DNA of 64,000 nt from Embleya scabrispora DSM 41855 (GTDB lineage Bacteria > Actinomycetota > Actinomycetes > Streptomycetales > Streptomycetaceae): assembly GCF_000372745.1 (NCBI RefSeq), contig NZ_KB889562.1:263321-327320 (forward strand). The letters run 5' to 3'. A program made the translations under genes and the position numbers. The first letter of the stretch is position 1. Each line of letters begins with the position of its first letter. Below, in pieces: positions 1-64,000 of this stretch. The notes under the pieces are model-generated. The model was not told where the DNA came from, made no database searches, and saw only the letters and a program-made list of their open reading frames with translations.

Positions 1-1
1 A

Positions 2-451
2 CCACCGCGGCCCACCCCCTCCCCGGTGAGCAGCGGCACCTCACCCGCCGACAGTTGCGACCTGCTCTCGCCCACCCGGGTCGAGGAGGTGCTCGCGGTC
101 GGCCCCGTGCACACCAGGCCCGCGGACGCCGGGCGTACCTGCGAATACCTCGACTCCGGAGGCCGGCGCGTACTGTCGGTCACCGTCGGGCAGTTGCCGC
201 AGGCGATGGTCGGCGGACCGCTGGACACCGCGCGCTCGACCGCCACCGGTCCCGGCCCGCACGAGGCGCTGCCCGGGATCTCGGACGCGGCGGTGCTCTA
301 CCGCGATCCCGCGCGCGGCGACGGCATCGCCTTCGCCCGCGCCCGCGGCGATCTGGTCACCTCGGTGGACATCACCATCCCGGTCGTCGATCGCGAGCGG
401 CTGGTCGCGCTGGCCCGCACCGCGGCGGCGGCGCTGGACGCGCCCGGCTGA
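2..451 (+). CDS. Probable DUF3558-type lipoprotein, 5' end cut by window edge
   Basis: The frame is open to the left edge, so the signal peptide and lipobox, if present, lie outside the window. The first visible codons are proline-rich (PPRPTPSP), like the linker that follows the lipidated cysteine in this family. The body begins with a DSCDLLSP segment and has a second cysteine in GRTCEYLD, the Cys pair expected for DUF3558 proteins, secreted actinobacterial proteins of unknown function. A GTG at position 26 could act as a start, but the Pro-rich upstream continuation argues for a longer protein. Family assignment rests on the Cys pattern and size only; the product could be another small secreted protein. 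Confidence 0.5.
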   Translation, partial: PPRPTPSPVSSGTSPADSCDLLSPTRVEEVLAVGPVHTRPADAGRTCEYLDSGGRRVLSVTVGQLPQAMVGGPLDTARSTATGPGPHEALPGISDAAVLYRDPARGDGIAFARARGDLVTSVDITIPVVDRERLVALARTAAAALDAPG

Positions 452-562
452 GCGGGCGGGTTCGGGGTAGGCACCGGCAACCTGGTGCCCGAGACGTCGT
501 CCCCGGCGCGTAGGGTCCGGGGTCAGGGCGGCGCCTGCCGCGGCCGGGAGGAGGGCTCACCC

Positions 563-1027
563 ATGACGGATCGGGATCCGCACGCCGTCGTGCTGCTCAC
601 GAACCGCATCAGCTCACGGATCAGCACGAGCGGCGGACCGGCCCTACCCCTGCGCGACGCGTTGCGCGTGTACACCGAACACGTGGACACCGGCGTCGCG
701 GCCCGCTACGCGACCGTGGTGGCCGACCTCGCGGACGCCGACGTGGCCCTGCTGCGCCTGCCCGAGGACCATCAGGGCGCCGAGTTGGACCGGATCGTGG
801 ACATCGCCGCGTCGGTGCCCACGGTCGCGGTGATCGATCTGTATCGGCCGGCCGCGGTGGCCGATCTGGTGGGCTACTGCGCCGCGTTGCTGGGCACCCG
901 GGGTGCGGACGACGAGGGTGTGCTCGATGTCGTCTTCGGCCGCTACGCGCCCGCCGGCCGGCTCGTCGACGACCTGCCCGCGGACGCGGAGCCGCTCTTC
1001 GAAATCGGACACGGCCTGTCCTACTGA
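563..1027 (+). CDS. Stand-alone GH3 C-terminal-like domain protein
   Basis: A 154-aa protein with start ATG at 563 behind a GGGAGGAGG ribosome site (546-554). An upstream in-frame ATG at 485 lacks such a site. The second half follows the C-terminal alpha/beta domain of family 3 glycoside hydrolases: ADADVALLRLPED, VPTVAVIDLY, LLGTRGADDEGVLDVVFGRYAPAGRL and the terminal FEIGHGLSY, which corresponds to the FGxGLSY motif. The N-terminal TIM barrel carrying the GH3 catalytic nucleophile is absent, and no signal peptide is seen. A glycosidase role is therefore unlikely; a sugar-binding, regulatory or relic role is possible. The upstream lipoprotein gene is on the same strand; the downstream gene is convergent. 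Confidence 0.7.
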   Translation: MTDRDPHAVVLLTNRISSRISTSGGPALPLRDALRVYTEHVDTGVAARYATVVADLADADVALLRLPEDHQGAELDRIVDIAASVPTVAVIDLYRPAAVADLVGYCAALLGTRGADDEGVLDVVFGRYAPAGRLVDDLPADAEPLFEIGHGLSY

Positions 1028-1046
1028 TCCTCGACTGTCGATAAAT

Positions 1047-1068
1047 TGACGGCCCGTCAGTGTGTTTT
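1047..1068. terminator. Short inverted repeat with T-run between convergent genes
   Basis: TGACGGCCCGTCA (1047-1059) is a perfect inverted repeat, followed by GTGTGTTTTT. It lies between the GH3-like gene and the convergent PLC-like gene, whose stop codon it overlaps. The T-run suits a terminator for plus-strand transcription. The arms also fit the TGACG-N3-CGTCA palindrome seen upstream of three genes elsewhere in the window. Confidence 0.4.
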
Positions 1069-3339
1069 TCGGGTGATGTTCAACACGTCCACCGCGCCCT
1101 TCGCGTCGCCGATGGTGGCGAAGTCGACCGCGACGAAGTTCACCTGCGCACCGCGTTCGCGTTCGCACCGACGGGTGCGATCCAGCAGGAAGGGCCGCGA
1201 GTTGACCTGGCCGGCGTCGATCCGGCTGCCGCCGGTGGAGGTGATGAAGTTGTTCAGCAGGAACAGCCGCTTGCCCACGTCGCCGCGATTGGGCGAGCAG
1301 TTCATCTCGGCCGGGCTCGCGTAGGCGTAGGGCGTCTCCATCCCGTACTTGTAGAAGTTGCGGTACCACGGGACGGGCCCGTCGGCGCGTTCGGCGAAGA
1401 CCACCAGGCGGCGGTTCTTCTCGATCATCGAGCCGAGCGTGGGCCACGGCTCGCCCGGGTCGGCCGCCGGCGTGAACAGCAGTCGCTCCAGGCCCGCCTC
1501 GCGGAACGCCCATTCGGTCTGCTGTGCGGTGATCGCGTCCTGCACGATCATGGTGACCACTTCCTGCGGGTTGCGATCCATCCACTGGCCCACCGCGCGC
1601 AGCGTCTCCACCATCGGCAACGCACCGCCCCGGCACACCGAGTGGCACAACCACAACCCGGGTCTGGCCGGCGCGACGTCGTTGACCACCCCGGCGACGA
1701 TCTTGCGCGACTCGGGATCCAGGTCCGACTCGGCGAGCCGGCCGGCCACCTCCTCGGGTGCCTCCCACGTGTACGAGTCCACCAGCAGGGCGCGCACGCC
1801 GGCGTCCAACTGGGTGACGATGTCCGCGTCCTGGAGCGGGCTGAGGAAGCGGGCCGCGGTGGAGGACATCGAGTTGTGCGTGGCCAGGTAGGCGACCTGG
1901 TCGTAGCGCCGGTTGCACAGTTCGGTCATCCCGTTGCAGCGCTTGGCGTCGGAACCGGACCCGGAGGTGGGCACCGGAACGAAGATGGTCAGCGCGATCG
2001 CCCCGACCGCGACCACCGCGGCGCCGGAGGTGAGCACCCGCCGGGTGGTGTGCCGCACCGGCGCGGCCCGCCGGTGCTTGTGCTTGTCCCACAGCGCGAC
2101 GGCGCCGAAGGTGAGGCCGCCGAACACCAGCGGCACCGCCGCCGCGGCCAGCCAGACCCCGACGATGTCGCGCGCCGCGGCCTCCTGCAGGTCGCCGGTC
2201 AACCGGACCACCGAGGGCGCCCAGCCGTCCCGGTTCTCCGAGACCACGTGCGGCAGCAGACCCCACGCGACGAGGCACCCCAGCCCGGCGAGCAGCCCGC
2301 CGCCCGCCAGGGCCAGCGCGGGCAGCCGCAGCCGGGCCGCGCCGCGCGCCGACCCGGTCCGCCACAGCACCACCAGGCCCAGCAGCGCGGTCACGCTCGC
2401 CACGCCGAGCAGCCGGCTCAGGCCGAACACCGTCATCGCGCGCAGTTGTTCGAGCTGACCCAGCTTCAGCCTGGTGTCCCGGTCGGCCTGGCTCGCCCGC
2501 AGATCCAGGGTCAGGTCCCACATGCCGCCGCCCGAGAGGCCGGTCAGGCCGAGCTGCGCCTGCCGAACCTTCTCCCCGAAGATCACCGGGACGACCGCCA
2601 CCAGCACGCCGCCCAGGTCGTCGGCGCGCAGCGAGGCGACCACCTGTCCGCGGATGGGCGCGCGCGCCTCCGCCGGCAACCGGGCCAGGATCAGGTCGGC
2701 CACCTCGGGAGCCGCGGCCGGGTCCAGGTGCAGCGCCGGCAGCGCCTCGGGCGCACGGCCCTGCGCGAGCGCGTCCAGTGCCTTGGACACGCCGTCCACC
2801 AGCGCCGGCGCGTTGTCCTCGGTCACCCGGGGCACGTCGCCGGTGAGGTCGCCGACGAACACGTCGGCGACCTTGCCCAGGTTGTTGATCACCGGCTTGA
2901 GGTCGACGGACAACCGCAGCTCGCGCTCGTCGCCGCGCAGATAGCCGACGGTGTGCCCGACCTGGTCGCGCACCATTCCACGCAGCGTGGACGGCGGCAG
3001 CACCAGGCGCAGGTTGGCGGTGACCTGGTTGGGCGGTATCGGCAGCCGGCCCAGCAGGTCGTTGGTGACCCCGGCGAGGCGGGGGTCGACCAGCACCTCG
3101 TCGTAGAGCCGGTCGTAGGCGTGCTCGCGTTCGAGCACGCCGTCGTACCAGTCGGCGGAGAGCACGGTGACCCGCGCGACCCCGAGTCCGGTGACCACCG
3201 TGATGGACAACACCACCAAAGCCGTCGTCAGGGCCCGCAACACGCGGCGCCAACGTCGCCACGCCTCGTGGACCCTGAGTCGGCGGGACACCTTGCCCAC
3301 CACGATCGGCCCGGTCGTCCGAACAGAATTAGAAACCAT
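1057..3339 (-). CDS. Multi-pass membrane protein with C-terminal PI-PLC-like phosphodiesterase domain
   Basis: A 760-aa protein if translation begins at ATG 3339; a longer frame to 3426 has Cys/Arg-rich, non-coding-looking N-terminal sequence. Hydrophobic segments lie near residues 33-55, 308-326, 340-363, 391-417 and 435-456, with a large hydrophilic region (about 60-305) after the first. The C-terminal third (about 468-760) resembles PLC-like phosphodiesterases: YLATHNSMSS (first catalytic-type His) and GLWLCHSVCRGG (second His near residue 566), then a DRNPQEVVTMIVQD strand. Topology suggests an extracytoplasmic catalytic domain acting on phosphodiester lipids or glycans. Substrate unknown. 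The fusion of a five-TM module to this domain is unusual. Confidence 0.75.
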   Translation of the reverse strand: MVSNSVRTTGPIVVGKVSRRLRVHEAWRRWRRVLRALTTALVVLSITVVTGLGVARVTVLSADWYDGVLEREHAYDRLYDEVLVDPRLAGVTNDLLGRLPIPPNQVTANLRLVLPPSTLRGMVRDQVGHTVGYLRGDERELRLSVDLKPVINNLGKVADVFVGDLTGDVPRVTEDNAPALVDGVSKALDALAQGRAPEALPALHLDPAAAPEVADLILARLPAEARAPIRGQVVASLRADDLGGVLVAVVPVIFGEKVRQAQLGLTGLSGGGMWDLTLDLRASQADRDTRLKLGQLEQLRAMTVFGLSRLLGVASVTALLGLVVLWRTGSARGAARLRLPALALAGGGLLAGLGCLVAWGLLPHVVSENRDGWAPSVVRLTGDLQEAAARDIVGVWLAAAAVPLVFGGLTFGAVALWDKHKHRRAAPVRHTTRRVLTSGAAVVAVGAIALTIFVPVPTSGSGSDAKRCNGMTELCNRRYDQVAYLATHNSMSSTAARFLSPLQDADIVTQLDAGVRALLVDSYTWEAPEEVAGRLAESDLDPESRKIVAGVVNDVAPARPGLWLCHSVCRGGALPMVETLRAVGQWMDRNPQEVVTMIVQDAITAQQTEWAFREAGLERLLFTPAADPGEPWPTLGSMIEKNRRLVVFAERADGPVPWYRNFYKYGMETPYAYASPAEMNCSPNRGDVGKRLFLLNNFITSTGGSRIDAGQVNSRPFLLDRTRRCERERGAQVNFVAVDFATIGDAKGAVDVLNITRKTH

Positions 3340-3451
3340 CACCAACCCGAAGCAAAAACATGATCGGGACGTTCCCGACCGGCACGGGCCCTTGCCTGCC
3401 CTGGCGCCGTGACCGGAAACGTCCACCGGTCACCGCGCCAGTGTGCGCCTT

Positions 3452-3916
3452 TCAGGCGCGGTTGGGGCGCAGCGTCCAAGTGACGGTCATCTCCGCGGTG
3501 GTGGTACCCGCTTCGTCGCGAATGATGACTCCGACCACGAACTCCGGGCGCTTGCCCGCGTCCAGTTCGGCGATCACCTCGGCGGCGGGGCGGCCCAGGC
3601 GGGCCTCGGCCAGCACCGGACCGCGCGCGACCTTGAGGTAGCGGATCGCGGCGTCCACCGCGAGCGGCGTCGCGCGCGGGAGCTGCTCGCCGAACGCGGC
3701 GAGCACGATCGCCCCGGAGGCGGACTCGGCGAGGGTGAACATGGCGCCCGCGTGCGGACCCCCGATGTGGTTGTGGTGTGCGGACTCGTCCGGAAGCCGC
3801 AACACGGCGCGGTCGGCGGCGAGCTCCACGAACTCCAGGCCGAGGGTGCGCACGAAGGGCACCGAGGCGCGCAGGCCCTCGGCGACGGCGTCGAAGTCGG
3901 TCGTCGATTCAGTCAT
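3452..3916 (-). CDS. DUF4442 hotdog-fold thioesterase-like protein
   Basis: A 154-aa protein with the hotdog segment HHNHIGGPHAGAMFTLAESASG, the helix-containing motif of DUF4442/PaaI-like thioesterases, followed by the expected beta strands (AAIRYLKVARGP, FVVGVIIRDEAG, EMTVTWTLRP). These proteins hydrolyse acyl-CoA or related thioesters, usually as cytoplasmic dimers or tetramers; the substrate cannot be read from sequence. The gene is divergent from a crotonase-family gene with 88 bp between starts, which suggests a shared role in CoA-ester metabolism. No Shine-Dalgarno is visible; TAGCAT lies 7 nt upstream of the ATG, so the mRNA may be leaderless. Confidence 0.82.
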   Translation of the reverse strand: MTESTTDFDAVAEGLRASVPFVRTLGLEFVELAADRAVLRLPDESAHHNHIGGPHAGAMFTLAESASGAIVLAAFGEQLPRATPLAVDAAIRYLKVARGPVLAEARLGRPAAEVIAELDAGKRPEFVVGVIIRDEAGTTTAEMTVTWTLRPNRA

Positions 3917-3923
3917 GAGCGCG

Positions 3924-3939
3924 ATGCTACCGGCAGGTA
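3924..3939 (-). promoter_or_regulatory. Leaderless-type -10 element with overlapping inverted repeat
   Basis: On the minus strand TAGCAT (3929-3924) is separated by 7 nt from the ATG at 3916, and no ribosome site lies between, the arrangement expected of a leaderless actinobacterial mRNA. TACC-N4-GGTA (3928-3939) overlaps the -10 and could be an operator. Confidence 0.4.
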
Positions 3940-3986
3940 ACTTCGCCGGGCACGGCGCCTCGCGGGCATTTCCTTCACCCTGTGAA

Positions 3987-4003
3987 TATGTTTGACTGAG
4001 TCA
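3987..4003 (+). promoter_or_regulatory. -10-like hexamer and palindrome just before the crotonase start
   Basis: TATGTT (3987-3992) is followed at once by the palindrome TGACTGAGTCA (3993-4003), which ends one base before the ATG at 4005. This would give a very short 5' leader with an operator across the transcription start. Confidence 0.4.
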
Positions 4004-4004
4004 C

Positions 4005-4811
4005 ATGAAATACGTGCGCGTCGAGCGTCCCGAACCCCGCGTCGCCATCGTCCGGCTGGATCGGCCGGACCGGCTCAACGCACTCTCCGCGACCATGGTG
4101 AGCGACCTGAAGACCGCCTTCGCCGGGCTGCACCGCGAACGCGGGCTGCGCGCGATCGTGCTGACCGGCGAGGGCCGCGGATTCTGCTCCGGCGCCGACC
4201 TCTCCGGCGACCCGGACCACGCCCCCGACGCCGAGGACCGCGGCCCGGTCGGACACGTCTACCGTTCGCAGGAACACCTGTCCGAACTGATCCTGGCCGT
4301 GCACGAATGCGAGAAGCCGGTGATCGCCGCCGTGCACGGCGCGGCCGTCGGCGGCGGCCTGGCGCTGGCGCTGGCCTGCGACCTGCGGGTCGCGGACGAG
4401 AGCACCCGCTTCGGCTCGGTGTTCATCAAGGTCGGCCTGTCCTCCGCCGACGTGGGCACCAGCTACCTGCTGCCGCGCCTGGTCGGTCCCACCCGCGCGG
4501 CCGAACTCATGCTCACCGGAAGGCACTTCGACGCCGCCGAAGCCGACGCCTACGGCCTGCTCAACGCCCGCGTGCCGACCGGCGAACACCTGCCCGCCGC
4601 ACTGGACCTGGCCCGGGCCATCGCCGCCAACAGCGAGTACGGCGTGTGGATGACCAAGAAGGGCCTGTGGTCCGGGATCGGCGCCACCTCGCTGCGCCAG
4701 CAACTCGAACTGGAGAACCGCACCCAGGTGCTCGGCACCTTCACCGGCAACATGACCGAGGCCGCCGCGGCCTTTCGCGAGCGCCGGTCCCCGACCTGGC
4801 AGGACATGTAG
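4005..4811 (+). CDS. Crotonase (enoyl-CoA hydratase/isomerase) family protein
   Basis: A 268-aa crotonase-fold protein of usual length. The CoA-binding and oxyanion-hole segments are present (GRGFCSGADL at 57-66, AAVGGGLALALACDLR around 113-128). Both catalytic glutamates of classical hydratases are replaced: the Glu144 equivalent (GGGxE) is Ala120 and the Glu164 equivalent (PEI) is Phe140. An aspartate in SSADVGTSYLLPRL matches the ADVGT motif of dienoyl-CoA isomerases, so an isomerase, hydrolase or other crotonase reaction is more likely than simple hydration. The family is cytoplasmic and trimeric or hexameric. It is divergent from the DUF4442 thioesterase. Confidence 0.85.
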   Translation: MKYVRVERPEPRVAIVRLDRPDRLNALSATMVSDLKTAFAGLHRERGLRAIVLTGEGRGFCSGADLSGDPDHAPDAEDRGPVGHVYRSQEHLSELILAVHECEKPVIAAVHGAAVGGGLALALACDLRVADESTRFGSVFIKVGLSSADVGTSYLLPRLVGPTRAAELMLTGRHFDAAEADAYGLLNARVPTGEHLPAALDLARAIAANSEYGVWMTKKGLWSGIGATSLRQQLELENRTQVLGTFTGNMTEAAAAFRERRSPTWQDM

Positions 4812-4834
4812 ACCGCCCCGCCCGCGAACGACGC

Positions 4835-5191
4835 TCAGCCGCCGGCCGGATGCCCGGGTCCCGCCCAGCGGAACCGCCGCCCGGCCGCGGCCGCGTGCTC
4901 GCCCGGATTCGCCGCGAGCCGAACCTCCTCGATCGCTCTCCCGTGCGCGTCGCGACCCGGGACCCGGGTCAGGTAGCCGGCCGCGGCCAACTCGTCCAGA
5001 TAGCCGGCGATCGACTCGGCGCTCTCCCCCGGCCGGGTGCCCAACACCCGCGGATCCGGGCGGGCACCGTCCGGCAACAACAGCAGGTACACCGCGAGGC
5101 CGCGCGCCGGCACGCTCAGCCGGGCGTCCTTCAGGAGCGCGTCGTGGCGCCCGAGCCCCGACCCGCCGTCCTCGCCCCAGATACGCCTCAT
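4835..5191 (-). CDS. Putative small winged-helix-like protein
   Basis: A 118-aa protein from ATG 5191. The middle (RHDALLKDARLSVPARGLAVYLLLL, then ESAESIAGYLDELAAAGYLTRVPGRDAHGR) reads like the helix-helix-wing of small winged-helix DNA-binding domains found in replication-initiator and MarR-like proteins. No ligand domain follows, only a polar tail. The gene lies alone between the crotonase and CoA-transferase genes, on the opposite strand from both. Long minus-strand frames running upstream into the CoA-transferase gene are antisense shadows. The DNA-binding call is tentative. Confidence 0.5.
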   Translation of the reverse strand: MRRIWGEDGGSGLGRHDALLKDARLSVPARGLAVYLLLLPDGARPDPRVLGTRPGESAESIAGYLDELAAAGYLTRVPGRDAHGRAIEEVRLAANPGEHAAAAGRRFRWAGPGHPAGG

Positions 5192-5392
5192 GGCCTCAAG
5201 TCTCGAACACGACCGCGCCCGAGAGGGCAAACCGCACAACCCCTCCACAAACGAGTGACCAATCGTTTGCCCGGGCGCCCACAGTGCGGACGCGGACACA
5301 CTCGGGCACCGGGGACCCGCTAGTTTGCCCTCCGGAACTCCTCGAACAGGTGGTTCCACCGGCTCCCCAGTCGCGAGAACCGTGAGGCTTCG

Positions 5393-6766
5393 ATGCGTAC
5401 CACCCCCGCGCAGCTCCTCGACCATGCCTGGCGCGCCCTCGGCGGCAACCCCGCCGACCGCGCGCACATCACCCTCACCGGCCCCGAGTACGCCCTCTCC
5501 TCCGCGCTGCCGGTGACCGCACTCGCCCAGGCATCGATCGGCGCCGTCGCGCTCGCCGCGCGCGAACTCGGCGCCGCCCGCGGCGGATCCTTCGCCGCAC
5601 CGGTGGTCCTGGACAGCCGCGCCGCGGCCACGGCGATCGCCAGTGACCGGCATCTGCGCCTGGCCGGCGAGCCGCTGGTGTCGATGCACCCGCTCTCGCG
5701 CTTCCATCGCAGCGCCGACGGCTGGGTGCGCCTGCACGGCAACTACCCGCACCACCGCGCCGCGGCGTTCACCGCGCTCGGCGTGGACTCGGTGGAGGCC
5801 GCGATCGACGCACTGGCCGGGCTCACCGGCGGGCAGATCGAGGAACTGCTCGCGGCCCACGGCGCGTTGGGCTTCGCCGTGCGCGAACCGAGCGAATGGG
5901 CCACGCACCCGCAAGGCGCCTCGATCGCCGCCCTGCCGCTGTTGGACCTGACCCGCACCGCGGCCGGCGACCCGTGGTGCCCCGCGCCCGACCCCGCGCC
6001 CGCCGCCGGCGTCCGGATCCTGGACCTGACCCGGGTGCTCGCCGGCCCCACCGGCACCCGCACCCTCGCCCATCTGGGCGCCGACGTCCTGCGCGTGGAC
6101 TCGCCGAACCTGCCGGAGAACCCGGGCGAGTACTGGGACAACGCGTTCGGCAAACGCTCCTCCCTGCTCGACCTGCGCGATCGCGCCGATCGTGCCCGCT
6201 TCGACGAACTGCTCGGTCAAGCGGACGTGTTGATCACCGGCTACCGCACCGACGCGATGGCCGCGCTGGGCCTGGACCAGGACACGCTCGGCGCTCGGCA
6301 CCCGGGGCTGATCACCGCCGCGTTCAACGCGTGGGGCCCCGGGCCGTGGGCGAACCGGCGCGGCTTCGACAGCCTGGTCCAAGGCGCCTGCGGAATCGCC
6401 CGGATCGAGGCGGGCGAAGCGCCGGACCCGGGCGCGCTGCCGACCCAGGCACTGGACCGGGCCACCGGATACCTGCTCGCGGCGGCCGTCCTGCGCGCGT
6501 TGACGCTGCGCCTGGCCGACCACCGGGGCAGCCGGATCGACCTCGCACTGGCCCGCACCGCCCACTGGTTGACCGGCGCCCACGCTCCCGGCGAGCCCGA
6601 GGTCGCCGAGCCGTACGACCCGACCCCGTATCTGGCCACGACCGACACGGCCGTGGGCCCGCTCACCCACGCGCTGCCGCCGTTCGAACTGCCCGGACTG
6701 CCCGCGGCATGGGCCCATCCGCCCACCCCCTGGGGCTCCGACGCACCGGTATGGCGCAGCGCCTGA
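5393..6766 (+). CDS. CoA-transferase family III (CaiB/BaiF) protein
   Basis: A 457-aa protein. Residues about 206-345 carry the family III core: VRILDLTRVLAGPTGTRTL, HLGADVLRVDSP, FGKRSSLLDL and RRGFDSLVQGACG, where Asp326 aligns with the aspartate that forms the glutamyl/aspartyl-CoA anhydride in formyl-CoA transferase. The first 200 residues are a further segment resembling a second, degenerate copy of the domain. Enzymes of this family move CoA between organic acids in the cytoplasm. With the nearby thioesterase and crotonase it suggests breakdown of an unidentified acid. The substrate is not predictable. Confidence 0.85.
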   Translation: MRTTPAQLLDHAWRALGGNPADRAHITLTGPEYALSSALPVTALAQASIGAVALAARELGAARGGSFAAPVVLDSRAAATAIASDRHLRLAGEPLVSMHPLSRFHRSADGWVRLHGNYPHHRAAAFTALGVDSVEAAIDALAGLTGGQIEELLAAHGALGFAVREPSEWATHPQGASIAALPLLDLTRTAAGDPWCPAPDPAPAAGVRILDLTRVLAGPTGTRTLAHLGADVLRVDSPNLPENPGEYWDNAFGKRSSLLDLRDRADRARFDELLGQADVLITGYRTDAMAALGLDQDTLGARHPGLITAAFNAWGPGPWANRRGFDSLVQGACGIARIEAGEAPDPGALPTQALDRATGYLLAAAVLRALTLRLADHRGSRIDLALARTAHWLTGAHAPGEPEVAEPYDPTPYLATTDTAVGPLTHALPPFELPGLPAAWAHPPTPWGSDAPVWRSA

Positions 6767-6966
6767 ACCACCGCGTCGTCACGCCTTCGGCCGGCCCCGG
6801 CGAACCTCCCGACCCACGGTCAACTCCCTTACCAGCAAACGGACTTGTCCGACCAATGCGCACGTCGCACGGGTCCCGATGTCGGTGCCGGGTGGGATGC
6901 TTGACACATGGGTTGAGCGCCACCGCGGCCGACCCGCCGCGGCTCGACGCAGAGGAGGATCCCTCG

Positions 6967-7473
6967 ATGTCCACTGTCAACACCATGATCCGGCTGACCC
7001 CCGTGAAACCCGCGACCGTGCGCCGGGCCCTGACCCGGATCGACACCAAGACCGTGCGCACCCACCCGGACGGCGTGCGGCCCGGCGCGCCCGGCATCTC
7101 GGTGCGCACGCTGGCCACTCTCCAGCGCCGGCGGCTGGTCCGACTCGGCGCCGAAGTACCGCTGCGCGGACGGAACATGGGCATCACCAGGGCCGGCCGA
7201 CAGGCGCTGATCGCGCGCGGCGCGCACCGCAAGGGCGCCTGGGCGCGGCTGCTGCGCGAGGAACTGACCTGGACCACCGCGGGCGGCGAGGTGCTGGAGA
7301 TCGCCGACATGCATCCCTACCACTGCGCGAACGCGGCCGCCTGGCTCCAGCGCAACGCGTCCGCGATCCGCGCCGACGCCGAACCGCGCCGGCGCGGCGA
7401 CGCGGTCGCCTGGATCGACCGGACGCCGCTGATGCGCGCGCTGGTCGCGGCGGTCGAAGGCGCCCTGCCGTAA
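6967..7473 (+). CDS. Conserved actinobacterial protein of unknown function
   Basis: A 168-aa protein from ATG 6967 preceded by GAGGAGGAT. The first half (residues about 35-75, ISVRTLATLQRRRLVRLG then MGITRAGRQAL) resembles a winged-helix or replication-type DNA-binding unit. The second half has IADMHPYHCANAAAWLQRNA, similar to the short MSTRHLxNTIRxLERR-type motif of small phage-associated actinobacterial proteins. No catalytic motif is apparent. It is transcribed alone and closed by a strong hairpin. Function unknown; a nucleic-acid-binding role is an inference. Confidence 0.6.
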   Translation: MSTVNTMIRLTPVKPATVRRALTRIDTKTVRTHPDGVRPGAPGISVRTLATLQRRRLVRLGAEVPLRGRNMGITRAGRQALIARGAHRKGAWARLLREELTWTTAGGEVLEIADMHPYHCANAAAWLQRNASAIRADAEPRRRGDAVAWIDRTPLMRALVAAVEGALP

Positions 7474-7480
7474 GGCGCGT

Positions 7481-7527
7481 CGAGTCCGGCGTTCGTCCAC
7501 CGAACCGGTGGTCGAGCGCCGGACTCG
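7481..7527. terminator. Hairpin between convergent genes
   Basis: An 11-bp perfect stem (CGAGTCCGGCG, 7481-7491, with CGCCGGACTCG, 7517-7527) and an inner CCACCG/CGGTGG stem, between genes ending at 7473 (+) and 7540 (-). It contains the core GTCCGGCGTTCG shared with other terminators here. Confidence 0.75.
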
Positions 7528-7539
7528 GGCCGGCGCCGC

Positions 7540-8220
7540 CTAAGCCTTGCGGCCGACCGCGGTGTAGATCCACGACGGCGCCGGCCGCTCGGGCGACAGG
7601 TCCGCGTCCTCTTCCGGACGCCACAACGGCGCCTGGACCAGGCCGGGTTCGACCAGTTCCACGCCGGTCAGGAAGGACGCGATCTCGGCGTACGGGCGCG
7701 GCAGCATGAACTCGGCGTCGTCGTTGATCTCCAGCACCCGCTCTGCGGAGATCGGCGGCAGGAAGTCCGACGTGGTGTGCGAGGCGATCAGCAGGCTGCC
7801 CGAAGGCACCGCCTCCAGCAGCCGGTTCACCACGCCCGCCGGGTCCTCGGCGGCCGAGACGTAGTGCAGGATCGCCACCGGCATCAGCGCGCGGGCGTGC
7901 GCGAGCACGATCGGATCGTTGTCCACGTAGGCCACCCGGGCCGACGGAACGATCTCCTGGGCGACCTCGTGCGTGTTGCCGGGAGCCGGGATCCCGGTCC
8001 CGATGTCGAGGAACCGGTCGATGCCCTGCTCCGCCGCGTACCGCACCGCGCGCCCGAGAAAGGCCCGGTTGTCCCGCGCGGTGACCGAGGTCTGCGGGGC
8101 GACCTCGATGAACCGTTCCGCCGGATAGTTGGTCTTGCCGCCGATGTGGTAGTCGTACACACGGGCGGGATGGGGACGACTGACGTCGATCCCGGTGGGT
8201 GCCCAGTCCTGCCCGGACAA
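7540..8220 (-). CDS. SAM-dependent methyltransferase, DUF574 family
   Basis: A 226-aa protein. The start is placed at TTG 8220 because GAGGGG lies 8 nt upstream and the product then begins LSGQDWAPTGID, matching the usual N-terminus of the family. Signature stretches: RVYDYHIGGKTNYPAE, FLDIGTGIP (SAM-binding loop), VAYVDNDPIVLAHARAL and the C-terminal RPEEDADLSPERPAPSWIYTAVGRK. DUF574 proteins are abundant in Streptomyces with unknown substrates. It is divergent from a STAS-domain gene, about 190 bp between starts. Confidence 0.88.
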   Translation of the reverse strand: MSGQDWAPTGIDVSRPHPARVYDYHIGGKTNYPAERFIEVAPQTSVTARDNRAFLGRAVRYAAEQGIDRFLDIGTGIPAPGNTHEVAQEIVPSARVAYVDNDPIVLAHARALMPVAILHYVSAAEDPAGVVNRLLEAVPSGSLLIASHTTSDFLPPISAERVLEINDDAEFMLPRPYAEIASFLTGVELVEPGLVQAPLWRPEEDADLSPERPAPSWIYTAVGRKA

Positions 8221-8408
8221 CGTGTCATCCCCTCGAAGTCGGTGCGGCGCCGGCCTACGACACGCCAAACAGCCCGTTCGACAAGGGACTTGCCACGCCT
8301 TGCACCCCCACCGGGAAACCCTCGACGACCTCCCGGCAAACCCGGGTGATGAGTTTTGTCCGCGACAGCGGTCATAACCGGGTACAGCGTCGTCACAGGA
8401 GGTCGTCG

Positions 8409-8828
8409 ATGGTCGCTTCACCCGAAACACCCACCGCGCCACCCGGCGCACTGATCGTGTACGCGCCGCTCGTCCGCGCGGACGTCCCGGGTCTGTGCGC
8501 CCGGCTGCTCGTCCTGCTGAGCAGCGACCGGGCCGACCCGTTCCCGTGCGACGTGAGCGCGCTGACCCGTCCGGATCTGGCCGCGATCGAGGCACTGGCC
8601 CGGCTCCAGCTCACCGCCCGCGGCCTGCACCGGCGGATCCGATTGCACGGCGCGAGCGGTGAGTTGTGCGACCTGCTCACCCTGACCGGCCTGGACACGA
8701 TCGTCCCGACCGGCCCGGGCCCGGCCGCGACCCTAGGACGTGGCGTCCAGTGTCGGCGGGAGACCGAACAGCGGGAACAGGTGCGGGACGTCGAGGAACG
8801 AGTTGAGGCCGATGATCTGCCCCTGTGA
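8409..8828 (+). CDS. STAS-domain protein (anti-sigma-factor-antagonist-like)
   Basis: A 139-aa protein from ATG 8409 with ACAGGAGG upstream. Residues about 30-105 resemble the single-domain STAS proteins of actinomycetes: PFPCDVSALTRPDLAAIEALARLQLTA, HRRIRLHGASGELCDLLTLTGLDTIVP. The conserved phospho-acceptor Ser/Thr of SpoIIAA-type antagonists is not obvious. The last 30 residues are charged and encoded by DNA that overlaps, convergently, the 3' end of the sigma-factor gene by 96 nt. A link to that sigma factor is tempting but not shown. Confidence 0.65.
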   Translation: MVASPETPTAPPGALIVYAPLVRADVPGLCARLLVLLSSDRADPFPCDVSALTRPDLAAIEALARLQLTARGLHRRIRLHGASGELCDLLTLTGLDTIVPTGPGPAATLGRGVQCRRETEQREQVRDVEERVEADDLPL

Positions 8829-9728
8829 CATCTCGATCACCTGGAGCGCCCACGGCTCGAAGCTGCCGCCGGGACCGCTGGGGCGGTACTGGCCGAAGCC
8901 CGGCGTGCCGTTCGCCACGATCGGGACCAGCCGCGAGCCCCGGCAGCCGTGGCCGGTGCCCAGGAACCACGCACGGATGTCCTCGTGCCCGCGCAGCCAC
9001 AGCTCGTACGGCGGCATCGACAGGGTCGCGTCCTCGCGCAGCAGGGCGGTGAGCGAGTCGAGGTCGTAGCGCTCGAACGCGTCCACATAGCGGGCGAGCA
9101 GCGACTGCTGCTCCTCGTCCAGCGGCCGGACCGGGTCGGTCGCGGCGACCTCGTTCTCCGCGAGTGCGGCCCGGGCCCGCTGGAGCGCGCTGTTCACCGA
9201 CGCCACCGTGCTGCCGAGCAACTCGGCCACCTCGCTCGCCTTCCAGGCCAGCACCTCGCGCAGGATCAGCACGGCGCGCTGCCGGGGCGGCAGGTGTTGC
9301 AGCGCGGCGATGAAGGCGAGCCGCACACTCTCGCGCGCGACGGCCAACTCGGCCGGGTCGGCCACGCTCGGCACGACCCGGCCGTCCGGGATCGGCTCGA
9401 TCCAGGTGGCCTCGGGCAGCGCGGGGGTCAGCGCCGAGGAGGCGGGCACGGGCGAGGACAGGTCCATCGGTCGGGCCCGACGCTCGCGCCCGTTGAGGCT
9501 GTCCAGACACACGTTGGTGGCGATCCGATACAGCCAGGAGCGGACCGAGGAGCGGCCCTCGAATCGGTCGAAGCTCTTCCAGGCCCGCACCATGGTGTCC
9601 TGGACCGCGTCCTCCGCCTCGAAGACCGAGCCCAGCATCCGATAGCAGTAGCCGGTGAGCTCCACCCGAAACGGCTCGAAGTGCACCTCCACCACGTCGG
9701 CGCCGTCCGTTGCCACGAGATCACTCAT
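8733..9728 (-). CDS. ECF sigma factor with C-terminal SnoaL-like domain (SigG-like)
   Basis: A 331-aa protein. Region 2 (ELTGYCYRMLGSVFEAEDAVQDTMVRAWKSF, contiguous in the protein near residues 23-54) is followed by a region-4 helix-turn-helix (LPPRQRAVLILREVLAWKAS and EVAELLGSTVASVNSALQRA). A SnoaL/NTF2-like C-terminal domain (about 215-331) then begins DEEQQSLLARYVDAFERYD. This is the plan of mycobacterial SigG and related ECF sigmas, whose C-terminal domain modulates activity in place of a separate anti-sigma factor. The start ATG is preceded by GGGAG. No cognate anti-sigma gene is adjacent. Confidence 0.88.
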   Translation of the reverse strand: MSDLVATDGADVVEVHFEPFRVELTGYCYRMLGSVFEAEDAVQDTMVRAWKSFDRFEGRSSVRSWLYRIATNVCLDSLNGRERRARPMDLSSPVPASSALTPALPEATWIEPIPDGRVVPSVADPAELAVARESVRLAFIAALQHLPPRQRAVLILREVLAWKASEVAELLGSTVASVNSALQRARAALAENEVAATDPVRPLDEEQQSLLARYVDAFERYDLDSLTALLREDATLSMPPYELWLRGHEDIRAWFLGTGHGCRGSRLVPIVANGTPGFGQYRPSGPGGSFEPWALQVIEMSQGQIIGLNSFLDVPHLFPLFGLPPTLDATS

Positions 9729-9835
9729 CGGGTACTCCCAATGCCTTCGACTGTGTCGACCACACCCCGGAGTCTAGGCAGCCGCACCGACACTCGCCTC
9801 GGCATCAGGGTTCGTCGCCGCCCCGTCCCGGGGCG

Positions 9836-10159
9836 TCACTCCACCGGCACCGCGACGAGCTCGTCCGCATAGCACCACGCCCACTCCTCGCCCGGCTCGA
9901 ACGAGCGCACCAGCGGATGATCCGCAGCATGCCAGTGCGCGGTCGCGTGCCGGTTCGGCGAGCTGTCGCAACAGCCGATGTGACCGCACGTCAGGCACTC
10001 GCGCAGGTGCACCCACTGCGTACCGTCGCGCAGGCAGTCCTCGCAGCCCTGCGTCGAGCCCGGAACCACCGTCTCGGGCAGCGTGCCCAGGTGCTCGCAG
10101 GGCCCGTTCGAGGGTTGCCCGGCGCCGTCCTGGACCACCTGGTAACGCGTCCCTGCCAT
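9836..10159 (-). CDS. UBP-type zinc-finger protein
   Basis: A 107-aa protein from ATG 10159 behind GAGGAG. It consists of one ZnF-UBP domain: CEHLGTLP, CEDCLRDGTQWVHLRECLTC, GHIGCCDSSPNRHATAHWHA and HPLVRSFEPGEEWAWCYADE supply the Cys/His ligands and conserved aromatic residues. In eukaryotes this domain binds the ubiquitin C-terminus; in actinobacteria the single-domain proteins are widespread but their ligand is unknown. It lies between the sigma-factor and monooxygenase genes. Confidence 0.85.
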   Translation of the reverse strand: MAGTRYQVVQDGAGQPSNGPCEHLGTLPETVVPGSTQGCEDCLRDGTQWVHLRECLTCGHIGCCDSSPNRHATAHWHAADHPLVRSFEPGEEWAWCYADELVAVPVE

Positions 10160-10345
10160 CGTCGTACTCCTCACCACAGCGCCACGGGCGTCCCACGAGC
10201 CCGATTCGATCTCCTCTTCCCTACCACGCCGGGCCGTACCCGTGCCCGGGCAACCGCGCGCGGGCGTTGGGCCCGGGGCGGCGCGGCGGCACCACGACGC
10301 GACGGGAACGATGGACGCAAGGGTCGCGTCCGGTCTTCCGCGCCG

Positions 10346-10365
10346 AGGCTACTTGTCAGTAGCCT
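10346..10365 (+). promoter_or_regulatory. Candidate operator upstream of the BVMO gene
   Basis: AGGCTACT-TGTC-AGTAGCCT is a perfect 8-bp-arm inverted repeat, 37 bp upstream of the GTG start at 10403. Its size fits a TetR- or GntR-type site. No regulator gene is adjacent. Confidence 0.5.
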
Positions 10366-10402
10366 CCAGGTGCAGGGCCCCAATCCGGTTACGGAGGCCG
10401 CA

Positions 10403-11887
10403 GTGGACACGACGCACGTTCGGGTGGCCGTGATCGGAGCGGGCTTCTCCGGCCTGGCCGCCGGCCATCGGCTTCGCCGGCACGCCGGCATCGAGGACTT
10501 CGTCATCCTGGAGCGCGCCCACGACGTCGGCGGCACCTGGCGGGACAACACGTATCCGGGCGCGGCCTGCGACGTGCCGTCCAACCTGTACTGCTTCTCG
10601 TACGCGCCGAACCCGGCCTGGTCGCACGCGTTCTCGGCGGGCGCGGAGATCCAGGCGTATCTGCGCCGCTGTGCGCGCGAGTTCGGTCTGCTGCCGCACC
10701 TGCGGCTCGGCCACGAGGTGACCGCCGCCCGATGGGAGCACGAGCGGGCGCGCTGGCGACTGACCACCGGCGCCGGCAACTACACCGCCGACGTGGTGAT
10801 CGCCGGGACCGGCCCGCTCACCGAGCCGGCGCTGCCCGCGCTGCCCGGTCTGGAGGACTTCGGCGGGCACGTGTTCCACTCCGCGCGCTGGGACCACGAG
10901 CACGACCTGGCCGGCAGGCACGTCGCGGTGGTGGGCACCGGCGCATCCTCGGTCCAGTTCGTCCCGCGGATCCAGCCGCGGGCGAGCCGCCTGGACGTGT
11001 ATCAGCGCACCCCGCCGTGGATCATGCCGCGCCACGACCGACCGCTGCCCGACTGGCAGCGGCGGCTCTACCGACGAGTGCCGGCCGCGCAGCACGTGGT
11101 GCGTCAGGGGTTGTACTGGCAGCGCGAGGCCACCCTGGGCGCGTTCTTGGGGCCGCGCGACGCGGTCACCGCACTGGCCACGAAGCAGGCCCTGGCGCAC
11201 CTGCGCGAGCAGGTCGCGGATGCCCGGCTGCGCGCCCGACTGACCCCCGACTATCGGCTCGGCTGCAAGCGGGTGCTGCTGTCGAACGACTACTATCCGG
11301 CGCTGACCAGGCCCAACGTCGAGGTCGTGACCTCCGCGATCACCGCGGTGCGCCCGGGCGCGTTGGTCACCGCGGACGGGATCGAGCACAAGGCGGACAC
11401 CATCGTCTTCGGCACCGGGTTCACCGCCACCCGGCCGCCGATCGCGAGCATCGTCACCGGGCGCGACGGGCGCACGCTGAGCGAGGCGTGGCGCGAGGGA
11501 ATGGCGGCCCACCAGGGGTCGATGGTGGCCGGCTTCCCGAATCTGTTCCTGGTGATCGGTCCGGGCACCGGGCTTGGGCACTCGTCGATGACCGTGGTGA
11601 TCGAGGCGCAGGTGCGCTACGCGGTGGACGCGATCCGGCAGATGCACGATCAGGGCATCGCCGACGTCGAGGTGCTGCCCGAGACGCAGGACGCCTACAA
11701 CGCGTGGCTCGACGAGCGGATGAGCCGCACGGTGTGGACCACGGGCGGGTGTACGAGTTGGTACATGGACGAGCGCAACGGCCGGGTCACCGCGCTGTGG
11801 CCGGGGTCGCTGACCGGGTTTCGCCGGATGAGTCGACGCTTCTCGCCGGAGGGCCATCGCGCGCGGCGGTGGGATCGGCTCGCCTAG
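10403..11887 (+). CDS. Flavin-containing Baeyer-Villiger-type monooxygenase
   Basis: A 494-aa protein; GTG 10403 is chosen because ACGGAGG lies 5-6 nt upstream. It has the FAD Rossmann motif VAVIGAGFSGLAAGHR, the ILERAHDVGGTWRDNTYPGAACD flavin/substrate segment (residues about 35-58), the BVMO fingerprint FGGHVFHSARWDH, and a second dinucleotide motif for NADPH (VAVVGTGASSVQF). It would insert oxygen next to a ketone to give an ester or lactone. An SDR and an alpha/beta hydrolase follow on the same strand and could supply the ketone and cleave the ester. Confidence 0.9.
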   Translation: MDTTHVRVAVIGAGFSGLAAGHRLRRHAGIEDFVILERAHDVGGTWRDNTYPGAACDVPSNLYCFSYAPNPAWSHAFSAGAEIQAYLRRCAREFGLLPHLRLGHEVTAARWEHERARWRLTTGAGNYTADVVIAGTGPLTEPALPALPGLEDFGGHVFHSARWDHEHDLAGRHVAVVGTGASSVQFVPRIQPRASRLDVYQRTPPWIMPRHDRPLPDWQRRLYRRVPAAQHVVRQGLYWQREATLGAFLGPRDAVTALATKQALAHLREQVADARLRARLTPDYRLGCKRVLLSNDYYPALTRPNVEVVTSAITAVRPGALVTADGIEHKADTIVFGTGFTATRPPIASIVTGRDGRTLSEAWREGMAAHQGSMVAGFPNLFLVIGPGTGLGHSSMTVVIEAQVRYAVDAIRQMHDQGIADVEVLPETQDAYNAWLDERMSRTVWTTGGCTSWYMDERNGRVTALWPGSLTGFRRMSRRFSPEGHRARRWDRLA

Positions 11888-11892
11888 GCCAG

Positions 11893-11933
11893 TTATCGGA
11901 TCATCAGACTTATCCGACCGCCGGAATCTGATG
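11893..11933 (+). promoter_or_regulatory. Nested repeats upstream of the SDR gene
   Basis: Within 41 bp lie TTATCGGA (11893) and TTATCCGA (11910), repeated 17 bp apart, and the inverted pair CATCAGA (11902-11908)/TCTGATG (11927-11933). The stretch is unusually AT-rich for this DNA and sits between the monooxygenase stop and the SDR start, so it may be an operator region. Confidence 0.4.
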
Positions 11934-12012
11934 AGATGCAGGCGGTCCCGCGCGCGGTGCGAGCAGCGTCGGCGGTCGCGAGGGCTTCGGGCGATACGAA
12001 CAGGGAGTGCGT

Positions 12013-12936
<924 letters not shown>

Positions 12937-12967
12937 AAAAGAGGGAGGGCGTGAGCGGGAGGCGAAC

Positions 12968-13903
12968 ATGACGGCGGACATCACGGGCACCGAGGCACTC
13001 GTACTACAGGACGTCACGGTCCGCACCGGCGACGGCGCGGACCTTCGGGTGAACGTGTCGGGGCCGCCGGACGCGGCCGTCACGGTCGTCTTCGCCCACG
13101 GGTGGACGCTGCACGGCGACATCTGGCGGGCCCAGGTCGAGGCGCTGGTGTCGGCGGGCGTGCGGACGGTCAGCTACGACCATCGCGGACACGGCCGGTC
13201 CACCGCCGGGCGAGCCGCGCCGTGGACGATCGACCTGCTGGGCGACGACCTCGCCGACGTGATCGACGCGGTCGCGCCGAACGGCCCGGTGCTGCTGTGC
13301 GGACACTCCATGGGCGGCATGACGATCATGGCGCTGGCCGCGTCGCGGCCCGAGTTGTTCGGGTCGCGGGTGACCGGCGTGGTCCTGGTCGGCACCTCGG
13401 CGGGCGACCTGGTGCCCACCGGACGCGGGCTGCCCGCATCGGTGCGGCTCAAGTCCGCCGCGCAGACCCGGTTCTTCCTGTTCGGACAGCGCCACCCGCG
13501 CCTGGTGACCCGGGGGCGGACCCTGCTGCCGGGTCCGGACCGGCCGGGTCACCTGCGGATCGTGCGGCGCAGTCTGTTCGGCCCGACGGCGGACCCGATG
13601 GTGGTGCGCGCCTGCGCGCGGATGTTGTTCGCGACGCCGATGACGACGGTGTGCGGGTTCTTCCCGGCGCTGGCCGGCCACGACAAGGCCGGCGCGCTGA
13701 CCGCGCTCGCGGACGTGCCGGTGCACATCGTGGTGGGCGCCCACGACCGGCTCACCCCGCTCGCGCACAGCCGGGCGCTGGCGGCCGAGCTGCCCGAGGC
13801 CACGCTGCACATCGAGCCCGACTGCGGGCACATGGTCTTCACCGAACGCCCGGACAGCGTGACCGGACCACTGCGCGCCCTGTGTGCCGGCATCGCCGCG
13901 TAG
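12968..13903 (+). CDS. Alpha/beta hydrolase
   Basis: A 311-aa protein from ATG 12968 with GGGAGG upstream. Elements: FAHGWTLHGDIW (oxyanion region), the nucleophile elbow GHSMGG, the acid in VVGAHDRLTPLAHS and the histidine in CGHMVF. A cap segment (about 150-235) is rich in Arg and Leu. It probably cleaves an ester; an ester or lactone from the BVMO is the natural candidate. The gene is 31 bp behind the SDR and ends at a strong terminator. Confidence 0.85.
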   Translation: MTADITGTEALVLQDVTVRTGDGADLRVNVSGPPDAAVTVVFAHGWTLHGDIWRAQVEALVSAGVRTVSYDHRGHGRSTAGRAAPWTIDLLGDDLADVIDAVAPNGPVLLCGHSMGGMTIMALAASRPELFGSRVTGVVLVGTSAGDLVPTGRGLPASVRLKSAAQTRFFLFGQRHPRLVTRGRTLLPGPDRPGHLRIVRRSLFGPTADPMVVRACARMLFATPMTTVCGFFPALAGHDKAGALTALADVPVHIVVGAHDRLTPLAHSRALAAELPEATLHIEPDCGHMVFTERPDSVTGPLRALCAGIAA

Positions 13904-13914
13904 GACGTGGCCTG

Positions 13915-13963
13915 TCGCGAACGCCGGACGGGCCAGGGCCGACGGTCCGTCCGGCGTTCGCGA
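13915..13963. terminator. Strong bidirectional hairpin
   Basis: A perfect 17-bp stem (left arm 13915-13931 beginning TCGCGAACGCC, right arm 13947-13963) with a 15-nt loop, between the hydrolase (+) and the HelD-like gene (-). It again contains GTCCGGCGTTCG. Confidence 0.85.
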
Positions 13964-13985
13964 TCGGCCTGCCACCGCGGGATCG

Positions 13986-16214
13986 TCAGCGCGGTTCGAT
14001 CCCCAGCAACTCCGCGGTCCAGTCCGGATCCGCCGTGACCACGGCCAACAGCCGGGTGGCCCGGGTCAGCGCCACATAGAGCGTGCGCATGCCGTTGGGC
14101 GACTGCTCGACGATCCCGCGCGGGTCGACGATCACCGCGACGTCGAACTCCAGGCCCTTGGCGTCGAGCGCGTCCATCGGCTGCACCCGCGCGTCCAGGC
14201 CCGCCAACTCGGCCGCCAGTTCCTCGGTCGCGCCGACCGGGGTGACCACGCCGATGGTGCCCTCGACCGTCTCCAGCAGTTCGCGCACCAGCTTGCGCAC
14301 CACCGGCCCGGTCCGCTCCCCCGCCGTGGCGTGCACGGTCGGCGGCTCGCCGCCGCTGCGCACCGCCCGGGCCGGCCGGGCCCCGGGCACCGCCCGCACC
14401 AGCACCCGCGCGGCGACGTCGGCCACCTCCACCGGGTTGCGGTAGTTGGTGGTCAGCTCGAACTCGTACCGACCCCGCTCACGCAACGCCTCGGCCATCG
14501 CCGCCGCCGACGCGCTCGGGTCCTCCCACGCGCTCTGCGCGGGGTCCTCGACGATGGTCCAGGTGGCGTGCAAACCTCGCCGACCGAGCATGCGCCACTG
14601 CATCGGGGTCAGGTCCTGCGCCTCGTCGATAACGATGTGCGCGTACTCGACCGGCTCGTCCTCGTCCTCGTCGCGCGGCCTGCGTGCGCCGCGCCCGCCG
14701 GCCATCCGGTCCGCGTAGGTGGTCACCTCGGTGATCTCGTCCGGGACGTCCCGGCCGACCGTCTCGCCGCTGAAGATGTCCCGGCCGTCCACCACGTACG
14801 GGTTGTCCTCGTCCGGGTTGCCGTAGGCCACCGTGCGCTTGCGCGGCAGCGGCCCCAGCAGGCCGGTCAGCTCGTCCATCAGCGCCACGTCGTGGAAGGA
14901 GACCTCGCCGGTGCGCGCGGTGCGTGCCCAGGAGTTCGCCAGCACCGACACCTGCGCGGGCGTCAGGTCGCGTTCGTAGCGGCGCAGCCGCTCCGGGTCG
15001 GCCAGCCCGGCGAGCACGTCCGCGGGCCGCTGGAGCGGCCACCACGCGCGCAGGAACGCGGCGAACTCGTCGCGCGCGGCCACGTCCTCGTGGAACGCGT
15101 CCTTCTCGCCGCGTCCGGCGCCGCGCGAGAGCAGTCGGCCCCACAGTTCGGTGAGCAGTTGGCGGGCCACCTGGAGTCGGGCGGTGTTGGGGCCGCCTCG
15201 GTTCTTGGCCAGCACCTCACGGCGGATCCGGCGCAGCGCCTTGTGGTCGAGCACGATCCTGGTGCCCCGGTGCGAGATCGCGAACTCGGTCGGCGCGCCG
15301 GCCGGCACGTCGGCGACCGCCCGGCGGAGCAGGTGGGTCATCGTGGCGGCACCCTTGAGCTTGGCCGCCGCCGCGTCGTCGTGGTAGGCCGCCTCGACGC
15401 CCTCGACCATGTCGCCCAGCGAGCGCAGCACCGCGCCGCCTTCGCCGAGCGAGGGCAGCACGCGTTCGATGTAGGCGGTGAAGCGCGGGTTGGGGCCGAC
15501 CACGAGCACGCCACGGGAGCCGAAGCGGCGGCGGTGCTGGAACATCAGGTACGCGACCCGGTGCAGCGCGACGGCTGTCTTGCCGGTGCCCGGGCCGCCG
15601 CGCACGATCACCGAACGGTCGATCGGCGCCCGGATGGCCTCGTCCTGCTCGCGTTGGATGGTGGCCACGATGTCGTGCATCGAACCGTCCCGGGTGCGCG
15701 AGAGCGCGGCCAGGAAGGCGCCGTCGCCGACGATCACCATGTCGCCGGCGGCGTCCGGGTCGAGCAGGTCGTCCTCGATGTCGACCACCGAGCGGCCTCG
15801 GCAGTGCAGCACCCGGCGGCGGATGACGCCGCGCGGGTCGTCCGGGGTGGCCCGGTAGAAGGCCTCCGCGGCGGGGGCGCGCCAGTCGACGACGAGCACT
15901 TCGCTGTCCTCGTCGCGGATGCCGATCCGGCCGATGTGGCGGACCTCGTCGTCGAGCTGGTCGAGTCGGCCGAAGACGAGTCCGTCGTCGGCGGCGTCGA
16001 GTGAGCGGGCCCACAGTTCGGCGCGGTAGACCATGACGTCCCGCTCGACCAGTGCCGCGCGCGTGCCGACCTGCGCCTGCCGGTAGCCCTGTTGGAGCAG
16101 CGCCTGGGCTTCGTCGCGCATGTGTTCCAGGCGCGTGTAGGAGCGATCGACATGGCCCTGTTCCGCGGCGAGCTCGCGTTCCTTGGCCTGGGGGTCGCCT
16201 GCCGGCGCGGGCAT
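13986..16214 (-). CDS. helD: HelD-like RNA polymerase-associated ATPase
   Basis: A 742-aa superfamily 1 ATPase; ATG 16214 follows AAGGAG by 7 nt. The N-terminal coiled-coil arm (KERELAAEQGHVDRSYTRLE) that enters the RNA polymerase secondary channel is followed by GRLDQLDDEVRHIGRIGIRD and VDWRAPAAEAFYRAT, typical of actinobacterial class II HelD. Walker A is RGGPGTGKTAVALHR, Walker B HIVIDEAQDLTP, with motif VI YVALTRAT. HelD proteins clear stalled RNA polymerase from DNA and can protect it from rifamycins. The N-terminus does not resemble the HelR subgroup and no rifamycin-associated element is seen upstream. Confidence 0.88.
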   Translation of the reverse strand: MPAPAGDPQAKERELAAEQGHVDRSYTRLEHMRDEAQALLQQGYRQAQVGTRAALVERDVMVYRAELWARSLDAADDGLVFGRLDQLDDEVRHIGRIGIRDEDSEVLVVDWRAPAAEAFYRATPDDPRGVIRRRVLHCRGRSVVDIEDDLLDPDAAGDMVIVGDGAFLAALSRTRDGSMHDIVATIQREQDEAIRAPIDRSVIVRGGPGTGKTAVALHRVAYLMFQHRRRFGSRGVLVVGPNPRFTAYIERVLPSLGEGGAVLRSLGDMVEGVEAAYHDDAAAAKLKGAATMTHLLRRAVADVPAGAPTEFAISHRGTRIVLDHKALRRIRREVLAKNRGGPNTARLQVARQLLTELWGRLLSRGAGRGEKDAFHEDVAARDEFAAFLRAWWPLQRPADVLAGLADPERLRRYERDLTPAQVSVLANSWARTARTGEVSFHDVALMDELTGLLGPLPRKRTVAYGNPDEDNPYVVDGRDIFSGETVGRDVPDEITEVTTYADRMAGGRGARRPRDEDEDEPVEYAHIVIDEAQDLTPMQWRMLGRRGLHATWTIVEDPAQSAWEDPSASAAAMAEALRERGRYEFELTTNYRNPVEVADVAARVLVRAVPGARPARAVRSGGEPPTVHATAGERTGPVVRKLVRELLETVEGTIGVVTPVGATEELAAELAGLDARVQPMDALDAKGLEFDVAVIVDPRGIVEQSPNGMRTLYVALTRATRLLAVVTADPDWTAELLGIEPR

Positions 16215-16336
16215 AGTGATGCTCCTTGTGATGTGACACAGGTCTGCGCCCACGGTGGACGAGGCGCCGACGATCGTATGGCGTCGCCGGCACCGTCCCC
16301 CGCGGGCCGATCCGCCCACGGGGGTTGCGGCTGGGG

Positions 16337-16354
16337 TCGGGGGTGCTCCCCCGA
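16337..16354. terminator. Perfect stem-loop upstream of helD
   Basis: TCGGGGG-TGCT-CCCCCGA, a 7-bp stem with a tetraloop, lies 150 nt past the stop of the secreted FN3 protein gene and 123 nt before helD, both on the minus strand. It could terminate the former or act in the helD leader. Confidence 0.45.
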
Positions 16355-16505
16355 GGGACACAGTATTCGGGACCCGCCTCGGTCTTCGCGACGCCCGGCC
16401 CCGGCGAGGCCGATCACGGTCGGTCCGAGACCGGCTGCGGGACGCGCCCGGCGGGGCCGCTCGGCTGTTGCCCGGCCGTTGCCCCGGGCGCTGTCCGGGC
16501 CCTGG

Positions 16506-18077
16506 TCAGCCCTGCCTGGCGCGCAGCCGACGCACCGCGACGAGGACGCCGATCAGGCCCAGAAGTCCGAGTATCCCCCACAACCAGGTGCTCACCTTCG
16601 ACCCGCCGTCCCCGCCGGTGCCGCTCGGCGTGAGCGCGGCCTGCGCGGATCCGGCGGACGCCGCGGCCGGGGCCGTCACGGTGATCCCGAAGCGGGCCTT
16701 GGCCTCGTGCCTGGTCGGCGCGTTGTCCGAGACGGTGATCCCGAATCCGGTCTCGCCGGAGGCGGTGGGGGTGCCGGTGATCACACCGCCGTCCGGATCC
16801 AGGGTCAGCCCCGGCGGCAGCGGGTCGTCGGCGACCCAGTGGTAGGGGGCGGTGCCGCCCTGGACGGTGAGCTTGGCGGTGTAGGGCTGTCCGACGGTCG
16901 CCGGCGGCAGCGCGGCCGCGGGCAGCACGAGTGCGGCCGAGGGCACCGCGTCGACGGGCGTGGACGGGTCGGATTCGCCCACCGCGTTGATCGCGACCAT
17001 CGCGTACGAGTAGGTGGTGCCGTTGTCCAGGGCCTGGTCGGTATAGGTCAGAGTGTCCGCGCCCAGGGTGGCCAGCGGCGGCGCCGACCCGGGTTCGCCG
17101 TTGGTCGAGCGCAGGATCCGGTAGCCGGTGATCGGGCTGTCGCCGGTGTCCGCCGGTGGCATCCAGGACAGCACCGCCTGGCCCTGCCCGGCGGTGACGG
17201 CCAGGCCGCCGGGTGCGCCGGGCTTGGCGCTGGCCACTCCGGACAGGGTGATCGTGCGGCTGCCGCCGGGGATGTTGCCGGTCAGGGTGAGCGTGCCGGT
17301 GGCCGAGCCGCGTTTGGTCGGGGTGAAGGTGATCGCGAAGGAGCACGCGGAGCCGCCGGGCACGTTGGTGTCCGAGCCGGAGGCGCATGTGGTGCCGGTG
17401 GTGTCGATCGCGAAGGGGCCGTCGACCTTCGCGGACGCGATCATGAACGGCACGTCGCCGGTCACGGTGATCGGCAGGTTGCGGGTGACCTTTCGGCCGA
17501 CCGGCGAGGTGCCGAAGTCGATGGCCGGAAGCAGGTCGCCGACCTCGGCGGCGGGCACCGTGAAGGACAGCAGTGCGTGCCCGTCGCCGACCCCGCCGGC
17601 GGCGGAGGTCTGCGCGCCGGGGAAGACGATCGGGTCCGCGTACGCGCCGTTCCCGCCGGCGGCGGGGGCGAACAGCCAGGGCAGTGGGGCCGTCACCGAG
17701 GACAGCGTGGTGCCGTTGTCGGCGATCCCGACCACCAGGGTCGCGCCGGCCCGGACCGGACCGTTCGCGGCGACCGCGCTCGAACCGGCCACCGACGCTC
17801 CGGGGACGGTGCCGGCCGCCTTGCCGTACACGGTCGCGGTCATCGCGGTGGCGCCGACCGGCACGGTCACCCGGTGGTCGCCGTTGCCGGTGACCGCCGT
17901 CTGCACCTGGGTCGTGCCGCCGGGCGCCGTCGGCGCGGCGGGCCGAACCCGGACGGCATTCGGCCGGTCGGCGCCGGCGACCGCCGACGGCGCGAGCGCG
18001 GCGAGTGCGCACAGCGTCGCGAGCAGCCCCGCACCGAGTGCTCCGGGGCGGATACGACGGCGGATGGCGCTGTGCAT
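16506..18077 (-). CDS. Secreted membrane-anchored protein with FN3 and putative Ig domains
   Basis: A 523-aa protein with a Sec signal peptide (RRRIRPGALGAGLLATLCAL, cleavage near AVAGA) and a C-terminal TM anchor followed by RRLRARQG. Between them are an N-terminal beta-rich region, an ASPM/choice-of-anchor-like segment (about 190-285), one fibronectin type III domain (about 288-380, with DSPITGYRILRS and NGTTYSYAMVAINAVGES) and a He_PIG domain (about 385-470, PPGLTLDPDGGVITGTPT). This is a cell-surface adhesin or binding-protein layout. There is no enzyme motif and no sortase signal. Ligand unknown. Confidence 0.8.
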   Translation of the reverse strand: MHSAIRRRIRPGALGAGLLATLCALAALAPSAVAGADRPNAVRVRPAAPTAPGGTTQVQTAVTGNGDHRVTVPVGATAMTATVYGKAAGTVPGASVAGSSAVAANGPVRAGATLVVGIADNGTTLSSVTAPLPWLFAPAAGGNGAYADPIVFPGAQTSAAGGVGDGHALLSFTVPAAEVGDLLPAIDFGTSPVGRKVTRNLPITVTGDVPFMIASAKVDGPFAIDTTGTTCASGSDTNVPGGSACSFAITFTPTKRGSATGTLTLTGNIPGGSRTITLSGVASAKPGAPGGLAVTAGQGQAVLSWMPPADTGDSPITGYRILRSTNGEPGSAPPLATLGADTLTYTDQALDNGTTYSYAMVAINAVGESDPSTPVDAVPSAALVLPAAALPPATVGQPYTAKLTVQGGTAPYHWVADDPLPPGLTLDPDGGVITGTPTASGETGFGITVSDNAPTRHEAKARFGITVTAPAAASAGSAQAALTPSGTGGDGGSKVSTWLWGILGLLGLIGVLVAVRRLRARQG

Positions 18078-18213
18078 GGAGATGGACCCCCGGGTGGGCT
18101 GCGGCTGTCGATACCGGACGGCACCGGACGGCCCACCGCGGTCCCCGAATCACGGGTTCGGCGGATTCCGCGCGCACGGCTTTCCGGCAGCTCCTCAGCG
18201 CGGATGCTAGCGC

Positions 18214-18522
18214 TCACAGGGAGCGACCGGGAGAGCCCCCGACGAGAAGATCACCCGATGGAATTCGCTGGTCCGGACCGCCTGTACGAGTGCGACCCGG
18301 CAAATCTGACCATCCATCAGATTTCGCGGGCGCCGACACGGTGCGCAGCGGCACCGGTTCGCCGGCCGCCGGCGGGTCGGGTGGGTCGACGACCGGCGTC
18401 CGGGCTCGCTCCCGGGCCGCGGACCAATCCGCGCCGTCGCGCGAATCGGCACCGAACAGGGGGCCGAGCAGGGCGGTCCCCACGATGAACGGGACCAGGG
18501 ACCAGGCGACATACGCGTTCAC
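18214..18522 (-). CDS. Possible small membrane protein
   Basis: A 102-aa frame with GTG 18522 preceded by GGGAG at 6 nt. It begins VNAYVAWSLVPFIVGTALLGPL, a good N-terminal membrane helix, followed by a charged, Pro-rich tail, a common layout for small Streptomyces membrane proteins. Its start overlaps (GTGA) the stop of a 58-aa upstream frame (18519-18695) starting MPRRYPFAPEDRI behind GAGG, so the two might be coupled. A palindrome inside the frame (18302-18324) and weak codon bias leave the call uncertain. Confidence 0.35.
   Translation of the reverse strand: MNAYVAWSLVPFIVGTALLGPLFGADSRDGADWSAARERARTPVVDPPDPPAAGEPVPLRTVSAPAKSDGWSDLPGRTRTGGPDQRIPSGDLLVGGSPGRSL
18302..18324. promoter_or_regulatory. 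AT-rich perfect inverted repeat
   Basis: AAATCTGA (18302-18309) and TCAGATTT (18317-18324) are exact complements separated by 7 nt. The 8-bp AT-rich arms stand out in very GC-rich surroundings and resemble a regulator binding site. It lies upstream (relative to the minus strand) of the secreted FN3 protein gene. Confidence 0.4.
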
Positions 18523-18861
18523 GACACACTCCCGATGGCACGGTGGAATCGGCCTGCGCGACAACCAGGCCAGTTCCCATTCTTCGCCCGACTGGCCTGC
18601 CCACAAAGAGCCAATCCGCAGGAGGTGGACTGTGTTCGACAACCTGGGGGATCGGATATGCGATCCTCCGGCGCGAAGGGGTACCGACGCGGCATCGTGT
18701 CCTCAAGCTCCCGCCGGGCCCGGGACGGTACCGGCGGGGCGGCCGGCGGCGTGCACCTCCCCCCAGTGCGCCGCCGAGGAAGGCGGGCCCGCGGGCATTC
18801 CCCCCGCTCGCGGGCCCGTCGCCCCACTCGCACCGCCGATCGACGGCCCGGCGCGCCCGGT
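18523..18861. other. Intergenic stretch, no firm gene
   Basis: Holds a plus-strand AGGAGGTG (18620-18627) followed by GTG at 18632, but the frame it opens runs into antisense of the LLM gene and has a Pro/Arg/Gly composition unlike a real protein. On the minus strand the 58-aa frame 18519-18695 is the only other candidate. Confidence 0.4.
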
Positions 18862-19878
18862 TCAGCGCAGCGCGAGCACCACGTCCCGAATCCGTGCGTC
18901 GTGCGCCGGATCGGCCGGCAGCGGCACGGTGATCGCATCCACCACGCCGCCCCAGCGCGCCCGGACCAGCGCGGGCAACTCCTCGTACGTCGCCATCGGC
19001 ACGAGTGTGTCGAGCACCTCGTCGGTGACGTATCGCGCCAACTCGGTCCAGTCGTCGCGGCGGATCATCAGCCGCAACCGGTCCTGGAGTTCGCCCCACC
19101 CGTACAGGTCGAGCGTGCCGCGATACGCGGGCGTCGAGTACAAGAACGCGAACAGCCGTCGCTGCCGCTCGCGTTCCGCCTGCAACCCGGCCCGGTCCGG
19201 GCCCGCGATCAGTTGCGTGCCGGCCACGAGTTCGAACGCACGCGGGACCGCCGCGCGAGCCAGGCCCTCGGCCACCGCGGGGCGGGCCACGGTGTCCAGC
19301 CAGCGTGGACCGGAGTTGGTGGGATGGGTGACCAGACCGTCCGCGAGTTCGCCGGCGAGCGTGCACATCGCCCGGCCGACCCCGCCCAGCAGAATGCGCG
19401 GGGCGACGGTGTCCGGATCCGGGCCGGGGTTGAAGTACGGCTGCATCCGGGTGAGTCGGTGATGCGGCCCCTCGTGCGCGGGCGGTTCACCGGTCCGGAA
19501 CGCCTCGAAGGCGGCCCGCACCGCGCCCACGTAGTCGCGCATCCGGGCCACCGGCGGCGACCACGGCATCCCGTACCGATCCTCGATGTTCTGCCGCACC
19601 TGGCTGCCCAGGCCGAGTTGGAACCGCCCGCCGGAGAACCGGGCCAGATCCCACGCGCCGTACGCGGTCAGCAGCGGCGAGCGCACGAAGGCCAGCGCGA
19701 CCGATGTGCGCACCACGATCCGCTCGGTGTGCTCGAGTGCGAGCAACGCGACCGCGAACGCGTCGTGCACCGTCTCGGCCACGTGCAACCCGTCGAACCC
19801 GGCCGCCTCGGCCCGGCGCGCGTGCGCCGCCACCTCGCGCAGCGGCAACCGCGGATCCATCCCGGTGTAGATCCTCAC
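18862..19878 (-). CDS. LLM class F420-dependent oxidoreductase
   Basis: A 338-aa bacterial-luciferase-fold protein: AEAAGFDGLHVAETVHDAF, TSVALAFVRSPLLTAYGAWD, SGGRFQLGLGSQVRQNIEDRY (contiguous, about residues 82-102) and PRILLGGVGRAMCTLAGELADG are typical of the actinobacterial F420 group. GTG 19878 overlaps the stop of the upstream SDR by 4 nt (GTGA), indicating translational coupling; an internal ATG six codons on is an alternative. It would transfer hydride from F420H2, or FMNH2, to an unknown substrate. Confidence 0.85.
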   Translation of the reverse strand: MRIYTGMDPRLPLREVAAHARRAEAAGFDGLHVAETVHDAFAVALLALEHTERIVVRTSVALAFVRSPLLTAYGAWDLARFSGGRFQLGLGSQVRQNIEDRYGMPWSPPVARMRDYVGAVRAAFEAFRTGEPPAHEGPHHRLTRMQPYFNPGPDPDTVAPRILLGGVGRAMCTLAGELADGLVTHPTNSGPRWLDTVARPAVAEGLARAAVPRAFELVAGTQLIAGPDRAGLQAERERQRRLFAFLYSTPAYRGTLDLYGWGELQDRLRLMIRRDDWTELARYVTDEVLDTLVPMATYEELPALVRARWGGVVDAITVPLPADPAHDARIRDVVLALR

Positions 19879-20780
19879 CAGGGGAAGTCTTCGCCGACCA
19901 GGCCCTCGGACAGCGTCCACAAGCGCGCGGCGTCCGCCTCGTCCAGCGCCCACGGCGCGTGCTCGGTGCTGATCGCGCAGTCCGCGAGGTAGACGCCGCC
20001 CACGTCCGCGAGTTCGCTCCCGACCGCCGCCCAGACCTGGGTCGCCGCGCCGCTCGCGACCCGCTTGATCGGCGGCATGTTCGCGGCGGTGACCTTCTTT
20101 TGCAGATCGCGCCCGGCGTCGCGGGTCATGTGCCGACCGAGGTTGGTCGCCACCATGCCCGGGTGCACCGCGAGGGAGCGTATGCCGCGCCCGCGCAGTC
20201 GGCGGTCCAGTTCGACGGTGAACAGGATGTTCGCGGTCTTGGACGCGCCGTACGCCTGCCAGGGGTGGTATTCCTCCGGCGCGCTCTCGTAGTTGGGGTC
20301 GGCCCAGCGGACCTTGGACGCGACGTGTCCGGCGGAACTGAGGTTGACCACCCGCGCGCCCGCGCCCAGGGTGGGCACCAGCAGGTTGGTCCACAGGAAG
20401 TGGCCCACATGGTTGGTGCCGAATTGCAGCTCGAACCCGTCGGCGGTACGGGCGAACGGGGTCGCCATCACTCCCGCGTTGTTGACGAGTACGTCCAACC
20501 GCGGGAATCGCTCGCGCAGTTCGGTGGCCGCGGCGCGGATCGAGGCGAGCGAGGTGAGGTCCAGGACGGCGTACTCCACCTTTTCGGGCAGGTCCGCGAC
20601 CGCCGCCCGACCCTTGTCCGCGTCGCGTGCGGTCAGCACCACATGCGCACCGGCCGCGGCGAGTGCCCGCGCGCTCTCCAGACCCAGGCCGGAGGTGCCG
20701 CCGGTGATCACGATGGTGCGGCCGGTCGGGTCGAGGCCCGCCAGGACCTCGTCGGTGGTGGTGTCGGGTCCGAATGGCAT
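19875..20780 (-). CDS. Retinol-dehydrogenase-like SDR
   Basis: A 301-aa SDR with TGGTSGLG cofactor loop, DVLVNNAGVM, NLSSAGH and YGASKTANILF (Tyr-x-x-x-Lys), of the retinol dehydrogenase/WWOX-like subgroup. Start ATG 20780 has GGCGGAG upstream. Its last 4 nt overlap the LLM oxidoreductase start, so the two form an operon and may act on one pathway. An imperfect repeat (TGCTTGAC/GTTGAGCA) just upstream may be an operator. Confidence 0.85.
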   Translation of the reverse strand: MPFGPDTTTDEVLAGLDPTGRTIVITGGTSGLGLESARALAAAGAHVVLTARDADKGRAAVADLPEKVEYAVLDLTSLASIRAAATELRERFPRLDVLVNNAGVMATPFARTADGFELQFGTNHVGHFLWTNLLVPTLGAGARVVNLSSAGHVASKVRWADPNYESAPEEYHPWQAYGASKTANILFTVELDRRLRGRGIRSLAVHPGMVATNLGRHMTRDAGRDLQKKVTAANMPPIKRVASGAATQVWAAVGSELADVGGVYLADCAISTEHAPWALDEADAARLWTLSEGLVGEDFPW

Positions 20781-20885
20781 GGCACACTCCGCCGGATAGA
20801 TGCTTGACTGTGTTGAGCACTATGCGGCGCGAGTGGCGGGTTTGCAAGGCCGTGAGGGCGGTCACGCCGCCGGGATGACGGGCCG

Positions 20886-21518
20886 TCAGGTCAGCCGGAT
20901 CAGGCGCCGCTCGGTGGCCACGCTCACCGCGGCGGTCCGGGTGTCCACACCGAGCTTGGCGTAGATGTGGCCCAGGTGGGTCTTCACGGTGGCCTGCGAG
21001 ATGAACAGTTCCCGGGCGATCTCCGCGTTGCCGACACCGCGCGCGAGCAGATGCAGGATCTCCACCTCGCGGGCGGTGAGCGTGCTGTCCGGCTTGCGCA
21101 TGCGACTGAACAGGCGCGCGGCCACCTCGGGGGCCAGTACGGTCCGACCGGCCGCCGCGTCGTGCACCGCCCGGAACAGGTCCTCGGGGCTGCCCGCCTT
21201 GAGCAGGTAACCGGCCGCGCCCGCCTCGATCGCGCGGGAGACGTCGGCGTCCGTGTCGTACATGGTCAACACCAACACGTGCGGCGGCTCGGGCAGCGCG
21301 AGCAGGCGCCGGGTGGCCTCCACGCCGTCGATCCCGCCGACCAGTTGCAGATCCATCAGCACCACGTCGGGGCGCAGCGCGGCGGCCAGCCGAACCGCCT
21401 CCTCCCCGCTCGCCGCCTCGCCCGCCACCTCGATGCCCGCCTCGCCGGCGAACAACGCGAGCAGGCCGGCCCGGACCACGGCGTGGTCGTCGCACACGAT
21501 CAGGCGGATCGGGTTCAC
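20886..21518 (-). CDS. senR: NarL/FixJ-type response regulator (SenR-like)
   Basis: A 210-aa response regulator. The receiver has an acidic pocket (CDDHAVVRAG) and phospho-Asp in VVLMDLQL, then the LuxR-type helix-turn-helix LTAREVEILHLLARGVGNAEI and ISQATVKTHLGHIYAKLGV. It overlaps the kinase stop by 4 nt (ATGA). The symbol rests on synteny: the kinase is next to an HbpS-like gene, as in the redox-sensing SenS-SenR/HbpS system of Streptomyces reticuli. A DNA-binding partner role is certain; the identity with SenR is an inference. Confidence 0.82.
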   Translation of the reverse strand: MNPIRLIVCDDHAVVRAGLLALFAGEAGIEVAGEAASGEEAVRLAAALRPDVVLMDLQLVGGIDGVEATRRLLALPEPPHVLVLTMYDTDADVSRAIEAGAAGYLLKAGSPEDLFRAVHDAAAGRTVLAPEVAARLFSRMRKPDSTLTAREVEILHLLARGVGNAEIARELFISQATVKTHLGHIYAKLGVDTRTAAVSVATERRLIRLT

Positions 21519-22762
21519 GGGGCGGCTCCGGGGCTCGGGTGGGAGGTCGGCTCGGTGCGGGCGACGGAGTCGGCATCCGCGGCGCGGGGCAGGTCGGCCT
21601 GCGGCGGGTCGGGCGGGTCGGGGACGGTGGCGGCCACGGCGGTGCCCTCACCGGGGGCGCTCTCGACGGTGAGTTCGCCGCCCACCTCGGCCAGCCGGCG
21701 GCGCAACGACGGGAGGCCGTAGCCGCGCAGGTCGCCCGCTCGGGTGCGGCCGGGCTCGAAGCCGATGCCGTCGTCGCGGATGTCCAGCGCGACCCGGTCC
21801 GGCAGGTAGGTGAGGGTCACGTGCACGGCCTCGGCCCGAGCGTGTTCCCGCACATTGGCCAGCGCGCCCTGGGCGGTCCTGGTGAGCGCGGCCTGCACCG
21901 GCTCGGCCAGCGGACGGATCCGGCCGTCCACGGCGAGTGTGACGCTCGGCCCGTCCTCGGCCCGAAAACGCTCGACGACCCGGGCCAGGCCGCCCGCGAG
22001 GCCGGGGTCGTCGGCGAGTTCGGCGGGCGCCAGGTCGCGGACGAACCGGCGGATCTCCTCGACGCCGAGCGCCGCCACCTGCTCCGCCCGGTGCACGTGC
22101 GCGCGGGCGGCGGCGGGATCGGTGTCCCAACTGCGGTCCGCGGCCTGGAGCAGCATCCGCAGGCTGGAGGTGCCCTGCGCGATGGTGTCGTGGATCTCCC
22201 GGGAAAGCCGCTCACGTTCGGCCAGCACACCCGCTCGGCGCTCGCTGACCCCCAGTTCGGCGACGGTCTCGCGCAGCCGTCGCTCGTCGCTGCGCATCCG
22301 GGTGAACACGGCGGTGGCGATCGCGGCCACGGCGGGCGGGCCGAGGAACAGGCTGGGGTCGATGGTGTCGGCGAGTCGGTACTGGGCGATCACCACGGCG
22401 GTGGTGAGCAGTACCACCGTGCCGATCGCCGCGCGCGTCGACAACACCCGCAGCCCGGTGTACAGCAGCGGCACCGCGCACCACGCGAAGCTCGGTGCGA
22501 CGGTGACCAGGGCCAGCCACGTGGCGAGCACCGCGGTCAGCCAGGCCGCTCGCGCGGGCGAGGGATCCTCGGGCAGGGTCAGGCCCGCCAGGTAGAGCAC
22601 GGCGAGCAGCAGCGCCAGCGCGAGCACCCACGGGGCCCGTCCGTCGGTGCCGTGTCGAACGGTGTACCGGGCCAGCGACGCGGCGAGCAGCAGCAGGAAA
22701 CCCGCGTGGATCACCAGGCCGGCGTGCCGCACCGGCCATGGCTCTGTTCGCTGTCGTGGCAC
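21515..22762 (-). CDS. senS: HisKA_3-type sensor histidine kinase (SenS-like)
   Basis: A 415-aa kinase from GTG 22762; a longer upstream frame runs antisense through hbpS and is not credible. Four to five membrane helices (residues about 12-150) are followed by RERLSREIHDTIAQGTSSLRML (22 residues, phospho-His in EIHDT) and an ATPase domain with NVREHARAE and DDGIGFEPG. The membrane part has short loops, so a separate extracellular sensor is plausible. The divergent neighbour encodes an HbpS-like secreted protein, the known extracellular partner of SenS. Confidence 0.82.
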   Translation of the reverse strand: MPRQRTEPWPVRHAGLVIHAGFLLLLAASLARYTVRHGTDGRAPWVLALALLLAVLYLAGLTLPEDPSPARAAWLTAVLATWLALVTVAPSFAWCAVPLLYTGLRVLSTRAAIGTVVLLTTAVVIAQYRLADTIDPSLFLGPPAVAAIATAVFTRMRSDERRLRETVAELGVSERRAGVLAERERLSREIHDTIAQGTSSLRMLLQAADRSWDTDPAAARAHVHRAEQVAALGVEEIRRFVRDLAPAELADDPGLAGGLARVVERFRAEDGPSVTLAVDGRIRPLAEPVQAALTRTAQGALANVREHARAEAVHVTLTYLPDRVALDIRDDGIGFEPGRTRAGDLRGYGLPSLRRRLAEVGGELTVESAPGEGTAVAATVPDPPDPPQADLPRAADADSVARTEPTSHPSPGAAP

Positions 22763-22835
22763 GACGTACCTGTTCCCTGTCCCGCTCGGCTCGATCACGC
22801 GCGACGCGCGCGGATCGACGATCCCCTCCACCGTG

Positions 22836-22918
22836 GACCGGCGCGCCGGGGTCCGGATCGGCCGATCGGTTGATCTTCGCACCGCCCGACCGGCGCGCCG
22901 GGACCGGCGATTTCGCCG
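22836..22918. promoter_or_regulatory. Repeated palindromes between senS-like and hbpS-like genes
   Basis: Two identical 15-mers, GACCGGCGCGCCGGG, at 22836-22850 and 22888-22902 are exactly 52 bp apart (five helical turns) and each contains the palindrome CCGGCGCGCCGG. Between and after them lie GATCGGCCGATC (22856-22867) and CGGCGA-TT-TCGCCG (22905-22918). They are candidate SenR-like sites controlling both divergent genes. Confidence 0.5.
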
Positions 22919-23002
22919 ATGGCGGGCGGGCGGATCGACGGGAGCGTGGAGGCATCGGGGCAGCCGCCCGGGAACGACGCAGGAACCGAAGGAGTACGGA
23001 CG

Positions 23003-23560
23003 ATGAGCAGCTTTTCCACCCGGGGTCGGGTGCTGACCGGGGTCTTCTCGCTCGCGGCGGTCGGCGCGGTCACCGCCGGTGTCGCGGCGGCCCAGGTGCC
23101 CGGCACCACGGAGGCCAAGCACGACGAACGCCCGGCGGCGGCCGTGGTGTCGGTCAAGACGCTGGGTGTGGACGCCGCGAGCAAGGCGGCCCAGGCCGCG
23201 CTCGACGCCGCCGAGAAGGAGGGCCAGAAGGTCACCGTTGTCGTGGTGGCTCGGGACGGCTCCACCCGCGTGGTGCTCAAGGGCGACGGCGCCGGCCCGC
23301 AGTCGGAGGAGTCCGCCCGGCGCAAGGCGTACACCGCCGTGTCCTGGAACGCCCCGACCTCGACGCTCGCCCAGCGGGTCACCGCGCCGGGCGCATCGCT
23401 TCGGGACATCCCCGGCACGCTGTTCCTGGCCGGCGCGGTGCCGGTCGCCGTGGACGGCGCCCCGATCGTGGGCATCGGGGTGGCCGGTGCCCCCGGTGGC
23501 GACCTGGACGAGAAGTACGCCGCCGAGGGCCTCAAGGCGATCGCCGGTCAGCTGAAGTAG
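23003..23560 (+). CDS. hbpS: HbpS-like secreted haem-binding (GlcG/DUF336) protein
   Basis: A 185-aa protein from ATG 23003 behind AAGGAG. A signal peptide (residues 1-29, RGRVLTGVFSLAAVGAVTAG) precedes a GlcG/HbpS domain: VKTLGVDAASKAAQAALDAAEKEG (24 residues near 48-71), VTVVVVARDGSTRVVLKGDGA, RRKAYTAVSWNAPTS, FLAGAVPVAVDGAPIVGIGVAGAPGG. HbpS is an octameric extracellular protein that binds haem and iron and modulates SenS under oxidative stress. Divergent placement from the kinase-regulator pair supports this role. The haem ligand cannot be assigned by eye. Confidence 0.82.
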   Translation: MSSFSTRGRVLTGVFSLAAVGAVTAGVAAAQVPGTTEAKHDERPAAAVVSVKTLGVDAASKAAQAALDAAEKEGQKVTVVVVARDGSTRVVLKGDGAGPQSEESARRKAYTAVSWNAPTSTLAQRVTAPGASLRDIPGTLFLAGAVPVAVDGAPIVGIGVAGAPGGDLDEKYAAEGLKAIAGQLK

Positions 23561-23639
23561 CCGACCGCTGAAGCAACCGACCGCCGCACGCGGCCGGGCA
23601 CCCGACGCGGCCGAGCGCCGGGGACGATCCCGGGCCACG

Positions 23640-23698
23640 GGCGGTCCCGGGTCGAGAGGACGAGGCGCCGCTCCTCGCCCCTCGACTCCGGGACCGCC
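23640..23698. terminator. Large hairpin between hbpS and the small secreted-peptide gene
   Basis: GGCGGTCCCGG (23640-23650) pairs perfectly with CCGGGACCGCC (23688-23698); TCGAG/CTCGA and GACGAG/CTCCTC pair further in. It separates two convergent genes. Confidence 0.8.
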
Positions 23699-23748
23699 GC
23701 CGGCGCCGCCCGTGCCGGCGGCGGTGGCATGCGGCGGGCGGTGCGCGG

Positions 23749-23952
23749 TCAGCCGAAGACCACCGCGCCCTGGGTGTTGAAGACCGCGCTCTGGAAGGGC
23801 AGCAGCAGTTGGGCCGGCAGGAAGCTGTCCGGCATCAGCGGCTCGCGGGGCGTCTGCGCGGCGCGGGCCGCGGGAATGTACAGCGAGGCCATCGAGCCGA
23901 AGATGACCGCCGTGACGATCACGGCCGCCTTGCGAAATCCGTGCTTGACCAT
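23749..23952 (-). CDS. Small secreted peptide of unknown function
   Basis: A 67-aa product from ATG 23952, with AAGGG 7 nt upstream. Residues 1-30 form a signal peptide (KAAVIVTAVIFGSMASLYIP, then AARAA as likely cleavage region). The predicted mature peptide of about 35 residues has no cysteine and ends in FNTQGAVVFG. I do not recognise a family. It is convergent with the HbpS-like gene. The compact gene with a good ribosome site and signal peptide looks genuine. Confidence 0.55.
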   Translation of the reverse strand: MVKHGFRKAAVIVTAVIFGSMASLYIPAARAAQTPREPLMPDSFLPAQLLLPFQSAVFNTQGAVVFG

Positions 23953-24090
23953 GGAATTGCCCTTCACCGGGGACGTCGGGGGGAACGAATCGGCGTCCCG
24001 CCGCACCCGGGAATTCCGGACACGGCTCCGCCGCGCCGCCCGGGGATTTCATGGCGGCGCGGCAACTCTAAGGTTTTGTCGGCAAAGGAA

Positions 24091-24122
24091 ATGACGTCGT
24101 TCGCCCTCCCGGGTGACGTCAT
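24091..24122. promoter_or_regulatory. Inverted repeat with CRE-like arms
   Basis: ATGACGTC (24091-24098) and GACGTCAT (24115-24122) are exact complements separated by 16 nt. They lie upstream of the small secreted-peptide gene. The flanking DNA (24007-24356) holds no convincing gene, only a possible 50-aa plus-strand frame at 24174-24326. Confidence 0.4.
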
Positions 24123-24356
24123 CGGTTGGCCCAGGGCCCAGGACACGCAATTTCACTCGGAAGGGTGAGGATTATGCGCCTGCGCGCTCCCGCACGTGTC
24201 CATGTCCTGTGCCGAGCGTTATTCGGGCCGCCCGACACCCATTCACTCGCACCACCATCGGCAGGACGCTCGCGGCGCACGGATCCCGATCGGGAAGTCG
24301 ACATGGATCGAGCCGAACGCTGGTGACAGCCCCCGGGCGGCCCCGGGCGGCTCATC

Positions 24357-24800
24357 TCACCGTCGCGGGACCGGCAGCGGCTTCCCCGAAGTGCGCCGTG
24401 ATTCGATGTCGACATGGGCCTGATGGGCCGCACCCGGCGGGTGTCGCTCGGTGATGTCACCTCGATTTCGCCCGCGCGGACCTTTTCGAACAGATCCCCG
24501 GCGTACCCGAGCAGCAATTCCCGACCGTGGATGTGGTCCTCGAATACGGCGTAGGTGATTCGGATACTCCCGGGCGGATCGAGCTTCCGCACCGTCGGGG
24601 ATGTCGCCGATCGGCGGACCTGGTGACGAGAGTGCCGACCCGCCGCGAAACCTCGATCGACGGCCGGAACGTGCCGGCGCCTCCGCCGTCGACGACCGCG
24701 TGCACACCCTCGCCATCGGTGAGAGCCGGCACTCGGCCCACGAAGACGCCATTCGAGGAGACGACCACCTTGTCGGCGCCGGGGGACGGGCCCGGGGATG
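24357..24800 (-). pseudogene. Decayed quinone oxidoreductase (zinc-type dehydrogenase) C-terminal remnant
   Basis: Pieces of one medium-chain dehydrogenase-like protein appear in order in different minus-strand frames: GADKVVVSSNGVFVGRV and VHAVVDGGGAGTFRPSIEV (24780 downward), IGDIPDGAEA in a second frame, KLDPPGSIRITYAVFEDHI and LLGYAGDLFEKVRAGEIEV in a third, then AHQAHVDIESRRTSGKPLPV back in the second. At least three frameshifts separate them, and the N-terminal half is missing, ending close to the ABC-exporter promoter. This matches the C-terminal half of NADPH:quinone oxidoreductases and looks like a dead gene. Confidence 0.65.
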
Positions 24801-24886
24801 GCCAGAGGGTCGTCCTACCCGGGCGACCGCACTTCCGCGCGCGCCGTGTGTGGTCCAGGGTGTGATCGGCTCGTCCGAACATCGTT

Positions 24887-24924
24887 TTGTCGGTCGACAA
24901 TTAGAATGGTTGTCCATGACAACC
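24887..24924 (+). promoter_or_regulatory. Tandem TTGTC/GACAA palindromes over the ABC-exporter start
   Basis: TTGTCG-GT-CGACAA (24887-24900) and GGTTGTC-CAT-GACAACC (24908-24924) share TTGTC/GACAA half-sites, with centres about 22 bp apart. The second is centred on the ATG at 24916. TAGAAT (24902-24907) between them is a good -10 placed 8 nt before the ATG, with no ribosome site, suggesting a leaderless mRNA repressed by, for example, a MarR-type dimer pair. Confidence 0.55.
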
Positions 24925-27900
24925 GGACCCGCGCCAGGCCACCCCGAACACGGCTGGCTGCGCCGCCTGATGGCCGCCTCCTGGCGGTATCGAAGCAGCG
25001 TGCTGATCGCGTTCGGCGCTTCCCTGCTGGGCATGGCCGTCACCGCGCTGGTCCCGCTGGTGCAGCGCAGGGTGGTCGACGACGCGGTCGCCGGCGAGCT
25101 GGGCGGGCTGCTGCCGTTGTCGGTCCTGTTGCTGGGCGCGGCCGTGGTGATCTTCGGCTGTACGTACGCGCGGCGCTACGTCGGCGGCAAGTTGTCCCTG
25201 GATGTGCAGTACGACCTGCGGACCCGCATCTTCGGCGCGCTCTCCCGACTGGACGGCGCGCGGCAGGACCAATTGCAGACCGGGCAGATCGTCAGCCGGG
25301 GTATCTCCGACGTGACGATGGTCCAGGGTTTCCTGGCGATGATCCCGATGATGACCGGCAGCCTGCTGCTCTTCGTCATCTCGTTGGGCGTGATGTTCTG
25401 GCTGTCGCCGCTGCTCACGCTGGTGTCGCTGGCGGTGGGGCCGGGGTTGTTCGCGGTGGCCTACCTGTCCCGCAAGCGGCTGTTCCCCGCCACGTGGCAG
25501 GCCCAGCAGGACGCCGCCGCGCTGGCCGGCGTCGTGGAGAGCGCGGTGACCGGGGTCCGGGTGGTCAAGGGCTTCGGGCAGGAGGAGCAGGAGTTGCACC
25601 GGCTGGAGACGGCCGGTCGCAGGCTGTTCGCCTCCCGGCTGCGCTCGGTCCGGTTGAACAGTCGCTACACGCCGACGCTTGCGGCGATCCCCGCGTTCGG
25701 CCAGGTCGGGGTGCTCGCGCTCGGCGGCTGGTTGGCCGTCCGGGGTGAGATCACTTTGGGAACTTTTCTGGCCTTCTCCACCTATTTGGGCCAATTGGTC
25801 GGGCCGGTGCGGATGCTTTCCGGCCTGTTGACGTTCGGCCAGCAGGCCCGGGCCAGCGTCGAGCGCATCTTCGAGGTGATCGACTCGCAGCCGATCGTGA
25901 CCCAGAAGCCGGACGCCGAGGTGCTGCCGGTGGTCGCCGCCTCGGTCGAGTTGACCGACGTACGGTTCGGCTACGTCGCCTCACGGCCGGTGCTCGACGG
26001 GTTGTCGCTGCGGGTGGAGCCGGGCGAGACGCTGGCTCTGGTGGGCACCTCCGGATCGGGCAAGTCCACCGTGTCGATGCTGCTGCCCCGGTTCTACGAC
26101 GTGCAGGCCGGCGCGATCCTGGTGGACGGGCGCGACGTGCGGGATCTGACCTTCGACTCGCTGCGCTCGGCGATCGGGCTGGTGATGGAGGACAGCTTCC
26201 TGTTCTCGGACACCGTGCGGGCCAACATCGCGTACGGTCGGCCGGACGCGACCGAGGAACAGGTGCTCGCGGCGGCACGGGCGGCCGAGGCCGACGCGTT
26301 CATCCGCGAACTGCCCGCCGGCTACGACACGGTGGTCGGCGAGCAGGGGCTGACGCTGTCCGGCGGGCAACGGCAGCGGGTGGCGCTCGCCCGGGCGTTG
26401 CTCACCGATCCGCGGATCCTGCTGCTGGACGACGCCACCTCGGCGGTGGACCCCAAGGTCGAGGCGGAGATCCACGCCACGCTGCACCGGGTGATGGCCG
26501 GGCGCACCACGATCCTGGTCGCGCACCGCCGCTCGACGCTGCAGCTGGCCGACCGAATCGCGGTTTTGGATCGGGGCCGGCTGGTGGACGTGGGCAGCCA
26601 CGACGAACTGAGCGCGCGTTGCCCGCTGTACCGGCTGCTGCTGTCCGGGCCGGGCGAGGACGCCGAGGGTGTGGACGCGCACGAGCCGCTTCCGCTCGCC
26701 GAGCCGGGCGCGCCGCCGGCCGCGAGCGGGGTGACGCCCGCGCTGTGGGACCGCTCGGCGCCGACCGACCCGGTGCCCGCGGCCGCGGCCGGCGCGATCG
26801 CCCGGACCGGGACGGGGGGCGGCCCGCGCGGTTGGGCGTCGATGCTTCAGGCCACGCCGGAGTTGCTCGCCCAGGTGGACAAGCTTCCGCCCGCGACGGA
26901 TCGGCCCGACGTAGACGACGCGCAGGCGCGTCGCTCCGACTCGGCGTTCGATCTGCGCTCGTTGTTGCGGCCGTTCCGGTGGGCGCTGTTGCTCGCTTTC
27001 GTCCTGGTGATCCTGGACACCGGCGCGCAACTCGCGCTGCCCGCGCTGATCCGGGACGGGATCGACCGGGGTATCGACGACGGGGCGACCGGCGCGATCA
27101 TGACGGTGTCGCTGATCGCCGTGGTGATCGTGGCGGCCGACTGGTTCGTCAACGTCGCCCAGGCCCTGATCGCGGGCCGCACCGGCGAGCGGTTGCTCTA
27201 CACCCTGCGGGTGAAGACGTTCGCGCACCTGCAACGGCTGGGCCTGGACTACTACGAACGCGAGTTGTCCGGGCGGATCATGACCCGGATGACCACCGAC
27301 GTGGACGCGCTGTCCACGTTCCTGCAAACCGGGTTGATCAGCGCGGTGGTCAGCGTGTTGACCTTCTTCGGGATCATGATCGCGCTGCTCGTGCTCGATT
27401 GGGAGCTCGGACTGATCGTGATGAGCGTGCTGCCGATCCTGATCGCGGCCACCGTGGTGTTCCGGTCCAAGTCGTCCAAGGCGTACACGGAGGCGCGCGA
27501 GAAGGTCAGTGTGGTCAACGCCGATCTCCAGGAGAACGTCGCGGGGTTGCGGGTTTCGCAGGCGTTTCGCCGCGAGGGCCGCAACTCGGAGCGGTTCGCC
27601 GAACGCAGTGACGACTACCGCGCATCGCGACTGCGGGCGCAGCGCTACATCGCGCTCTACTTCCCGTTCGGGCAGTTCCTGTCCAATGTCGCGGCGGGCA
27701 TCGCGTTGATCGTCGGCGCGCATCGGGTCGGCGGCGGGACGCTGTCGGCGGGTGCGTTGATCGCCTACCTGCTCTACATCGACATGTTCTTCTCGCCGAT
27801 CCAGCAGCTCTCCCAGGTCTTCGACGGCTACCAGCAGGCGGCGGTGGGGCTGCGCCGGATCCGCGACCTGCTGCGCACGCCCACCACGACACCGCCTCCG

Positions 27901-28776
27901 GCCGTGCCGGTACCGGTGCCGGCGAGTGGGCTCAAGGGGACGATCACCTTCGAGAACGTACGGTTCGCGTACAACGCGCCCGCGTTCGCGGACTCGGTGG
28001 ACTCGACGAACGCCGTGGACGAGGGTGCCGCCGCCGCTGTCGCCACCGCGGCGGGCGACGGTGGGTCGGCGGCGGCTTCGCCCGAGGTGTTGTCCGGCAT
28101 CTCGCTGCACATCGAGCCGGGCGAGACGGTCGCGCTGGTGGGAGAGACCGGGGCGGGCAAGTCCACGCTGGTCAAGCTGGTGGCCCGGTTCTACGACGTA
28201 ACCGCCGGCGCGGTGCTGGTGGACGGGGTGGACGTGCGCGACTACGACCTCTCGGCCTACCGACACCGGCTCGGCATCGTCCCGCAGGAGGCGTATCTGG
28301 CCCCGGGCAGCGTGCGGGACGCGATCGCGTACGGCCGCCCCGAGGCCACGGACGCCGAGGTCGAGGCGGCGGCCCGTGCGGTCGGCGCGCACGCCGCGAT
28401 CGCCGAGCTGAACGGGGGTTACCTGCACGACGTCGGCGAGCGTGGGCGCAATCTGTCGGCGGGTCAGCGCCAACTGATCGCGCTCGCCCGCGCCTACCTG
28501 GTCGCCCCGGACATCCTCCTGCTCGACGAGGCCACCGCCGCGCTCGACCTGGCCACCGAGGGCGCGGTCACCCGCGCCACCGAGGCGCTCACCGGCCGCC
28601 GCACCACCCTGGTCGTCGCCCACCGCCTGACCACCGCCGCACGCGCGGACCGCATCGCCGTCATCGACCGAGGCCGCCTCGTCGAACTCGGCACCCACAC
28701 CCAACTCCTCACCCAGGCAGGCCCCTACGCCTCCCTATGGGCAGCCTTCACCGGCGCGAGGGAACACGTGGCATAG
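24916..28776 (+). CDS. Fused double ABC exporter (TMD-NBD-TMD-NBD)
   Basis: A 1286-aa single-chain exporter. Half 1: membrane domain (about 20-320), Walker A GTSGSGKST near 377, signature LSGGQ near 480, Walker B LLLDDATSAVD. Half 2: membrane domain (about 685-970), Walker A GETGAGKST near 1074, signature LSAGQ near 1181, Walker B LLLDEATAALD. The first NBD has Asp for the catalytic Glu and MED where a Q-loop Gln is usual, so one ATP site is probably degenerate, as in heterodimeric exporters. An Ala/Pro linker (582-675) joins the halves, and an Ala-rich insert (about 1013-1056) precedes the second Walker A. The layout resembles mycobacterial Rv0194-type drug exporters. Confidence 0.9.
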   Translation: MTTGPAPGHPEHGWLRRLMAASWRYRSSVLIAFGASLLGMAVTALVPLVQRRVVDDAVAGELGGLLPLSVLLLGAAVVIFGCTYARRYVGGKLSLDVQYDLRTRIFGALSRLDGARQDQLQTGQIVSRGISDVTMVQGFLAMIPMMTGSLLLFVISLGVMFWLSPLLTLVSLAVGPGLFAVAYLSRKRLFPATWQAQQDAAALAGVVESAVTGVRVVKGFGQEEQELHRLETAGRRLFASRLRSVRLNSRYTPTLAAIPAFGQVGVLALGGWLAVRGEITLGTFLAFSTYLGQLVGPVRMLSGLLTFGQQARASVERIFEVIDSQPIVTQKPDAEVLPVVAASVELTDVRFGYVASRPVLDGLSLRVEPGETLALVGTSGSGKSTVSMLLPRFYDVQAGAILVDGRDVRDLTFDSLRSAIGLVMEDSFLFSDTVRANIAYGRPDATEEQVLAAARAAEADAFIRELPAGYDTVVGEQGLTLSGGQRQRVALARALLTDPRILLLDDATSAVDPKVEAEIHATLHRVMAGRTTILVAHRRSTLQLADRIAVLDRGRLVDVGSHDELSARCPLYRLLLSGPGEDAEGVDAHEPLPLAEPGAPPAASGVTPALWDRSAPTDPVPAAAAGAIARTGTGGGPRGWASMLQATPELLAQVDKLPPATDRPDVDDAQARRSDSAFDLRSLLRPFRWALLLAFVLVILDTGAQLALPALIRDGIDRGIDDGATGAIMTVSLIAVVIVAADWFVNVAQALIAGRTGERLLYTLRVKTFAHLQRLGLDYYERELSGRIMTRMTTDVDALSTFLQTGLISAVVSVLTFFGIMIALLVLDWELGLIVMSVLPILIAATVVFRSKSSKAYTEAREKVSVVNADLQENVAGLRVSQAFRREGRNSERFAERSDDYRASRLRAQRYIALYFPFGQFLSNVAAGIALIVGAHRVGGGTLSAGALIAYLLYIDMFFSPIQQLSQVFDGYQQAAVGLRRIRDLLRTPTTTPPPAVPVPVPASGLKGTITFENVRFAYNAPAFADSVDSTNAVDEGAAAAVATAAGDGGSAAASPEVLSGISLHIEPGETVALVGETGAGKSTLVKLVARFYDVTAGAVLVDGVDVRDYDLSAYRHRLGIVPQEAYLAPGSVRDAIAYGRPEATDAEVEAAARAVGAHAAIAELNGGYLHDVGERGRNLSAGQRQLIALARAYLVAPDILLLDEATAALDLATEGAVTRATEALTGRRTTLVVAHRLTTAARADRIAVIDRGRLVELGTHTQLLTQAGPYASLWAAFTGAREHVA

Positions 28777-29348
28777 GACGTCCTCCGGGTGCCGCGCCGG
28801 ACGGCCCCGGGTGTTGGCGATGATCACATGGTCGAACGCGGGCGGCCCGAGAGATCGATGACGACGAGGGCAGACGGCTACCACGGATCGCCCGCCGGGG
28901 CACAGGGGTGCCGGCGGCCCGGCGGCGAGCTCGGACGGCGCTGCCGGCCGCTCGGTCCATGCCCGTGGCGAAGATCGCGGAGGTGACGTCCACCGGGAGA
29001 TCGCGAAGTCCAGGCCGGCGGCCATCCTGGTCGGCGAGGGATGAAACGAGCGCGCCGACGCCGAACGCCTCCGCGTGGTCGTCGACGCGAACATCGCCTA
29101 TCCGGCACTGAAAACCTCTGCCCGATCGGCCTTCGAAGGCCGACAAGCCAACTCCCCCACACCACAGGCGCAAACGCGAACGCCGAAGCCAAACCGCCTG
29201 CTCGGCCGGCGTCTCCGCCCACAGGCGCGCGCCACACCACAGACGCGAGCACACACGCCCACCGACCGGCATCGCCGGCCCCGGCCCGCGACCGAGCAGC
29301 CTCGCCACATCACAAACGCACCCACAAACGCCGACCGGGCCGAATCAT
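28777..29348. other. Non-coding or decayed region
   Basis: No intact gene with a start, ribosome site and family resemblance. A plus-strand frame with normal third-position GC (about 28955-29140) reads through an in-frame TGA between AAILVGEG and NERADAERLRVVVDANI, as a broken gene would; the opposite strand has an equally GC3-rich frame. From about 29120 on composition shifts to A/C-rich plus-strand sequence unlike the neighbours. Confidence 0.4.
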
Positions 29349-29418
29349 CCAGCCCGACCGGCGTTTGAGGCCACCTCGGCCGGAGGTCGGATTCGACCAG
29401 CCCGTCCGGCGCTTGAGG
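29349..29418. repeat. Two copies of a dispersed Streptomyces-type intergenic repeat
   Basis: CCAGCCCGACCGGCGTTTGAGG (29349-29370, 22 nt; differs from the next at two bases) and the copy at 29397-29418 (core CCGTCCGGCGCTTGAGG) are 48 bp apart. A small ACCTC/GAGGT stem lies between. They sit just past the 3' end of the FtsX permease gene and may form its terminator. Confidence 0.6.
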
Positions 29419-29430
29419 ACGACGACGTAC

Positions 29431-31971
29431 CTACTCGGTCGCAACCGAGCGCAGGACCGGCAACCGCGCAGCCCGCGCAGCGGGCCTCGCCCCGGCCGCC
29501 AGGCCACCGAGCGCGCCCACCCCCACCAGCACCGCCAGTTGCACCGTGGGCACCGAGAACGGCAGCGCCGCCCCCGTGTTCGCACCGCCGATCGCGCGGA
29601 TCGCCACCCAGCCCAGGAACAGGCCCACCACGAGCCCGCTCGCCGCCCCGATCACCGCGACCAGCGTCGACTCCCAGCGCAGCGCCGACCGCACCTGGGA
29701 GCGCGCCGCGCCGATCGCCCGCAACAGACCCAGTTCGCGGGTGCGTTCGTAGGCCGCCAGGGACAGCGTGTTGGCGATCCCGCCGAGCGCGATCACCAGT
29801 GCGAGCGCCAGCAGCACGTAGACCACCGCCACCAGCGTCTGCAACATCGCGGCCCGCGCCCGCACGAACCCTTCCCGGTCGCGTACCGGCGGCGCGCCGT
29901 AGTCCTTGGCCAACCGCTCGACCGCGGCCTCGACCGTGTCCGTCGAGGTGCCCGGCGCCAACCGCAGCACCGTCGCCGCGTCCAGGGCCGCGTCCGCATG
30001 CGACTCCCACGCGATGCGATCGATGAGGTAGTCGCCGACCACGGCCGTGCGGTCGTACAGCCCGGTGACCGTGAACGACTGCCGCGCGCCGTCCGGGAAG
30101 GTGACCTCGGCGGTCGAACCGAGCTGCCACCCCCGGTCCTTGGCGCTGTCCGCGGACACCGCCATACCGTTCGCGCCGAGCCCGGTGACCCGCCCCTTCT
30201 TCACGTCGAGATCGAACAGCCGGTCCAGCCGGGCCGAGTCCACGGCCAGCAGTTGCCGACTGTGCCCGTCCACGAGCGCGCCCGCGTTGCGGATCCCGGT
30301 CGCCGCGACCACGCCTGGCAACTCGGCGGCCCTGCGGGTGAGTTCGGGGCTGTGGCCGCCACCGGCCCAGCCGCCGGGCGAAGATCCGCCGATCACCAGC
30401 TGTCCCGCGATCACCTTGCGGGTCTGGTCGCCGGCGCCCTCCTTGAGCGAGGCCGCGAACACCGCGAACAGTGTGACGATGGCGATCCCGAGCAGCATCG
30501 CGGTCGCCGCACCGGCCGTCCGGCGCGGGCTGCGCAGCAGGTTGCCGCGGGCCAACGCGCCCGGCGCTCCCCGCAGTCGCGGCAGCGGCGCGGTCAGCGG
30601 TCCGCCGGCCGCCCGGATGCCCGCCGGGGCGACCAGCAGCACCCCCGCGAGCAGGGCCGGGGCGGCGATCGCCAGGCCCACCAGGCCACCGCCGGCGATG
30701 CCCACCGCGAGGCCGGCCGCGAGTAGCACCAAGCCCACGATCAACCGCCGGCGCGGCAGCTCGGTGCGCTCCGCGCCCGCCCCGCGCAGCGCCGTCACCG
30801 GTGCCACCCGCGAGCCGCGCACGGCCGGCACCAGGGCTGCGAACGCGGTCACCAGGATGCCGACGGGCAGCACCGTGAGCGCGGTGGACGCCTTGAACGT
30901 CAGTCCCCGGGCGGGTAGTTCGAAGCCCAGTCCGGCGAACAGCTCCTTGAGTCCGGCGGCCAGGCCGAGCCCGGCCGCCAGGCCGAGCGCGGAGGCCACC
31001 ACGCCGATCACCAGGGCCTCGATCAGGGCCTGCCGCAGCGCCTGACTCCGACTCGCGCCCAGCGCCCGCATCAGCGCGACCTCGCGGGTGCGCTGTGCGG
31101 CCACCACGGAGAACGTGTGGTTGATCGAGAAGGCCGCGACGACCAGCGCGATCGCGGCGAAGACGGTCAGGAACGTGCGGAAGACGCGCAGGAAGCTGTC
31201 CTCCACGGCGGACACCGCCTCGCCGGTGGCCACACTGCCGGGCACCGCCTGGACGTCGGCCGGCAGCGCCCGCTGGATCCGCGCGGCCAAGTCCTTCTGG
31301 TCGGTGCCGGACACGGCCCGGACCGCGATCGTGCCGACCTTGCCGGGGTCGCGCATCACGTACCGGCGCGCGCCGTCGAGGTCGAAGGCGGTGTAGGAGC
31401 CGCCGCCGAAGGCGTCCAGGTCACCGAAGGTGGCCACGCCCACGATGGTCACCGGCACCGGCCCGGGGGTGAGCACGGTGACCCGGTCTCCGGGCCTCAG
31501 GTGCCCCTGCTTGGCGCTACCCCGGTCGATCACCACCTCGTCGGGCGCCGTCGGCGCGCGGCCGGTGGCCAGCCGATACGGCGTCAGGGCCGGGTCGGCT
31601 ATCCAATTGCCCGCCATCCGAGGGCCGTTGCCGGTCAGCGCCTTGCCGTCCTTGCCGACCACCTGGCCATAACCCTGGATCACCGGTTCGGCGCCCGCGA
31701 CACCGGGCACCGCCCGGACCCGGTCCACCAGCACCGCGTCGATCGCGCCGCGCTGGGTGCCGGGTCGGTCGGTGACCGAGGTGGCGTTGCGCACCACCAC
31801 GTCGGTACCGGCGCCGCTGTCTCGGATCAGCCCGCCGACGGAGGAGTTCATCGTGTCGGCGAGCACGAGCGCGCCGGAGAGGAAGGCCGTGCCCAGCAGC
31901 ACGGCGAGGGCCAGTCCCACGAGCCGGCGTTTGCGAGCCCACAGGTTGGCGAGCGAGAGTCGAATCAGCAT
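29431..31971 (-). CDS. FtsX-type ABC transporter permease
   Basis: An 846-aa permease with an N-terminal helix (LVGLALAVLLGTAFLSGALV), a large extracytoplasmic MacB-like domain (about 45-240), three helices with the FtsX motif REVALMRALGASRSQ (about 260-390), a second half with a further extracytoplasmic domain and RELGLLRAIGAARSQVR before the last helices. This duplicated FtsX layout is typical of actinobacterial exporters of peptides or lipids. Six nt separate it from the ATPase gene upstream; both belong to a three-gene operon next to a two-component system. Confidence 0.9.
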   Translation of the reverse strand: MLIRLSLANLWARKRRLVGLALAVLLGTAFLSGALVLADTMNSSVGGLIRDSGAGTDVVVRNATSVTDRPGTQRGAIDAVLVDRVRAVPGVAGAEPVIQGYGQVVGKDGKALTGNGPRMAGNWIADPALTPYRLATGRAPTAPDEVVIDRGSAKQGHLRPGDRVTVLTPGPVPVTIVGVATFGDLDAFGGGSYTAFDLDGARRYVMRDPGKVGTIAVRAVSGTDQKDLAARIQRALPADVQAVPGSVATGEAVSAVEDSFLRVFRTFLTVFAAIALVVAAFSINHTFSVVAAQRTREVALMRALGASRSQALRQALIEALVIGVVASALGLAAGLGLAAGLKELFAGLGFELPARGLTFKASTALTVLPVGILVTAFAALVPAVRGSRVAPVTALRGAGAERTELPRRRLIVGLVLLAAGLAVGIAGGGLVGLAIAAPALLAGVLLVAPAGIRAAGGPLTAPLPRLRGAPGALARGNLLRSPRRTAGAATAMLLGIAIVTLFAVFAASLKEGAGDQTRKVIAGQLVIGGSSPGGWAGGGHSPELTRRAAELPGVVAATGIRNAGALVDGHSRQLLAVDSARLDRLFDLDVKKGRVTGLGANGMAVSADSAKDRGWQLGSTAEVTFPDGARQSFTVTGLYDRTAVVGDYLIDRIAWESHADAALDAATVLRLAPGTSTDTVEAAVERLAKDYGAPPVRDREGFVRARAAMLQTLVAVVYVLLALALVIALGGIANTLSLAAYERTRELGLLRAIGAARSQVRSALRWESTLVAVIGAASGLVVGLFLGWVAIRAIGGANTGAALPFSVPTVQLAVLVGVGALGGLAAGARPAARAARLPVLRSVATE

Positions 31972-31977
31972 CGAATG

Positions 31978-32757
31978 TCACTCCCCTCGGGCGCCGGCAC
32001 CCGCGGCGACGCGGTCGAACGCCTTCATCCGGTCCAACACCCGATCCGGTGTCGGCGCCTGCATGTGGTCGGCTATCCGACCGTCGGCCAGGAAGACCAC
32101 GCTGTCCGCGTAACCCGCGGCGACCGGGTCGTGGGTGACCATCAGCACGGTCTGCCCCAGTTCGTTCACGGCGTCGCGCAGCAGTGCCAGCACCTCGGCG
32201 CCGGAGCGCGAGTCGAGGTTGCCGGTCGGCTCGTCGGCCATCACGATCTCCGGCCGGCCGACCAGTGCCCGGGCCACCGCGACCCGCTGCTGTTGCCCGC
32301 CGGAGAGCTCGCCGGGTCGGTGGTGCAGCCGCTGCTCCAACCCGACCGCGGCGACCACCCGGTCCAGCCAGGCCGGGTCCGACTTGCGGCCCGCGAGTGA
32401 CGCGGGCAGCACGATGTTCTCCAGCGCGGTCATCGTGGGCAGCAGATTGAACGCCTGGAAGACGAACCCGATCCGGTCCCGGCGCAACCGGGTGAGCTGC
32501 CGGTCGGTGAGCGAGCCCAGCTCGGTGTCACCGAGGAAGACCGCGCCGTCGGTGACGTCGTCGAGGCCGGCCAGGCAGTGCAGCAGCGTGGACTTGCCGG
32601 ATCCCGAGGGACCCATCACGGCGGTGAACCTGCCGCGCGGGAAGCCGATGGTGACGTCGTCCAGGGCGCGCACGACGGTGTCCCCCTCGCCGTGCACCCG
32701 TGCGACGTGTTCGGCGCGCGCCGCGTAGTCGTTCGTGGGGTCGATGGTGGTGGTCAT
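31978..32757 (-). CDS. MacB/LolD-type ABC transporter ATPase
   Basis: A 259-aa ATPase from ATG 32757 behind AAGGA. Walker A is GPSGSGKST, Q-loop FVFQAFNLLP, signature LSGGQQQRVAVARAL, Walker B IVMADEPTGNLD and switch His in VTHDP, all intact. The FQAFNLLP and ADEPTGNLD forms mark the MacB/LolD subgroup that drives FtsX permeases. The start overlaps the upstream membrane-protein stop by 4 nt and the permease follows at once. Confidence 0.92.
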   Translation of the reverse strand: MTTTIDPTNDYAARAEHVARVHGEGDTVVRALDDVTIGFPRGRFTAVMGPSGSGKSTLLHCLAGLDDVTDGAVFLGDTELGSLTDRQLTRLRRDRIGFVFQAFNLLPTMTALENIVLPASLAGRKSDPAWLDRVVAAVGLEQRLHHRPGELSGGQQQRVAVARALVGRPEIVMADEPTGNLDSRSGAEVLALLRDAVNELGQTVLMVTHDPVAAGYADSVVFLADGRIADHMQAPTPDRVLDRMKAFDRVAAGAGARGE

Positions 32758-33437
32758 GACGATCCTTCTCGGGAGAGGGGACGAGACGAACGAAGGGATG
32801 CGGGTCGGCCCGTACCGGCGGGCACCCGCTTGGCGTCGGCCGGGTCGTCCTCGACGACGACGGCCGAGGCGCGTCGAGCGCGCGGCGTAGCGTCTGTGCG
32901 CCGGCCGGACCGGGGCCGACCGCGGTCGCGGTCGCGGTCGCCGGAGGGCTTGAAGACGGACAGCGCCGTCGAGACGATCAGCGCGAGCAGCTGGAAGATC
33001 ACCACGATCAGGTGCCAGGTCTGCAGCGGCGGCAGCGCGTCCGCGTTTCCGCCGGAGGCGGAGGCGGCGATCATCCGATGCGCGAACTGGCTGACCACGC
33101 CGGCGCCGGCCACGATCACCGCGATCAGCAGCACGATCTTGATCTTGATCCACAGGTGCCGCCACAACCCCCACGGCGTCCGCAGACACAGCAGCACGCC
33201 GGTGATCAGGGACAACACAGCGAACGGGATGCCACCCGCCAGCGCGAATATCCGCATCAGCTGATAGGCGCCGTGTCGCAGCGCGGGGTCGTCGGTCCAG
33301 CGGGCCACGACGGCGATCAGCAACATGACCCACTCGACGCCCAGCAGGCCGACCGCGAACACGACGTGCCCGGAGTTGACCGCTCTGCGCACCGACCTCG
33401 AATAGCGCCGTTTCCCGGTCGTCGGGGACGCGTTCAC
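32754..33437 (-). CDS. DUF2269-like four-helix membrane protein
   Basis: A 227-aa protein with four predicted helices (about 22-45, 60-82, 95-115, 142-163; for example FAVGLLGVEWVMLLIAVVA and VLLIAVIVAGAGVVSQFA) and a long Arg/Asp-rich cytoplasmic tail (165-227). Helix spacing resembles DUF2269/YndM-like integral membrane proteins. It is the first gene of the ATPase-permease operon (4-nt overlap with the ATPase) and divergent from a histidine kinase, so it may be an accessory subunit. No biochemical role is evident. Confidence 0.65.
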   Translation of the reverse strand: MNASPTTGKRRYSRSVRRAVNSGHVVFAVGLLGVEWVMLLIAVVARWTDDPALRHGAYQLMRIFALAGGIPFAVLSLITGVLLCLRTPWGLWRHLWIKIKIVLLIAVIVAGAGVVSQFAHRMIAASASGGNADALPPLQTWHLIVVIFQLLALIVSTALSVFKPSGDRDRDRGRPRSGRRTDATPRARRASAVVVEDDPADAKRVPAGTGRPASLRSSRPLSREGSS

Positions 33438-33600
33438 GGTGACCTCCTGGAAGCATCGGCGGGCGGGGCGCGGGGTCGGGGCGTGGACCCGAACCGCGGC
33501 GGCGAGGTGCGGAAGCGGCTTCGCTCCGGGGCCTCGTCGACGGGATCAACTCTCCCGATTCGCGGCCCGGCCGGCGTCCGGCCGGGGGATGCACCGGACC

Positions 33601-33692
33601 TGCTGCCCCGGCAGGTCGAAGGGGCCGTCGACCAGCACGTTCCTGCTTCCTGGGGAGCAGTCCGCACGGCCCCGCCTGCTTCCCCGGGAGCA
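33601..33692. promoter_or_regulatory. Tandem palindromes between the ABC operon and the kinase gene
   Basis: TGCTTCCTGGGGAGCA (33644-33659) and TGCTTCCCCGGGAGCA (33677-33692) are near-identical imperfect palindromes exactly 33 bp apart (three helical turns). A related TGCTGCCCCGGCAGGT begins at 33601. They are candidate sites for the response regulator encoded at 35128. The rest of the 314-bp gap holds the leaderless-type TACCGT (33739-33744) 7 nt before the kinase ATG. Confidence 0.5.
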
Positions 33693-33751
33693 TGCGACAA
33701 GCCCACGCGCAGCCGACGCGCGCGGCCCCCACGCCCCCTACCGTTGATCAC

Positions 33752-35131
33752 ATGACGTGCCCTTCGAACCTCCCGACCCGGCGTCCGGGCTCGCGGCCCG
33801 AACCACCGTGGTCGCGGGTTCCCCGCCCCGGCGCGCACTGGCTCGCGCACACCCTCGGCCCGGTCCCGCCCGTCGTGCGCGACATCGCGCTCGGGGTGCT
33901 GGTCTGCGTGGTGCAACTGGGCACGATGCTCTTCGCGGCGCACCGCCAACCGGACGCCGCCGTGGGCATGGACGTGTGGGGTGTGCTGCTGATCGTCGCC
34001 GGTCCCCTGGCGCTGATCGTGCGCCGCCGCCACCGCGCCGGCGTACTTTTGGTCGCGGTCGGCACGGCGCTGACCTACACGATGCTCGACTATCCGCGCG
34101 GTCCGATCTTCTTCGCGATGATCATCGCGCTGTGGGGCGCCTTCGCCGCCGGACTGCGCCTGTTGGCGTATGTGGTCCTGGTGCTGGGCTACACCGGCTT
34201 CGTCTGGATCTCGCCGCTGGTGACCTCCGAGTCGACGCCCGACCTCGCACCCGCGTTCGGCATCGCCGCGTGGCTGCTGGTGCTCGCGGGCATCGGCGAG
34301 GTGGTCCGACTGCGCCGCGCGTTCAACCTCGCCGAGGCGCAGCGGGCCCGGGTGCAGTCGCTCGGCCTGGCCGAGGCCGAGCGCCGCCGAGCGGGCGACG
34401 AACGGCTGCGGATCGCCCGCGAGTTGCACGACGTGCTCGCACACCACATCTCGCTGATGAACGTGCAGGCGTCGGTGGGCCTGGAGTTGATGGACTCCTC
34501 GCCGGAGCAGGCCCGCGAGGCGCTGACCGCGGTCAAGTACGCGAGTCGGGAGGCGCTGCGCGAGTTGCGCTCGGTGCTGGACATCCTCAAGGGCGACTCG
34601 GTCGACCGATCGGGTCCGGACGGCGCCCCGCGCGCGCCCACCGCGGGTCTGGATCGGCTCGACGACCTGGTCGCGCGCACCTCGGCCGGCGGGCTGACCG
34701 TGCGGGTCGAGCGCGCCGGCACCGCCCGCCCACTGAGCTCGGCGGTGGACCTGGCGGCATACCGGATCGTGCAGGAGGCGCTGACCAACACGCTGCGGCA
34801 CGCCGCGGCGAGCGAGGCCGTGGTCGGGGTGACCTACGGCGAGACCGGTTTGGAGTTGTCGATCCGCGACAACGGCCGAGGTCCCGAGCCGAGGCCGGCC
34901 CCCGCCGACGCGCTGACCTCCGGCGGCAACGGACTGCACGGCATGCGCCAACGGGCCGCCGCGCTCGGTGGCCGCTGTATGGCGGGGCCGGTGCCCGGGC
35001 GTGGCTTTCACGTCCAGGCGCACCTGCCCTACGGTGATCGCGCCGACGGGCATGATGGCAGCGGACATGCGCCGACCGAGTCGGCGGCGATAGCCGGCGG
35101 CCCGACGCGGCCCATCGAGGGGGACACATGA
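33752..35131 (+). CDS. HisKA_3-type sensor histidine kinase
   Basis: A 459-aa kinase from ATG 33752. Five to six helices (about 45-190) are followed by a short coiled stretch, the H-box RIARELHDVLAHHISLMNVQ (phospho-His in ELHDV) and a HATPase_c domain with NTLRHAAASEA and IRDNGRGPEP, then GGNGLHGMRQR. This is the NarL-partner kinase class with a membrane sensor lacking an obvious extracytoplasmic domain. The start has TACCGT 7 nt upstream and no Shine-Dalgarno. It overlaps the response-regulator gene by 4 nt and sits between two FtsX-type exporters, a common setting for envelope or peptide-stress sensing. Confidence 0.9.
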   Translation: MTCPSNLPTRRPGSRPEPPWSRVPRPGAHWLAHTLGPVPPVVRDIALGVLVCVVQLGTMLFAAHRQPDAAVGMDVWGVLLIVAGPLALIVRRRHRAGVLLVAVGTALTYTMLDYPRGPIFFAMIIALWGAFAAGLRLLAYVVLVLGYTGFVWISPLVTSESTPDLAPAFGIAAWLLVLAGIGEVVRLRRAFNLAEAQRARVQSLGLAEAERRRAGDERLRIARELHDVLAHHISLMNVQASVGLELMDSSPEQAREALTAVKYASREALRELRSVLDILKGDSVDRSGPDGAPRAPTAGLDRLDDLVARTSAGGLTVRVERAGTARPLSSAVDLAAYRIVQEALTNTLRHAAASEAVVGVTYGETGLELSIRDNGRGPEPRPAPADALTSGGNGLHGMRQRAAALGGRCMAGPVPGRGFHVQAHLPYGDRADGHDGSGHAPTESAAIAGGPTRPIEGDT

Positions 35132-35802
35132 TCAGGTTGGTGCTGGCCGACGACCAGGCCCTGGTGCGCGCGGGCTTTCGGGCGCTGCTGTCCGCGCAGC
35201 CGGACATGGAGGTCGTGGGCGAGGCGGGCGAGGGCACCGAGGCGATCCGGCTCACCCGCGAACTGCGCCCCGATGTCGTGCTGATGGACATTCGCATGCC
35301 GGGCATGGACGGCCTGGAGGCGGCCCGGGTGATCGCGGCGGACCCGGTGCTGACCGACGTGCGGGTGGTCATCCTGACCACGTTCGACCTCGACGAGTAC
35401 GTCTTCGAGGCGCTGCGCAACGGTGCGAGCGGCTTCCTGGTCAAGGACACCGAACCGGCCGAACTCCTGCGCGGGGTGCGGGTGGTCGCAGCGGGCGACG
35501 CGTTGTTGTCGCCGAATGTGACCCGCCGGTTGATCGAGGAGTACGCGGCCGGCGCCTCGCGCCCCACCGCCTCGCCCTCCGCCGAACTGGCCCTGCTCAC
35601 CGAACGCGAGCGGGAGATCGTCGGGCTGGTCGGTCGCGGGCTGTCCAACGACGAGATCGCCGAACACCTGGTGCTCAGCCCGCTCACCGCGAAGACCCAC
35701 GTGAGCCGGGCGATGACCAAGCTGTCCGTGCGCGATCGGGCCCAACTGGTGGTCTTCGCCTACGAAACGGGCCTGGTCACGCCGGGCCGCACGTCCCCTT
35801 GA
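35128..35802 (+). CDS. NarL/FixJ-type response regulator
   Basis: A 224-aa regulator: receiver with ADDQALVRAG acidic pair, phospho-Asp in VVLMDIRMPGMDG, Thr/Lys switch residues in ILTTFD and FLVKD, then a LuxR helix-turn-helix (LTEREREIVGLVGRGLSNDEI, EHLVLSPLTAKTHVSRAMTK). ATGA overlap with the kinase stop. The likely targets are the flanking ABC operons; repeated palindromes upstream of the kinase gene support control of the divergent operon. Confidence 0.92.
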   Translation: MIRLVLADDQALVRAGFRALLSAQPDMEVVGEAGEGTEAIRLTRELRPDVVLMDIRMPGMDGLEAARVIAADPVLTDVRVVILTTFDLDEYVFEALRNGASGFLVKDTEPAELLRGVRVVAAGDALLSPNVTRRLIEEYAAGASRPTASPSAELALLTEREREIVGLVGRGLSNDEIAEHLVLSPLTAKTHVSRAMTKLSVRDRAQLVVFAYETGLVTPGRTSP

Positions 35803-35914
35803 GCAATCGAGGCGACCCGGCCCGACCCGGGCCCGGCTGACGAACCGACGAACCGCGGCGGGGCCGCACCGCCCGGCAACGCCGGGCAGGGCCCGGTCGC
35901 GAAGCACACGAAGG

Positions 35915-35946
35915 CGCCGGACGGACCGGAATCGGTCCGTCCGGCG
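35915..35946. terminator. Perfect 14-bp hairpin with GAAT loop
   Basis: CGCCGGACGGACCG (35915-35928) pairs with CGGTCCGTCCGGCG (35933-35946). It lies between the response regulator (+) and the second FtsX permease (-) and contains the CCGTCCGGCGTTCG core. Confidence 0.85.
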
Positions 35947-35990
35947 TTCGTGGTGCGCCTACTTCGGCCCCCGGCCCACTGTCACGCGCC

Positions 35991-38525
35991 CTACTCCTTG
36001 GCGCCGACCGCGTCGATCGGAGCCAGCCGCAACAACCGGCGGGCCACCGGGGCCACCGTCAGCGGCGCCAGGAGCAGCGCCGCCGCGCTGATCGCCAGGC
36101 AGAGCGGCAGCGGCACATACGGGACGGTGGTGCCGTACGAGCCCTTGTTGACCGGGACCAGTGTGGCCAGCGCCACCGACAGGCCCAGCCCCAGACCGAT
36201 CACACCCACCATGATCGCCTCGCGGCGGATCACCGCCCGGACCTGACCGGTGGTGCTGCCGATCATCCGCATCAGGCCCAACTCCCGTGTACGAGCCGCG
36301 GTGGTGACCGCCATCGTGTTGATCGCGGCGATCGTCGCGAAGCCGGCGAGGATGACCAGCATCACGTAGTTCAGCCACTTGTTGGTCTCGCGGTCCTTGT
36401 CCACCTGGGTGGCATAGCCGGCCCGATCCGCGACCGAAGCGCCCGGGTGACGGCCGGTCAGCGTGGTCAGCGCCGCGTCGGTGGCGCGGGTGTCCGCACC
36501 GCCGGCGAACTTCACCAGCAAACGTGTGTCCATCGCGCTCTGCACGTGTCCGGCAACCGCGGCCCGCGGCAGCGTCACGGCCGCGGTGCCCAGACCCCGG
36601 TCGTACAGGGCCACCACGGTCGGCCTGATCTCCGTGCCGTCGCCGAGCCACATCGACACCTGCCCGCCGACCCTGCCGTGCAGCGCCGAGGCGATCATCC
36701 GGTCCAACGCGACCGCTCCGCCCGCCGGTTGCGGCGCGCCGGGCCGCAGGGCGTCGGTGGCGCCCTCGCGCACGTCCAGGTCCAGCGTGTTCGCCAGGTC
36801 CTGTGTGGTGCCGCCGATACCCTGCGCGCTCTGCTTCTCCAGGCCGCCGCTGCGGACGATCACGACCGAGGTGTTCAGCACCGAGGTCACCGACGCGACT
36901 CCGGGAGTGCCCGCGACATCGGCGGCGGTCTGCGCGGTGAATCCGGGCCCGGCGAGCACCCGGTCCGCGGTCACCGCGTCCTTGGACTGCACGCTCGCAT
37001 AGTGGTCCTCGGCGGCGAACATGAAGCTCAGCGTCGCGGCGAAGGCGACCGACAGCGCGATCGGGGTGATCGCCGAGGCCAGGCGCCGGGAGTTGGCCCG
37101 GGCGTTGTCGAACGCGAGTTGCCCGGTGGTGCCGAACAGGCTTCCCACCCAACCGAGCAACGACACCAGCACGTGCGCCAGGCTCGGGCCGAGCAGGCCG
37201 ATCGCGACCATGAACAGCATGATCACGCCACCGGCCGCGCCGACCGCGTCGTCGCCGGTCGCGTTCAGCGCGACCCGGGTCACCGCGATCGCGCCACCGA
37301 GCGCGCCGAGACCGAGCACCAGCCGGAACCAGCCGACGAAGGCCCTTTCGGTGGCGGCGTCGCCCAGTGCCTCGGTGGGCCTGATCTTCGCACTGCGCCG
37401 GGCCGCGAGCAGCCCCGCGCCCAGTGCGGTGAGCGTGCCCGCCCCGACCGCGACGAGCATCGGGATCGGGCCCACCGACAGCGTGACGCCGTGCGCGATC
37501 AGGCCGCGATCGTCCATCGCGTCGAACCACCAGCGAGCCAGCAGCGTGCCGGGCAGCGCCCCGAGGACGCCCGCGACCAGCGAGACCAGGCCGGTCTCGG
37601 TCGCGATCATCCGGCGGATCTGCCACGGCGTGGCGCCCACGGCGCGCAGCAGGGCGATGTCGCGGCGGCGCTGGCCGACCGACAGCGCGGTCGCGCCGGC
37701 GACCACGAAGATCGCCACCGCGAGCACGATGCCGCCCAGGGTGCCGCCGATGGAGGTGAGCATTTCCTTGGTGTCGCCGAACAGGGCATACTCGGCCACA
37801 CCGCGGGCGTCGCCGGTGGACACCTTCGCGCCGGTGCCGGCCAGCGCGGTGCGCACGTCCCGGGCGACCTTGCCGGTGTCCGCGCCGGCCGCCGGGAGCA
37901 CCCCGATCGCGGTGACCGTGCCGGGGTGTCCGGCCAGTCGCTGCGCCTCCGCGTCCGCCACGTACAGGTGTGCGCCGCGGCCCGGCACCACGCCGCTCAC
38001 CCGCAGCGCGACCTCGCCGCCGGGTGTGGCCACCCGCAGCGTGTCGCCGACCTTGGTCGAACCCGCGGCGGCCGTGGTCAGTACGGCCTGCCCCGCTCCG
38101 GGCGCGGTGCCCTCGCGGGTGCCGGCCAGCGGCGCCGAGGACCACCCGTGGGCGTCCAGGACGGCCCGGTCGGTCTGCGCCGGGAAGGTCAGGTCGGGAA
38201 TGACCGTACGCACTCCGGGCACCGCGGCGATCCGGCCCGCGAGCCCGGCGTCGATCCGGGAGCGCTCGGGCAGCGGCGCCGACTCGGTGTAGGTGCCCTC
38301 ACCGTGGCCCAGCCGCTTGCTCACCTTGTCCGGGCCGCTGACCAGCACGGGTGTGTCGGCGTAGCGCTCGGGCGCGGCGTGCGCGCGCAGACCGCTCTCC
38401 ATGAACACGCCGCACATCGTGACCAGCATCGCGGCGAACATCATCGCCACGAACGAGCCCGCGAAGGACGCGGGTCGAAAGCGCACCGAGGTGCGCGCGA
38501 GGCCGTTGGGTCGAAGAAGAGACAT
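35991..38525 (-). CDS. FtsX-type ABC transporter permease
   Basis: An 844-aa permease with the same duplicated FtsX plan as the permease ending at 29431: an N-terminal helix (SFVAMMFAAMLVTMCGVFM), an extracytoplasmic domain, a core with RRRDIALLRAVGATPWQIRR, a central unit, a second extracytoplasmic domain and RELGLMRMIGSTTGQVR before the last helices. Its ATG overlaps the ATPase stop by one base (TGATG). Sequence differs widely from the other permease, so the two systems are not a recent duplication. Cargo unknown. Confidence 0.9.
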   Translation of the reverse strand: MSLLRPNGLARTSVRFRPASFAGSFVAMMFAAMLVTMCGVFMESGLRAHAAPERYADTPVLVSGPDKVSKRLGHGEGTYTESAPLPERSRIDAGLAGRIAAVPGVRTVIPDLTFPAQTDRAVLDAHGWSSAPLAGTREGTAPGAGQAVLTTAAAGSTKVGDTLRVATPGGEVALRVSGVVPGRGAHLYVADAEAQRLAGHPGTVTAIGVLPAAGADTGKVARDVRTALAGTGAKVSTGDARGVAEYALFGDTKEMLTSIGGTLGGIVLAVAIFVVAGATALSVGQRRRDIALLRAVGATPWQIRRMIATETGLVSLVAGVLGALPGTLLARWWFDAMDDRGLIAHGVTLSVGPIPMLVAVGAGTLTALGAGLLAARRSAKIRPTEALGDAATERAFVGWFRLVLGLGALGGAIAVTRVALNATGDDAVGAAGGVIMLFMVAIGLLGPSLAHVLVSLLGWVGSLFGTTGQLAFDNARANSRRLASAITPIALSVAFAATLSFMFAAEDHYASVQSKDAVTADRVLAGPGFTAQTAADVAGTPGVASVTSVLNTSVVIVRSGGLEKQSAQGIGGTTQDLANTLDLDVREGATDALRPGAPQPAGGAVALDRMIASALHGRVGGQVSMWLGDGTEIRPTVVALYDRGLGTAAVTLPRAAVAGHVQSAMDTRLLVKFAGGADTRATDAALTTLTGRHPGASVADRAGYATQVDKDRETNKWLNYVMLVILAGFATIAAINTMAVTTAARTRELGLMRMIGSTTGQVRAVIRREAIMVGVIGLGLGLSVALATLVPVNKGSYGTTVPYVPLPLCLAISAAALLLAPLTVAPVARRLLRLAPIDAVGAKE

Positions 38526-39358
38526 CAGGCGGCCTGTTCCTGTCGGGTGCCCACCTGCGAGAGGTCGACCATCCGGGCGGCGACCGCCTCGGGGGTGGGC
38601 CGGTGCAGCTCACCCGCGAGGTTGCCCGCGGCCAGGAAGACCACCCGGTCCGCGTAGGACGCGGCGACCGGGTCGTGGGTGACCATGACGACGGTGGCGC
38701 CGGTGTGGTCCACCGCGCGGCGCAGCAGGGTGAGCACCTCGGCGGCGGTGGTGGTGTCCAGTGCGCCGGTGGGCTCGTCCGCGAACAGCACGTCGGGCCG
38801 GGTGACCAGCGCGCGGGCGATCGCCACGCGCTGTTGCTGGCCGCCGGACAGTTGGGCGGGCCGCCGGCTCGCGTGCCGGTCCAGGCCGACCATCGCGAGC
38901 ACCTCGGCGGCACGCCTGCGGTCGGCGCGTACCCCCGCCAGGCGCAGTGGGAGCAGGACGTTCTTCTCCACGGTCAGCGACGGCAGCAGGTTGAACGCCT
39001 GGAAGACGAAGCCGAGCCGAGTCCGGCGCAGCCGGGTGAGGTCGTTCTCCTTCATCGCGGTCAGGTCGTCGGTGCCCAACAGCACCCGGCCGCCGTCCGG
39101 CCGGTCCAGGCCCGCGGCGCAGTGCAGGAATGTGCTCTTGCCGGATCCGGACGGACCCATCACGGCGGTGAACGTGCCCCTGGGGATGGCCAGGTCGATG
39201 CCGCGCAGCGCGTGCACCGCCGACGCGCCCTTGCCGTACGCCTTGGTCACCGCGTCCAACCGCACCGCGCAGTCGACCGACGCGGGCGCCGCGTACCGCG
39301 GGGTGTGCGCGGCATCCTTCTTCGCCTGCCGTGCACCGCGACCGCCTCGCCCGAACAT
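38525..39358 (-). CDS. MacB/LolD-type ABC transporter ATPase
   Basis: A 277-aa ATPase with GPSGSGKST, FVFQAFNLLPSL, LSGGQQQRVAIARAL, VLFADEPTGALD and VTHDP. It carries a basic N-terminal extension of about 30 residues (RGGRGARQAKKD). GGGAGG lies 4 nt before ATG 39358. It is the first gene of a two-gene operon with the overlapping permease and completes a transporter downstream of the two-component system. Confidence 0.92.
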   Translation of the reverse strand: MFGRGGRGARQAKKDAAHTPRYAAPASVDCAVRLDAVTKAYGKGASAVHALRGIDLAIPRGTFTAVMGPSGSGKSTFLHCAAGLDRPDGGRVLLGTDDLTAMKENDLTRLRRTRLGFVFQAFNLLPSLTVEKNVLLPLRLAGVRADRRRAAEVLAMVGLDRHASRRPAQLSGGQQQRVAIARALVTRPDVLFADEPTGALDTTTAAEVLTLLRRAVDHTGATVVMVTHDPVAASYADRVVFLAAGNLAGELHRPTPEAVAARMVDLSQVGTRQEQAA

Positions 39359-39385
39359 GCTGCCTCCCGTACTTCGTAACGCCCT

Positions 39386-39406
39386 GTCGAAACCAACAGG
39401 TTCGAC
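39386..39406. promoter_or_regulatory. Inverted repeat upstream of the second FtsX operon
   Basis: GTCGAA (39386-39391) and TTCGAC (39401-39406) are exact complements with 9 nt between; CCTGT/ACAGG pair within. It lies 28 bp upstream of the ATPase start and differs from the palindromes near the kinase gene. Confidence 0.4.
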
Positions 39407-39452
39407 GCTACGGATCGGGGGGTGTGCGGCACGAGGGTGCGACCACGCGGAT

Positions 39453-39519
39453 CGGGGGTGGGGTCAACCCCACCCCCGGGCGGGGGCAGGAACGCGAGGC
39501 GCCGGGGCGACGCCCCGGC
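39453..39519 (-). terminator. Two hairpins after the MFS gene
   Basis: GCCGGGGCG/CGCCCCGGC (39501-39509/39511-39519) lies just past the MFS stop. A 12-bp-arm hairpin (CGGGGGTGGGGT, 39453-39464, with its complement ending at 39478) follows. Confidence 0.7.
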
Positions 39520-39525
39520 CGGTGC

Positions 39526-40992
39526 TCAGGCGACGGGGCGGGCGGCCGGCTTGGCCCGGCTGGGCACCACGAAGGTGACGCCGAGGGCGACGAGCGCGGC
39601 GACGGCGGCGCAGACGAAGGTCAGGACGAAGCCGCGTTCGGCGGGCAGTCCGCCCGGACCGGGGTTGGCGGTGAGCAGCGTCGTGGATATCGCGCTCGCG
39701 CAGGACATGCCCACGGTGCGGGCGATCGTGTTGATGCCGGTGGCGATGCCGGTCTGCTCGACCGGGACGGCGCCCACGATCAGGTTGGCCATCGCCGACA
39801 TGGCGAGCCCGATGCCGATGCCGAAGACGAACATGGCGACCAGGATGTGCCAGCCGCTGGTGTGCAGCAGCGCCAGGAACGCGAAGCCCGCGGCCATCAG
39901 TACGCAGCCGGCGACCATCGCCATCTTCGAGCCGAACCGTTTGTCGATCACGCCCGCCATCGGGCCGATCAGCAACATCGCGAAGGCTTGCGGGAGCACG
40001 TACAGACCGGACACGGTCACCGTCGTGCCGAAGCCGTAGCCGGTGCTCTCGGGCATCTGCAGAAAGCGCGGGACCAGCAGCATGCCCGCCATCATCGAGA
40101 AGCCGACGAGCAGGCCGCCGAGGTTGGTCGCCCACACTCCGCGCAACCGCATCACCCGCATGTCCACGAGCGGTTCGTCCGCGCGCGACTCGGCGAACAC
40201 CCACAGCCCGAGGAAGACGAAGCCGGCCACGAACAGGCCGACGGTGTTCGGCGAACCCCAACCCCAGGACTCGCCCTTGCTCAGCGCCAGCATCACGCCG
40301 ACCAGGCCGAGCGACAACAACGCGCCGCCGAGCCAGTGGATCCTCGCCTTGACCCGGACCGGCGATTCGGGGATCAGGAACCACGAGGCGATCGCGGTGA
40401 CCAGGCAGGTCGTCATCGGGATCCAGAACAGCCAGTGGTAGGACAGGTGGTCCATGATCGGGCCGGTGACCACGATGCCTATACCGCCGCCGATGCCCAT
40501 GATCGCGGACATCAGACCGATCGCACCGGCCCGGCGCTCCGGCGGGAACTCGTCGCGCACGATGCCGAAGGAGAGCGGGAACACCGCGCCGCCGAAGCCC
40601 TGGATCACCCGGCCGATGATCATCAGTCCGACCGAGTCGGCGAGCGCGCACACCAACGAGCCGAACGCGAGCATGCCGATGGTGAACACGAACAGGCGCT
40701 TCTTGCCGTACATGTCGCCCAGGCGCCCGAGGATGGGCGTGGTCACCGAGGCGCACAGCAGGTAGCCGGTCATCAGCCACGAGGTGGCGTCGGCGCTCGC
40801 ACCGATCTCGGTCTGGATCTGCGGAAGGGCCGGCGCCAGCATCGACTGGAGCAGCGAGTAGGTCAGCGCACCCATGATCAGGACGAGCAGAACGAAACCC
40901 GTCCGGCTCATGCCCGCGGGCGAGGTCGTGAGCGGGGTTCGGGGTGCGACGGGCGGGACAGTGGCGGACGGCGCCTGCTGCGCGCTCTTCAA
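39526..40992 (-). CDS. MFS drug-efflux transporter, DHA2-like
   Basis: A 488-aa transporter. TTG 40992 is preferred because AAGGA is 7 nt upstream; the longer frame to 41070 overlaps the promoter. There are 12-14 helices; the DHA-type motif A after helix 2 is GRLGDMYGKKRLFVF, and the helix-5 motif C region reads SAIMGIGGGIGIVVTGPI. It probably exports small hydrophobic or cationic molecules by proton antiport. A palindrome 64 bp upstream suggests a dedicated regulator. It is divergent from the cupin gene. Confidence 0.88.
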   Translation of the reverse strand: MKSAQQAPSATVPPVAPRTPLTTSPAGMSRTGFVLLVLIMGALTYSLLQSMLAPALPQIQTEIGASADATSWLMTGYLLCASVTTPILGRLGDMYGKKRLFVFTIGMLAFGSLVCALADSVGLMIIGRVIQGFGGAVFPLSFGIVRDEFPPERRAGAIGLMSAIMGIGGGIGIVVTGPIMDHLSYHWLFWIPMTTCLVTAIASWFLIPESPVRVKARIHWLGGALLSLGLVGVMLALSKGESWGWGSPNTVGLFVAGFVFLGLWVFAESRADEPLVDMRVMRLRGVWATNLGGLLVGFSMMAGMLLVPRFLQMPESTGYGFGTTVTVSGLYVLPQAFAMLLIGPMAGVIDKRFGSKMAMVAGCVLMAAGFAFLALLHTSGWHILVAMFVFGIGIGLAMSAMANLIVGAVPVEQTGIATGINTIARTVGMSCASAISTTLLTANPGPGGLPAERGFVLTFVCAAVAALVALGVTFVVPSRAKPAARPVA

Positions 40993-41055
40993 GGCTGGTT
41001 CCTTACATGTACGGGCCACCGACAGGAATACACGGCGCCCCGTGACAGGGTTTTT

Positions 41056-41072
41056 GGTTGGGTGTACCAACC
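41056..41072. promoter_or_regulatory. Candidate operator upstream of the MFS gene
   Basis: GGTTGG-GTGTA-CCAACC, perfect 6-bp arms with a 5-nt spacer, within the MFS/cupin divergent region. Confidence 0.5.
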
Positions 41073-41214
41073 GACTTTATGCGCCCTCGGAACACTTGAT
41101 CCCCGCCCGACGAGGACCAGGGGTAAATTCCCCGTAAGTATTTGATGAGCAGAAGCCGGCAACTCGCCAAATACCGGGCCAAACTCGACATGGGATTCTG
41201 TGCCAAGATCGATC

Positions 41215-41227
41215 TGACGCATCGTCA
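41215..41227 (+). promoter_or_regulatory. TGACG-N3-CGTCA operator, cupin gene
   Basis: TGACGCATCGTCA lies 21 nt before the GTG start of the cupin gene. The 14-mer CTGACGCATCGTCA is identical to that upstream of the LLM oxidoreductase at 54581, and a related site precedes the VOC gene at 62438. Confidence 0.6.
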
Positions 41228-41248
41228 CTTCCTGGGAAGGCAACCCCC

Positions 41249-41740
41249 GTGGCGGATCGAGAGCCCGAACTGCGCATCACCCACATCTCCGAAACCCCAT
41301 GGCACGAGGTAAAGGCCCAGTCGCACGGCGGCCGACGCACCTCGGTCTGGGAGAAGTTCCTGGAGTGGTCCCCCGAGCGGATGGTCATCTACGCCCGCTA
41401 CGACGCGGGGGTCGTGGTCGAACGGCACGGCCACATGTCCGAGCACTACGTCTTCGTGCTCGCCGGCGAGGTCCTGATCGGCGACCGCCCCTGCCCCACC
41501 GGCACCCACATCACCCTCGAACAGGGCGCCGCCTTCGGCCCCCTGATCGCCGGCCCCGAGGGCGCCACCCTGTACGAGATCATGTGCGGCGACCCCCGAG
41601 CGGTCCCGGCCGACCGCGAGGGCTTCGACCGCCTGTGCGCCGAACGCGACATCACCCCCCTCCCCAACCCCCCGGTCCCCTGGCCCAGCTGGCTCGCCAC
41701 CCGCACCGACGGCGACCCGGGCGACGCGGACCGGCGCTAG
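41249..41740 (+). CDS. Cupin-domain protein
   Basis: A 163-aa protein from GTG 41249 behind GGGAAGG. The single cupin barrel shows motif 1 as VVERHGHMSEHYVFVLAGEV (metal ligands His, His and probably Glu/His) and motif 2 as GPLIAGPEGATLYEIMCGDP. Small stand-alone cupins like this may be isomerases, dioxygenases or ChrR-like sensors; nothing identifies the substrate. It carries a shared TGACG-N3-CGTCA site 21 nt upstream, linking it to an F420 oxidoreductase and a VOC protein elsewhere in the window. Confidence 0.75.
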   Translation: MADREPELRITHISETPWHEVKAQSHGGRRTSVWEKFLEWSPERMVIYARYDAGVVVERHGHMSEHYVFVLAGEVLIGDRPCPTGTHITLEQGAAFGPLIAGPEGATLYEIMCGDPRAVPADREGFDRLCAERDITPLPNPPVPWPSWLATRTDGDPGDADRR

Positions 41741-42152
41741 GCGCCGGCGCACGATCCGAGGGGCGGCGGTCCTGTCGGCCCGGAATTCGACACGGGGCGG
41801 CCGATGGGGCGCCGCGCGGATCCGGATGGAGCGTGCGTGGCGTGGCCGGGTGCGACGGCCCCGCTGCGGCCGCCCGCCCCTGCGCCCGGAGCGGGGTGCG
41901 TCGCGGGTCGGAAGGCGGCACGCGGTGGCGGTGGGCGGATGGCGCGGGCCCTGGGGCATGCCGCCACCGCACGGAGCCGAGCGGCCTCCACCTCGGACCG
42001 AGCACGCGGCGCGCGGGTGTGAGCGGCTCGGCACGGTGGTCCGCTGGGCAGCCGGGTCGACCACCGGTGCGCATCCGCGCATGAGCGCAGCCTCCTCCTG
42101 CTCGCTGGAAATCAGGCCACCTGCCACAAGGTGGATCTGTTTCCGGAGGCCG
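41741..42152. other. Gene-free interval
   Basis: About 410 nt without a credible gene. All frames here are Arg/Pro/Ala-rich shadows without a ribosome site or family resemblance. No clear terminator for the cupin gene is visible. Confidence 0.5.
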
Positions 42153-42169
42153 CGAGGCGCCTAGCCTCG
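42153..42169 (+). promoter_or_regulatory. Inverted repeat over a leaderless-type -10
   Basis: CGAGGC-GCCTA-GCCTCG (42153-42169) covers TAGCCT (42162-42167), which is 6 nt before the ATG at 42174. There is no ribosome site, so the mRNA may be leaderless and controlled at this palindrome. Confidence 0.45.
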
Positions 42170-42173
42170 GGGC

Positions 42174-43253
42174 ATGGACCTGAAACTGGACCCGAATCCG
42201 ACCACGGACCCCAACTCGGTGCCGAGCCCGGCGCTTTCGCACTGGAGTGCCGAGCCCGGCTGGCTCAACACCGCGAGCAGCGGACTGCCACCGGACGTCG
42301 CCCTCGCGGCGCTGACCCGGGCCCAGGAGACCTGGCATCGCGGGCGTACCGACATGGACGGTTTCCACGCTGCCGGTGAGCGTGCGCGAGCGGCCTTCGG
42401 GCGTATCGTCGGCGCGCCGGCCGAGGCGATCATGGCGGGCAACACCACCTCCGGGCTGCTCGCACCGTTCGCCGCCGGGTTGCCGGCCGGTGGGCGACTC
42501 GTGGTGCCGGAGGTCGAGTTCACCTCGAACCTGTTCCCGTGGCTGGTCCAGGAGGCGCGGGGCGTCGAGGTGGTTACCGTGCCGGCTTCCGAACTCGTCG
42601 CGGCGATCGACGAACGCACCACCGCCGTCGCGTTCAGCCTGGTCCAGTCCGCCGACGGGTCGATCGCCGCCGAGTCGGACATCGTCGCGGCGGCCCGCGC
42701 GTACGGCGCGAGCGTCTACGTGGACGGCACGCAGGCGTGCGGGTGGCTGCCGGTGGACGCGACGCGGTACGACCTGTTCGTGGTCAGCGCCTACAAGTGG
42801 CTGATGACCCCGCGCGGCGCGGCCTACGGCTACGTCGCGCCGGAACTGGCCGCCCGCACCCTGCCGCACGCCGCCAACTGGTACGCCGGCGCGCCGGACG
42901 TCGACCCCTACTACGGTCCTCCGCTGCGCCTGACCGACACCGCGCGCCGGTTCGACACCTCGCCGTCGTGGTTCTGCCAGGTGGGCGCCGATCCCGCGCT
43001 CGAACTGGTCGAGCGGATCGGCGTCGAGCACATCCACGCCCACGACGTCGCCCTGGCCAACCGCTTCCTGGCCGGCCTGGGCCTGCCTCCCGGCGACAGC
43101 GCGATCGTCGCGATCGACCTCCCCGACGCCCGGGCCCGCCTCGAGTCCGCCGACATCCGCGTCTCGGCCCGCGCGGGCCGCACCCGGCTCGCCTTCCACG
43201 TGTACAACACCGACGCCGACGTGGACGCGGCCGTCACCGCACTCACGTCCTGA
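42174..43253 (+). CDS. Class V aminotransferase-fold PLP enzyme
   Basis: A 359-aa fold-type I PLP protein: LNTASSGLPP, AGNTTSGLLAPF (phosphate-binding region), YVDGTQACGWLPVD (Asp contacting the pyridine nitrogen), and VSAYKWLMTPRG with the Schiff-base lysine. It belongs to the cysteine-desulphurase/kynureninase-like superfamily. No catalytic Cys loop typical of IscS is seen, so a small-molecule lyase or aminotransferase is more likely. Substrate unknown. It is monocistronic, followed by a repeat-rich intergenic region. Confidence 0.82.
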   Translation: MDLKLDPNPTTDPNSVPSPALSHWSAEPGWLNTASSGLPPDVALAALTRAQETWHRGRTDMDGFHAAGERARAAFGRIVGAPAEAIMAGNTTSGLLAPFAAGLPAGGRLVVPEVEFTSNLFPWLVQEARGVEVVTVPASELVAAIDERTTAVAFSLVQSADGSIAAESDIVAAARAYGASVYVDGTQACGWLPVDATRYDLFVVSAYKWLMTPRGAAYGYVAPELAARTLPHAANWYAGAPDVDPYYGPPLRLTDTARRFDTSPSWFCQVGADPALELVERIGVEHIHAHDVALANRFLAGLGLPPGDSAIVAIDLPDARARLESADIRVSARAGRTRLAFHVYNTDADVDAAVTALTS

Positions 43254-43284
43254 CCTCCCAAGACCCCGACGGCCACACCAAACA

Positions 43285-43545
43285 AGGCGAAACACCGAGC
43301 CGGCCGAAGCACGACGCCACGCGAGGCGGGACCCCCTGCCGCCGAGCGGAACGCCGAGTCGCGCGGGACGGGGAGCCGAGCCGGGTACGGCGGAACACCA
43401 TGCCGCGCGGAGCACAAGGCCGGGCCGGCAAGGCGGAACGTCGAGCGGCGCGGAGCGGGACCCTGAGCCTGACGGGACGCCGGGCCGCGCGGAGCGCAAC
43501 GCCGGGCCCGGCGAGACGAAACGCCGAGCGGCCCCACGGCCCCCA
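43285..43545. repeat. Degenerate tandem repeat, unit about 22 nt
   Basis: Between two convergent genes about 11 imperfect units of roughly GGAACGCCGAGCCGCGCGGA recur with 19-26-nt spacing (for example at gcggaacgccgagtcgcgcg, gcggaacaccatgccgcgcg, gcggaacgtcgagcggcgcg). Apparent open frames here are periodic low-complexity products of the repeat, not genes. Confidence 0.6.
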
Positions 43546-43584
43546 CCCCCGCGCCCCGTCGCGCGCCGCGCCCCCGGGGGTGCC

Positions 43585-44562
43585 TCAGAGCAGTACCGCG
43601 GCCAGCGATCGCCAATCCGCCATCGGTGCGTCGGTCATCGTCTCGCCGAGGACCTGGACGCACACGTGGTCGGCGCCGGCGGCGAAGTGCGCGTCCACGC
43701 CCGAGCGGATCGCCGATTCGTCGCCCGAGACCACCAGTCGGTCGACCAGTCGTTCGCTGCCGCCGTCGGCGAAGTCGTCCTCGCTCAGACCCAGACGCAG
43801 CAGGTTGCGGCGGTAGTTGGGCAGTTCGAGGTAGATCCGCAGGTGCTCGCGGGCGCGCCGCAACACCGTCTCCCGGTCCGTGGCGACGACCACGGCCTGC
43901 TCCACCGCGAGCAAACGATCCGGACCCAACGCCGCGCGCGCCTGGGCGGTGTGCTCGGGCGTGACCAGATAGGTGTGCGCGCCCTCGGCCCGCTCCCGAG
44001 CCAGCTCCAGCATCCGCGGGCCGAGCGCCGCGAGCACGCGCGGCGGGCGCGGGGCATCGCCGCCGGCCGCGAAGTACAGCGCGGAGTCCATCGCGTCCAG
44101 GTACTCCCGCATGTGCGCGAGCGGCTTCTCGTATTTGCGCCCACCGGGCCGCAGTCCCTCGACCAACCCGCCGTGGCTGATCCCCAGTCCGGCCAGGAAG
44201 CGCCCCGGGTACGCCTCGTGCACCGTGCGCGTCGCCGCGTTGGCGGCCATCGCGTCCCGGGCCCACACGTTCGCGATGCCCGTCGCCGCGGCGATGCGCG
44301 GTGCGGCGCCCAGCACCAGGAGCGCCTGGGTGAACGCCTCACGGCCCACCGTCTCGCCCCACCACAGTGCGCCGTAGCCGAGTTCGTCGAACTCGGCCAC
44401 GGTCTCGCGCAACCGCGGCACGGGCAGGAAGTCGAGCGCGGCGGTCCACAGCCCGATCCGGCCCAAACCCGGAACCAGCCCTCCCGCGGGCCCCTCCGAC
44501 GGCCGAGGCCCGGCCGATGTCGGCATCGCCGACGGTATCGGTGTAGGTGCCGGTGTGGTCAT
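43585..44562 (-). CDS. LLM class F420-dependent oxidoreductase
   Basis: A 325-aa luciferase-like protein: LGRIGLWTAALDFLP, ELGYGALWWGETVGREAF, AAATGIANVWARDAMA, YPGRFLAGLGISHGG, PRPPRVLAALGPRMLELARE. This matches a mycobacterial/streptomycete F420 subgroup. The first 28 residues are a Pro/Ser-rich tail. GGGAG lies 6 nt before ATG 44562, and a near-palindromic operator lies 17 bp upstream of the start. Substrate unknown. Confidence 0.85.
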   Translation of the reverse strand: MTTPAPTPIPSAMPTSAGPRPSEGPAGGLVPGLGRIGLWTAALDFLPVPRLRETVAEFDELGYGALWWGETVGREAFTQALLVLGAAPRIAAATGIANVWARDAMAANAATRTVHEAYPGRFLAGLGISHGGLVEGLRPGGRKYEKPLAHMREYLDAMDSALYFAAGGDAPRPPRVLAALGPRMLELARERAEGAHTYLVTPEHTAQARAALGPDRLLAVEQAVVVATDRETVLRRAREHLRIYLELPNYRRNLLRLGLSEDDFADGGSERLVDRLVVSGDESAIRSGVDAHFAAGADHVCVQVLGETMTDAPMADWRSLAAVLL

Positions 44563-44578
44563 GACGCACTCCCGAGAT

Positions 44579-44597
44579 TCTGTAACGCTGTAACAGA
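44579..44597 (-). promoter_or_regulatory. TetR-type operator candidate for the LLM gene
   Basis: TCTGTAAC-GCT-GTAACAGA spans 44579-44597, with one mismatch per arm as an inverted repeat, and also contains direct CTGTAAC repeats. It starts 17 bp upstream of the ATG, overlapping the likely promoter. Confidence 0.45.
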
Positions 44598-44733
44598 GAG
44601 ATTCCTCCGCACCCTACCCGTCGACATGGGTCACCCGTGGTTCCGAGGGAACCATCGACGCGGAATCATGGTCTGGTCACACGAACCAAGTGCCAACCGC
44701 ACCCATGCCGTTGCCGGATCCGTCGGAGACCTC

Positions 44734-45663
44734 GTGCAGAGTCCGCTGTTCAACCACACGGTGAGCCAGTCCACAGAGCGCTACAGCCTGCAGAACGCGC
44801 ACATGCTCCGGGTACTGCTGGCCCCGGAGGTGGGCACCGAGGTGCTCGCCCGCAAGGGCGCGATGGTGGCCTACCAGGGAAACGTGCAGTTCGAGGGGGC
44901 GTTCCAGACCGCCGCCGAGATCCGCACCGGCGCGCTGACCGGCGACATGCTCGATCTGATGCGCTGCCACGGACACGGCACGGTCTACCTGGCCAACCAG
45001 GCGCAGAGCATCCACATCCTGAATCTGCGCAACGAGTCGCTGATCGTCGAGGACGAGAACGTCCTGGCCCTGGACAACACGCTGAACTGGAGCGTCGTCC
45101 AGATCGACGCGGGCTACAACGTGGGCGGCATGGGCGCCTATTCGATGCAGATCGGCGGCACCGGCAAGATCGTGATCACCACGTCCGGCGCACCGCTGGT
45201 ACTGCGCGCCTCCAACGACCGCGAGGTGTTCGCGGACGCCGACGCGGTGATCGCCTGGACCGCCGGCCTGCAGACCAGCCTCCAGGCGCAGACCACGTCG
45301 TCGCGGATCTGGCGCCGTCGCCGACAGACCGGCGAGGGCTGGACGATGGCCTTCATCGGCGAGGGCTACGTGGTGGTCCAGCCCAGCGAGATCCTGCCCG
45401 CCAACCTGACCGCGATGGACGGGAACCGCCTCGTGGGCATGGGCCGAGACGGCTTCCGGAACAACACGTGGGGCGGCCCCGGCGGCCCGCACGGCGCCCC
45501 GCCCCCGGCACCCGGGCCCGGCCCGTACGGCGCACCCGGTCCCTACGCCCCGGGCCAACCGGGCCCGTACGGCCCCGGCCCCCAAGGCCCCCAGGGTCCC
45601 TACGGCCCGCCCGGCCCGCAGGGCCCCTACGGTCCTCCCGGGCCGTACGGACCCCCGCGCTGA
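44734..45663 (+). CDS. AIM24 family protein with collagen-like Pro/Gly tail
   Basis: A 309-aa protein; GTG 44734 is chosen for the GGAG 5 nt upstream and because the AIM24 domain begins directly after (PLFNHTVSQSTERYSLQN). The domain (about 5-225) is a beta-helix-like fold (VLARKGAMVAYQGNVQFEG, VYLANQAQSIHILNL, GEGYVVVQPSEILP). The tail from about 245 is a low-complexity run of GPYGPPGP-type units. Actinobacterial AIM24 proteins have unknown function; the mitochondrial relative organises cristae. A 7-bp-arm inverted repeat (44638-44654) lies upstream. Confidence 0.82.
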   Translation: MQSPLFNHTVSQSTERYSLQNAHMLRVLLAPEVGTEVLARKGAMVAYQGNVQFEGAFQTAAEIRTGALTGDMLDLMRCHGHGTVYLANQAQSIHILNLRNESLIVEDENVLALDNTLNWSVVQIDAGYNVGGMGAYSMQIGGTGKIVITTSGAPLVLRASNDREVFADADAVIAWTAGLQTSLQAQTTSSRIWRRRRQTGEGWTMAFIGEGYVVVQPSEILPANLTAMDGNRLVGMGRDGFRNNTWGGPGGPHGAPPPAPGPGPYGAPGPYAPGQPGPYGPGPQGPQGPYGPPGPQGPYGPPGPYGPPR

Positions 45664-45699
45664 CCCACGCCGGCCCACCGGCCCCCGCGCCGAGGCCAC

Positions 45700-45730
45700 G
45701 GTCGGCCGCCTCACCCGCAAGCGGCCGACC
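45700..45730. terminator. Hairpin between convergent genes
   Basis: GGTCGGCCGC (45700-45709) pairs with GCGGCCGACC (45721-45730), between the AIM24 gene (+) and the thioesterase gene (-). Confidence 0.75.
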
Positions 45731-45751
45731 CGCACCGCCGGCCGACCCGCC

Positions 45752-46612
45752 CTACGCCTCCCGCCGCCGAGGCGCCCGCGCCAACTGCCGGGACTGCGCG
45801 ACCAGTCGATCCGCCGAATCCCACACCTCGCCGTCCTCCTCCAGGTAGCCGCCGGCCAGGTTGCGCGTGGTCAACGACACCCGCAGCCACCCCGGCACCG
45901 GCCTGGCCCGCACGTGCACGGTCAGCTCCACGGTCGGCACCCAGCCGCGCAGGCCCAGGTCGAACGCGGTCGGCGGGAGCGCGTCGACCGCGAGCAGCAG
46001 CGCGAGCGGATCCGGGTCACGGCCGTCCGCGAGCCGCCACCACGCGCGCATCTCGCCGCGTCCGGACGGCTTCCCGGTGAGCCAACCGGCCGTCGCCGGA
46101 TCGAGCAATTGCTCGGTCCGGTCCATGAACGTGGTGCGCCGAAACGGCGCCACATCGGCAAAGCTCGCGGCGCACTCCGCGGGCGAGGGCAGTTCCGGCG
46201 GCCGGACGCCGGTCCGCACCTGCGGGTCCAACCCGGCCAGATCGCCGTACGAGGCGGTCACGTGCACCCGGGTCTCGCCGTCCTGCACGATCCGGGCGGT
46301 GCCGGTGCTGAGCGTGCGCCCCGTGCGCAATACCTCCGTCCGCACCTCGGCCGGCCCCGGGTGCGAGGTGGTCAGGTAGTGCGCGGTGATCGTGAACGGG
46401 TCGGGATGCGGCAGGGCCGCACCGAGCGCGCGGCCGGCGAGGGCGAGCAGGTACCCGCCGTTGAGGCCCATGCCGAACGCCCAGTCCGGCGAGAGCGTGG
46501 TGTCGTAGGTGCCCGGTGCGTCCGGGCGCGGGACGCACGTGGTGTCCCGATCCAGTTCGTGGCGCGGCGCGGCGGCGGCCGGCCCGGTCTCGGCGGATGC
46601 CTGCTCGGTCAT
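45752..46612 (-). CDS. TesB-like acyl-CoA thioesterase family protein
   Basis: A 286-aa double-hotdog protein: DWAFGMGLNGGYLLALAGRAL in the first hotdog, HYLTTSHPGPAEVRTEVLRTGRTL (24 residues, about 93-116), and a second hotdog with LALLLAVDALPPTAFDLG and VHVRARPVPGWLRV. This is the acyl-CoA thioesterase II/TesB-like plan common in actinomycetes. It hydrolyses acyl-CoA in the cytoplasm; chain length not predictable. GGAG lies 8 nt before the ATG. Confidence 0.85.
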   Translation of the reverse strand: MTEQASAETGPAAAAPRHELDRDTTCVPRPDAPGTYDTTLSPDWAFGMGLNGGYLLALAGRALGAALPHPDPFTITAHYLTTSHPGPAEVRTEVLRTGRTLSTGTARIVQDGETRVHVTASYGDLAGLDPQVRTGVRPPELPSPAECAASFADVAPFRRTTFMDRTEQLLDPATAGWLTGKPSGRGEMRAWWRLADGRDPDPLALLLAVDALPPTAFDLGLRGWVPTVELTVHVRARPVPGWLRVSLTTRNLAGGYLEEDGEVWDSADRLVAQSRQLARAPRRREA

Positions 46613-46726
46613 GGTGACGACTCCACGGATGCTCGGCTGACGAGCAATCAGCTTGGCACAGTCATGGATTCGGGCCGCCGCCGCTCCCTCGCGGCCGGCG
46701 ACCCGATGCCCGGCGTGGCCAAACGC

Positions 46727-47155
46727 TCACAGATACGAGCCGTCGTCCTCTCCGCCCGGGAACCCGTTCGGTGGTCCCACCTCGGCGTTGTTCCGCAACA
46801 TCAGGCTCAACCGAATGCCGCCCCACAGCCCTTCCAGCCAGCCGATCAGCTGGGCGTGCACTATCCGCAATTCCGCCACGCTCGGCGCTCCGCCGTCGGC
46901 GAAGGGCCGGGCGAGCCGCTCCAGTTCCTCGTACAGGTCGGGTGCGAGCGAGCGCCGCAGCTCGGGCAACGAGCGCTCGTAGACCAGCCGCACCCGGCCG
47001 CGGCCGGACTCGTCCAGCGGCGCGTCGCGCAGTTCCTCCAAGAGGTGGCGGATCATCTCGGCGACACGCATCACGCGGTCCGGCGCCGGCACCAGTTCGC
47101 CGAGTGGACGCTGGTCATCCCCGTCCTGGGTGGTCGTGACAATCGGATCAACCAT
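46727..47155 (-). CDS. bpa: Bacterial proteasome activator (DUF2587)
   Basis: A 142-aa protein matching Bpa (mycobacterial Rv3780): RVMRVAEMIRHLLEELRDAPLDE (23 residues near 27-49), LRRSLAPDLYEELERLARPF and PSVAELRIVHAQLIGWLEGLW. Bpa forms a dodecameric ring that docks on the 20S proteasome through a C-terminal GQYL motif and feeds it unfolded proteins without ATP. Here the C-terminus is GSYL, so the Gln is Ser while the Tyr-Leu end is kept. No proteasome genes lie in the window. No clear Shine-Dalgarno. Confidence 0.85.
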   Translation of the reverse strand: MVDPIVTTTQDGDDQRPLGELVPAPDRVMRVAEMIRHLLEELRDAPLDESGRGRVRLVYERSLPELRRSLAPDLYEELERLARPFADGGAPSVAELRIVHAQLIGWLEGLWGGIRLSLMLRNNAEVGPPNGFPGGEDDGSYL

Positions 47156-47200
47156 GCGCCGCGCCTACCCTGCGCAGAAGCCGGAAAACCGCCACCGGCT

Positions 47201-47530
47201 TCAGCCCCGGGACCGCGAGGCGGGCGGAGCGGGCGGCCCGGACTGTTCCCCATCGCACTCACGCACCGGCCCGGCGTGCTCGTCGGGCAGTGGATGAGCA
47301 CGTGCCTCGTCGCCCTCGACCACCGGCTCGGCCGCCGGCCGATCACCCCGGGAAACCGGCGCGATCACCTCTGTCGACTCCCCCGCCGGCGTCGGCACCG
47401 GTACCCCGACCGCTTGCACATCCGCGGCCCGCTCCACCCGCGCCCGCGCCTTGGCGGCCCGAAGCACCACGATCACGCACGCAAGGAACGCCAGGTATGC
47501 GAGCACCCCCACCACCAACCAGGTCCACAC
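47201..47530 (-). CDS. Small single-pass membrane protein
   Basis: A 109-aa protein; GTG 47530 is chosen because GGGGAG is 6 nt upstream. The N-terminus is a membrane helix (VWTWLVVGVLAYLAFLACVI) followed by AAKARARVER and a Pro/Glu-rich cytoplasmic or extracytoplasmic tail. I recognise no family. It lies 45 bp upstream of bpa on the same strand and may be cotranscribed. Confidence 0.5.
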   Translation of the reverse strand: MWTWLVVGVLAYLAFLACVIVVLRAAKARARVERAADVQAVGVPVPTPAGESTEVIAPVSRGDRPAAEPVVEGDEARAHPLPDEHAGPVRECDGEQSGPPAPPASRSRG

Positions 47531-47846
47531 AGCCCTCTCCCCACGCCGGTCGATCACCAAGAGCTATCAACCGAAATCTACCCGTTAGCGCGGCTCGCCC
47601 AACGCGTCTGGTGCGTCCGCCTCGTGCGGGTTCCGTGGAGAACCTGCGCAGGCCCGCCATCCGAAGGGGGACAACCGGTCGCCCGACCGGTCGGCGGCCC
47701 TCACGCCCCCGAAGGACGCGCGAGGGCCGGCCGGAGTTCCCCGACCCGCCCAACCCGATTCGTCGCGACCCTTTCACCTCGCCGATCGCACCGCAGCTCC
47801 CCGATCGAAGGCACTCCACACCACACGCTTGCGAAAGAAGCACTCC

Positions 47847-47881
47847 CGATATATCGTTGAGCCATCGCGAACGGTCGCGAT
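47847..47881 (+). promoter_or_regulatory. Paired palindromes upstream of the PadR gene
   Basis: CGATATATCG (47847-47856) and ATCGCGA-ACGG-TCGCGAT (47864-47881) have centres 21 bp apart. The AT-rich core in GC-rich DNA suits an autoregulatory PadR operator. Confidence 0.55.
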
Positions 47882-47888
47882 ACGTACA

Positions 47889-47991
47889 GAAGATCGATGC
47901 GGAAGATCAACGCGGAGGATCGACCGGGACAAACCGCAAGGCCAACCGCAAGACCAACCGCAAAATCGAACGCAAGGTCGACCGGCGGCTC
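47889..47991 (+). repeat. Tandem 13-nt and 12-nt repeats in the padR leader
   Basis: Three 13-nt units (GAAGATCGATGCG and variants, 47889-47927) are followed by five 12-nt units (AACCGCAAGGCC and variants, 47932-47991). The 12-nt units are in frame with padR and would encode NRKx repeats, but no start codon or ribosome site precedes them. They lie in the probable 5' leader. Confidence 0.5.
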
Positions 47992-48021
47992 GACGAGTCG
48001 CCTCCACACAAGGAGAAACCC

Positions 48022-48627
48022 ATGCACCGCAGCAAAGGACGCCCCCAGTGGGGCGCTGAAGGACAAAACCGCCCGGCCTTCGGACCGTGGGGCCCGCCCG
48101 GCCCCGGTCCGTGGGGGCGCGGGCACGGCCACGGCGGCCGTGGCGGACCGGAGGGGCGCGGTCGAGGCCGTGGGCGTGGTCGCGCCCGGCGCGGCGACGT
48201 ACGGGCCTCGATCCTGGCCCTGCTCACCGAACGGCCGATGCACGGCTACGAGATGATCCAGGAGATCGGCGAACGCACCGGCGGCGTGTGGAAGCCCAGC
48301 CCCGGTTCGGTCTACCCGACCCTCCAGCTCCTGGAGGACGAGGGTGTGATCGAGGGTGTCGAGGGCAGCGGCCGCAAGCTGTTCACCCTCACCGACGCCG
48401 GCCGCGAGGAGGCCGCCGCACTCCCCGAGGGCACCAAGCCCTGGGACGAGGCCAGCCAGGGCGTCGACTTCGAGGCGGTCCACGACCTGCGCTCGGCGAT
48501 GCACGGCATCGGCGACGCACTGCGCCAGCTGATGATGAACGGCACCGAGGCGCAGCGGGCGAAGGCCCTGGAGGTCGTCACCGACACGCGCAAGCGGCTC
48601 TACCTGATCCTGGCCGAGGCCGACTGA
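48022..48627 (+). CDS. PadR family transcriptional regulator
   Basis: A 201-aa regulator from ATG 48022 behind AAGGAG. A Gly/Arg/Pro-rich, disordered N-terminus (1-57) precedes the winged helix (about 58-135: RASILALLTERPMHGYEMIQ, SPGSVYPTLQLLEDEGVIEG, RKLFTLTDAGREEA) and a C-terminal dimerisation helix region (150-201). PadR proteins repress efflux or stress genes in response to small ligands. The Arg-rich tail could add non-specific DNA binding. Paired palindromes upstream point to autoregulation; other targets are not evident. Confidence 0.88.
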   Translation: MHRSKGRPQWGAEGQNRPAFGPWGPPGPGPWGRGHGHGGRGGPEGRGRGRGRGRARRGDVRASILALLTERPMHGYEMIQEIGERTGGVWKPSPGSVYPTLQLLEDEGVIEGVEGSGRKLFTLTDAGREEAAALPEGTKPWDEASQGVDFEAVHDLRSAMHGIGDALRQLMMNGTEAQRAKALEVVTDTRKRLYLILAEAD

Positions 48628-48702
48628 TGTGGGTCGCCCGGATCACCGATCACCGTCTGCGGCTCGGCAAGCCCGTGCCGCCGCACCGGCGGGTTCCGCG
48701 CA

Positions 48703-48740
48703 GGGTGTCCCGGTAGTCGAAACCGACTGCCGGGGCACCC
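48703..48740. terminator. 17-bp hairpin with AAAC loop
   Basis: Positions 48703-48719 (GGGTGTCCCGGTAGTCG) pair with 48724-48740, with two G-U pairs, between padR (+) and the zinc-knuckle SDR gene (-). Confidence 0.8.
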
Positions 48741-48782
48741 TCCGGTCCGCTGGCCGAACCCGACCGTCGGGGTGCCCCTCGA

Positions 48783-50156
48783 TCACCAGGGCGCGACCCG
48801 ATAGTCCTTGAGGAAACACCCGAACACCGGCTCGCCCCGCTCCCCGCGCACGATGGGGTCGTACACCCGGGCCGCACCGTCGACGATGTCCAATGGCGTA
48901 CGGAATCCGGCCGCCGCGACCCGCGCCTTGGCCGGCAGCGGTTTCTCGTCGGTGATCCAGCCCGTGTCCACGCTGGTCATATACACACCATCGGTGGCCA
49001 GTTCCTCGGCGCTGGTTCGGGTCAGCATGTTGAGCGCGGCCTTGGCCATGTTGGTGTGCGGATGCCCGGGCGACTTGTACGCGCGCCCGAACTGGCCCTC
49101 CACCGCCGACACGTTGACGATGTAGCGCCGCTCGCGCCCGGCCGCGCGCAGCAACGGCAGCAACCGGCTCACCAGCACGAACGGCGCGGTGACATTGACG
49201 AGTTGCACTTCGAGCAACTCCACCGGATCCACCTCGTCCACCCGCTTGGACCACGAGTTGGCCGAAGTCCGGTCCGGAATCAGCCCCGCCGCGTCCGGCT
49301 CGACCCGGGCCGGCTGCGCACCGAGCGGCGCGGCCGGGTCCCACCCGTCGGCGGGCGATCGGTCCGGCGCGAACGCACCGACCCCGGGCGCGAACTCGAA
49401 CGCGCCGGCCCCCAGCGCGGCCCGCTCGGCCGCCAGCAACGGCCCGTACGCCGACGCCGGGCGCCGGATCGTCTGCGCCGCGTTGTTGACCAGGATGTCC
49501 AGCGGGCGGCCCTCGGCCACAAGTCGATCGCACCACGCCACCAGGCCGCCGAGATCGCGCAGGTCGATCGCGTGCACGTGCAGCCGGTGTACCCACGCGT
49601 CGTGGTCCGGCGCGGCGGCGAACCGCTCGTGCGTGTCGTGCGGGAAGCGCGACGTCACGATCACCTCCGCGCCGTCGCGCAGGAGCTTGAGCACCAGTTC
49701 GTGGCCGATCTTGACCCGACCGCCGGTGACCAGCGCCCGCCGCCCGGTCAGGTCGGTGCGCGCGTGGCGTCGTTGTCGGTTCTCCACCGCGCACGAGGGG
49801 CAGAGCCGGTGGTAGAAGCCGTCGACTCGCCGGTAGGGCTGCTTGCAGACGTAGCAGCGCAGCCCCATCTCGACCACGCCGACGCACGAGGGCAACCCGG
49901 TGTCGTCCAGCGGGAGGTCCTCGATCCGGTCGGCGGCGCCGAGCGCGGTCCGCTCGGTCACCGCGGTGCGCTCTCGGGTACGCAGCGCGCGCTGCTCGGC
50001 CCGGCGGCGATGGCGTCCGGAACGGATGAAGGAGGCGAGCACCTGCTCGATCCGCCGCCGCTCGGGTGCCTCCGGCGCCAGGTCGGACAGCGCGCCGAGT
50101 ACGGCGAGGCAGTCCTCGAGGGATGGTGAGTCAGAGCGTGTGTCCGGGTCGTTCAT
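48783..50156 (-). CDS. SDR fused to an N-terminal zinc-knuckle region
   Basis: A 457-aa protein. Residues about 1-75 are helical and Arg-rich, 98-125 carry two CxxC pairs (CYVCKQPYRR and LCPSCAVENRQRR), and 135-457 form a Rossmann SDR: ALVTGGRVKIGHELVLKLL, ILVNNAAQTIRRP, IVNVSAVEG. The usual YxxxK is replaced by TNMAK in HPHTNMAKAALNMLT, so the catalytic Tyr is missing or supplied elsewhere (a Tyr lies a few residues before). Two insertions enlarge the domain. A zinc-binding or nucleic-acid-linked regulatory role, or a divergent reductase, are both possible. Confidence 0.75.
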   Translation of the reverse strand: MNDPDTRSDSPSLEDCLAVLGALSDLAPEAPERRRIEQVLASFIRSGRHRRRAEQRALRTRERTAVTERTALGAADRIEDLPLDDTGLPSCVGVVEMGLRCYVCKQPYRRVDGFYHRLCPSCAVENRQRRHARTDLTGRRALVTGGRVKIGHELVLKLLRDGAEVIVTSRFPHDTHERFAAAPDHDAWVHRLHVHAIDLRDLGGLVAWCDRLVAEGRPLDILVNNAAQTIRRPASAYGPLLAAERAALGAGAFEFAPGVGAFAPDRSPADGWDPAAPLGAQPARVEPDAAGLIPDRTSANSWSKRVDEVDPVELLEVQLVNVTAPFVLVSRLLPLLRAAGRERRYIVNVSAVEGQFGRAYKSPGHPHTNMAKAALNMLTRTSAEELATDGVYMTSVDTGWITDEKPLPAKARVAAAGFRTPLDIVDGAARVYDPIVRGERGEPVFGCFLKDYRVAPW

Positions 50157-50412
50157 GGGTCCCCCCGAGGGACGTGCGGCGGATCCGGCGGCCGGCCCTA
50201 TGGCTCCGCGGGATCCGCGAGGCGGGCGTCAACCGGGCGCACTGGCGGCTCCCATCGGTTTGCTCCCTTCGCGGGCGGATCGTGGGCGCCTGCCGACGAA
50301 GCGTCGGGTCGGCACGTCGGCGGATCGCCGACGGAGCGTCAGGTTAGCGAGCGGCCGACATGCCGGTCACCGGCTTTTCCCGGCCGCTCCCGAATCGCGC
50401 GGCCCGGTGTCC

Positions 50413-51396
50413 TCAGCGAGCCGAATCCCGACCGTCCACGACGGCGCGCAGCAGGTCGAGTTCGGATACCGAGCCGGGTTCGCCGCCGGTCGCGACCAAT
50501 CGGTTCGCCGCGCGCTGCAACTCGGCGTTGACCGGGGTCGGTACCCCGTGCAGTCGGCCGATCCGGACGATCTCGCCGTTGAGGTAGTCGGTCTCGATAC
50601 CGCCGGTGTGGCGGTACAGGCTCTGCCAGGACGAGCCGCCGGGCCGCCGCTCACCACGCACCGGACGCACCTGGACGAGGGTGCTCACCGGCGCGAACTC
50701 GGCGTGGATGCCGGCCGAGAAGAGCACCGTGCGAGCCTCGTCCATGGCCAATCGGTCCAGATTGCCGCCGCGCGCGCTCGGGCCACACAGGGCCTCGACC
50801 GCGTTGCCCAGATTGGTCACCAGTTTGCCGTACTTGTACGCGGTGATGTCCTCGTACACCTCGGAGCCGTAGCCGGCCCCGGACAAGACACGTGACACCT
50901 GGGCCGCGAAGGTGTCCCGGCCGCGCGGGTGGCGGCCGATGTCCAGGACTCCGGTCACCGGCGACGAGTACGCGCGCACGATGCCCGGTTCCAGGAAGGC
51001 GGTCGGGCACGCGACCAGGACGCCGTAGACGTTCGCGAACAGGCGCAGCGCGGTGTCCTCGTTGGCCACGCCGTTTTGCGCGCACAGGATCGGCACCCGG
51101 GAATCGGCGTACCGGGCCAGCTGCCGCAGTGCGTCGGCGGTGTCGTGGGACTTCACGCACAGCACCACCGCGTCCACTTCGGCCCAGTCCACGCGCGGGT
51201 CCAGCGTCGCGATGTCGGTCACCGCGTCGAGACGCACCACGTCCTCACCGTCCGGGGACTGAACCCGCAGTCCGTGCGTGCGAATGGCGTCGACATGGGC
51301 GCGCCGGCCCACCAGGTGGACGTCGTGCCCCGCCTGCGCGAGGCGAGCACCGAGGACGCTGCCGATTGCCCCGGCCCCCAGGACTACAAATCGCAT
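50413..51396 (-). CDS. Ketopantoate reductase family (PanE/ApbA) protein
   Basis: A 327-aa protein from ATG 51396. The N-terminus MRFVVLGAGAIGSVLGARLA is the NADP-binding loop, followed by VVLCVKSHDT, CAQNGVANE and, in the C-terminal helical domain, AYKYGKLVTNLGNAVEAL with the catalytic-type Lys. This is the 2-dehydropantoate 2-reductase fold. It may serve pantothenate synthesis, but the family includes many other 2-oxoacid reductases and no pan genes are adjacent. Confidence 0.82.
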   Translation of the reverse strand: MRFVVLGAGAIGSVLGARLAQAGHDVHLVGRRAHVDAIRTHGLRVQSPDGEDVVRLDAVTDIATLDPRVDWAEVDAVVLCVKSHDTADALRQLARYADSRVPILCAQNGVANEDTALRLFANVYGVLVACPTAFLEPGIVRAYSSPVTGVLDIGRHPRGRDTFAAQVSRVLSGAGYGSEVYEDITAYKYGKLVTNLGNAVEALCGPSARGGNLDRLAMDEARTVLFSAGIHAEFAPVSTLVQVRPVRGERRPGGSSWQSLYRHTGGIETDYLNGEIVRIGRLHGVPTPVNAELQRAANRLVATGGEPGSVSELDLLRAVVDGRDSAR

Positions 51397-51552
51397 GGCC
51401 GATCCCTCCCCGACGCGAGAGGCCATCCAAACACGTCCCGGCATCGCCGTGGGGCCGGCGAGGCCACCGGTTTCCGGCCGGCGCGATGCCGCGGATCGTG
51501 CGGTGGGATCGGTACGCGGTCGGATCGGCGTCCGTCCGGAGCGACGCCCCGC

Positions 51553-52074
51553 TCAGGTGGACGCCCACGCGGGCACGTACCCACCGCCCCGATGCCCCGG
51601 ACCGGACCCGCCGGACGGCGCCGGCGCGCGTCGTGCCGCGGGGACGTGCCGGATCGAGGTGTGCGGCTCGCCGTCCACGACGGTGCGCCCGCCGCGCGGC
51701 TCGAAGCCCCGACGGGTGAACCAGTCGGCGCTGCGCGCGTACACGTCGGAGATCACCGGGCGCGGGCCCGCCAGGACCAGGGCGTGCCGGACCAGGACGG
51801 TGGCGTGGCCCTGGCGCCGGTGCGACAACAACGTACACACGCGGCCCATCCGCAACAGGCCGTCCCCCTCCTCGGTCAGGCGCAGCGTGGACACCGCCAC
51901 CCCGTCCTGTTCCGCCCACAGGTGCGCGGTACCGGGCTCGATGTCACGGCCGTCGGGATCGAGCCAGGGCTGTCGGCGTGCGACCACGAATACCCGGCTG
52001 CGCAGGGACAACAGCCGGTACAGACTCGCGGCGTCGATTTCGCCCGCAGTTCCGTAGAAGTACGACACGTCCAT
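51553..52074 (-). CDS. GNAT N-acetyltransferase (ElaA-like)
   Basis: A 173-aa protein from ATG 52074. LYRLLSLRSRVFVVARRQPW and DGRDIEPGTAHLWAEQDG match the ElaA-like N-terminus; the acetyl-CoA loop is MGRVCTLLSHRRQGHATVLV (R-x-x-G-x-A type). The last 30 residues are a Gly/Pro-rich tail. ElaA-type enzymes acetylate unknown amines. No strong ribosome site precedes the start. The gene is divergent from alaA. Confidence 0.75.
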   Translation of the reverse strand: MDVSYFYGTAGEIDAASLYRLLSLRSRVFVVARRQPWLDPDGRDIEPGTAHLWAEQDGVAVSTLRLTEEGDGLLRMGRVCTLLSHRRQGHATVLVRHALVLAGPRPVISDVYARSADWFTRRGFEPRGGRTVVDGEPHTSIRHVPAARRAPAPSGGSGPGHRGGGYVPAWAST

Positions 52075-52335
52075 ATGCCGCAGAGTGGCATCGCGAGCGC
52101 GCCGTCGGGTGTTTTGGATCTGCCACGCGGGCAACGCGCGGATGAACTCTTGTCGGCCAACCGGCGGCGTCACGAGTGGGTGCCGGCGCGGTCCCGAGCG
52201 GGTACCGGGTGATCCACGTGGCAAATATCCCACTGCGTGCCGGACCTCGGGCGTGGAAGACTCGCAGCGTCGCCCGCCCACACCGTGCACCCGAGGATCG
52301 CGCGGGCGATTGCCCTGCGAGGAGGAGATATCCAG

Positions 52336-53589
52336 GTGAGCGTCGAAGAGTTGTCGCAGCCACAACATCGTCCGTTGCCCGAGGTACGTCAATCGGGGAA
52401 GCTCGCGGACGTCTGTTACGACATCCGCGGCCCGGTCCTCGACGAGGCGAAACGCCTGGAGGACGAGGGCCACCGGATCCTCAAGCTGAACATCGGCAAC
52501 CCGGCGCCGTTCGGCTTCGAGGCCCCCGACGAGATCCTGCACGACATGATCCGCAACCTCCCGGCCGCGCAGGGCTACTCGGATTCCAAGGGTGTGCTGT
52601 CCGCCCGCAGGGCGGTGGTGCAGCACTACCAGACGCGTGGCATCGAGGGCGTCGACGTCGACGACGTCTATCTGGGCAACGGCGTGTCCGAGCTGATCGT
52701 GATGGCTCTGCAGGCGCTGTTGAACAACGGCGACGAGGTGCTCGTGCCGATGCCGGACTACCCGCTGTGGACGGCCGCGGTGAGCCTGTCCGGCGGCACC
52801 CCGGTGCACTACCTGTGCGACGAGGGCGCGGAGTGGTACCCCGACCTCGACGACATCGCGGCCAAGATCACCGACCGTACCCGCGCGATCGTGGTGATCA
52901 ATCCGAACAACCCGACCGGTTCGGTCTATCCGCAGCCGATCCTGGAAGGCATCGTCGACCTCGCCCGCCGGCACGGACTCCTCCTCCTCGCCGACGAGAT
53001 CTACGACAAGATCCTCTACGACGACGCCGTCCACGTCCCGCTCGCCTCACTCGCGCCGGACCTGCTGTGTCTGACCTTCAACGGCCTGTCCAAGGCATAC
53101 CGGGTGGCCGGATTCCGCTCCGGATGGCTGCTGTTGTCCGGCCCCAAGCGGCACGCGGCCAGCTACATCGAGGGCCTGAACATCCTGGCCAACATGCGCC
53201 TGTGCGCGAACGTGCCCTCGCAACACGCGATCGCCACCGCACTGGGCGGCTACCAGAGCATCAACGATCTGATCCTGCCCGGCGGCCGGCTGCACGCCCA
53301 GCGCGACGCCGCGTACGAGGCACTGACCTCGATCCCGGGGGTGACCTGCGTCAAGCCGAAGGGCGCGCTGTACGCGTTCCCGCGGATCGACCCGGACGTG
53401 TGCAAGATCGTCGACGACGAGAAGTTCGTCCTCGACCTGCTCCGGAGCCAGCGGATCCTGGTCGTGCAGGGCACCGGATTCAACTGGCACCAGCCGGACC
53501 ACTTCCGCGTGGTGACCCTCCCCCAGGTCGACGACCTGACCGACGCGATCACCCGGATCGGCGACTTCATCGGCTCCTACAGCCAGTGA
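52336..53589 (+). CDS. alaA: Alanine aminotransferase AlaA
   Basis: A 417-aa PLP enzyme from GTG 52336 with GGAGGAG upstream. It is close to AlaA of enteric bacteria along its length: VCYDIRGPVLDEAKRLEDEG, RILKLNIGNPAPFGFEAPDE, GNGVSELIVMALQALLNNGD, PDYPLWTAAVSLS, INPNNPTGSVY, ADEIYDKILYDD and FNGLSKAYRVAGFRSGW with the Schiff-base Lys. It interconverts pyruvate plus glutamate with alanine plus 2-oxoglutarate in the cytoplasm. gdhA and a glutamate-type binding protein lie within 4 kb. Confidence 0.92.
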   Translation: MSVEELSQPQHRPLPEVRQSGKLADVCYDIRGPVLDEAKRLEDEGHRILKLNIGNPAPFGFEAPDEILHDMIRNLPAAQGYSDSKGVLSARRAVVQHYQTRGIEGVDVDDVYLGNGVSELIVMALQALLNNGDEVLVPMPDYPLWTAAVSLSGGTPVHYLCDEGAEWYPDLDDIAAKITDRTRAIVVINPNNPTGSVYPQPILEGIVDLARRHGLLLLADEIYDKILYDDAVHVPLASLAPDLLCLTFNGLSKAYRVAGFRSGWLLLSGPKRHAASYIEGLNILANMRLCANVPSQHAIATALGGYQSINDLILPGGRLHAQRDAAYEALTSIPGVTCVKPKGALYAFPRIDPDVCKIVDDEKFVLDLLRSQRILVVQGTGFNWHQPDHFRVVTLPQVDDLTDAITRIGDFIGSYSQ

Positions 53590-53604
53590 CCCCACGATGA
53601 CGCG

Positions 53605-53635
53605 AGGGCCCGGCGCCGGATGAGCGTCGGGCCCT
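53605..53635. terminator. Hairpin after alaA
   Basis: AGGGCCCG (53605-53612) and CGGGCCCT (53628-53635) pair perfectly and extend inward by four more pairs including one G-U, between alaA (+) and the LLM gene (-). Confidence 0.75.
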
Positions 53636-53663
53636 GCCGCTCAGTCCGAAAGCGGGCGGCCGT

Positions 53664-54581
53664 TCAGCCCAGGAGCGGGCGCACGGCCAACTTCCGGACA
53701 TGCGGCACCACCAGTTCGCCGAACGCGGCGGTCTGCTCCAGGTACTGCGCCCGTGACGTGGCCGGCAGGGTCAGCGTCACTCCGGTCACCCCGGCCTCGG
53801 CCTGCTCGGTCAGGTCCGCGACGATCGCCTCGTGGTCGATGCCGTCGCCGTCGAACATGCTCATCCCGCGCGGCATGAAGGTGACGTCGATCGGGTCGGT
53901 ACGGCCCACCGAGGCCGCGTACTCGCGGGCGTAGTCCAGCCGCGCCGCCAGGTCGGCGAGCGTCTCCAGGCCCGGGGTCTTGAGGTACTTGGACGCGCCC
54001 GCCGGGGCCGGCATCGGCAACCAGCCGTCGCACAGGTCCACCACCCGGCGGATCGCCCGCTTGCTGTTGCCGCCCACCCAGATCGGGATCCGCGACTGCG
54101 CCGGACGCGGGCGCATGGTGTTGCCGCCCACACTCTCCCCGGTCCACGCCGCGCGCATCGCCCGCAGCGCGTCGTCCAGCACGTCGTTGCGGTTCGCGTA
54201 GTCGGCGCCCAGCGCGGCGAACTCGGACTCCAGGTAGCCCGCGCCCACACCCAGGATCACCCGGCCGCCGGACAACGCGTCCAGCGAGGAGATCATCTTC
54301 GCGGACAGATAAGGATTGCGGTACGCCGGTACGAACAGGTTGGTGTGCAATCGCAGCCGAGTGGTGGCCGCCGCCGCGAAGGACAGCGTGACCATCGGGT
54401 CGAGCGTGTGGTGGCCGCCGTGGGCGAGCCACTGGTCGCCGGGGAACGGGTGGTCGGTGGTGAAGACCGCGTCGAACCCGGCGGACTCGGCCGCGCGGGA
54501 CATCTCCATCACGGCTTCGGCGCTGATCAGATCGGCGCCGGCCTCGACCAGGTGCGTGGGCAGTCCGAGCGAAAGGAACAT
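53664..54581 (-). CDS. LLM class F420-dependent oxidoreductase
   Basis: A 305-aa luciferase-like protein: AAESAGFDAVFTTDHPFPGD, LHTNLFVPAYRNPYLSAKM, SGGRVILGVGAGYLESEFAA, RIPIWVGGNSKRAIRRVVDL. These match an actinobacterial F420 subgroup. No ribosome site precedes ATG 54581; TACGTT lies 6 nt upstream, so translation is probably leaderless. A perfect CTGACG-CAT-CGTCAG palindrome 20 nt upstream is shared with the cupin and VOC genes. Confidence 0.88.
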   Translation of the reverse strand: MFLSLGLPTHLVEAGADLISAEAVMEMSRAAESAGFDAVFTTDHPFPGDQWLAHGGHHTLDPMVTLSFAAAATTRLRLHTNLFVPAYRNPYLSAKMISSLDALSGGRVILGVGAGYLESEFAALGADYANRNDVLDDALRAMRAAWTGESVGGNTMRPRPAQSRIPIWVGGNSKRAIRRVVDLCDGWLPMPAPAGASKYLKTPGLETLADLAARLDYAREYAASVGRTDPIDVTFMPRGMSMFDGDGIDHEAIVADLTEQAEAGVTGVTLTLPATSRAQYLEQTAAFGELVVPHVRKLAVRPLLG

Positions 54582-54601
54582 GGCGGCAACGTAGCAGCGA
54601 C

Positions 54602-54616
54602 CTGACGCATCGTCAG
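54602..54616 (-). promoter_or_regulatory. TGACG-N3-CGTCA operator, LLM gene
   Basis: CTGACGCATCGTCAG, perfect 6-bp arms, ends 20 nt before ATG 54581 and just upstream of the TACGTT -10. Confidence 0.65.
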
Positions 54617-54634
54617 TAACCGCTGCCACAACGG

Positions 54635-55633
54635 TCATCCGCCGTAGGTGGTGGTCGGCGGCTTGGCCGGACCGAGCGCCGCGCGCAGCCACTTGTCGTA
54701 CAGCGCCTGCCACCGGTCGTTGCTCTTCAGTTGCTCCAGCACGCCGTTGAGGAAGCGCACGAAGTCGGTCTGCCCCTTGGGTATCGCAATGCCCTTGACC
54801 TCCTCCACGGCGGTCGGCCCGACCACCTCCAGCCACGGGTCCTGCTCGCGCAGGCTCTCCAGGAGCGACGCATTGGTGTACGCCGCCGCCACCCGGCCCT
54901 CCTGGAGCGCGACCAGGCAGTCGGTGCGGTCCGCGACCGCGTACACCCGGGCCTTGGACTCGGCCACCCGGCGCTCGGGCGTGGTGTTCGAGGACACGCA
55001 CACGTACTGTCCGGCCAGATCGGCCAGGCTCGCCACCTTGCTGCCCTTGGGCACCAAAAAGCGCAGCGCGTCGTCCAGGTACACGCCGGAGAACTCCACC
55101 TGTTGCCGGCGCTCGCAGGTGATGGTCATCGCGTCCACGACCATGTCCACCTGGCCCTCGACCAGGACGTCGATCCGGCGACCGGGCGGGATGGTCTTGA
55201 ACTGGATCCGGTCGGCGTCGCCGAAGATCGCCTTGGAAACCTCGCGGGCCAGGTCGATGTCGAAGCCCTCGAGGGCTCCGGTGCTCGGATTGCGCGCGGC
55301 GAACATCCGGGTGTTCTGGTCGACGCCGACCCGCAGCCGACCTCGCTCCTGGATCGCCCGCATGGTCGAACCGGCGGGCATCGCGCCCGCCCGGTCCGGG
55401 GTGGTCGGGGTCAGGCTCCGACTCGGATCGCACGGCGGCGCCGGGACCGGTGGCGCGATCACCGGATCGGGCACGCCGACCTCGATCGGCGTGTACCGGG
55501 CCGGCGGCTCGGACCGCGCGTCGGCGCCGTCCGACCCGCTCGCCGCGCACGCGGTCGTCAGGAGCACAAGTGCCAGGGCCGCCACTCGACGTGACGCTGC
55601 ATCAAATCTTATGGGCCACACGGGATGCAGCAT
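54635..55633 (-). CDS. Amino-acid (glutamate-type) ABC transporter binding lipoprotein
   Basis: A 332-aa protein with a lipoprotein signal (VAALALVLLTTAC, lipidated Cys near 29), a Pro-rich linker, and a type II periplasmic-binding domain: GRLRVGVDQNTRMFAARNP, GALEGFDIDLAREVSKAIFG, VDMVVDAMTITCERRQQVEF, YAVADRTDCLVALQEGRV. These match GlnH/GluB-type amino-acid receptors. No permease or ATPase is adjacent, so it may serve a transporter elsewhere or act as a sensor. The gene is divergent from gdhA. No ribosome site is seen before ATG 55633; a later start is possible. Confidence 0.82.
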   Translation of the reverse strand: MLHPVWPIRFDAASRRVAALALVLLTTACAASGSDGADARSEPPARYTPIEVGVPDPVIAPPVPAPPCDPSRSLTPTTPDRAGAMPAGSTMRAIQERGRLRVGVDQNTRMFAARNPSTGALEGFDIDLAREVSKAIFGDADRIQFKTIPPGRRIDVLVEGQVDMVVDAMTITCERRQQVEFSGVYLDDALRFLVPKGSKVASLADLAGQYVCVSSNTTPERRVAESKARVYAVADRTDCLVALQEGRVAAAYTNASLLESLREQDPWLEVVGPTAVEEVKGIAIPKGQTDFVRFLNGVLEQLKSNDRWQALYDKWLRAALGPAKPPTTTYGG

Positions 55634-55647
55634 CGCAGGTGGGGGCT

Positions 55648-55686
55648 CGACACGAACGAGGGCGTTCCCTCATCCCGACACGAACG
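55648..55686. promoter_or_regulatory. Direct repeats in the binding-protein/gdhA divergent region
   Basis: CGACACGAACG occurs at 55648-55658 and 55676-55686, 28 bp apart, with a GAGGG-CGTT-CCCTC stem-loop between. It does not fit the GTnAC-n6-GaAAC type of GlnR box. Confidence 0.4.
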
Positions 55687-55721
55687 CGACCAGCGATCAT
55701 CCGGGTCCGCAGGACGGATAG

Positions 55722-57137
<1,416 letters not shown>

Positions 57138-57158
57138 CCGGGTAGACCCCGCGTCGTT

Positions 57159-57209
57159 GTCGTCGCCCGACCGTCTTCGCCCGACCGTCGGCGCCGGTCG
57201 GGCGACGAC
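57159..57209 (+). terminator. gdhA terminator hairpin
   Basis: GTCGTCGCCCGACCG (57159-57173) pairs perfectly with CGGTCGGGCGACGAC (57195-57209), 22 nt past the gdhA stop. Confidence 0.8.
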
Positions 57210-57684
57210 GTGCGGTCGACCGGCCGACGGAACACCTGTCGCGCACGCCCTCCGATCCGGGCTCGGCGGGCTCCGCGGCGACGCAGCCGAGCAACGCGTA
57301 AAGACGCGGGAACCGCCCTGGAACGGGCGCTCGGGGCGGTCCCGTCGCGGGTTCGGGCGACGGCCTCACCCGGCGGCTTCGCGGCGGGCGAAAATCGTTG
57401 GCCGGTCGCCGCTTCCGCTGTTACGTTCGCCGGGTCGCGTCCGCTCAGCGCGGACGTCCGCCCTCATCGGAAATCAGGTGTTGATGCCCCTGCCCGCGCC
57501 GAGCGCGCCTCATTCGACCGCGGCCGGATCCGGCGTCGGGAACCCTCCCGACCGCCACTGATCCTCCCGGTGGGCCGCCGGCCTGTCCGCGCCCGCCACG
57601 GCGGGCCGTGCCGACGGCCCCTCCCGAGAGCGCTCGGCGCTTCCTTGCTGCCTTTGCTTCCGCCTCCGGCAAGGAGATTTCCGA
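57210..57684. other. Gene-free interval holding a promoter for the RNHCP genes
   Basis: No credible gene. TTGGCC (57398-57403) and TACGTT (57422-57427) with an 18-bp spacer form a plausible housekeeping promoter, which would leave a leader of about 250 nt before the GTG at 57685. The segment 57210-57390 shows nothing recognisable. Confidence 0.4.
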
Positions 57685-58068
57685 GTGTCCACCGGCAACC
57701 CCAACTCCGGTAAGCAGCACACCGTCCCACCACGCACCGACACCTTCGACTGTGTCCGCTGCGGCCTCACCGTGACCACCGTCGACCCGGCCGGCGGCCG
57801 GCGCAACCACTGCCCGAGCTGCCTGCATTCCCGGCACGTCCTCGACCGGGTCGAGGGCGGCCCGTCCGAGTGCATGGCGCGGATGTCGCCGATCTCGATC
57901 GCGGTGCTGCGCAGCGGCGACTGGATGATCGTGCACCGGTGCATCCGGTGTGACGAACTGACCTCGAACACGATCGCTCCGGACGACAATCAGCTCATCC
58001 TGATTCGGATGGCCGTCCGGCCGCTGGCCCAACCCCCGTTCCCGCTCGAAGTGTTCGGAGAGTGGTGA
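57685..58068 (+). CDS. RNHCP-domain protein 1
   Basis: A 127-aa protein from GTG 57685 with AAGGAG 8 nt upstream. It is one RNHCP domain: FDCVRCGLTV (CxxC), GGRRNHCPSCLHSRHVLDRV (the name-giving RNHCP plus CxxC), ECMARMSPISI and MIVHRCIRCDELTSNTIAPDD (third CxxC), so two zinc sites are likely. The family is named only for its motif and has no known function; resemblance to ribosomal or RNA-linked zinc ribbons makes nucleic-acid binding plausible. It overlaps a paralogue. Confidence 0.85.
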   Translation: MSTGNPNSGKQHTVPPRTDTFDCVRCGLTVTTVDPAGGRRNHCPSCLHSRHVLDRVEGGPSECMARMSPISIAVLRSGDWMIVHRCIRCDELTSNTIAPDDNQLILIRMAVRPLAQPPFPLEVFGEW

Positions 58069-58478
58069 CGGTGGCCCGGCGCAAACCGGCCGGTCGGCGC
58101 CCGCAGCGGTACAAGGACGTCACCCACGGGCGGACCGGGCGCGGCGACGCCTTCCGCTGCGTGGGTTGTCGGCTGGACGTGCCGTTGCTCGCGCCCGGTA
58201 CGGCACATCGCAACCACTGTCCGCACTGCCTCACCAGCCTGCACCTCGACCGCCGCGTCCCGGGCGATCGAGCGGCCGACTGCCGGGGCCGAATGAGCGT
58301 GCTGAGCATGTCCGTTCGGGCGGACGGCGAATGGCAGCTGATCCATCAGTGCCAGTCCTGTGGGGCGCTGGGCGCGAACCGGATCGCCGGCGACGACAAT
58401 CCGCTCGCCCTGATCCGGCTGGCGATGCGCCCGCTGACCGATCCGACCCGCCCGATCCGCGCGTTGCTCACGCTGTAG
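58065..58478 (+). CDS. RNHCP-domain protein 2
   Basis: About 137 aa from GTG 58065, whose GTGA overlaps the stop of the first RNHCP gene. It keeps the same layout: FRCVGCRLDV, AHRNHCPHCLTSLHLDRRV, DCRGRMSVLSMSV and LIHQCQSCGALGANRIAGDD. It has a basic N-terminal extension (RRKPAGRRPQRYKD) that its partner lacks. The two differ widely, so the duplication is old. Coupled translation suggests a hetero-oligomer. Confidence 0.85.
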   Translation: MTVARRKPAGRRPQRYKDVTHGRTGRGDAFRCVGCRLDVPLLAPGTAHRNHCPHCLTSLHLDRRVPGDRAADCRGRMSVLSMSVRADGEWQLIHQCQSCGALGANRIAGDDNPLALIRLAMRPLTDPTRPIRALLTL

Positions 58479-58526
58479 CGGAACCCGACCGGGTGACCCG
58501 GAATCCGGGCCCCGGCAATGGGCGGG

Positions 58527-58568
58527 TGGGGCGCCGGTCGTGTCGACGTCGACTCGACCGGCGCCCCA
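58527..58568. terminator. 14-bp hairpin
   Basis: TGGGGCGCCGGTCG (58527-58540) pairs with CGACCGGCGCCCCA (58555-58568); the loop itself contains GTCGACGTCGAC. It lies between the RNHCP pair (+) and the SIP gene (-). Confidence 0.8.
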
Positions 58569-58658
58569 GGTCGGGGCCGACGCCGGGGATCGGCTCGACG
58601 GACCGGGCGGCCCCGGCGAGCCGACCGGTCCGGACAAGCCGGGCCGGGCCGGCCGCGG

Positions 58659-59429
58659 TCACTCCATGCCCGTTCGGCCCGGCGACCAGAAGGGCTTGGT
58701 GATCACCGAGCGGCGGTCCCACCCGTGGTCGGCGACGAGCCGATCGCGGACCAGCTTGACCGTCTTCGCCTCGCCCGCCACGTAGGCGATGCCCGGCGTC
58801 GCCGGCAGTGCCAGCCGGCCGACCGCCTCGGCCGGCATCGTCGAGGAAGCCGCCGACGCGTCGCCGCGGGTCAGCCAGGTGAGCCGCTCGGCGTGCGGCA
58901 CCGGCAGCCGATCGGCCTCGGTCGCGGTCTCGATCACCCCGTACACGTTCACCGCGGGACCCACCGCCGCGATCATCGCGCCCAGCGCCACCGACGCGGT
59001 CTCCTCGCCGACGAACACGTGGTACGGCGCATCCGACCGCAGCACGAAGCGGCCCTCGGGTCGGCCGAACCGGACCCGGTCGCCGGGCCGCGCCGTCCGG
59101 CCCCACGCGGCTCCCGGTCCCGGCCCGCCGTCGTGGTCCAGCACGCACAAATCCAGCGTCCCGGCCGCCGGGTCGTTGTCCCACACCGAGTAGGTGCGCA
59201 GCAGATTGCCCGCGCCCTGGCGCCAACCGGCCGGCGAGAGCACGTCGTTCACATGCACCCGGACCTGCTGTCCGGGTTGGCAGGCCAGTCCGCGCAACGT
59301 GGCGTCGCCGATCCGGATCCGCCGCATCCGGGCCGCGATCGCCTCGGTCTCCACGATCGTGCCGGTCAGGAACACCCGGTCGAGCAGCCGCCCCACCGGC
59401 CCGCGTCGCCGACTGGTCACCCGGTTCAT
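58659..59429 (-). CDS. Siderophore-interacting (SIP family) FAD protein
   Basis: A 256-aa protein from ATG 59429. The FAD domain has QPGQQVRVHVND and LLRTYSVWDND (the RxYS flavin motif); the C-terminal SIP domain has FVGEETASVALGAMI, IAYVAGEAKTVKLVRDRLV and SVITKPFWSPGRTG. SIP enzymes are ferric-siderophore reductases using NAD(P)H or ferredoxin in the cytoplasm. The start overlaps the MFS stop by 4 nt, so pump and reductase are coupled. Confidence 0.88.
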   Translation of the reverse strand: MNRVTSRRRGPVGRLLDRVFLTGTIVETEAIAARMRRIRIGDATLRGLACQPGQQVRVHVNDVLSPAGWRQGAGNLLRTYSVWDNDPAAGTLDLCVLDHDGGPGPGAAWGRTARPGDRVRFGRPEGRFVLRSDAPYHVFVGEETASVALGAMIAAVGPAVNVYGVIETATEADRLPVPHAERLTWLTRGDASAASSTMPAEAVGRLALPATPGIAYVAGEAKTVKLVRDRLVADHGWDRRSVITKPFWSPGRTGME

Positions 59430-60928
59430 GCGGCACCGCCCGAGGCGGCCGGGGCGGCCGAGGCCACCGCGCGATCGCGATAGCCCATCGCGACCACCGC
59501 CGTGGCCACCAGCAGCAGGCCGCCCACCACCAGGAAGCCGACCGACATCGCGTCGGTGAACGAGTCCACGACACGCGCGTGTTCCGCGCCCGTGGTCCGG
59601 GACAGTTCCGCGGCCGGTTGACCGGAGAACCGGACGGCCAGGATGGTGCCGAACACCGCGACCCCCAACGCGGCGCCGACCTCGCGCGCGGCGGTGTTCA
59701 GTCCCGAGCCCAACCCCGACTGGTGGGCCGGGAGTTCGGAGACCACCCCGAAGGACAGCGCGGGCGCGCACAGACCGGTGCCCACCGAGAGGATCAACAG
59801 GAATCCGGCGTACACCGCGTACGGGGTGTGGGCGTCCACGCTCGCCATGCACAGCAGCCCGATCCCGATCAGGCTCAGCCCGAGCACCACCACCGGCCGG
59901 GTGCCGTAGCGCTGTTGAGCCTTGACCGCGACCTTGGGCGCGAGCGCCATGCCGACCGTGAGCGGGATGATCGCGAAGCCGGTGCGCAGCGCCGAGAAGC
60001 CCTTCACGTATTGCAGGTACTGGGCGTTGATGAAGAACAGCGAGAACAGCCCGAAGAAGCTCGCACCGATCCCGAGCACGCCCGCCCGCAGCTTGGCGGA
60101 CTTGAACACGCGCGGGTCGAGCAGCGGGTGCTCGGCGCGCAGCGCGTGCGACACGAAGCCGGTCAGCAGCAGGGCGCCGAGCGCGAAGCCGCCGATCACA
60201 TGAGCGGAGCCCCAGCCGAATTCCGGGCCCTCGATGATCCCGTACAGCAGCGCGACCAGGCCGGTGATCAGCAGTGCGGATCCGATCGGGTCGAGCACGG
60301 CCGGGTGGGTGGCGGTACGCGGGGTGACCCACTGGACGACCGCGGCCAGCACCGCGGCCAGGGGGACCATGATCCAGAACAGCCCCTGCCAGGGCAGGTA
60401 CTCCTGGACCAGACCGCCGCCCACGTTGCCGAGCAGACCGCCCAGGCCGACCGCCAGGGTCCAGGACGCCATCGCCTGCGGTCGGCGTTCGGCCGGGAAG
60501 ACGTGCATCAGGATGGACATGGTCGCGGGCATGATCAGCGCGGCACCCGCGCCGGAGATGCCGCGGCCGGCGATCAGCGTGGCCGAGTCGGTGGCGAGGG
60601 CGCTGACCGCGGCGCCGGCGGCGAACACGCCGAGCCCGGCGAGCAGCGCGCCCTTGCGACCGTAGCGGTCACCGAGGGCGCCGGCGGGGATCAACAGTCC
60701 GGCGAAGACGATCACGTAGGCGTCGACGATCCACAGGATGCTGTCGGCGGACGGGTGCAGCCGGGACGCGGCCAGTTGCGGAATGGCCAGGTTGATCGCG
60801 GCGACCATGCTCTGCGCGACCAGCACGCAGGCGCACATCGCGATCAGTACGGCGCGCGACGCACCGGCGCGACCGGGTTCGGCGCCGCCGGCGCGATGCG
60901 CCGGCGCGGCCAGGACAGGCGTGGACAT
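59426..60928 (-). CDS. MFS exporter, DHA2 (EmrB/QacA-like)
   Basis: A 500-aa, probably 14-helix transporter: motif A GALGDRYGRKGALLAG, SWTLAVGLGGLLGNVGGG in helix 5, and a long loop before the last helix. DHA2 pumps expel drugs, and some export siderophores. The 4-nt overlap with the SIP gene suggests the latter here. The gene is divergent from a LysR regulator that probably controls it. Confidence 0.88.
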   Translation of the reverse strand: MSTPVLAAPAHRAGGAEPGRAGASRAVLIAMCACVLVAQSMVAAINLAIPQLAASRLHPSADSILWIVDAYVIVFAGLLIPAGALGDRYGRKGALLAGLGVFAAGAAVSALATDSATLIAGRGISGAGAALIMPATMSILMHVFPAERRPQAMASWTLAVGLGGLLGNVGGGLVQEYLPWQGLFWIMVPLAAVLAAVVQWVTPRTATHPAVLDPIGSALLITGLVALLYGIIEGPEFGWGSAHVIGGFALGALLLTGFVSHALRAEHPLLDPRVFKSAKLRAGVLGIGASFFGLFSLFFINAQYLQYVKGFSALRTGFAIIPLTVGMALAPKVAVKAQQRYGTRPVVVLGLSLIGIGLLCMASVDAHTPYAVYAGFLLILSVGTGLCAPALSFGVVSELPAHQSGLGSGLNTAAREVGAALGVAVFGTILAVRFSGQPAAELSRTTGAEHARVVDSFTDAMSVGFLVVGGLLLVATAVVAMGYRDRAVASAAPAASGGAA

Positions 60929-61030
60929 GGGTCCCCCAGGAAGAGCCGACTGACGGAAGAGGAAGGGGTGATGCGGGGAACTGCGTGTCCGGACCCCTTC
61001 ACCGTAGGCTGGGACGTCGAGTGACTCCAG

Positions 61031-61045
61031 TGCATGTTTTGCATG
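61031..61045. promoter_or_regulatory. TGCATG repeats in the MFS/LysR intergenic region
   Basis: TGCATG-TTT-TGCATG (61031-61045) includes a T-N11-A spacing typical of LysR sites and lies 12 bp before the lysR-type start. Confidence 0.4.
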
Positions 61046-61057
61046 GGAAGGATGCGT

Positions 61058-61963
61058 GTGACGCAATCGGGAATCGACCTCAACCTGCTCACCGCACTGG
61101 ACGCGCTCCTGGAGGAGTGCAGCGTCTCCGGCGCGGCGCGGCGCATGCACCTGTCCGAGCCCGCGATGAGCCGTACCCTCGGCCGGATCCGCAAGGCGCT
61201 GGGCGATCCGGTCCTGGTCCGGGCCGGCCGCTCGATGGTGCCCACTCCGCACGCACTGGCCATCCGGGCCGAGGTGCGGATCATCGTGGAACGCGCCCAA
61301 ACCCTGTTCAGCACCGCCGGCGAGGTGGATCTGCGCACCCTGTCGCGCACCTTCACCGTACTCGCGCACGACGCCTTCACCGCGGCGTGCGCCACGCCGC
61401 TGTTCGAGCGGGCGGCGCGGGAGGCGCCGGGGGTGCGGCTGAAGTTCCTCGCGGAGAGCTACGTCGACACCCCGGCGCTGCGCGAGGGGGTCGCCGACCT
61501 GGAGGTGGGCGTGATCGACACCGTCTCGCCGGAGGTGCGCACCGAGCACCTCCACAACGACCACATGGTCGCGTGCGTCCGGGTCGGTCACCCGCTGCTG
61601 AACGGTCGGTGCACCGCCGAGCGGTTCGCCGCCGCCGAGCACCTGATCGTCTCGCGCCGGGGCAAGCTGCACGGACCGGTCGACTCCGCGCTGGCCGAAC
61701 TGGGCCTGACCCGACGGGTGGTGGGCACCGTCCCGACCTTCCCGTCCTCGCTGTTCATCCTCCGGGCCGGCGACCTGGTCGGCTTGGTCGCGAACCAACT
61801 CACCACGATGGTCGAGCAGATGGGGCTGCGCACGTTCGAGGTGCCGTTGGACCTGCCGCCGCTGCCGATGGGCCTGGCCTGGCATCCGCGCAACGACGCC
61901 GATCCGGGGCACGCGTGGCTGCGCCGGTGTCTGCGCGACGCGATGACGACGTTGACCCGGTGA
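61058..61963 (+). CDS. LysR family transcriptional regulator
   Basis: A 301-aa regulator. GTG 61058 is preferred because GGAAGG is 6 nt upstream; earlier in-frame ATGs overlap that site. The DNA-binding domain is LNLLTALDALLEECSVSGAA then RRMHLSEPAMSRTLGRIRKA, followed by a NodD/PnbR-like effector domain (about 90-300). The divergent MFS-SIP operon is the likely target. No iron box of the DmdR type is evident. Confidence 0.9.
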   Translation: MTQSGIDLNLLTALDALLEECSVSGAARRMHLSEPAMSRTLGRIRKALGDPVLVRAGRSMVPTPHALAIRAEVRIIVERAQTLFSTAGEVDLRTLSRTFTVLAHDAFTAACATPLFERAAREAPGVRLKFLAESYVDTPALREGVADLEVGVIDTVSPEVRTEHLHNDHMVACVRVGHPLLNGRCTAERFAAAEHLIVSRRGKLHGPVDSALAELGLTRRVVGTVPTFPSSLFILRAGDLVGLVANQLTTMVEQMGLRTFEVPLDLPPLPMGLAWHPRNDADPGHAWLRRCLRDAMTTLTR

Positions 61964-61985
61964 GCGAGCGCGAGTCCCGGCCGGG

Positions 61986-62438
61986 TCAGCCGTCCAGCTT
62001 CATCAGTTCCACTCGGGTCCCGTCCGGGTCGGCCAGGAAGACCAGTTCGGTCGAGCCGGTGTCGCTGCGCAGACTGGCCCGCGTGTCGGCCAGCAGCGTG
62101 CCGCCGTGCGCGACCAGGCGCGCCGCGGCGGCGTCCACGTCCTCGACGATGAAGGACAGGTGGGTCAGCCCGAGTTGGTTGCGCCGCCGCGACGGCTCGC
62201 CCAGCGGGTCCGGCGAGGTGTAGTGCAGCAGTTCCACGACCATGCCCGCCTTGGCGATCATCTGCGACACCAGGCGCACATCGCCCTCGACCTCCAGGGT
62301 GTGGGCGACCTCGTTGCCCACGTCGTAGCGCACCACCGGAGCGAAGCCCAGGCCGTCGCAGTAGAACCTCAGCGCCCGGTCCAGATCGGTGACACACAGA
62401 CCCAGGTGGGACGCGTTGTAGCTGATGGCCTCGGACAT
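61986..62438 (-). CDS. VOC (glyoxalase/dioxygenase superfamily) protein
   Basis: A 150-aa protein with two paired beta-alpha-beta-beta-beta units: SHLGLCVTDLDRALRFYCDG (His ligand), GMVVELLHYT (Glu), LGLTHLSFIVEDVDAAAARL (His) and DPDGTRVELMKLDG (Glu), a complete metal-ligand set. It might be a methylmalonyl-CoA-epimerase-like or dioxygenase-like enzyme. A CTGACG-GTG-CGTCAG palindrome lies 19 nt upstream of the ATG. Confidence 0.85.
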   Translation of the reverse strand: MSEAISYNASHLGLCVTDLDRALRFYCDGLGFAPVVRYDVGNEVAHTLEVEGDVRLVSQMIAKAGMVVELLHYTSPDPLGEPSRRRNQLGLTHLSFIVEDVDAAAARLVAHGGTLLADTRASLRSDTGSTELVFLADPDGTRVELMKLDG

Positions 62439-62457
62439 GGTGCGACTCCCGGCTTTG

Positions 62458-62472
62458 CTGACGGTGCGTCAG
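62458..62472 (-). promoter_or_regulatory. TGACG-N3-CGTCA operator, VOC gene
   Basis: CTGACGGTGCGTCAG, perfect 6-bp arms, 19 nt before ATG 62438; third member of the set at 41215 and 54602. Confidence 0.65.
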
Positions 62473-62626
62473 GTCGGTTGGTGCCCGCACGCTAGCAACG
62501 GCGGGCACAATGATCCACCGTCGTATCCGGCCCGCCCGCGCGCTGCGGCCCCACCCGATGCCGATCCGCGCAGTGCCGATCCGCCGGTCCCGCCCCGCGC
62601 GCCCCCGCCGCTCCGCCGTGCCCCGC

Positions 62627-63424
62627 TCAGTCGGTGACCAGGTCGCCCTCCAGCACCGTGACCGCCCCTCCCGACAGCCGCACCCGGTCGCCGACCAACT
62701 CCACGCCGACCGTGCCGCCGCGCGCCGACAGTTGCGCGCCGTTCATCCGCCTGCGGTCCAGGCGCGGCGCCCAGTACGGACCGAGCACGCAGTGCGCCGA
62801 ACCGGTGACCGGATCCTCGGCGACGCCCACCGAGGGGGCGAACACGCGCGAGACGAAGTCGGCCCGACCCTCGCCCGCGGCGGTGATGATCAGCGCCCGG
62901 TACGGCAGCGCGGCGATCATCTCCAGGTCCGGGACCACCGCCCGTACGGCCGCCTCGGACGCCACCTCGACCAGCAGGTCGTCACCACCCGCGGCCACCC
63001 GGATCGGCTCGACCCCCAGGGCCAGACCCAGGTCGGCCGGTACCGGCACCTCGCGCGGCGGCAGCGCGGGGAAGTCCAGGAGCACACCGGAACTGTCCAG
63101 GGTCGCGGTGAGCACCCCGCTGCGGGTCGCGAAGCGGATCCGCGAAGCGCTCGCCAGGCCCTGCCCGAACAGCACGTGCGCGGTCGCCAGGGTCGCGTGC
63201 CCGCACAGGTCCACCTCGGTCTGCGGGGTGAACCAGCGCAGCGTGAAGTCCGCGTCGACGCCCGCCGCGGGCACCGCGAACGCGGTCTCGGAATGCCGCA
63301 TCTCGGCCGCGACCGACTGCATCCAGGCGACGTCGTCGGCATGCGCGGAGTCGGGCAGACACACCCCCGCCGGATTGCCTCGGAACGGTCGATCGGTGAA
63401 CGCGTCCACGATAAAAATCCGCAT
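62627..63424 (-). CDS. PhzF family isomerase-like protein
   Basis: A 265-aa protein of the usual PhzF length: IVDAFTDRPFRGNPAGVCL, MRHSETAFAVP with the catalytic-type Glu, WFTPQTEVDLCGHATLATAH, and VGVAEDPVTGSAHCVLGPYW in the second half. PhzF isomerises a diene in phenazine synthesis; most relatives have unknown substrates and no phenazine genes are present here. No ribosome site is seen; TACCGT is 7 nt before ATG 63424. It starts 5 nt after the stop of the upstream gene, so it may also be cotranscribed. Confidence 0.88.
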   Translation of the reverse strand: MRIFIVDAFTDRPFRGNPAGVCLPDSAHADDVAWMQSVAAEMRHSETAFAVPAAGVDADFTLRWFTPQTEVDLCGHATLATAHVLFGQGLASASRIRFATRSGVLTATLDSSGVLLDFPALPPREVPVPADLGLALGVEPIRVAAGGDDLLVEVASEAAVRAVVPDLEMIAALPYRALIITAAGEGRADFVSRVFAPSVGVAEDPVTGSAHCVLGPYWAPRLDRRRMNGAQLSARGGTVGVELVGDRVRLSGGAVTVLEGDLVTD

Positions 63425-63429
63425 GCCGG

Positions 63430-64000
63430 TCACGGTACCCGGCGGTGTCGAACACGGGGACGTACCCACGACCACCCGAACCACACGGCGCCGCCGAACG
63501 TGAGCGTGCCCAGGCCCACCAGCAGCCACGGCCACCAGCTGAGGTCCACCCGTTCGTCGCCCCGATAGAGCAGGTCGTCGCCGGACACCTCCGGTCGCAG
63601 TTCGAGCCGGGTGTTCGGCAGGTGCTCCTTGAACGACTCGGCCAGCGGCGTGTGCACCTCGCCGACCACGCGCGCCCTGGCCTCGTAGTGGCCGGCGTCC
63701 GCCCACATGCCGTCGGTGCGGTGCGTACGCGCGGCGAGGTTGACCGAGAAATAGACCGGTCGACCCGGCGACAACAACGGCGCGCCGTCCTTGAGGCCGA
63801 CCACCCCGACGCCGTCCACCCGCAGCCGGGTGACCTGGAGCGGGACCCGGGTCGTGGTCGCGACCAGGCGCAGGCACAATTCGCGGCCCGAGGACAGGTC
63901 GAGCCGGGTGTTCGGCGGCACCGGTTGGAACGTGCGGCAGTCCAGCGCGTCCGGCTGCTCGGCCGGCGGCATCAACCACGTCGCCTGCACACCCCGGTCC
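63430..64000 (-). CDS. Membrane-anchored protein, 5' end cut by window edge
   Basis: At least 190 residues, open to the right edge. The visible part is a soluble beta-rich region (PNTRLDLSSGRELCLRLVAT, VDGVGVVGLKDGAPLLSPGR, RPVYFSVNLAARTH) and a C-terminal membrane helix (WWPWLLVGLGTLTFGGAVWF) followed by a basic tail, as in a surface protein anchored at its C-terminus. No family recognised. It lies directly upstream of phzF on the same strand. Confidence 0.55.
   Translation of the reverse strand, partial: DRGVQATWLMPPAEQPDALDCRTFQPVPPNTRLDLSSGRELCLRLVATTTRVPLQVTRLRVDGVGVVGLKDGAPLLSPGRPVYFSVNLAARTHRTDGMWADAGHYEARARVVGEVHTPLAESFKEHLPNTRLELRPEVSGDDLLYRGDERVDLSWWPWLLVGLGTLTFGGAVWFGWSWVRPRVRHRRVP

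Follow-up and report, generated by a model that had tools for sequence, protein, structure and literature searches.

The intergenic region between the senS-like and hbpS-like genes of Embleya is quite probably the common control region of an HbpS-SenS-SenR type system, and its working element would be a 16-bp palindrome at 22858-22873 that is bound by SenR. Judged from its conservation, this palindrome is most likely the SenR operator of hbpS and probably also that of senS-senR. The preliminary description had placed the regulator's site in the interval 22836-22918, and the probable site does lie inside it, but at the palindrome and not at the two 15-mers to which it had been assigned. All positions are those of the window, the whole stretch of 64,000 nucleotides that was analysed; signed offsets are counted from the operator start (22858).

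20886 to 21518, minus strand: senR-like gene for a NarL/LuxR-family response regulator of 210 aa (Response_reg and GerE domains)
21515 to 22798, minus strand: senS-like histidine kinase gene (HisKA_3 5.6e-16, HATPase_c 8.2e-12), with a GTG at 22798
22836 to 22850, no strand: 15-mer copy 1, -22 to -8 from the operator, lineage-specific
22858 to 22873, no strand: predicted SenR operator, 16-bp palindrome TCGGCCGATCGGTTGA with the consensus TCAnCCGATCGGnTGA, located by conservation
22881 to 22887, plus strand: degenerate third half-site ACCGCCC; the family consensus is GTCnnCC at +23 to +29
22888 to 22902, no strand: 15-mer copy 2, +30 to +44 from the operator
22908 to 22919, plus strand: place of the family element CCGGAnCGnCGA (+50 to +61), of which the window keeps the right part only (CGCCGA)
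22942 to 22950, plus strand: promoter -10-like element GAGCGTGGA of hbpS, at +84 here; the family form GAGGRTSGA is usually at +85
22989 to 22994, plus strand: Shine-Dalgarno-like AAGGAG of hbpS, from reading of the sequence
23003 to 23560, plus strand: hbpS-like gene for a haem-binding protein of 185 aa (PF03928, E 2.3e-27, residues 56-177)

Analyses of the flanking genes indicated that Embleya carries a true hbpS / senS-senR type locus. The NarL-type regulator, the HisKA_3 kinase and the PF03928 HbpS-like protein are encoded as previously described, kinase and HbpS divergently, and the three-component arrangement proposed for them is borne out by the domains, the synteny, the regulator tree and the best solved match of the HbpS-like protein, the extracellular haem-binding protein 3fpv (E 1.1e-49). 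The HbpS-like protein has a hydrophobic N-terminus ahead of its PF03928 domain and reads as a secretion-type protein; for the kinase, an alternative GTG start near 22764 has the better ribosome site. Divergent kinase relatives stood beside hbpS at 87 of the 97 places of the family sample (the regions upstream of 97 HbpS-like genes, which came from 95 of the 200 genomes sampled in the family). In the named set, the best 80 of at least 397 confirmed stretches, a kinase match lay beside hbpS in 72 loci and a regulator match was found in 67; the two sets overlap (L158 and G001 C29 are one contig) and their counts are not independent. The system itself is ordinary and had been rightly recognised; the candidate operator is the element added here.

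Two further PF03928 matches occur in the same genome (G000:C121 and G000:C107). Downstream of hbpS lies a small, secreted-looking ORF of ~67 aa on the minus strand (23749-23952), which starts MVKHGFRKAAVIV and of which a close relative was seen by eye at the same place in a third congener (L009, G003:C1639). This congener gave only a weaker, partial hbpS match, beside which KLGVDTRAAAV, resembling the SenR end, was read by eye on the other strand with no program match; kinase and operator were not seen in L009, through either a deletion or an assembly fault in this genome of 1650 contigs.

Comparison of 25 upstream regions revealed one common word between the positions of the 15-mers. Across the 97 upstream regions this word, TCANCCGATCGGNTGA, was exact in 53, carried one mismatch in 38 and two in 3 (94/97 with at most two), the remaining three showing four or five mismatches. 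With at most one mismatch it lay in the last 400 bp of 91 of the 97 regions, compared with a mean of 0.075 for 200 shuffled palindromes of the same composition, the highest of which reached 15 and has its core in common with the motif. A control with the reversed pattern (0/200) was weak because the reversed word contains CTAG, which is rare in genomes of such kind, and the palindrome controls were relied on instead. The motif was also present, with at most one mismatch, at 8 of the 10 hbpS places without a match to the window kinase within 900 bp. Among the named loci, 76 of 80 carried it with at most two mismatches, including all five of Amycolatopsis (in the form TCAATCGTTCGGTTGA), all three of Microtetraspora, one of two of Nonomuraea (the other locus being cut off) and one each of Microlunatus, Catenulispora and Kitasatospora. 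It was absent from the three Micromonospora hbpS loci of the named set, where a TCAACC half-site was seen by eye in another arrangement.

A matrix constructed without Embleya, without sites of more than two mismatches and without duplicates (159 of 170 sites kept) scored 22858-22873 at 26.0 bits, with no other place in the 64 kb above 6.3. In an alignment of 157 relatives, which excluded Embleya and required sufficient flank, the operator showed a mean information of 1.50 bits per column. Among three Embleya genomes the 20 columns of 22855-22874 were invariant, whereas variable columns numbered 4 of the 37 that precede copy 1, 8 of the 39 that follow copy 2 and 15 of the leader's 52. The window site itself departs from the family at one conserved base, with G for A in its left half, and its 41-bp score of 26.1 falls short of the relatives' 5% quantile, 31.6. 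This palindrome had been listed as lying beside the 15-mers; it is indeed there, and it is the conserved element. The motif string gave no match in the literature text searched; the subscription SenR papers were outside the scope of that search, so unpublished status is not claimed.

The elements downstream of the operator were analysed in 159 distinct regions, two of them from Embleya, and column by column in the 157 aligned relatives. TC at +24 and CC at +28 were both present in 138 of the 157 relatives, and the third half-site of the window keeps only C and CC. CCGGAnCGnCGA was found with at most one mismatch in 95 of the 159 regions, usually at +50, and GAGGRTSGA, under the same threshold, in 111 (median position +85), the two being exactly 35 bp apart in 82. 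In 71 of the 157 relatives GAGGAT or GAGGGT began at +85, give or take one base, and both congeners have the element in the form GAGGGTGGA. By its sequence the GAGGRTSGA element looks like a -10 element; a sigma-70 promoter scan of the region returned nothing. We give about an even chance to the proposal that this module of ~93 bp (16-bp operator, half-site at +23, CCGGAnCGnCGA at +50 and GAGGRT at +85), which several actinobacterial families retain, constitutes the primary SenR box, that its operator is common to SenR-like regulators of ABC exporters, and that the module has persisted where the sensor under its control lost its iron/redox residues. If this is true, SenR-type targets would be predictable from sequence, something not easily done with the published site III.

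The motif also occurs away from hbpS. Its exact form was present in at least 131 of 200 family genomes, some of them without a listed HbpS match, and 20 exact places outside hbpS loci were fetched, chosen among the matches listed. Eight of these 20 (L248-L255), from six Streptomycetaceae genomes without a listed HbpS match, were upstream of an ABC ATPase gene as judged by tblastn (ABC_tran by Pfam for six of seven examined), and all eight had downstream a match to the window kinase together with a regulator 53-58% identical to that of the window. The third half-site occurred in four of the eight ABC loci, and a -10-like element near +85 was not found in them.

A regulator tree of 54 rows was constructed from the window regulator, 29 paralogues of its own genome, 16 of the 67 hbpS-locus regulators and the 8 ABC-locus regulators. 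The 17 hbpS-locus regulators, including that of the window, fell on one side of a branch whose support (88/80) is below the star level of the tool, while the 8 ABC-locus regulators grouped together (100/98). Both groups, with only 2 of the 29 paralogues (L268 and L269), made up a supported set of 27 of the 54 rows (96/90). Within this set L268 adjoins SenR (92/83), being nearer to it in the tree than the ABC-locus regulators, and the ABC group is joined weakly (91/45); we are unsure of the branching order inside the set. Two Micromonospora regulators placed in the tree belong to the SenR group and come from loci without the motif. When 30 of the 57 own-genome regulator matches were scanned with at most two mismatches, the motif was found only at the locus of the window, and the DNA surrounding L268 (cut by the contig end) and L269 was without it. 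The motif recurs beside close relatives of the window regulator in two gene settings, and not beside every one of them. Because the two motif-less paralogues fall in the wider SenR set, our confidence in the palindrome as the SenR operator is slightly lowered.

Several neighbouring observations were made. The loci L248-L255, taken with L258-L265, show an ABC operon with kinase and SenR-like regulator behind an exact TCAnCCGATCGGnTGA, possibly a second system using the same operator. The closest regulator paralogue, L268 (C118:13-624, 59%), lies beside an ORF of 434 aa at the contig end. The motif with the third half-site was also seen upstream of a RibD_C-domain gene (L243) and of a PRTase_2/TRSP-domain gene (L257), both in genomes that also carry hbpS. 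The other 12 exact places were near various genes, and the recurrent TCACCCGATCGGNTGA type among them (L238, L239, L241, L242) is without the TGAC/GTC extension. The second exact motif places in Embleya (L138, L139, L140) were rejected as a regulon, being beside or inside unrelated genes and mutually non-orthologous.

The preliminary description had centred on the 15-mer GACCGGCGCGCCGGG, and analysis of the window confirmed its exact duplication at 22836-22850 and 22888-22902, with a start-to-start distance of 52 bp, or 4.95 turns at 10.5 bp per turn. Each copy contains the 12-bp palindrome CCGGCGCGCCGG, which occurs three times in the window versus 0.39 expected (three were reached in 1 of 100 shuffles), and the two neighbouring palindromes are likewise present, one around 22856-22875 and the other, CGGCGATTTCGCCG, by direct reading at 22905-22918. 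The 15-mer pair exceeds chance. No other exact 15-mer repeat with a separation of 15-100 bp exists in the 64 kb, exact pairs of this kind numbered 0.04 on average and 1 at most in 100 shuffled windows, and when the 203-bp intergenic region was shuffled 5000 times, any 15-mer pair arose in a fraction of 0.0008. Genome-wide, the exact 15-mer has 5 places versus 1 for a reversed control word, and the three outside the intergenic region are all within predicted coding frames. A second near-repeat, GCGCGCGGATCGACG, was noticed at 22806-22820 and 22926-22940, with one mismatch and 120 bp apart.

Bogel et al. in 2007 reportedly found that SenR binds sites in the common region of senS and hbpS, and more tightly when phosphorylated. 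Three SenR sites have been footprinted in S. reticuli, of which site III alone has its sequence, CCGGGCCGCGTCCCGT, given in PMC4991794. This sequence is found exactly in the hbpS-senS region of S. eurythermus, where it lies towards hbpS at a distance of 23 bp from the palindrome (+39 to +54), a match expected ~0.0015 times over 157 regions. The S. eurythermus genome has the exact site III at two places, the other being inside a predicted coding frame, and the one-mismatch form at 12 places versus 15 for a reversed control; the match suggests only that SenR binds in the hbpS-senS region. The exact palindrome motif occurs once in the 9.2-Mb S. eurythermus assembly, at the hbpS-senS locus. In the window, the best match to site III at 22764-23002 on either strand has 5 of 16 mismatches, and the equivalent place (+39 to +54) overlaps the 3' end of copy 2 and differs at 9 of 16 positions.

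The chance values of the 15-mers, and the 52-bp spacing retained in both congeners with a full locus (of three compared), would agree with the earlier proposal that the regulator, or some other protein, binds them as a pair, cooperatively or with DNA looping. In the two full-locus congeners copy 2 has the form GACCGGCGTGCCGGG, with one change and 14/15 bases kept, but copy 1 has three changes in each, being GACCGGCTCGCCCAG in the first and GGCCGGCTCGCCCGG in the second, and within the congeners the copies match at only 11/15 by hand count. Conservation in orthologous loci had itself been named as the test of the repeats, and they fail it: both congeners differ in both copies, the exact 15-mer was found in 1 of the 97 upstream regions, and two copies with at most one mismatch likewise in 1. 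Three allowed mismatches gave at least one copy in 33 of the 97 and two or more in 9, which GC-rich sequence can produce. The mean information per column in relatives was 0.24 bits at the position of copy 1 and 0.37 bits at that of copy 2, and 4 of 15 and 1 of 15 columns, respectively, vary within the genus. The 15-mers form a GC-rich repeat particular to this lineage, placed in the low-information gaps that flank the operator; pairing of the two as bound sites is very unlikely, and neither their assignment to the regulator nor looping finds support. The right region had been picked, with the wrong repeat. That repeats or palindromes act in RNA, as a leader hairpin or terminator, is scarcely conceivable: the 12-bp palindromes are able to form stems, but the leader fold is no stabler than shuffles (z 0.44), no terminator-like site was found and Rfam gave no match at the gathering threshold. 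Comparison of the region against plasmids by blastn also gave no match.

The palindrome itself could be bound by some other, equally conserved factor, for example a homologue of the NarL-family OsdR, with SenR binding chiefly at the place of site III. Binding of OsdR, which is of the NarL/DevR type, to AGGGCCGATCGGCCCT was verified with mutated probes, and the OsdR consensus has the core CCGATCGG in common with the palindrome (PMC5069765). The published site III is a different sequence 23 bp off, and the SenR-group regulators of Micromonospora stand at loci without the motif. Against this, the OsdR flanks are GGG/CCC and not TCA/TGA, SenR-like regulators have the motif nearby in two gene settings, the single exact motif of S. 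eurythermus is at its hbpS-senS locus, and the window region is without a site III-like sequence. We regard a different binder as unlikely and retain SenR.

With the palindrome as the SenR operator, a dimer of the NarL-type SenR would bind the two TCAnCC half-sites, and the SenR complex may be extended at the third half-site, which lies 7 bp beyond them on the hbpS side. Phosphorylated SenR would then activate hbpS from the promoter whose -10-like element lies ~85 bp from the operator start, and SenR would also act on its own senS-senR promoter on the opposite side, so that sensor, kinase and regulator would be regulated together. Binding, activation and autoregulation by SenR are proposed here by analogy with S. 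reticuli, for which phosphorylated SenR is reported to activate hbpS, senS and senR (PMC3754957). A misleading repeat pair is in this way replaced by a sharply defined candidate operator of a redox/haem-sensing system in several actinobacterial families, and its consensus may be used to look for SenR-type targets.

In S. reticuli HbpS, roles are ascribed to Ser26, His28, Tyr77 and Glu81 (3FPV numbering), Tyr77 and E78XXE81 forming the iron/redox site (PMC3754957). The Embleya HbpS does not have this set of residues (Tyr77, E78XXE81, Ser26/His28), carrying E77 for Tyr77, R81 for Glu81 and V/T at 26/28 for Ser26/His28. It retains E78, K83 and the context of Thr113, a position with a role in S. 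reticuli HbpS. No adjacent arginines of a twin-arginine (Tat) signal were seen by eye in the N-terminus MSSFSTRGRVLTG. Among 80 HbpS sequences (the window and 79 of the 80 named loci), Y77 was present in 56, E81 in 36, E78 in 78 and K83 in all 80. The residues at positions 77 and 81 vary in this wider set and therefore do not define the syntenic family; set against the conservation of the motif, these counts indicate that conservation is stricter in the control region than at the sensor's iron/redox residues. It may then be asked what HbpS senses in lineages where the control region is present without the iron-binding and tyrosine residues of S. reticuli.

Compared with the OsdR operator of S. 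coelicolor (PMC5069765), the Embleya palindrome is alike in its length of 16 bp, its identical central CCGATCGG and a NarL-family binder, here the predicted SenR, while the OsdR sites have GGG/CCC as outer bases where the palindrome has TCA/TGA, and stand in another gene setting. With this core, the palindrome at 22858-22873 lies upstream of its predicted regulator's own locus. The predicted operator also differs in sequence from the published site III of S. reticuli SenR, near which it would lie. Unlike its S. reticuli counterpart, the Embleya HbpS is without equivalents of Ser26, His28, Tyr77 and Glu81 and without the twin arginine, but the locus resembles the HbpS-SenS-SenR systems of S. 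reticuli and S. coelicolor in having an HbpS-like gene that diverges from the genes of a HisKA_3 kinase and a NarL-type regulator, in the grouping of its regulator and in the match of its sensor to 3fpv.
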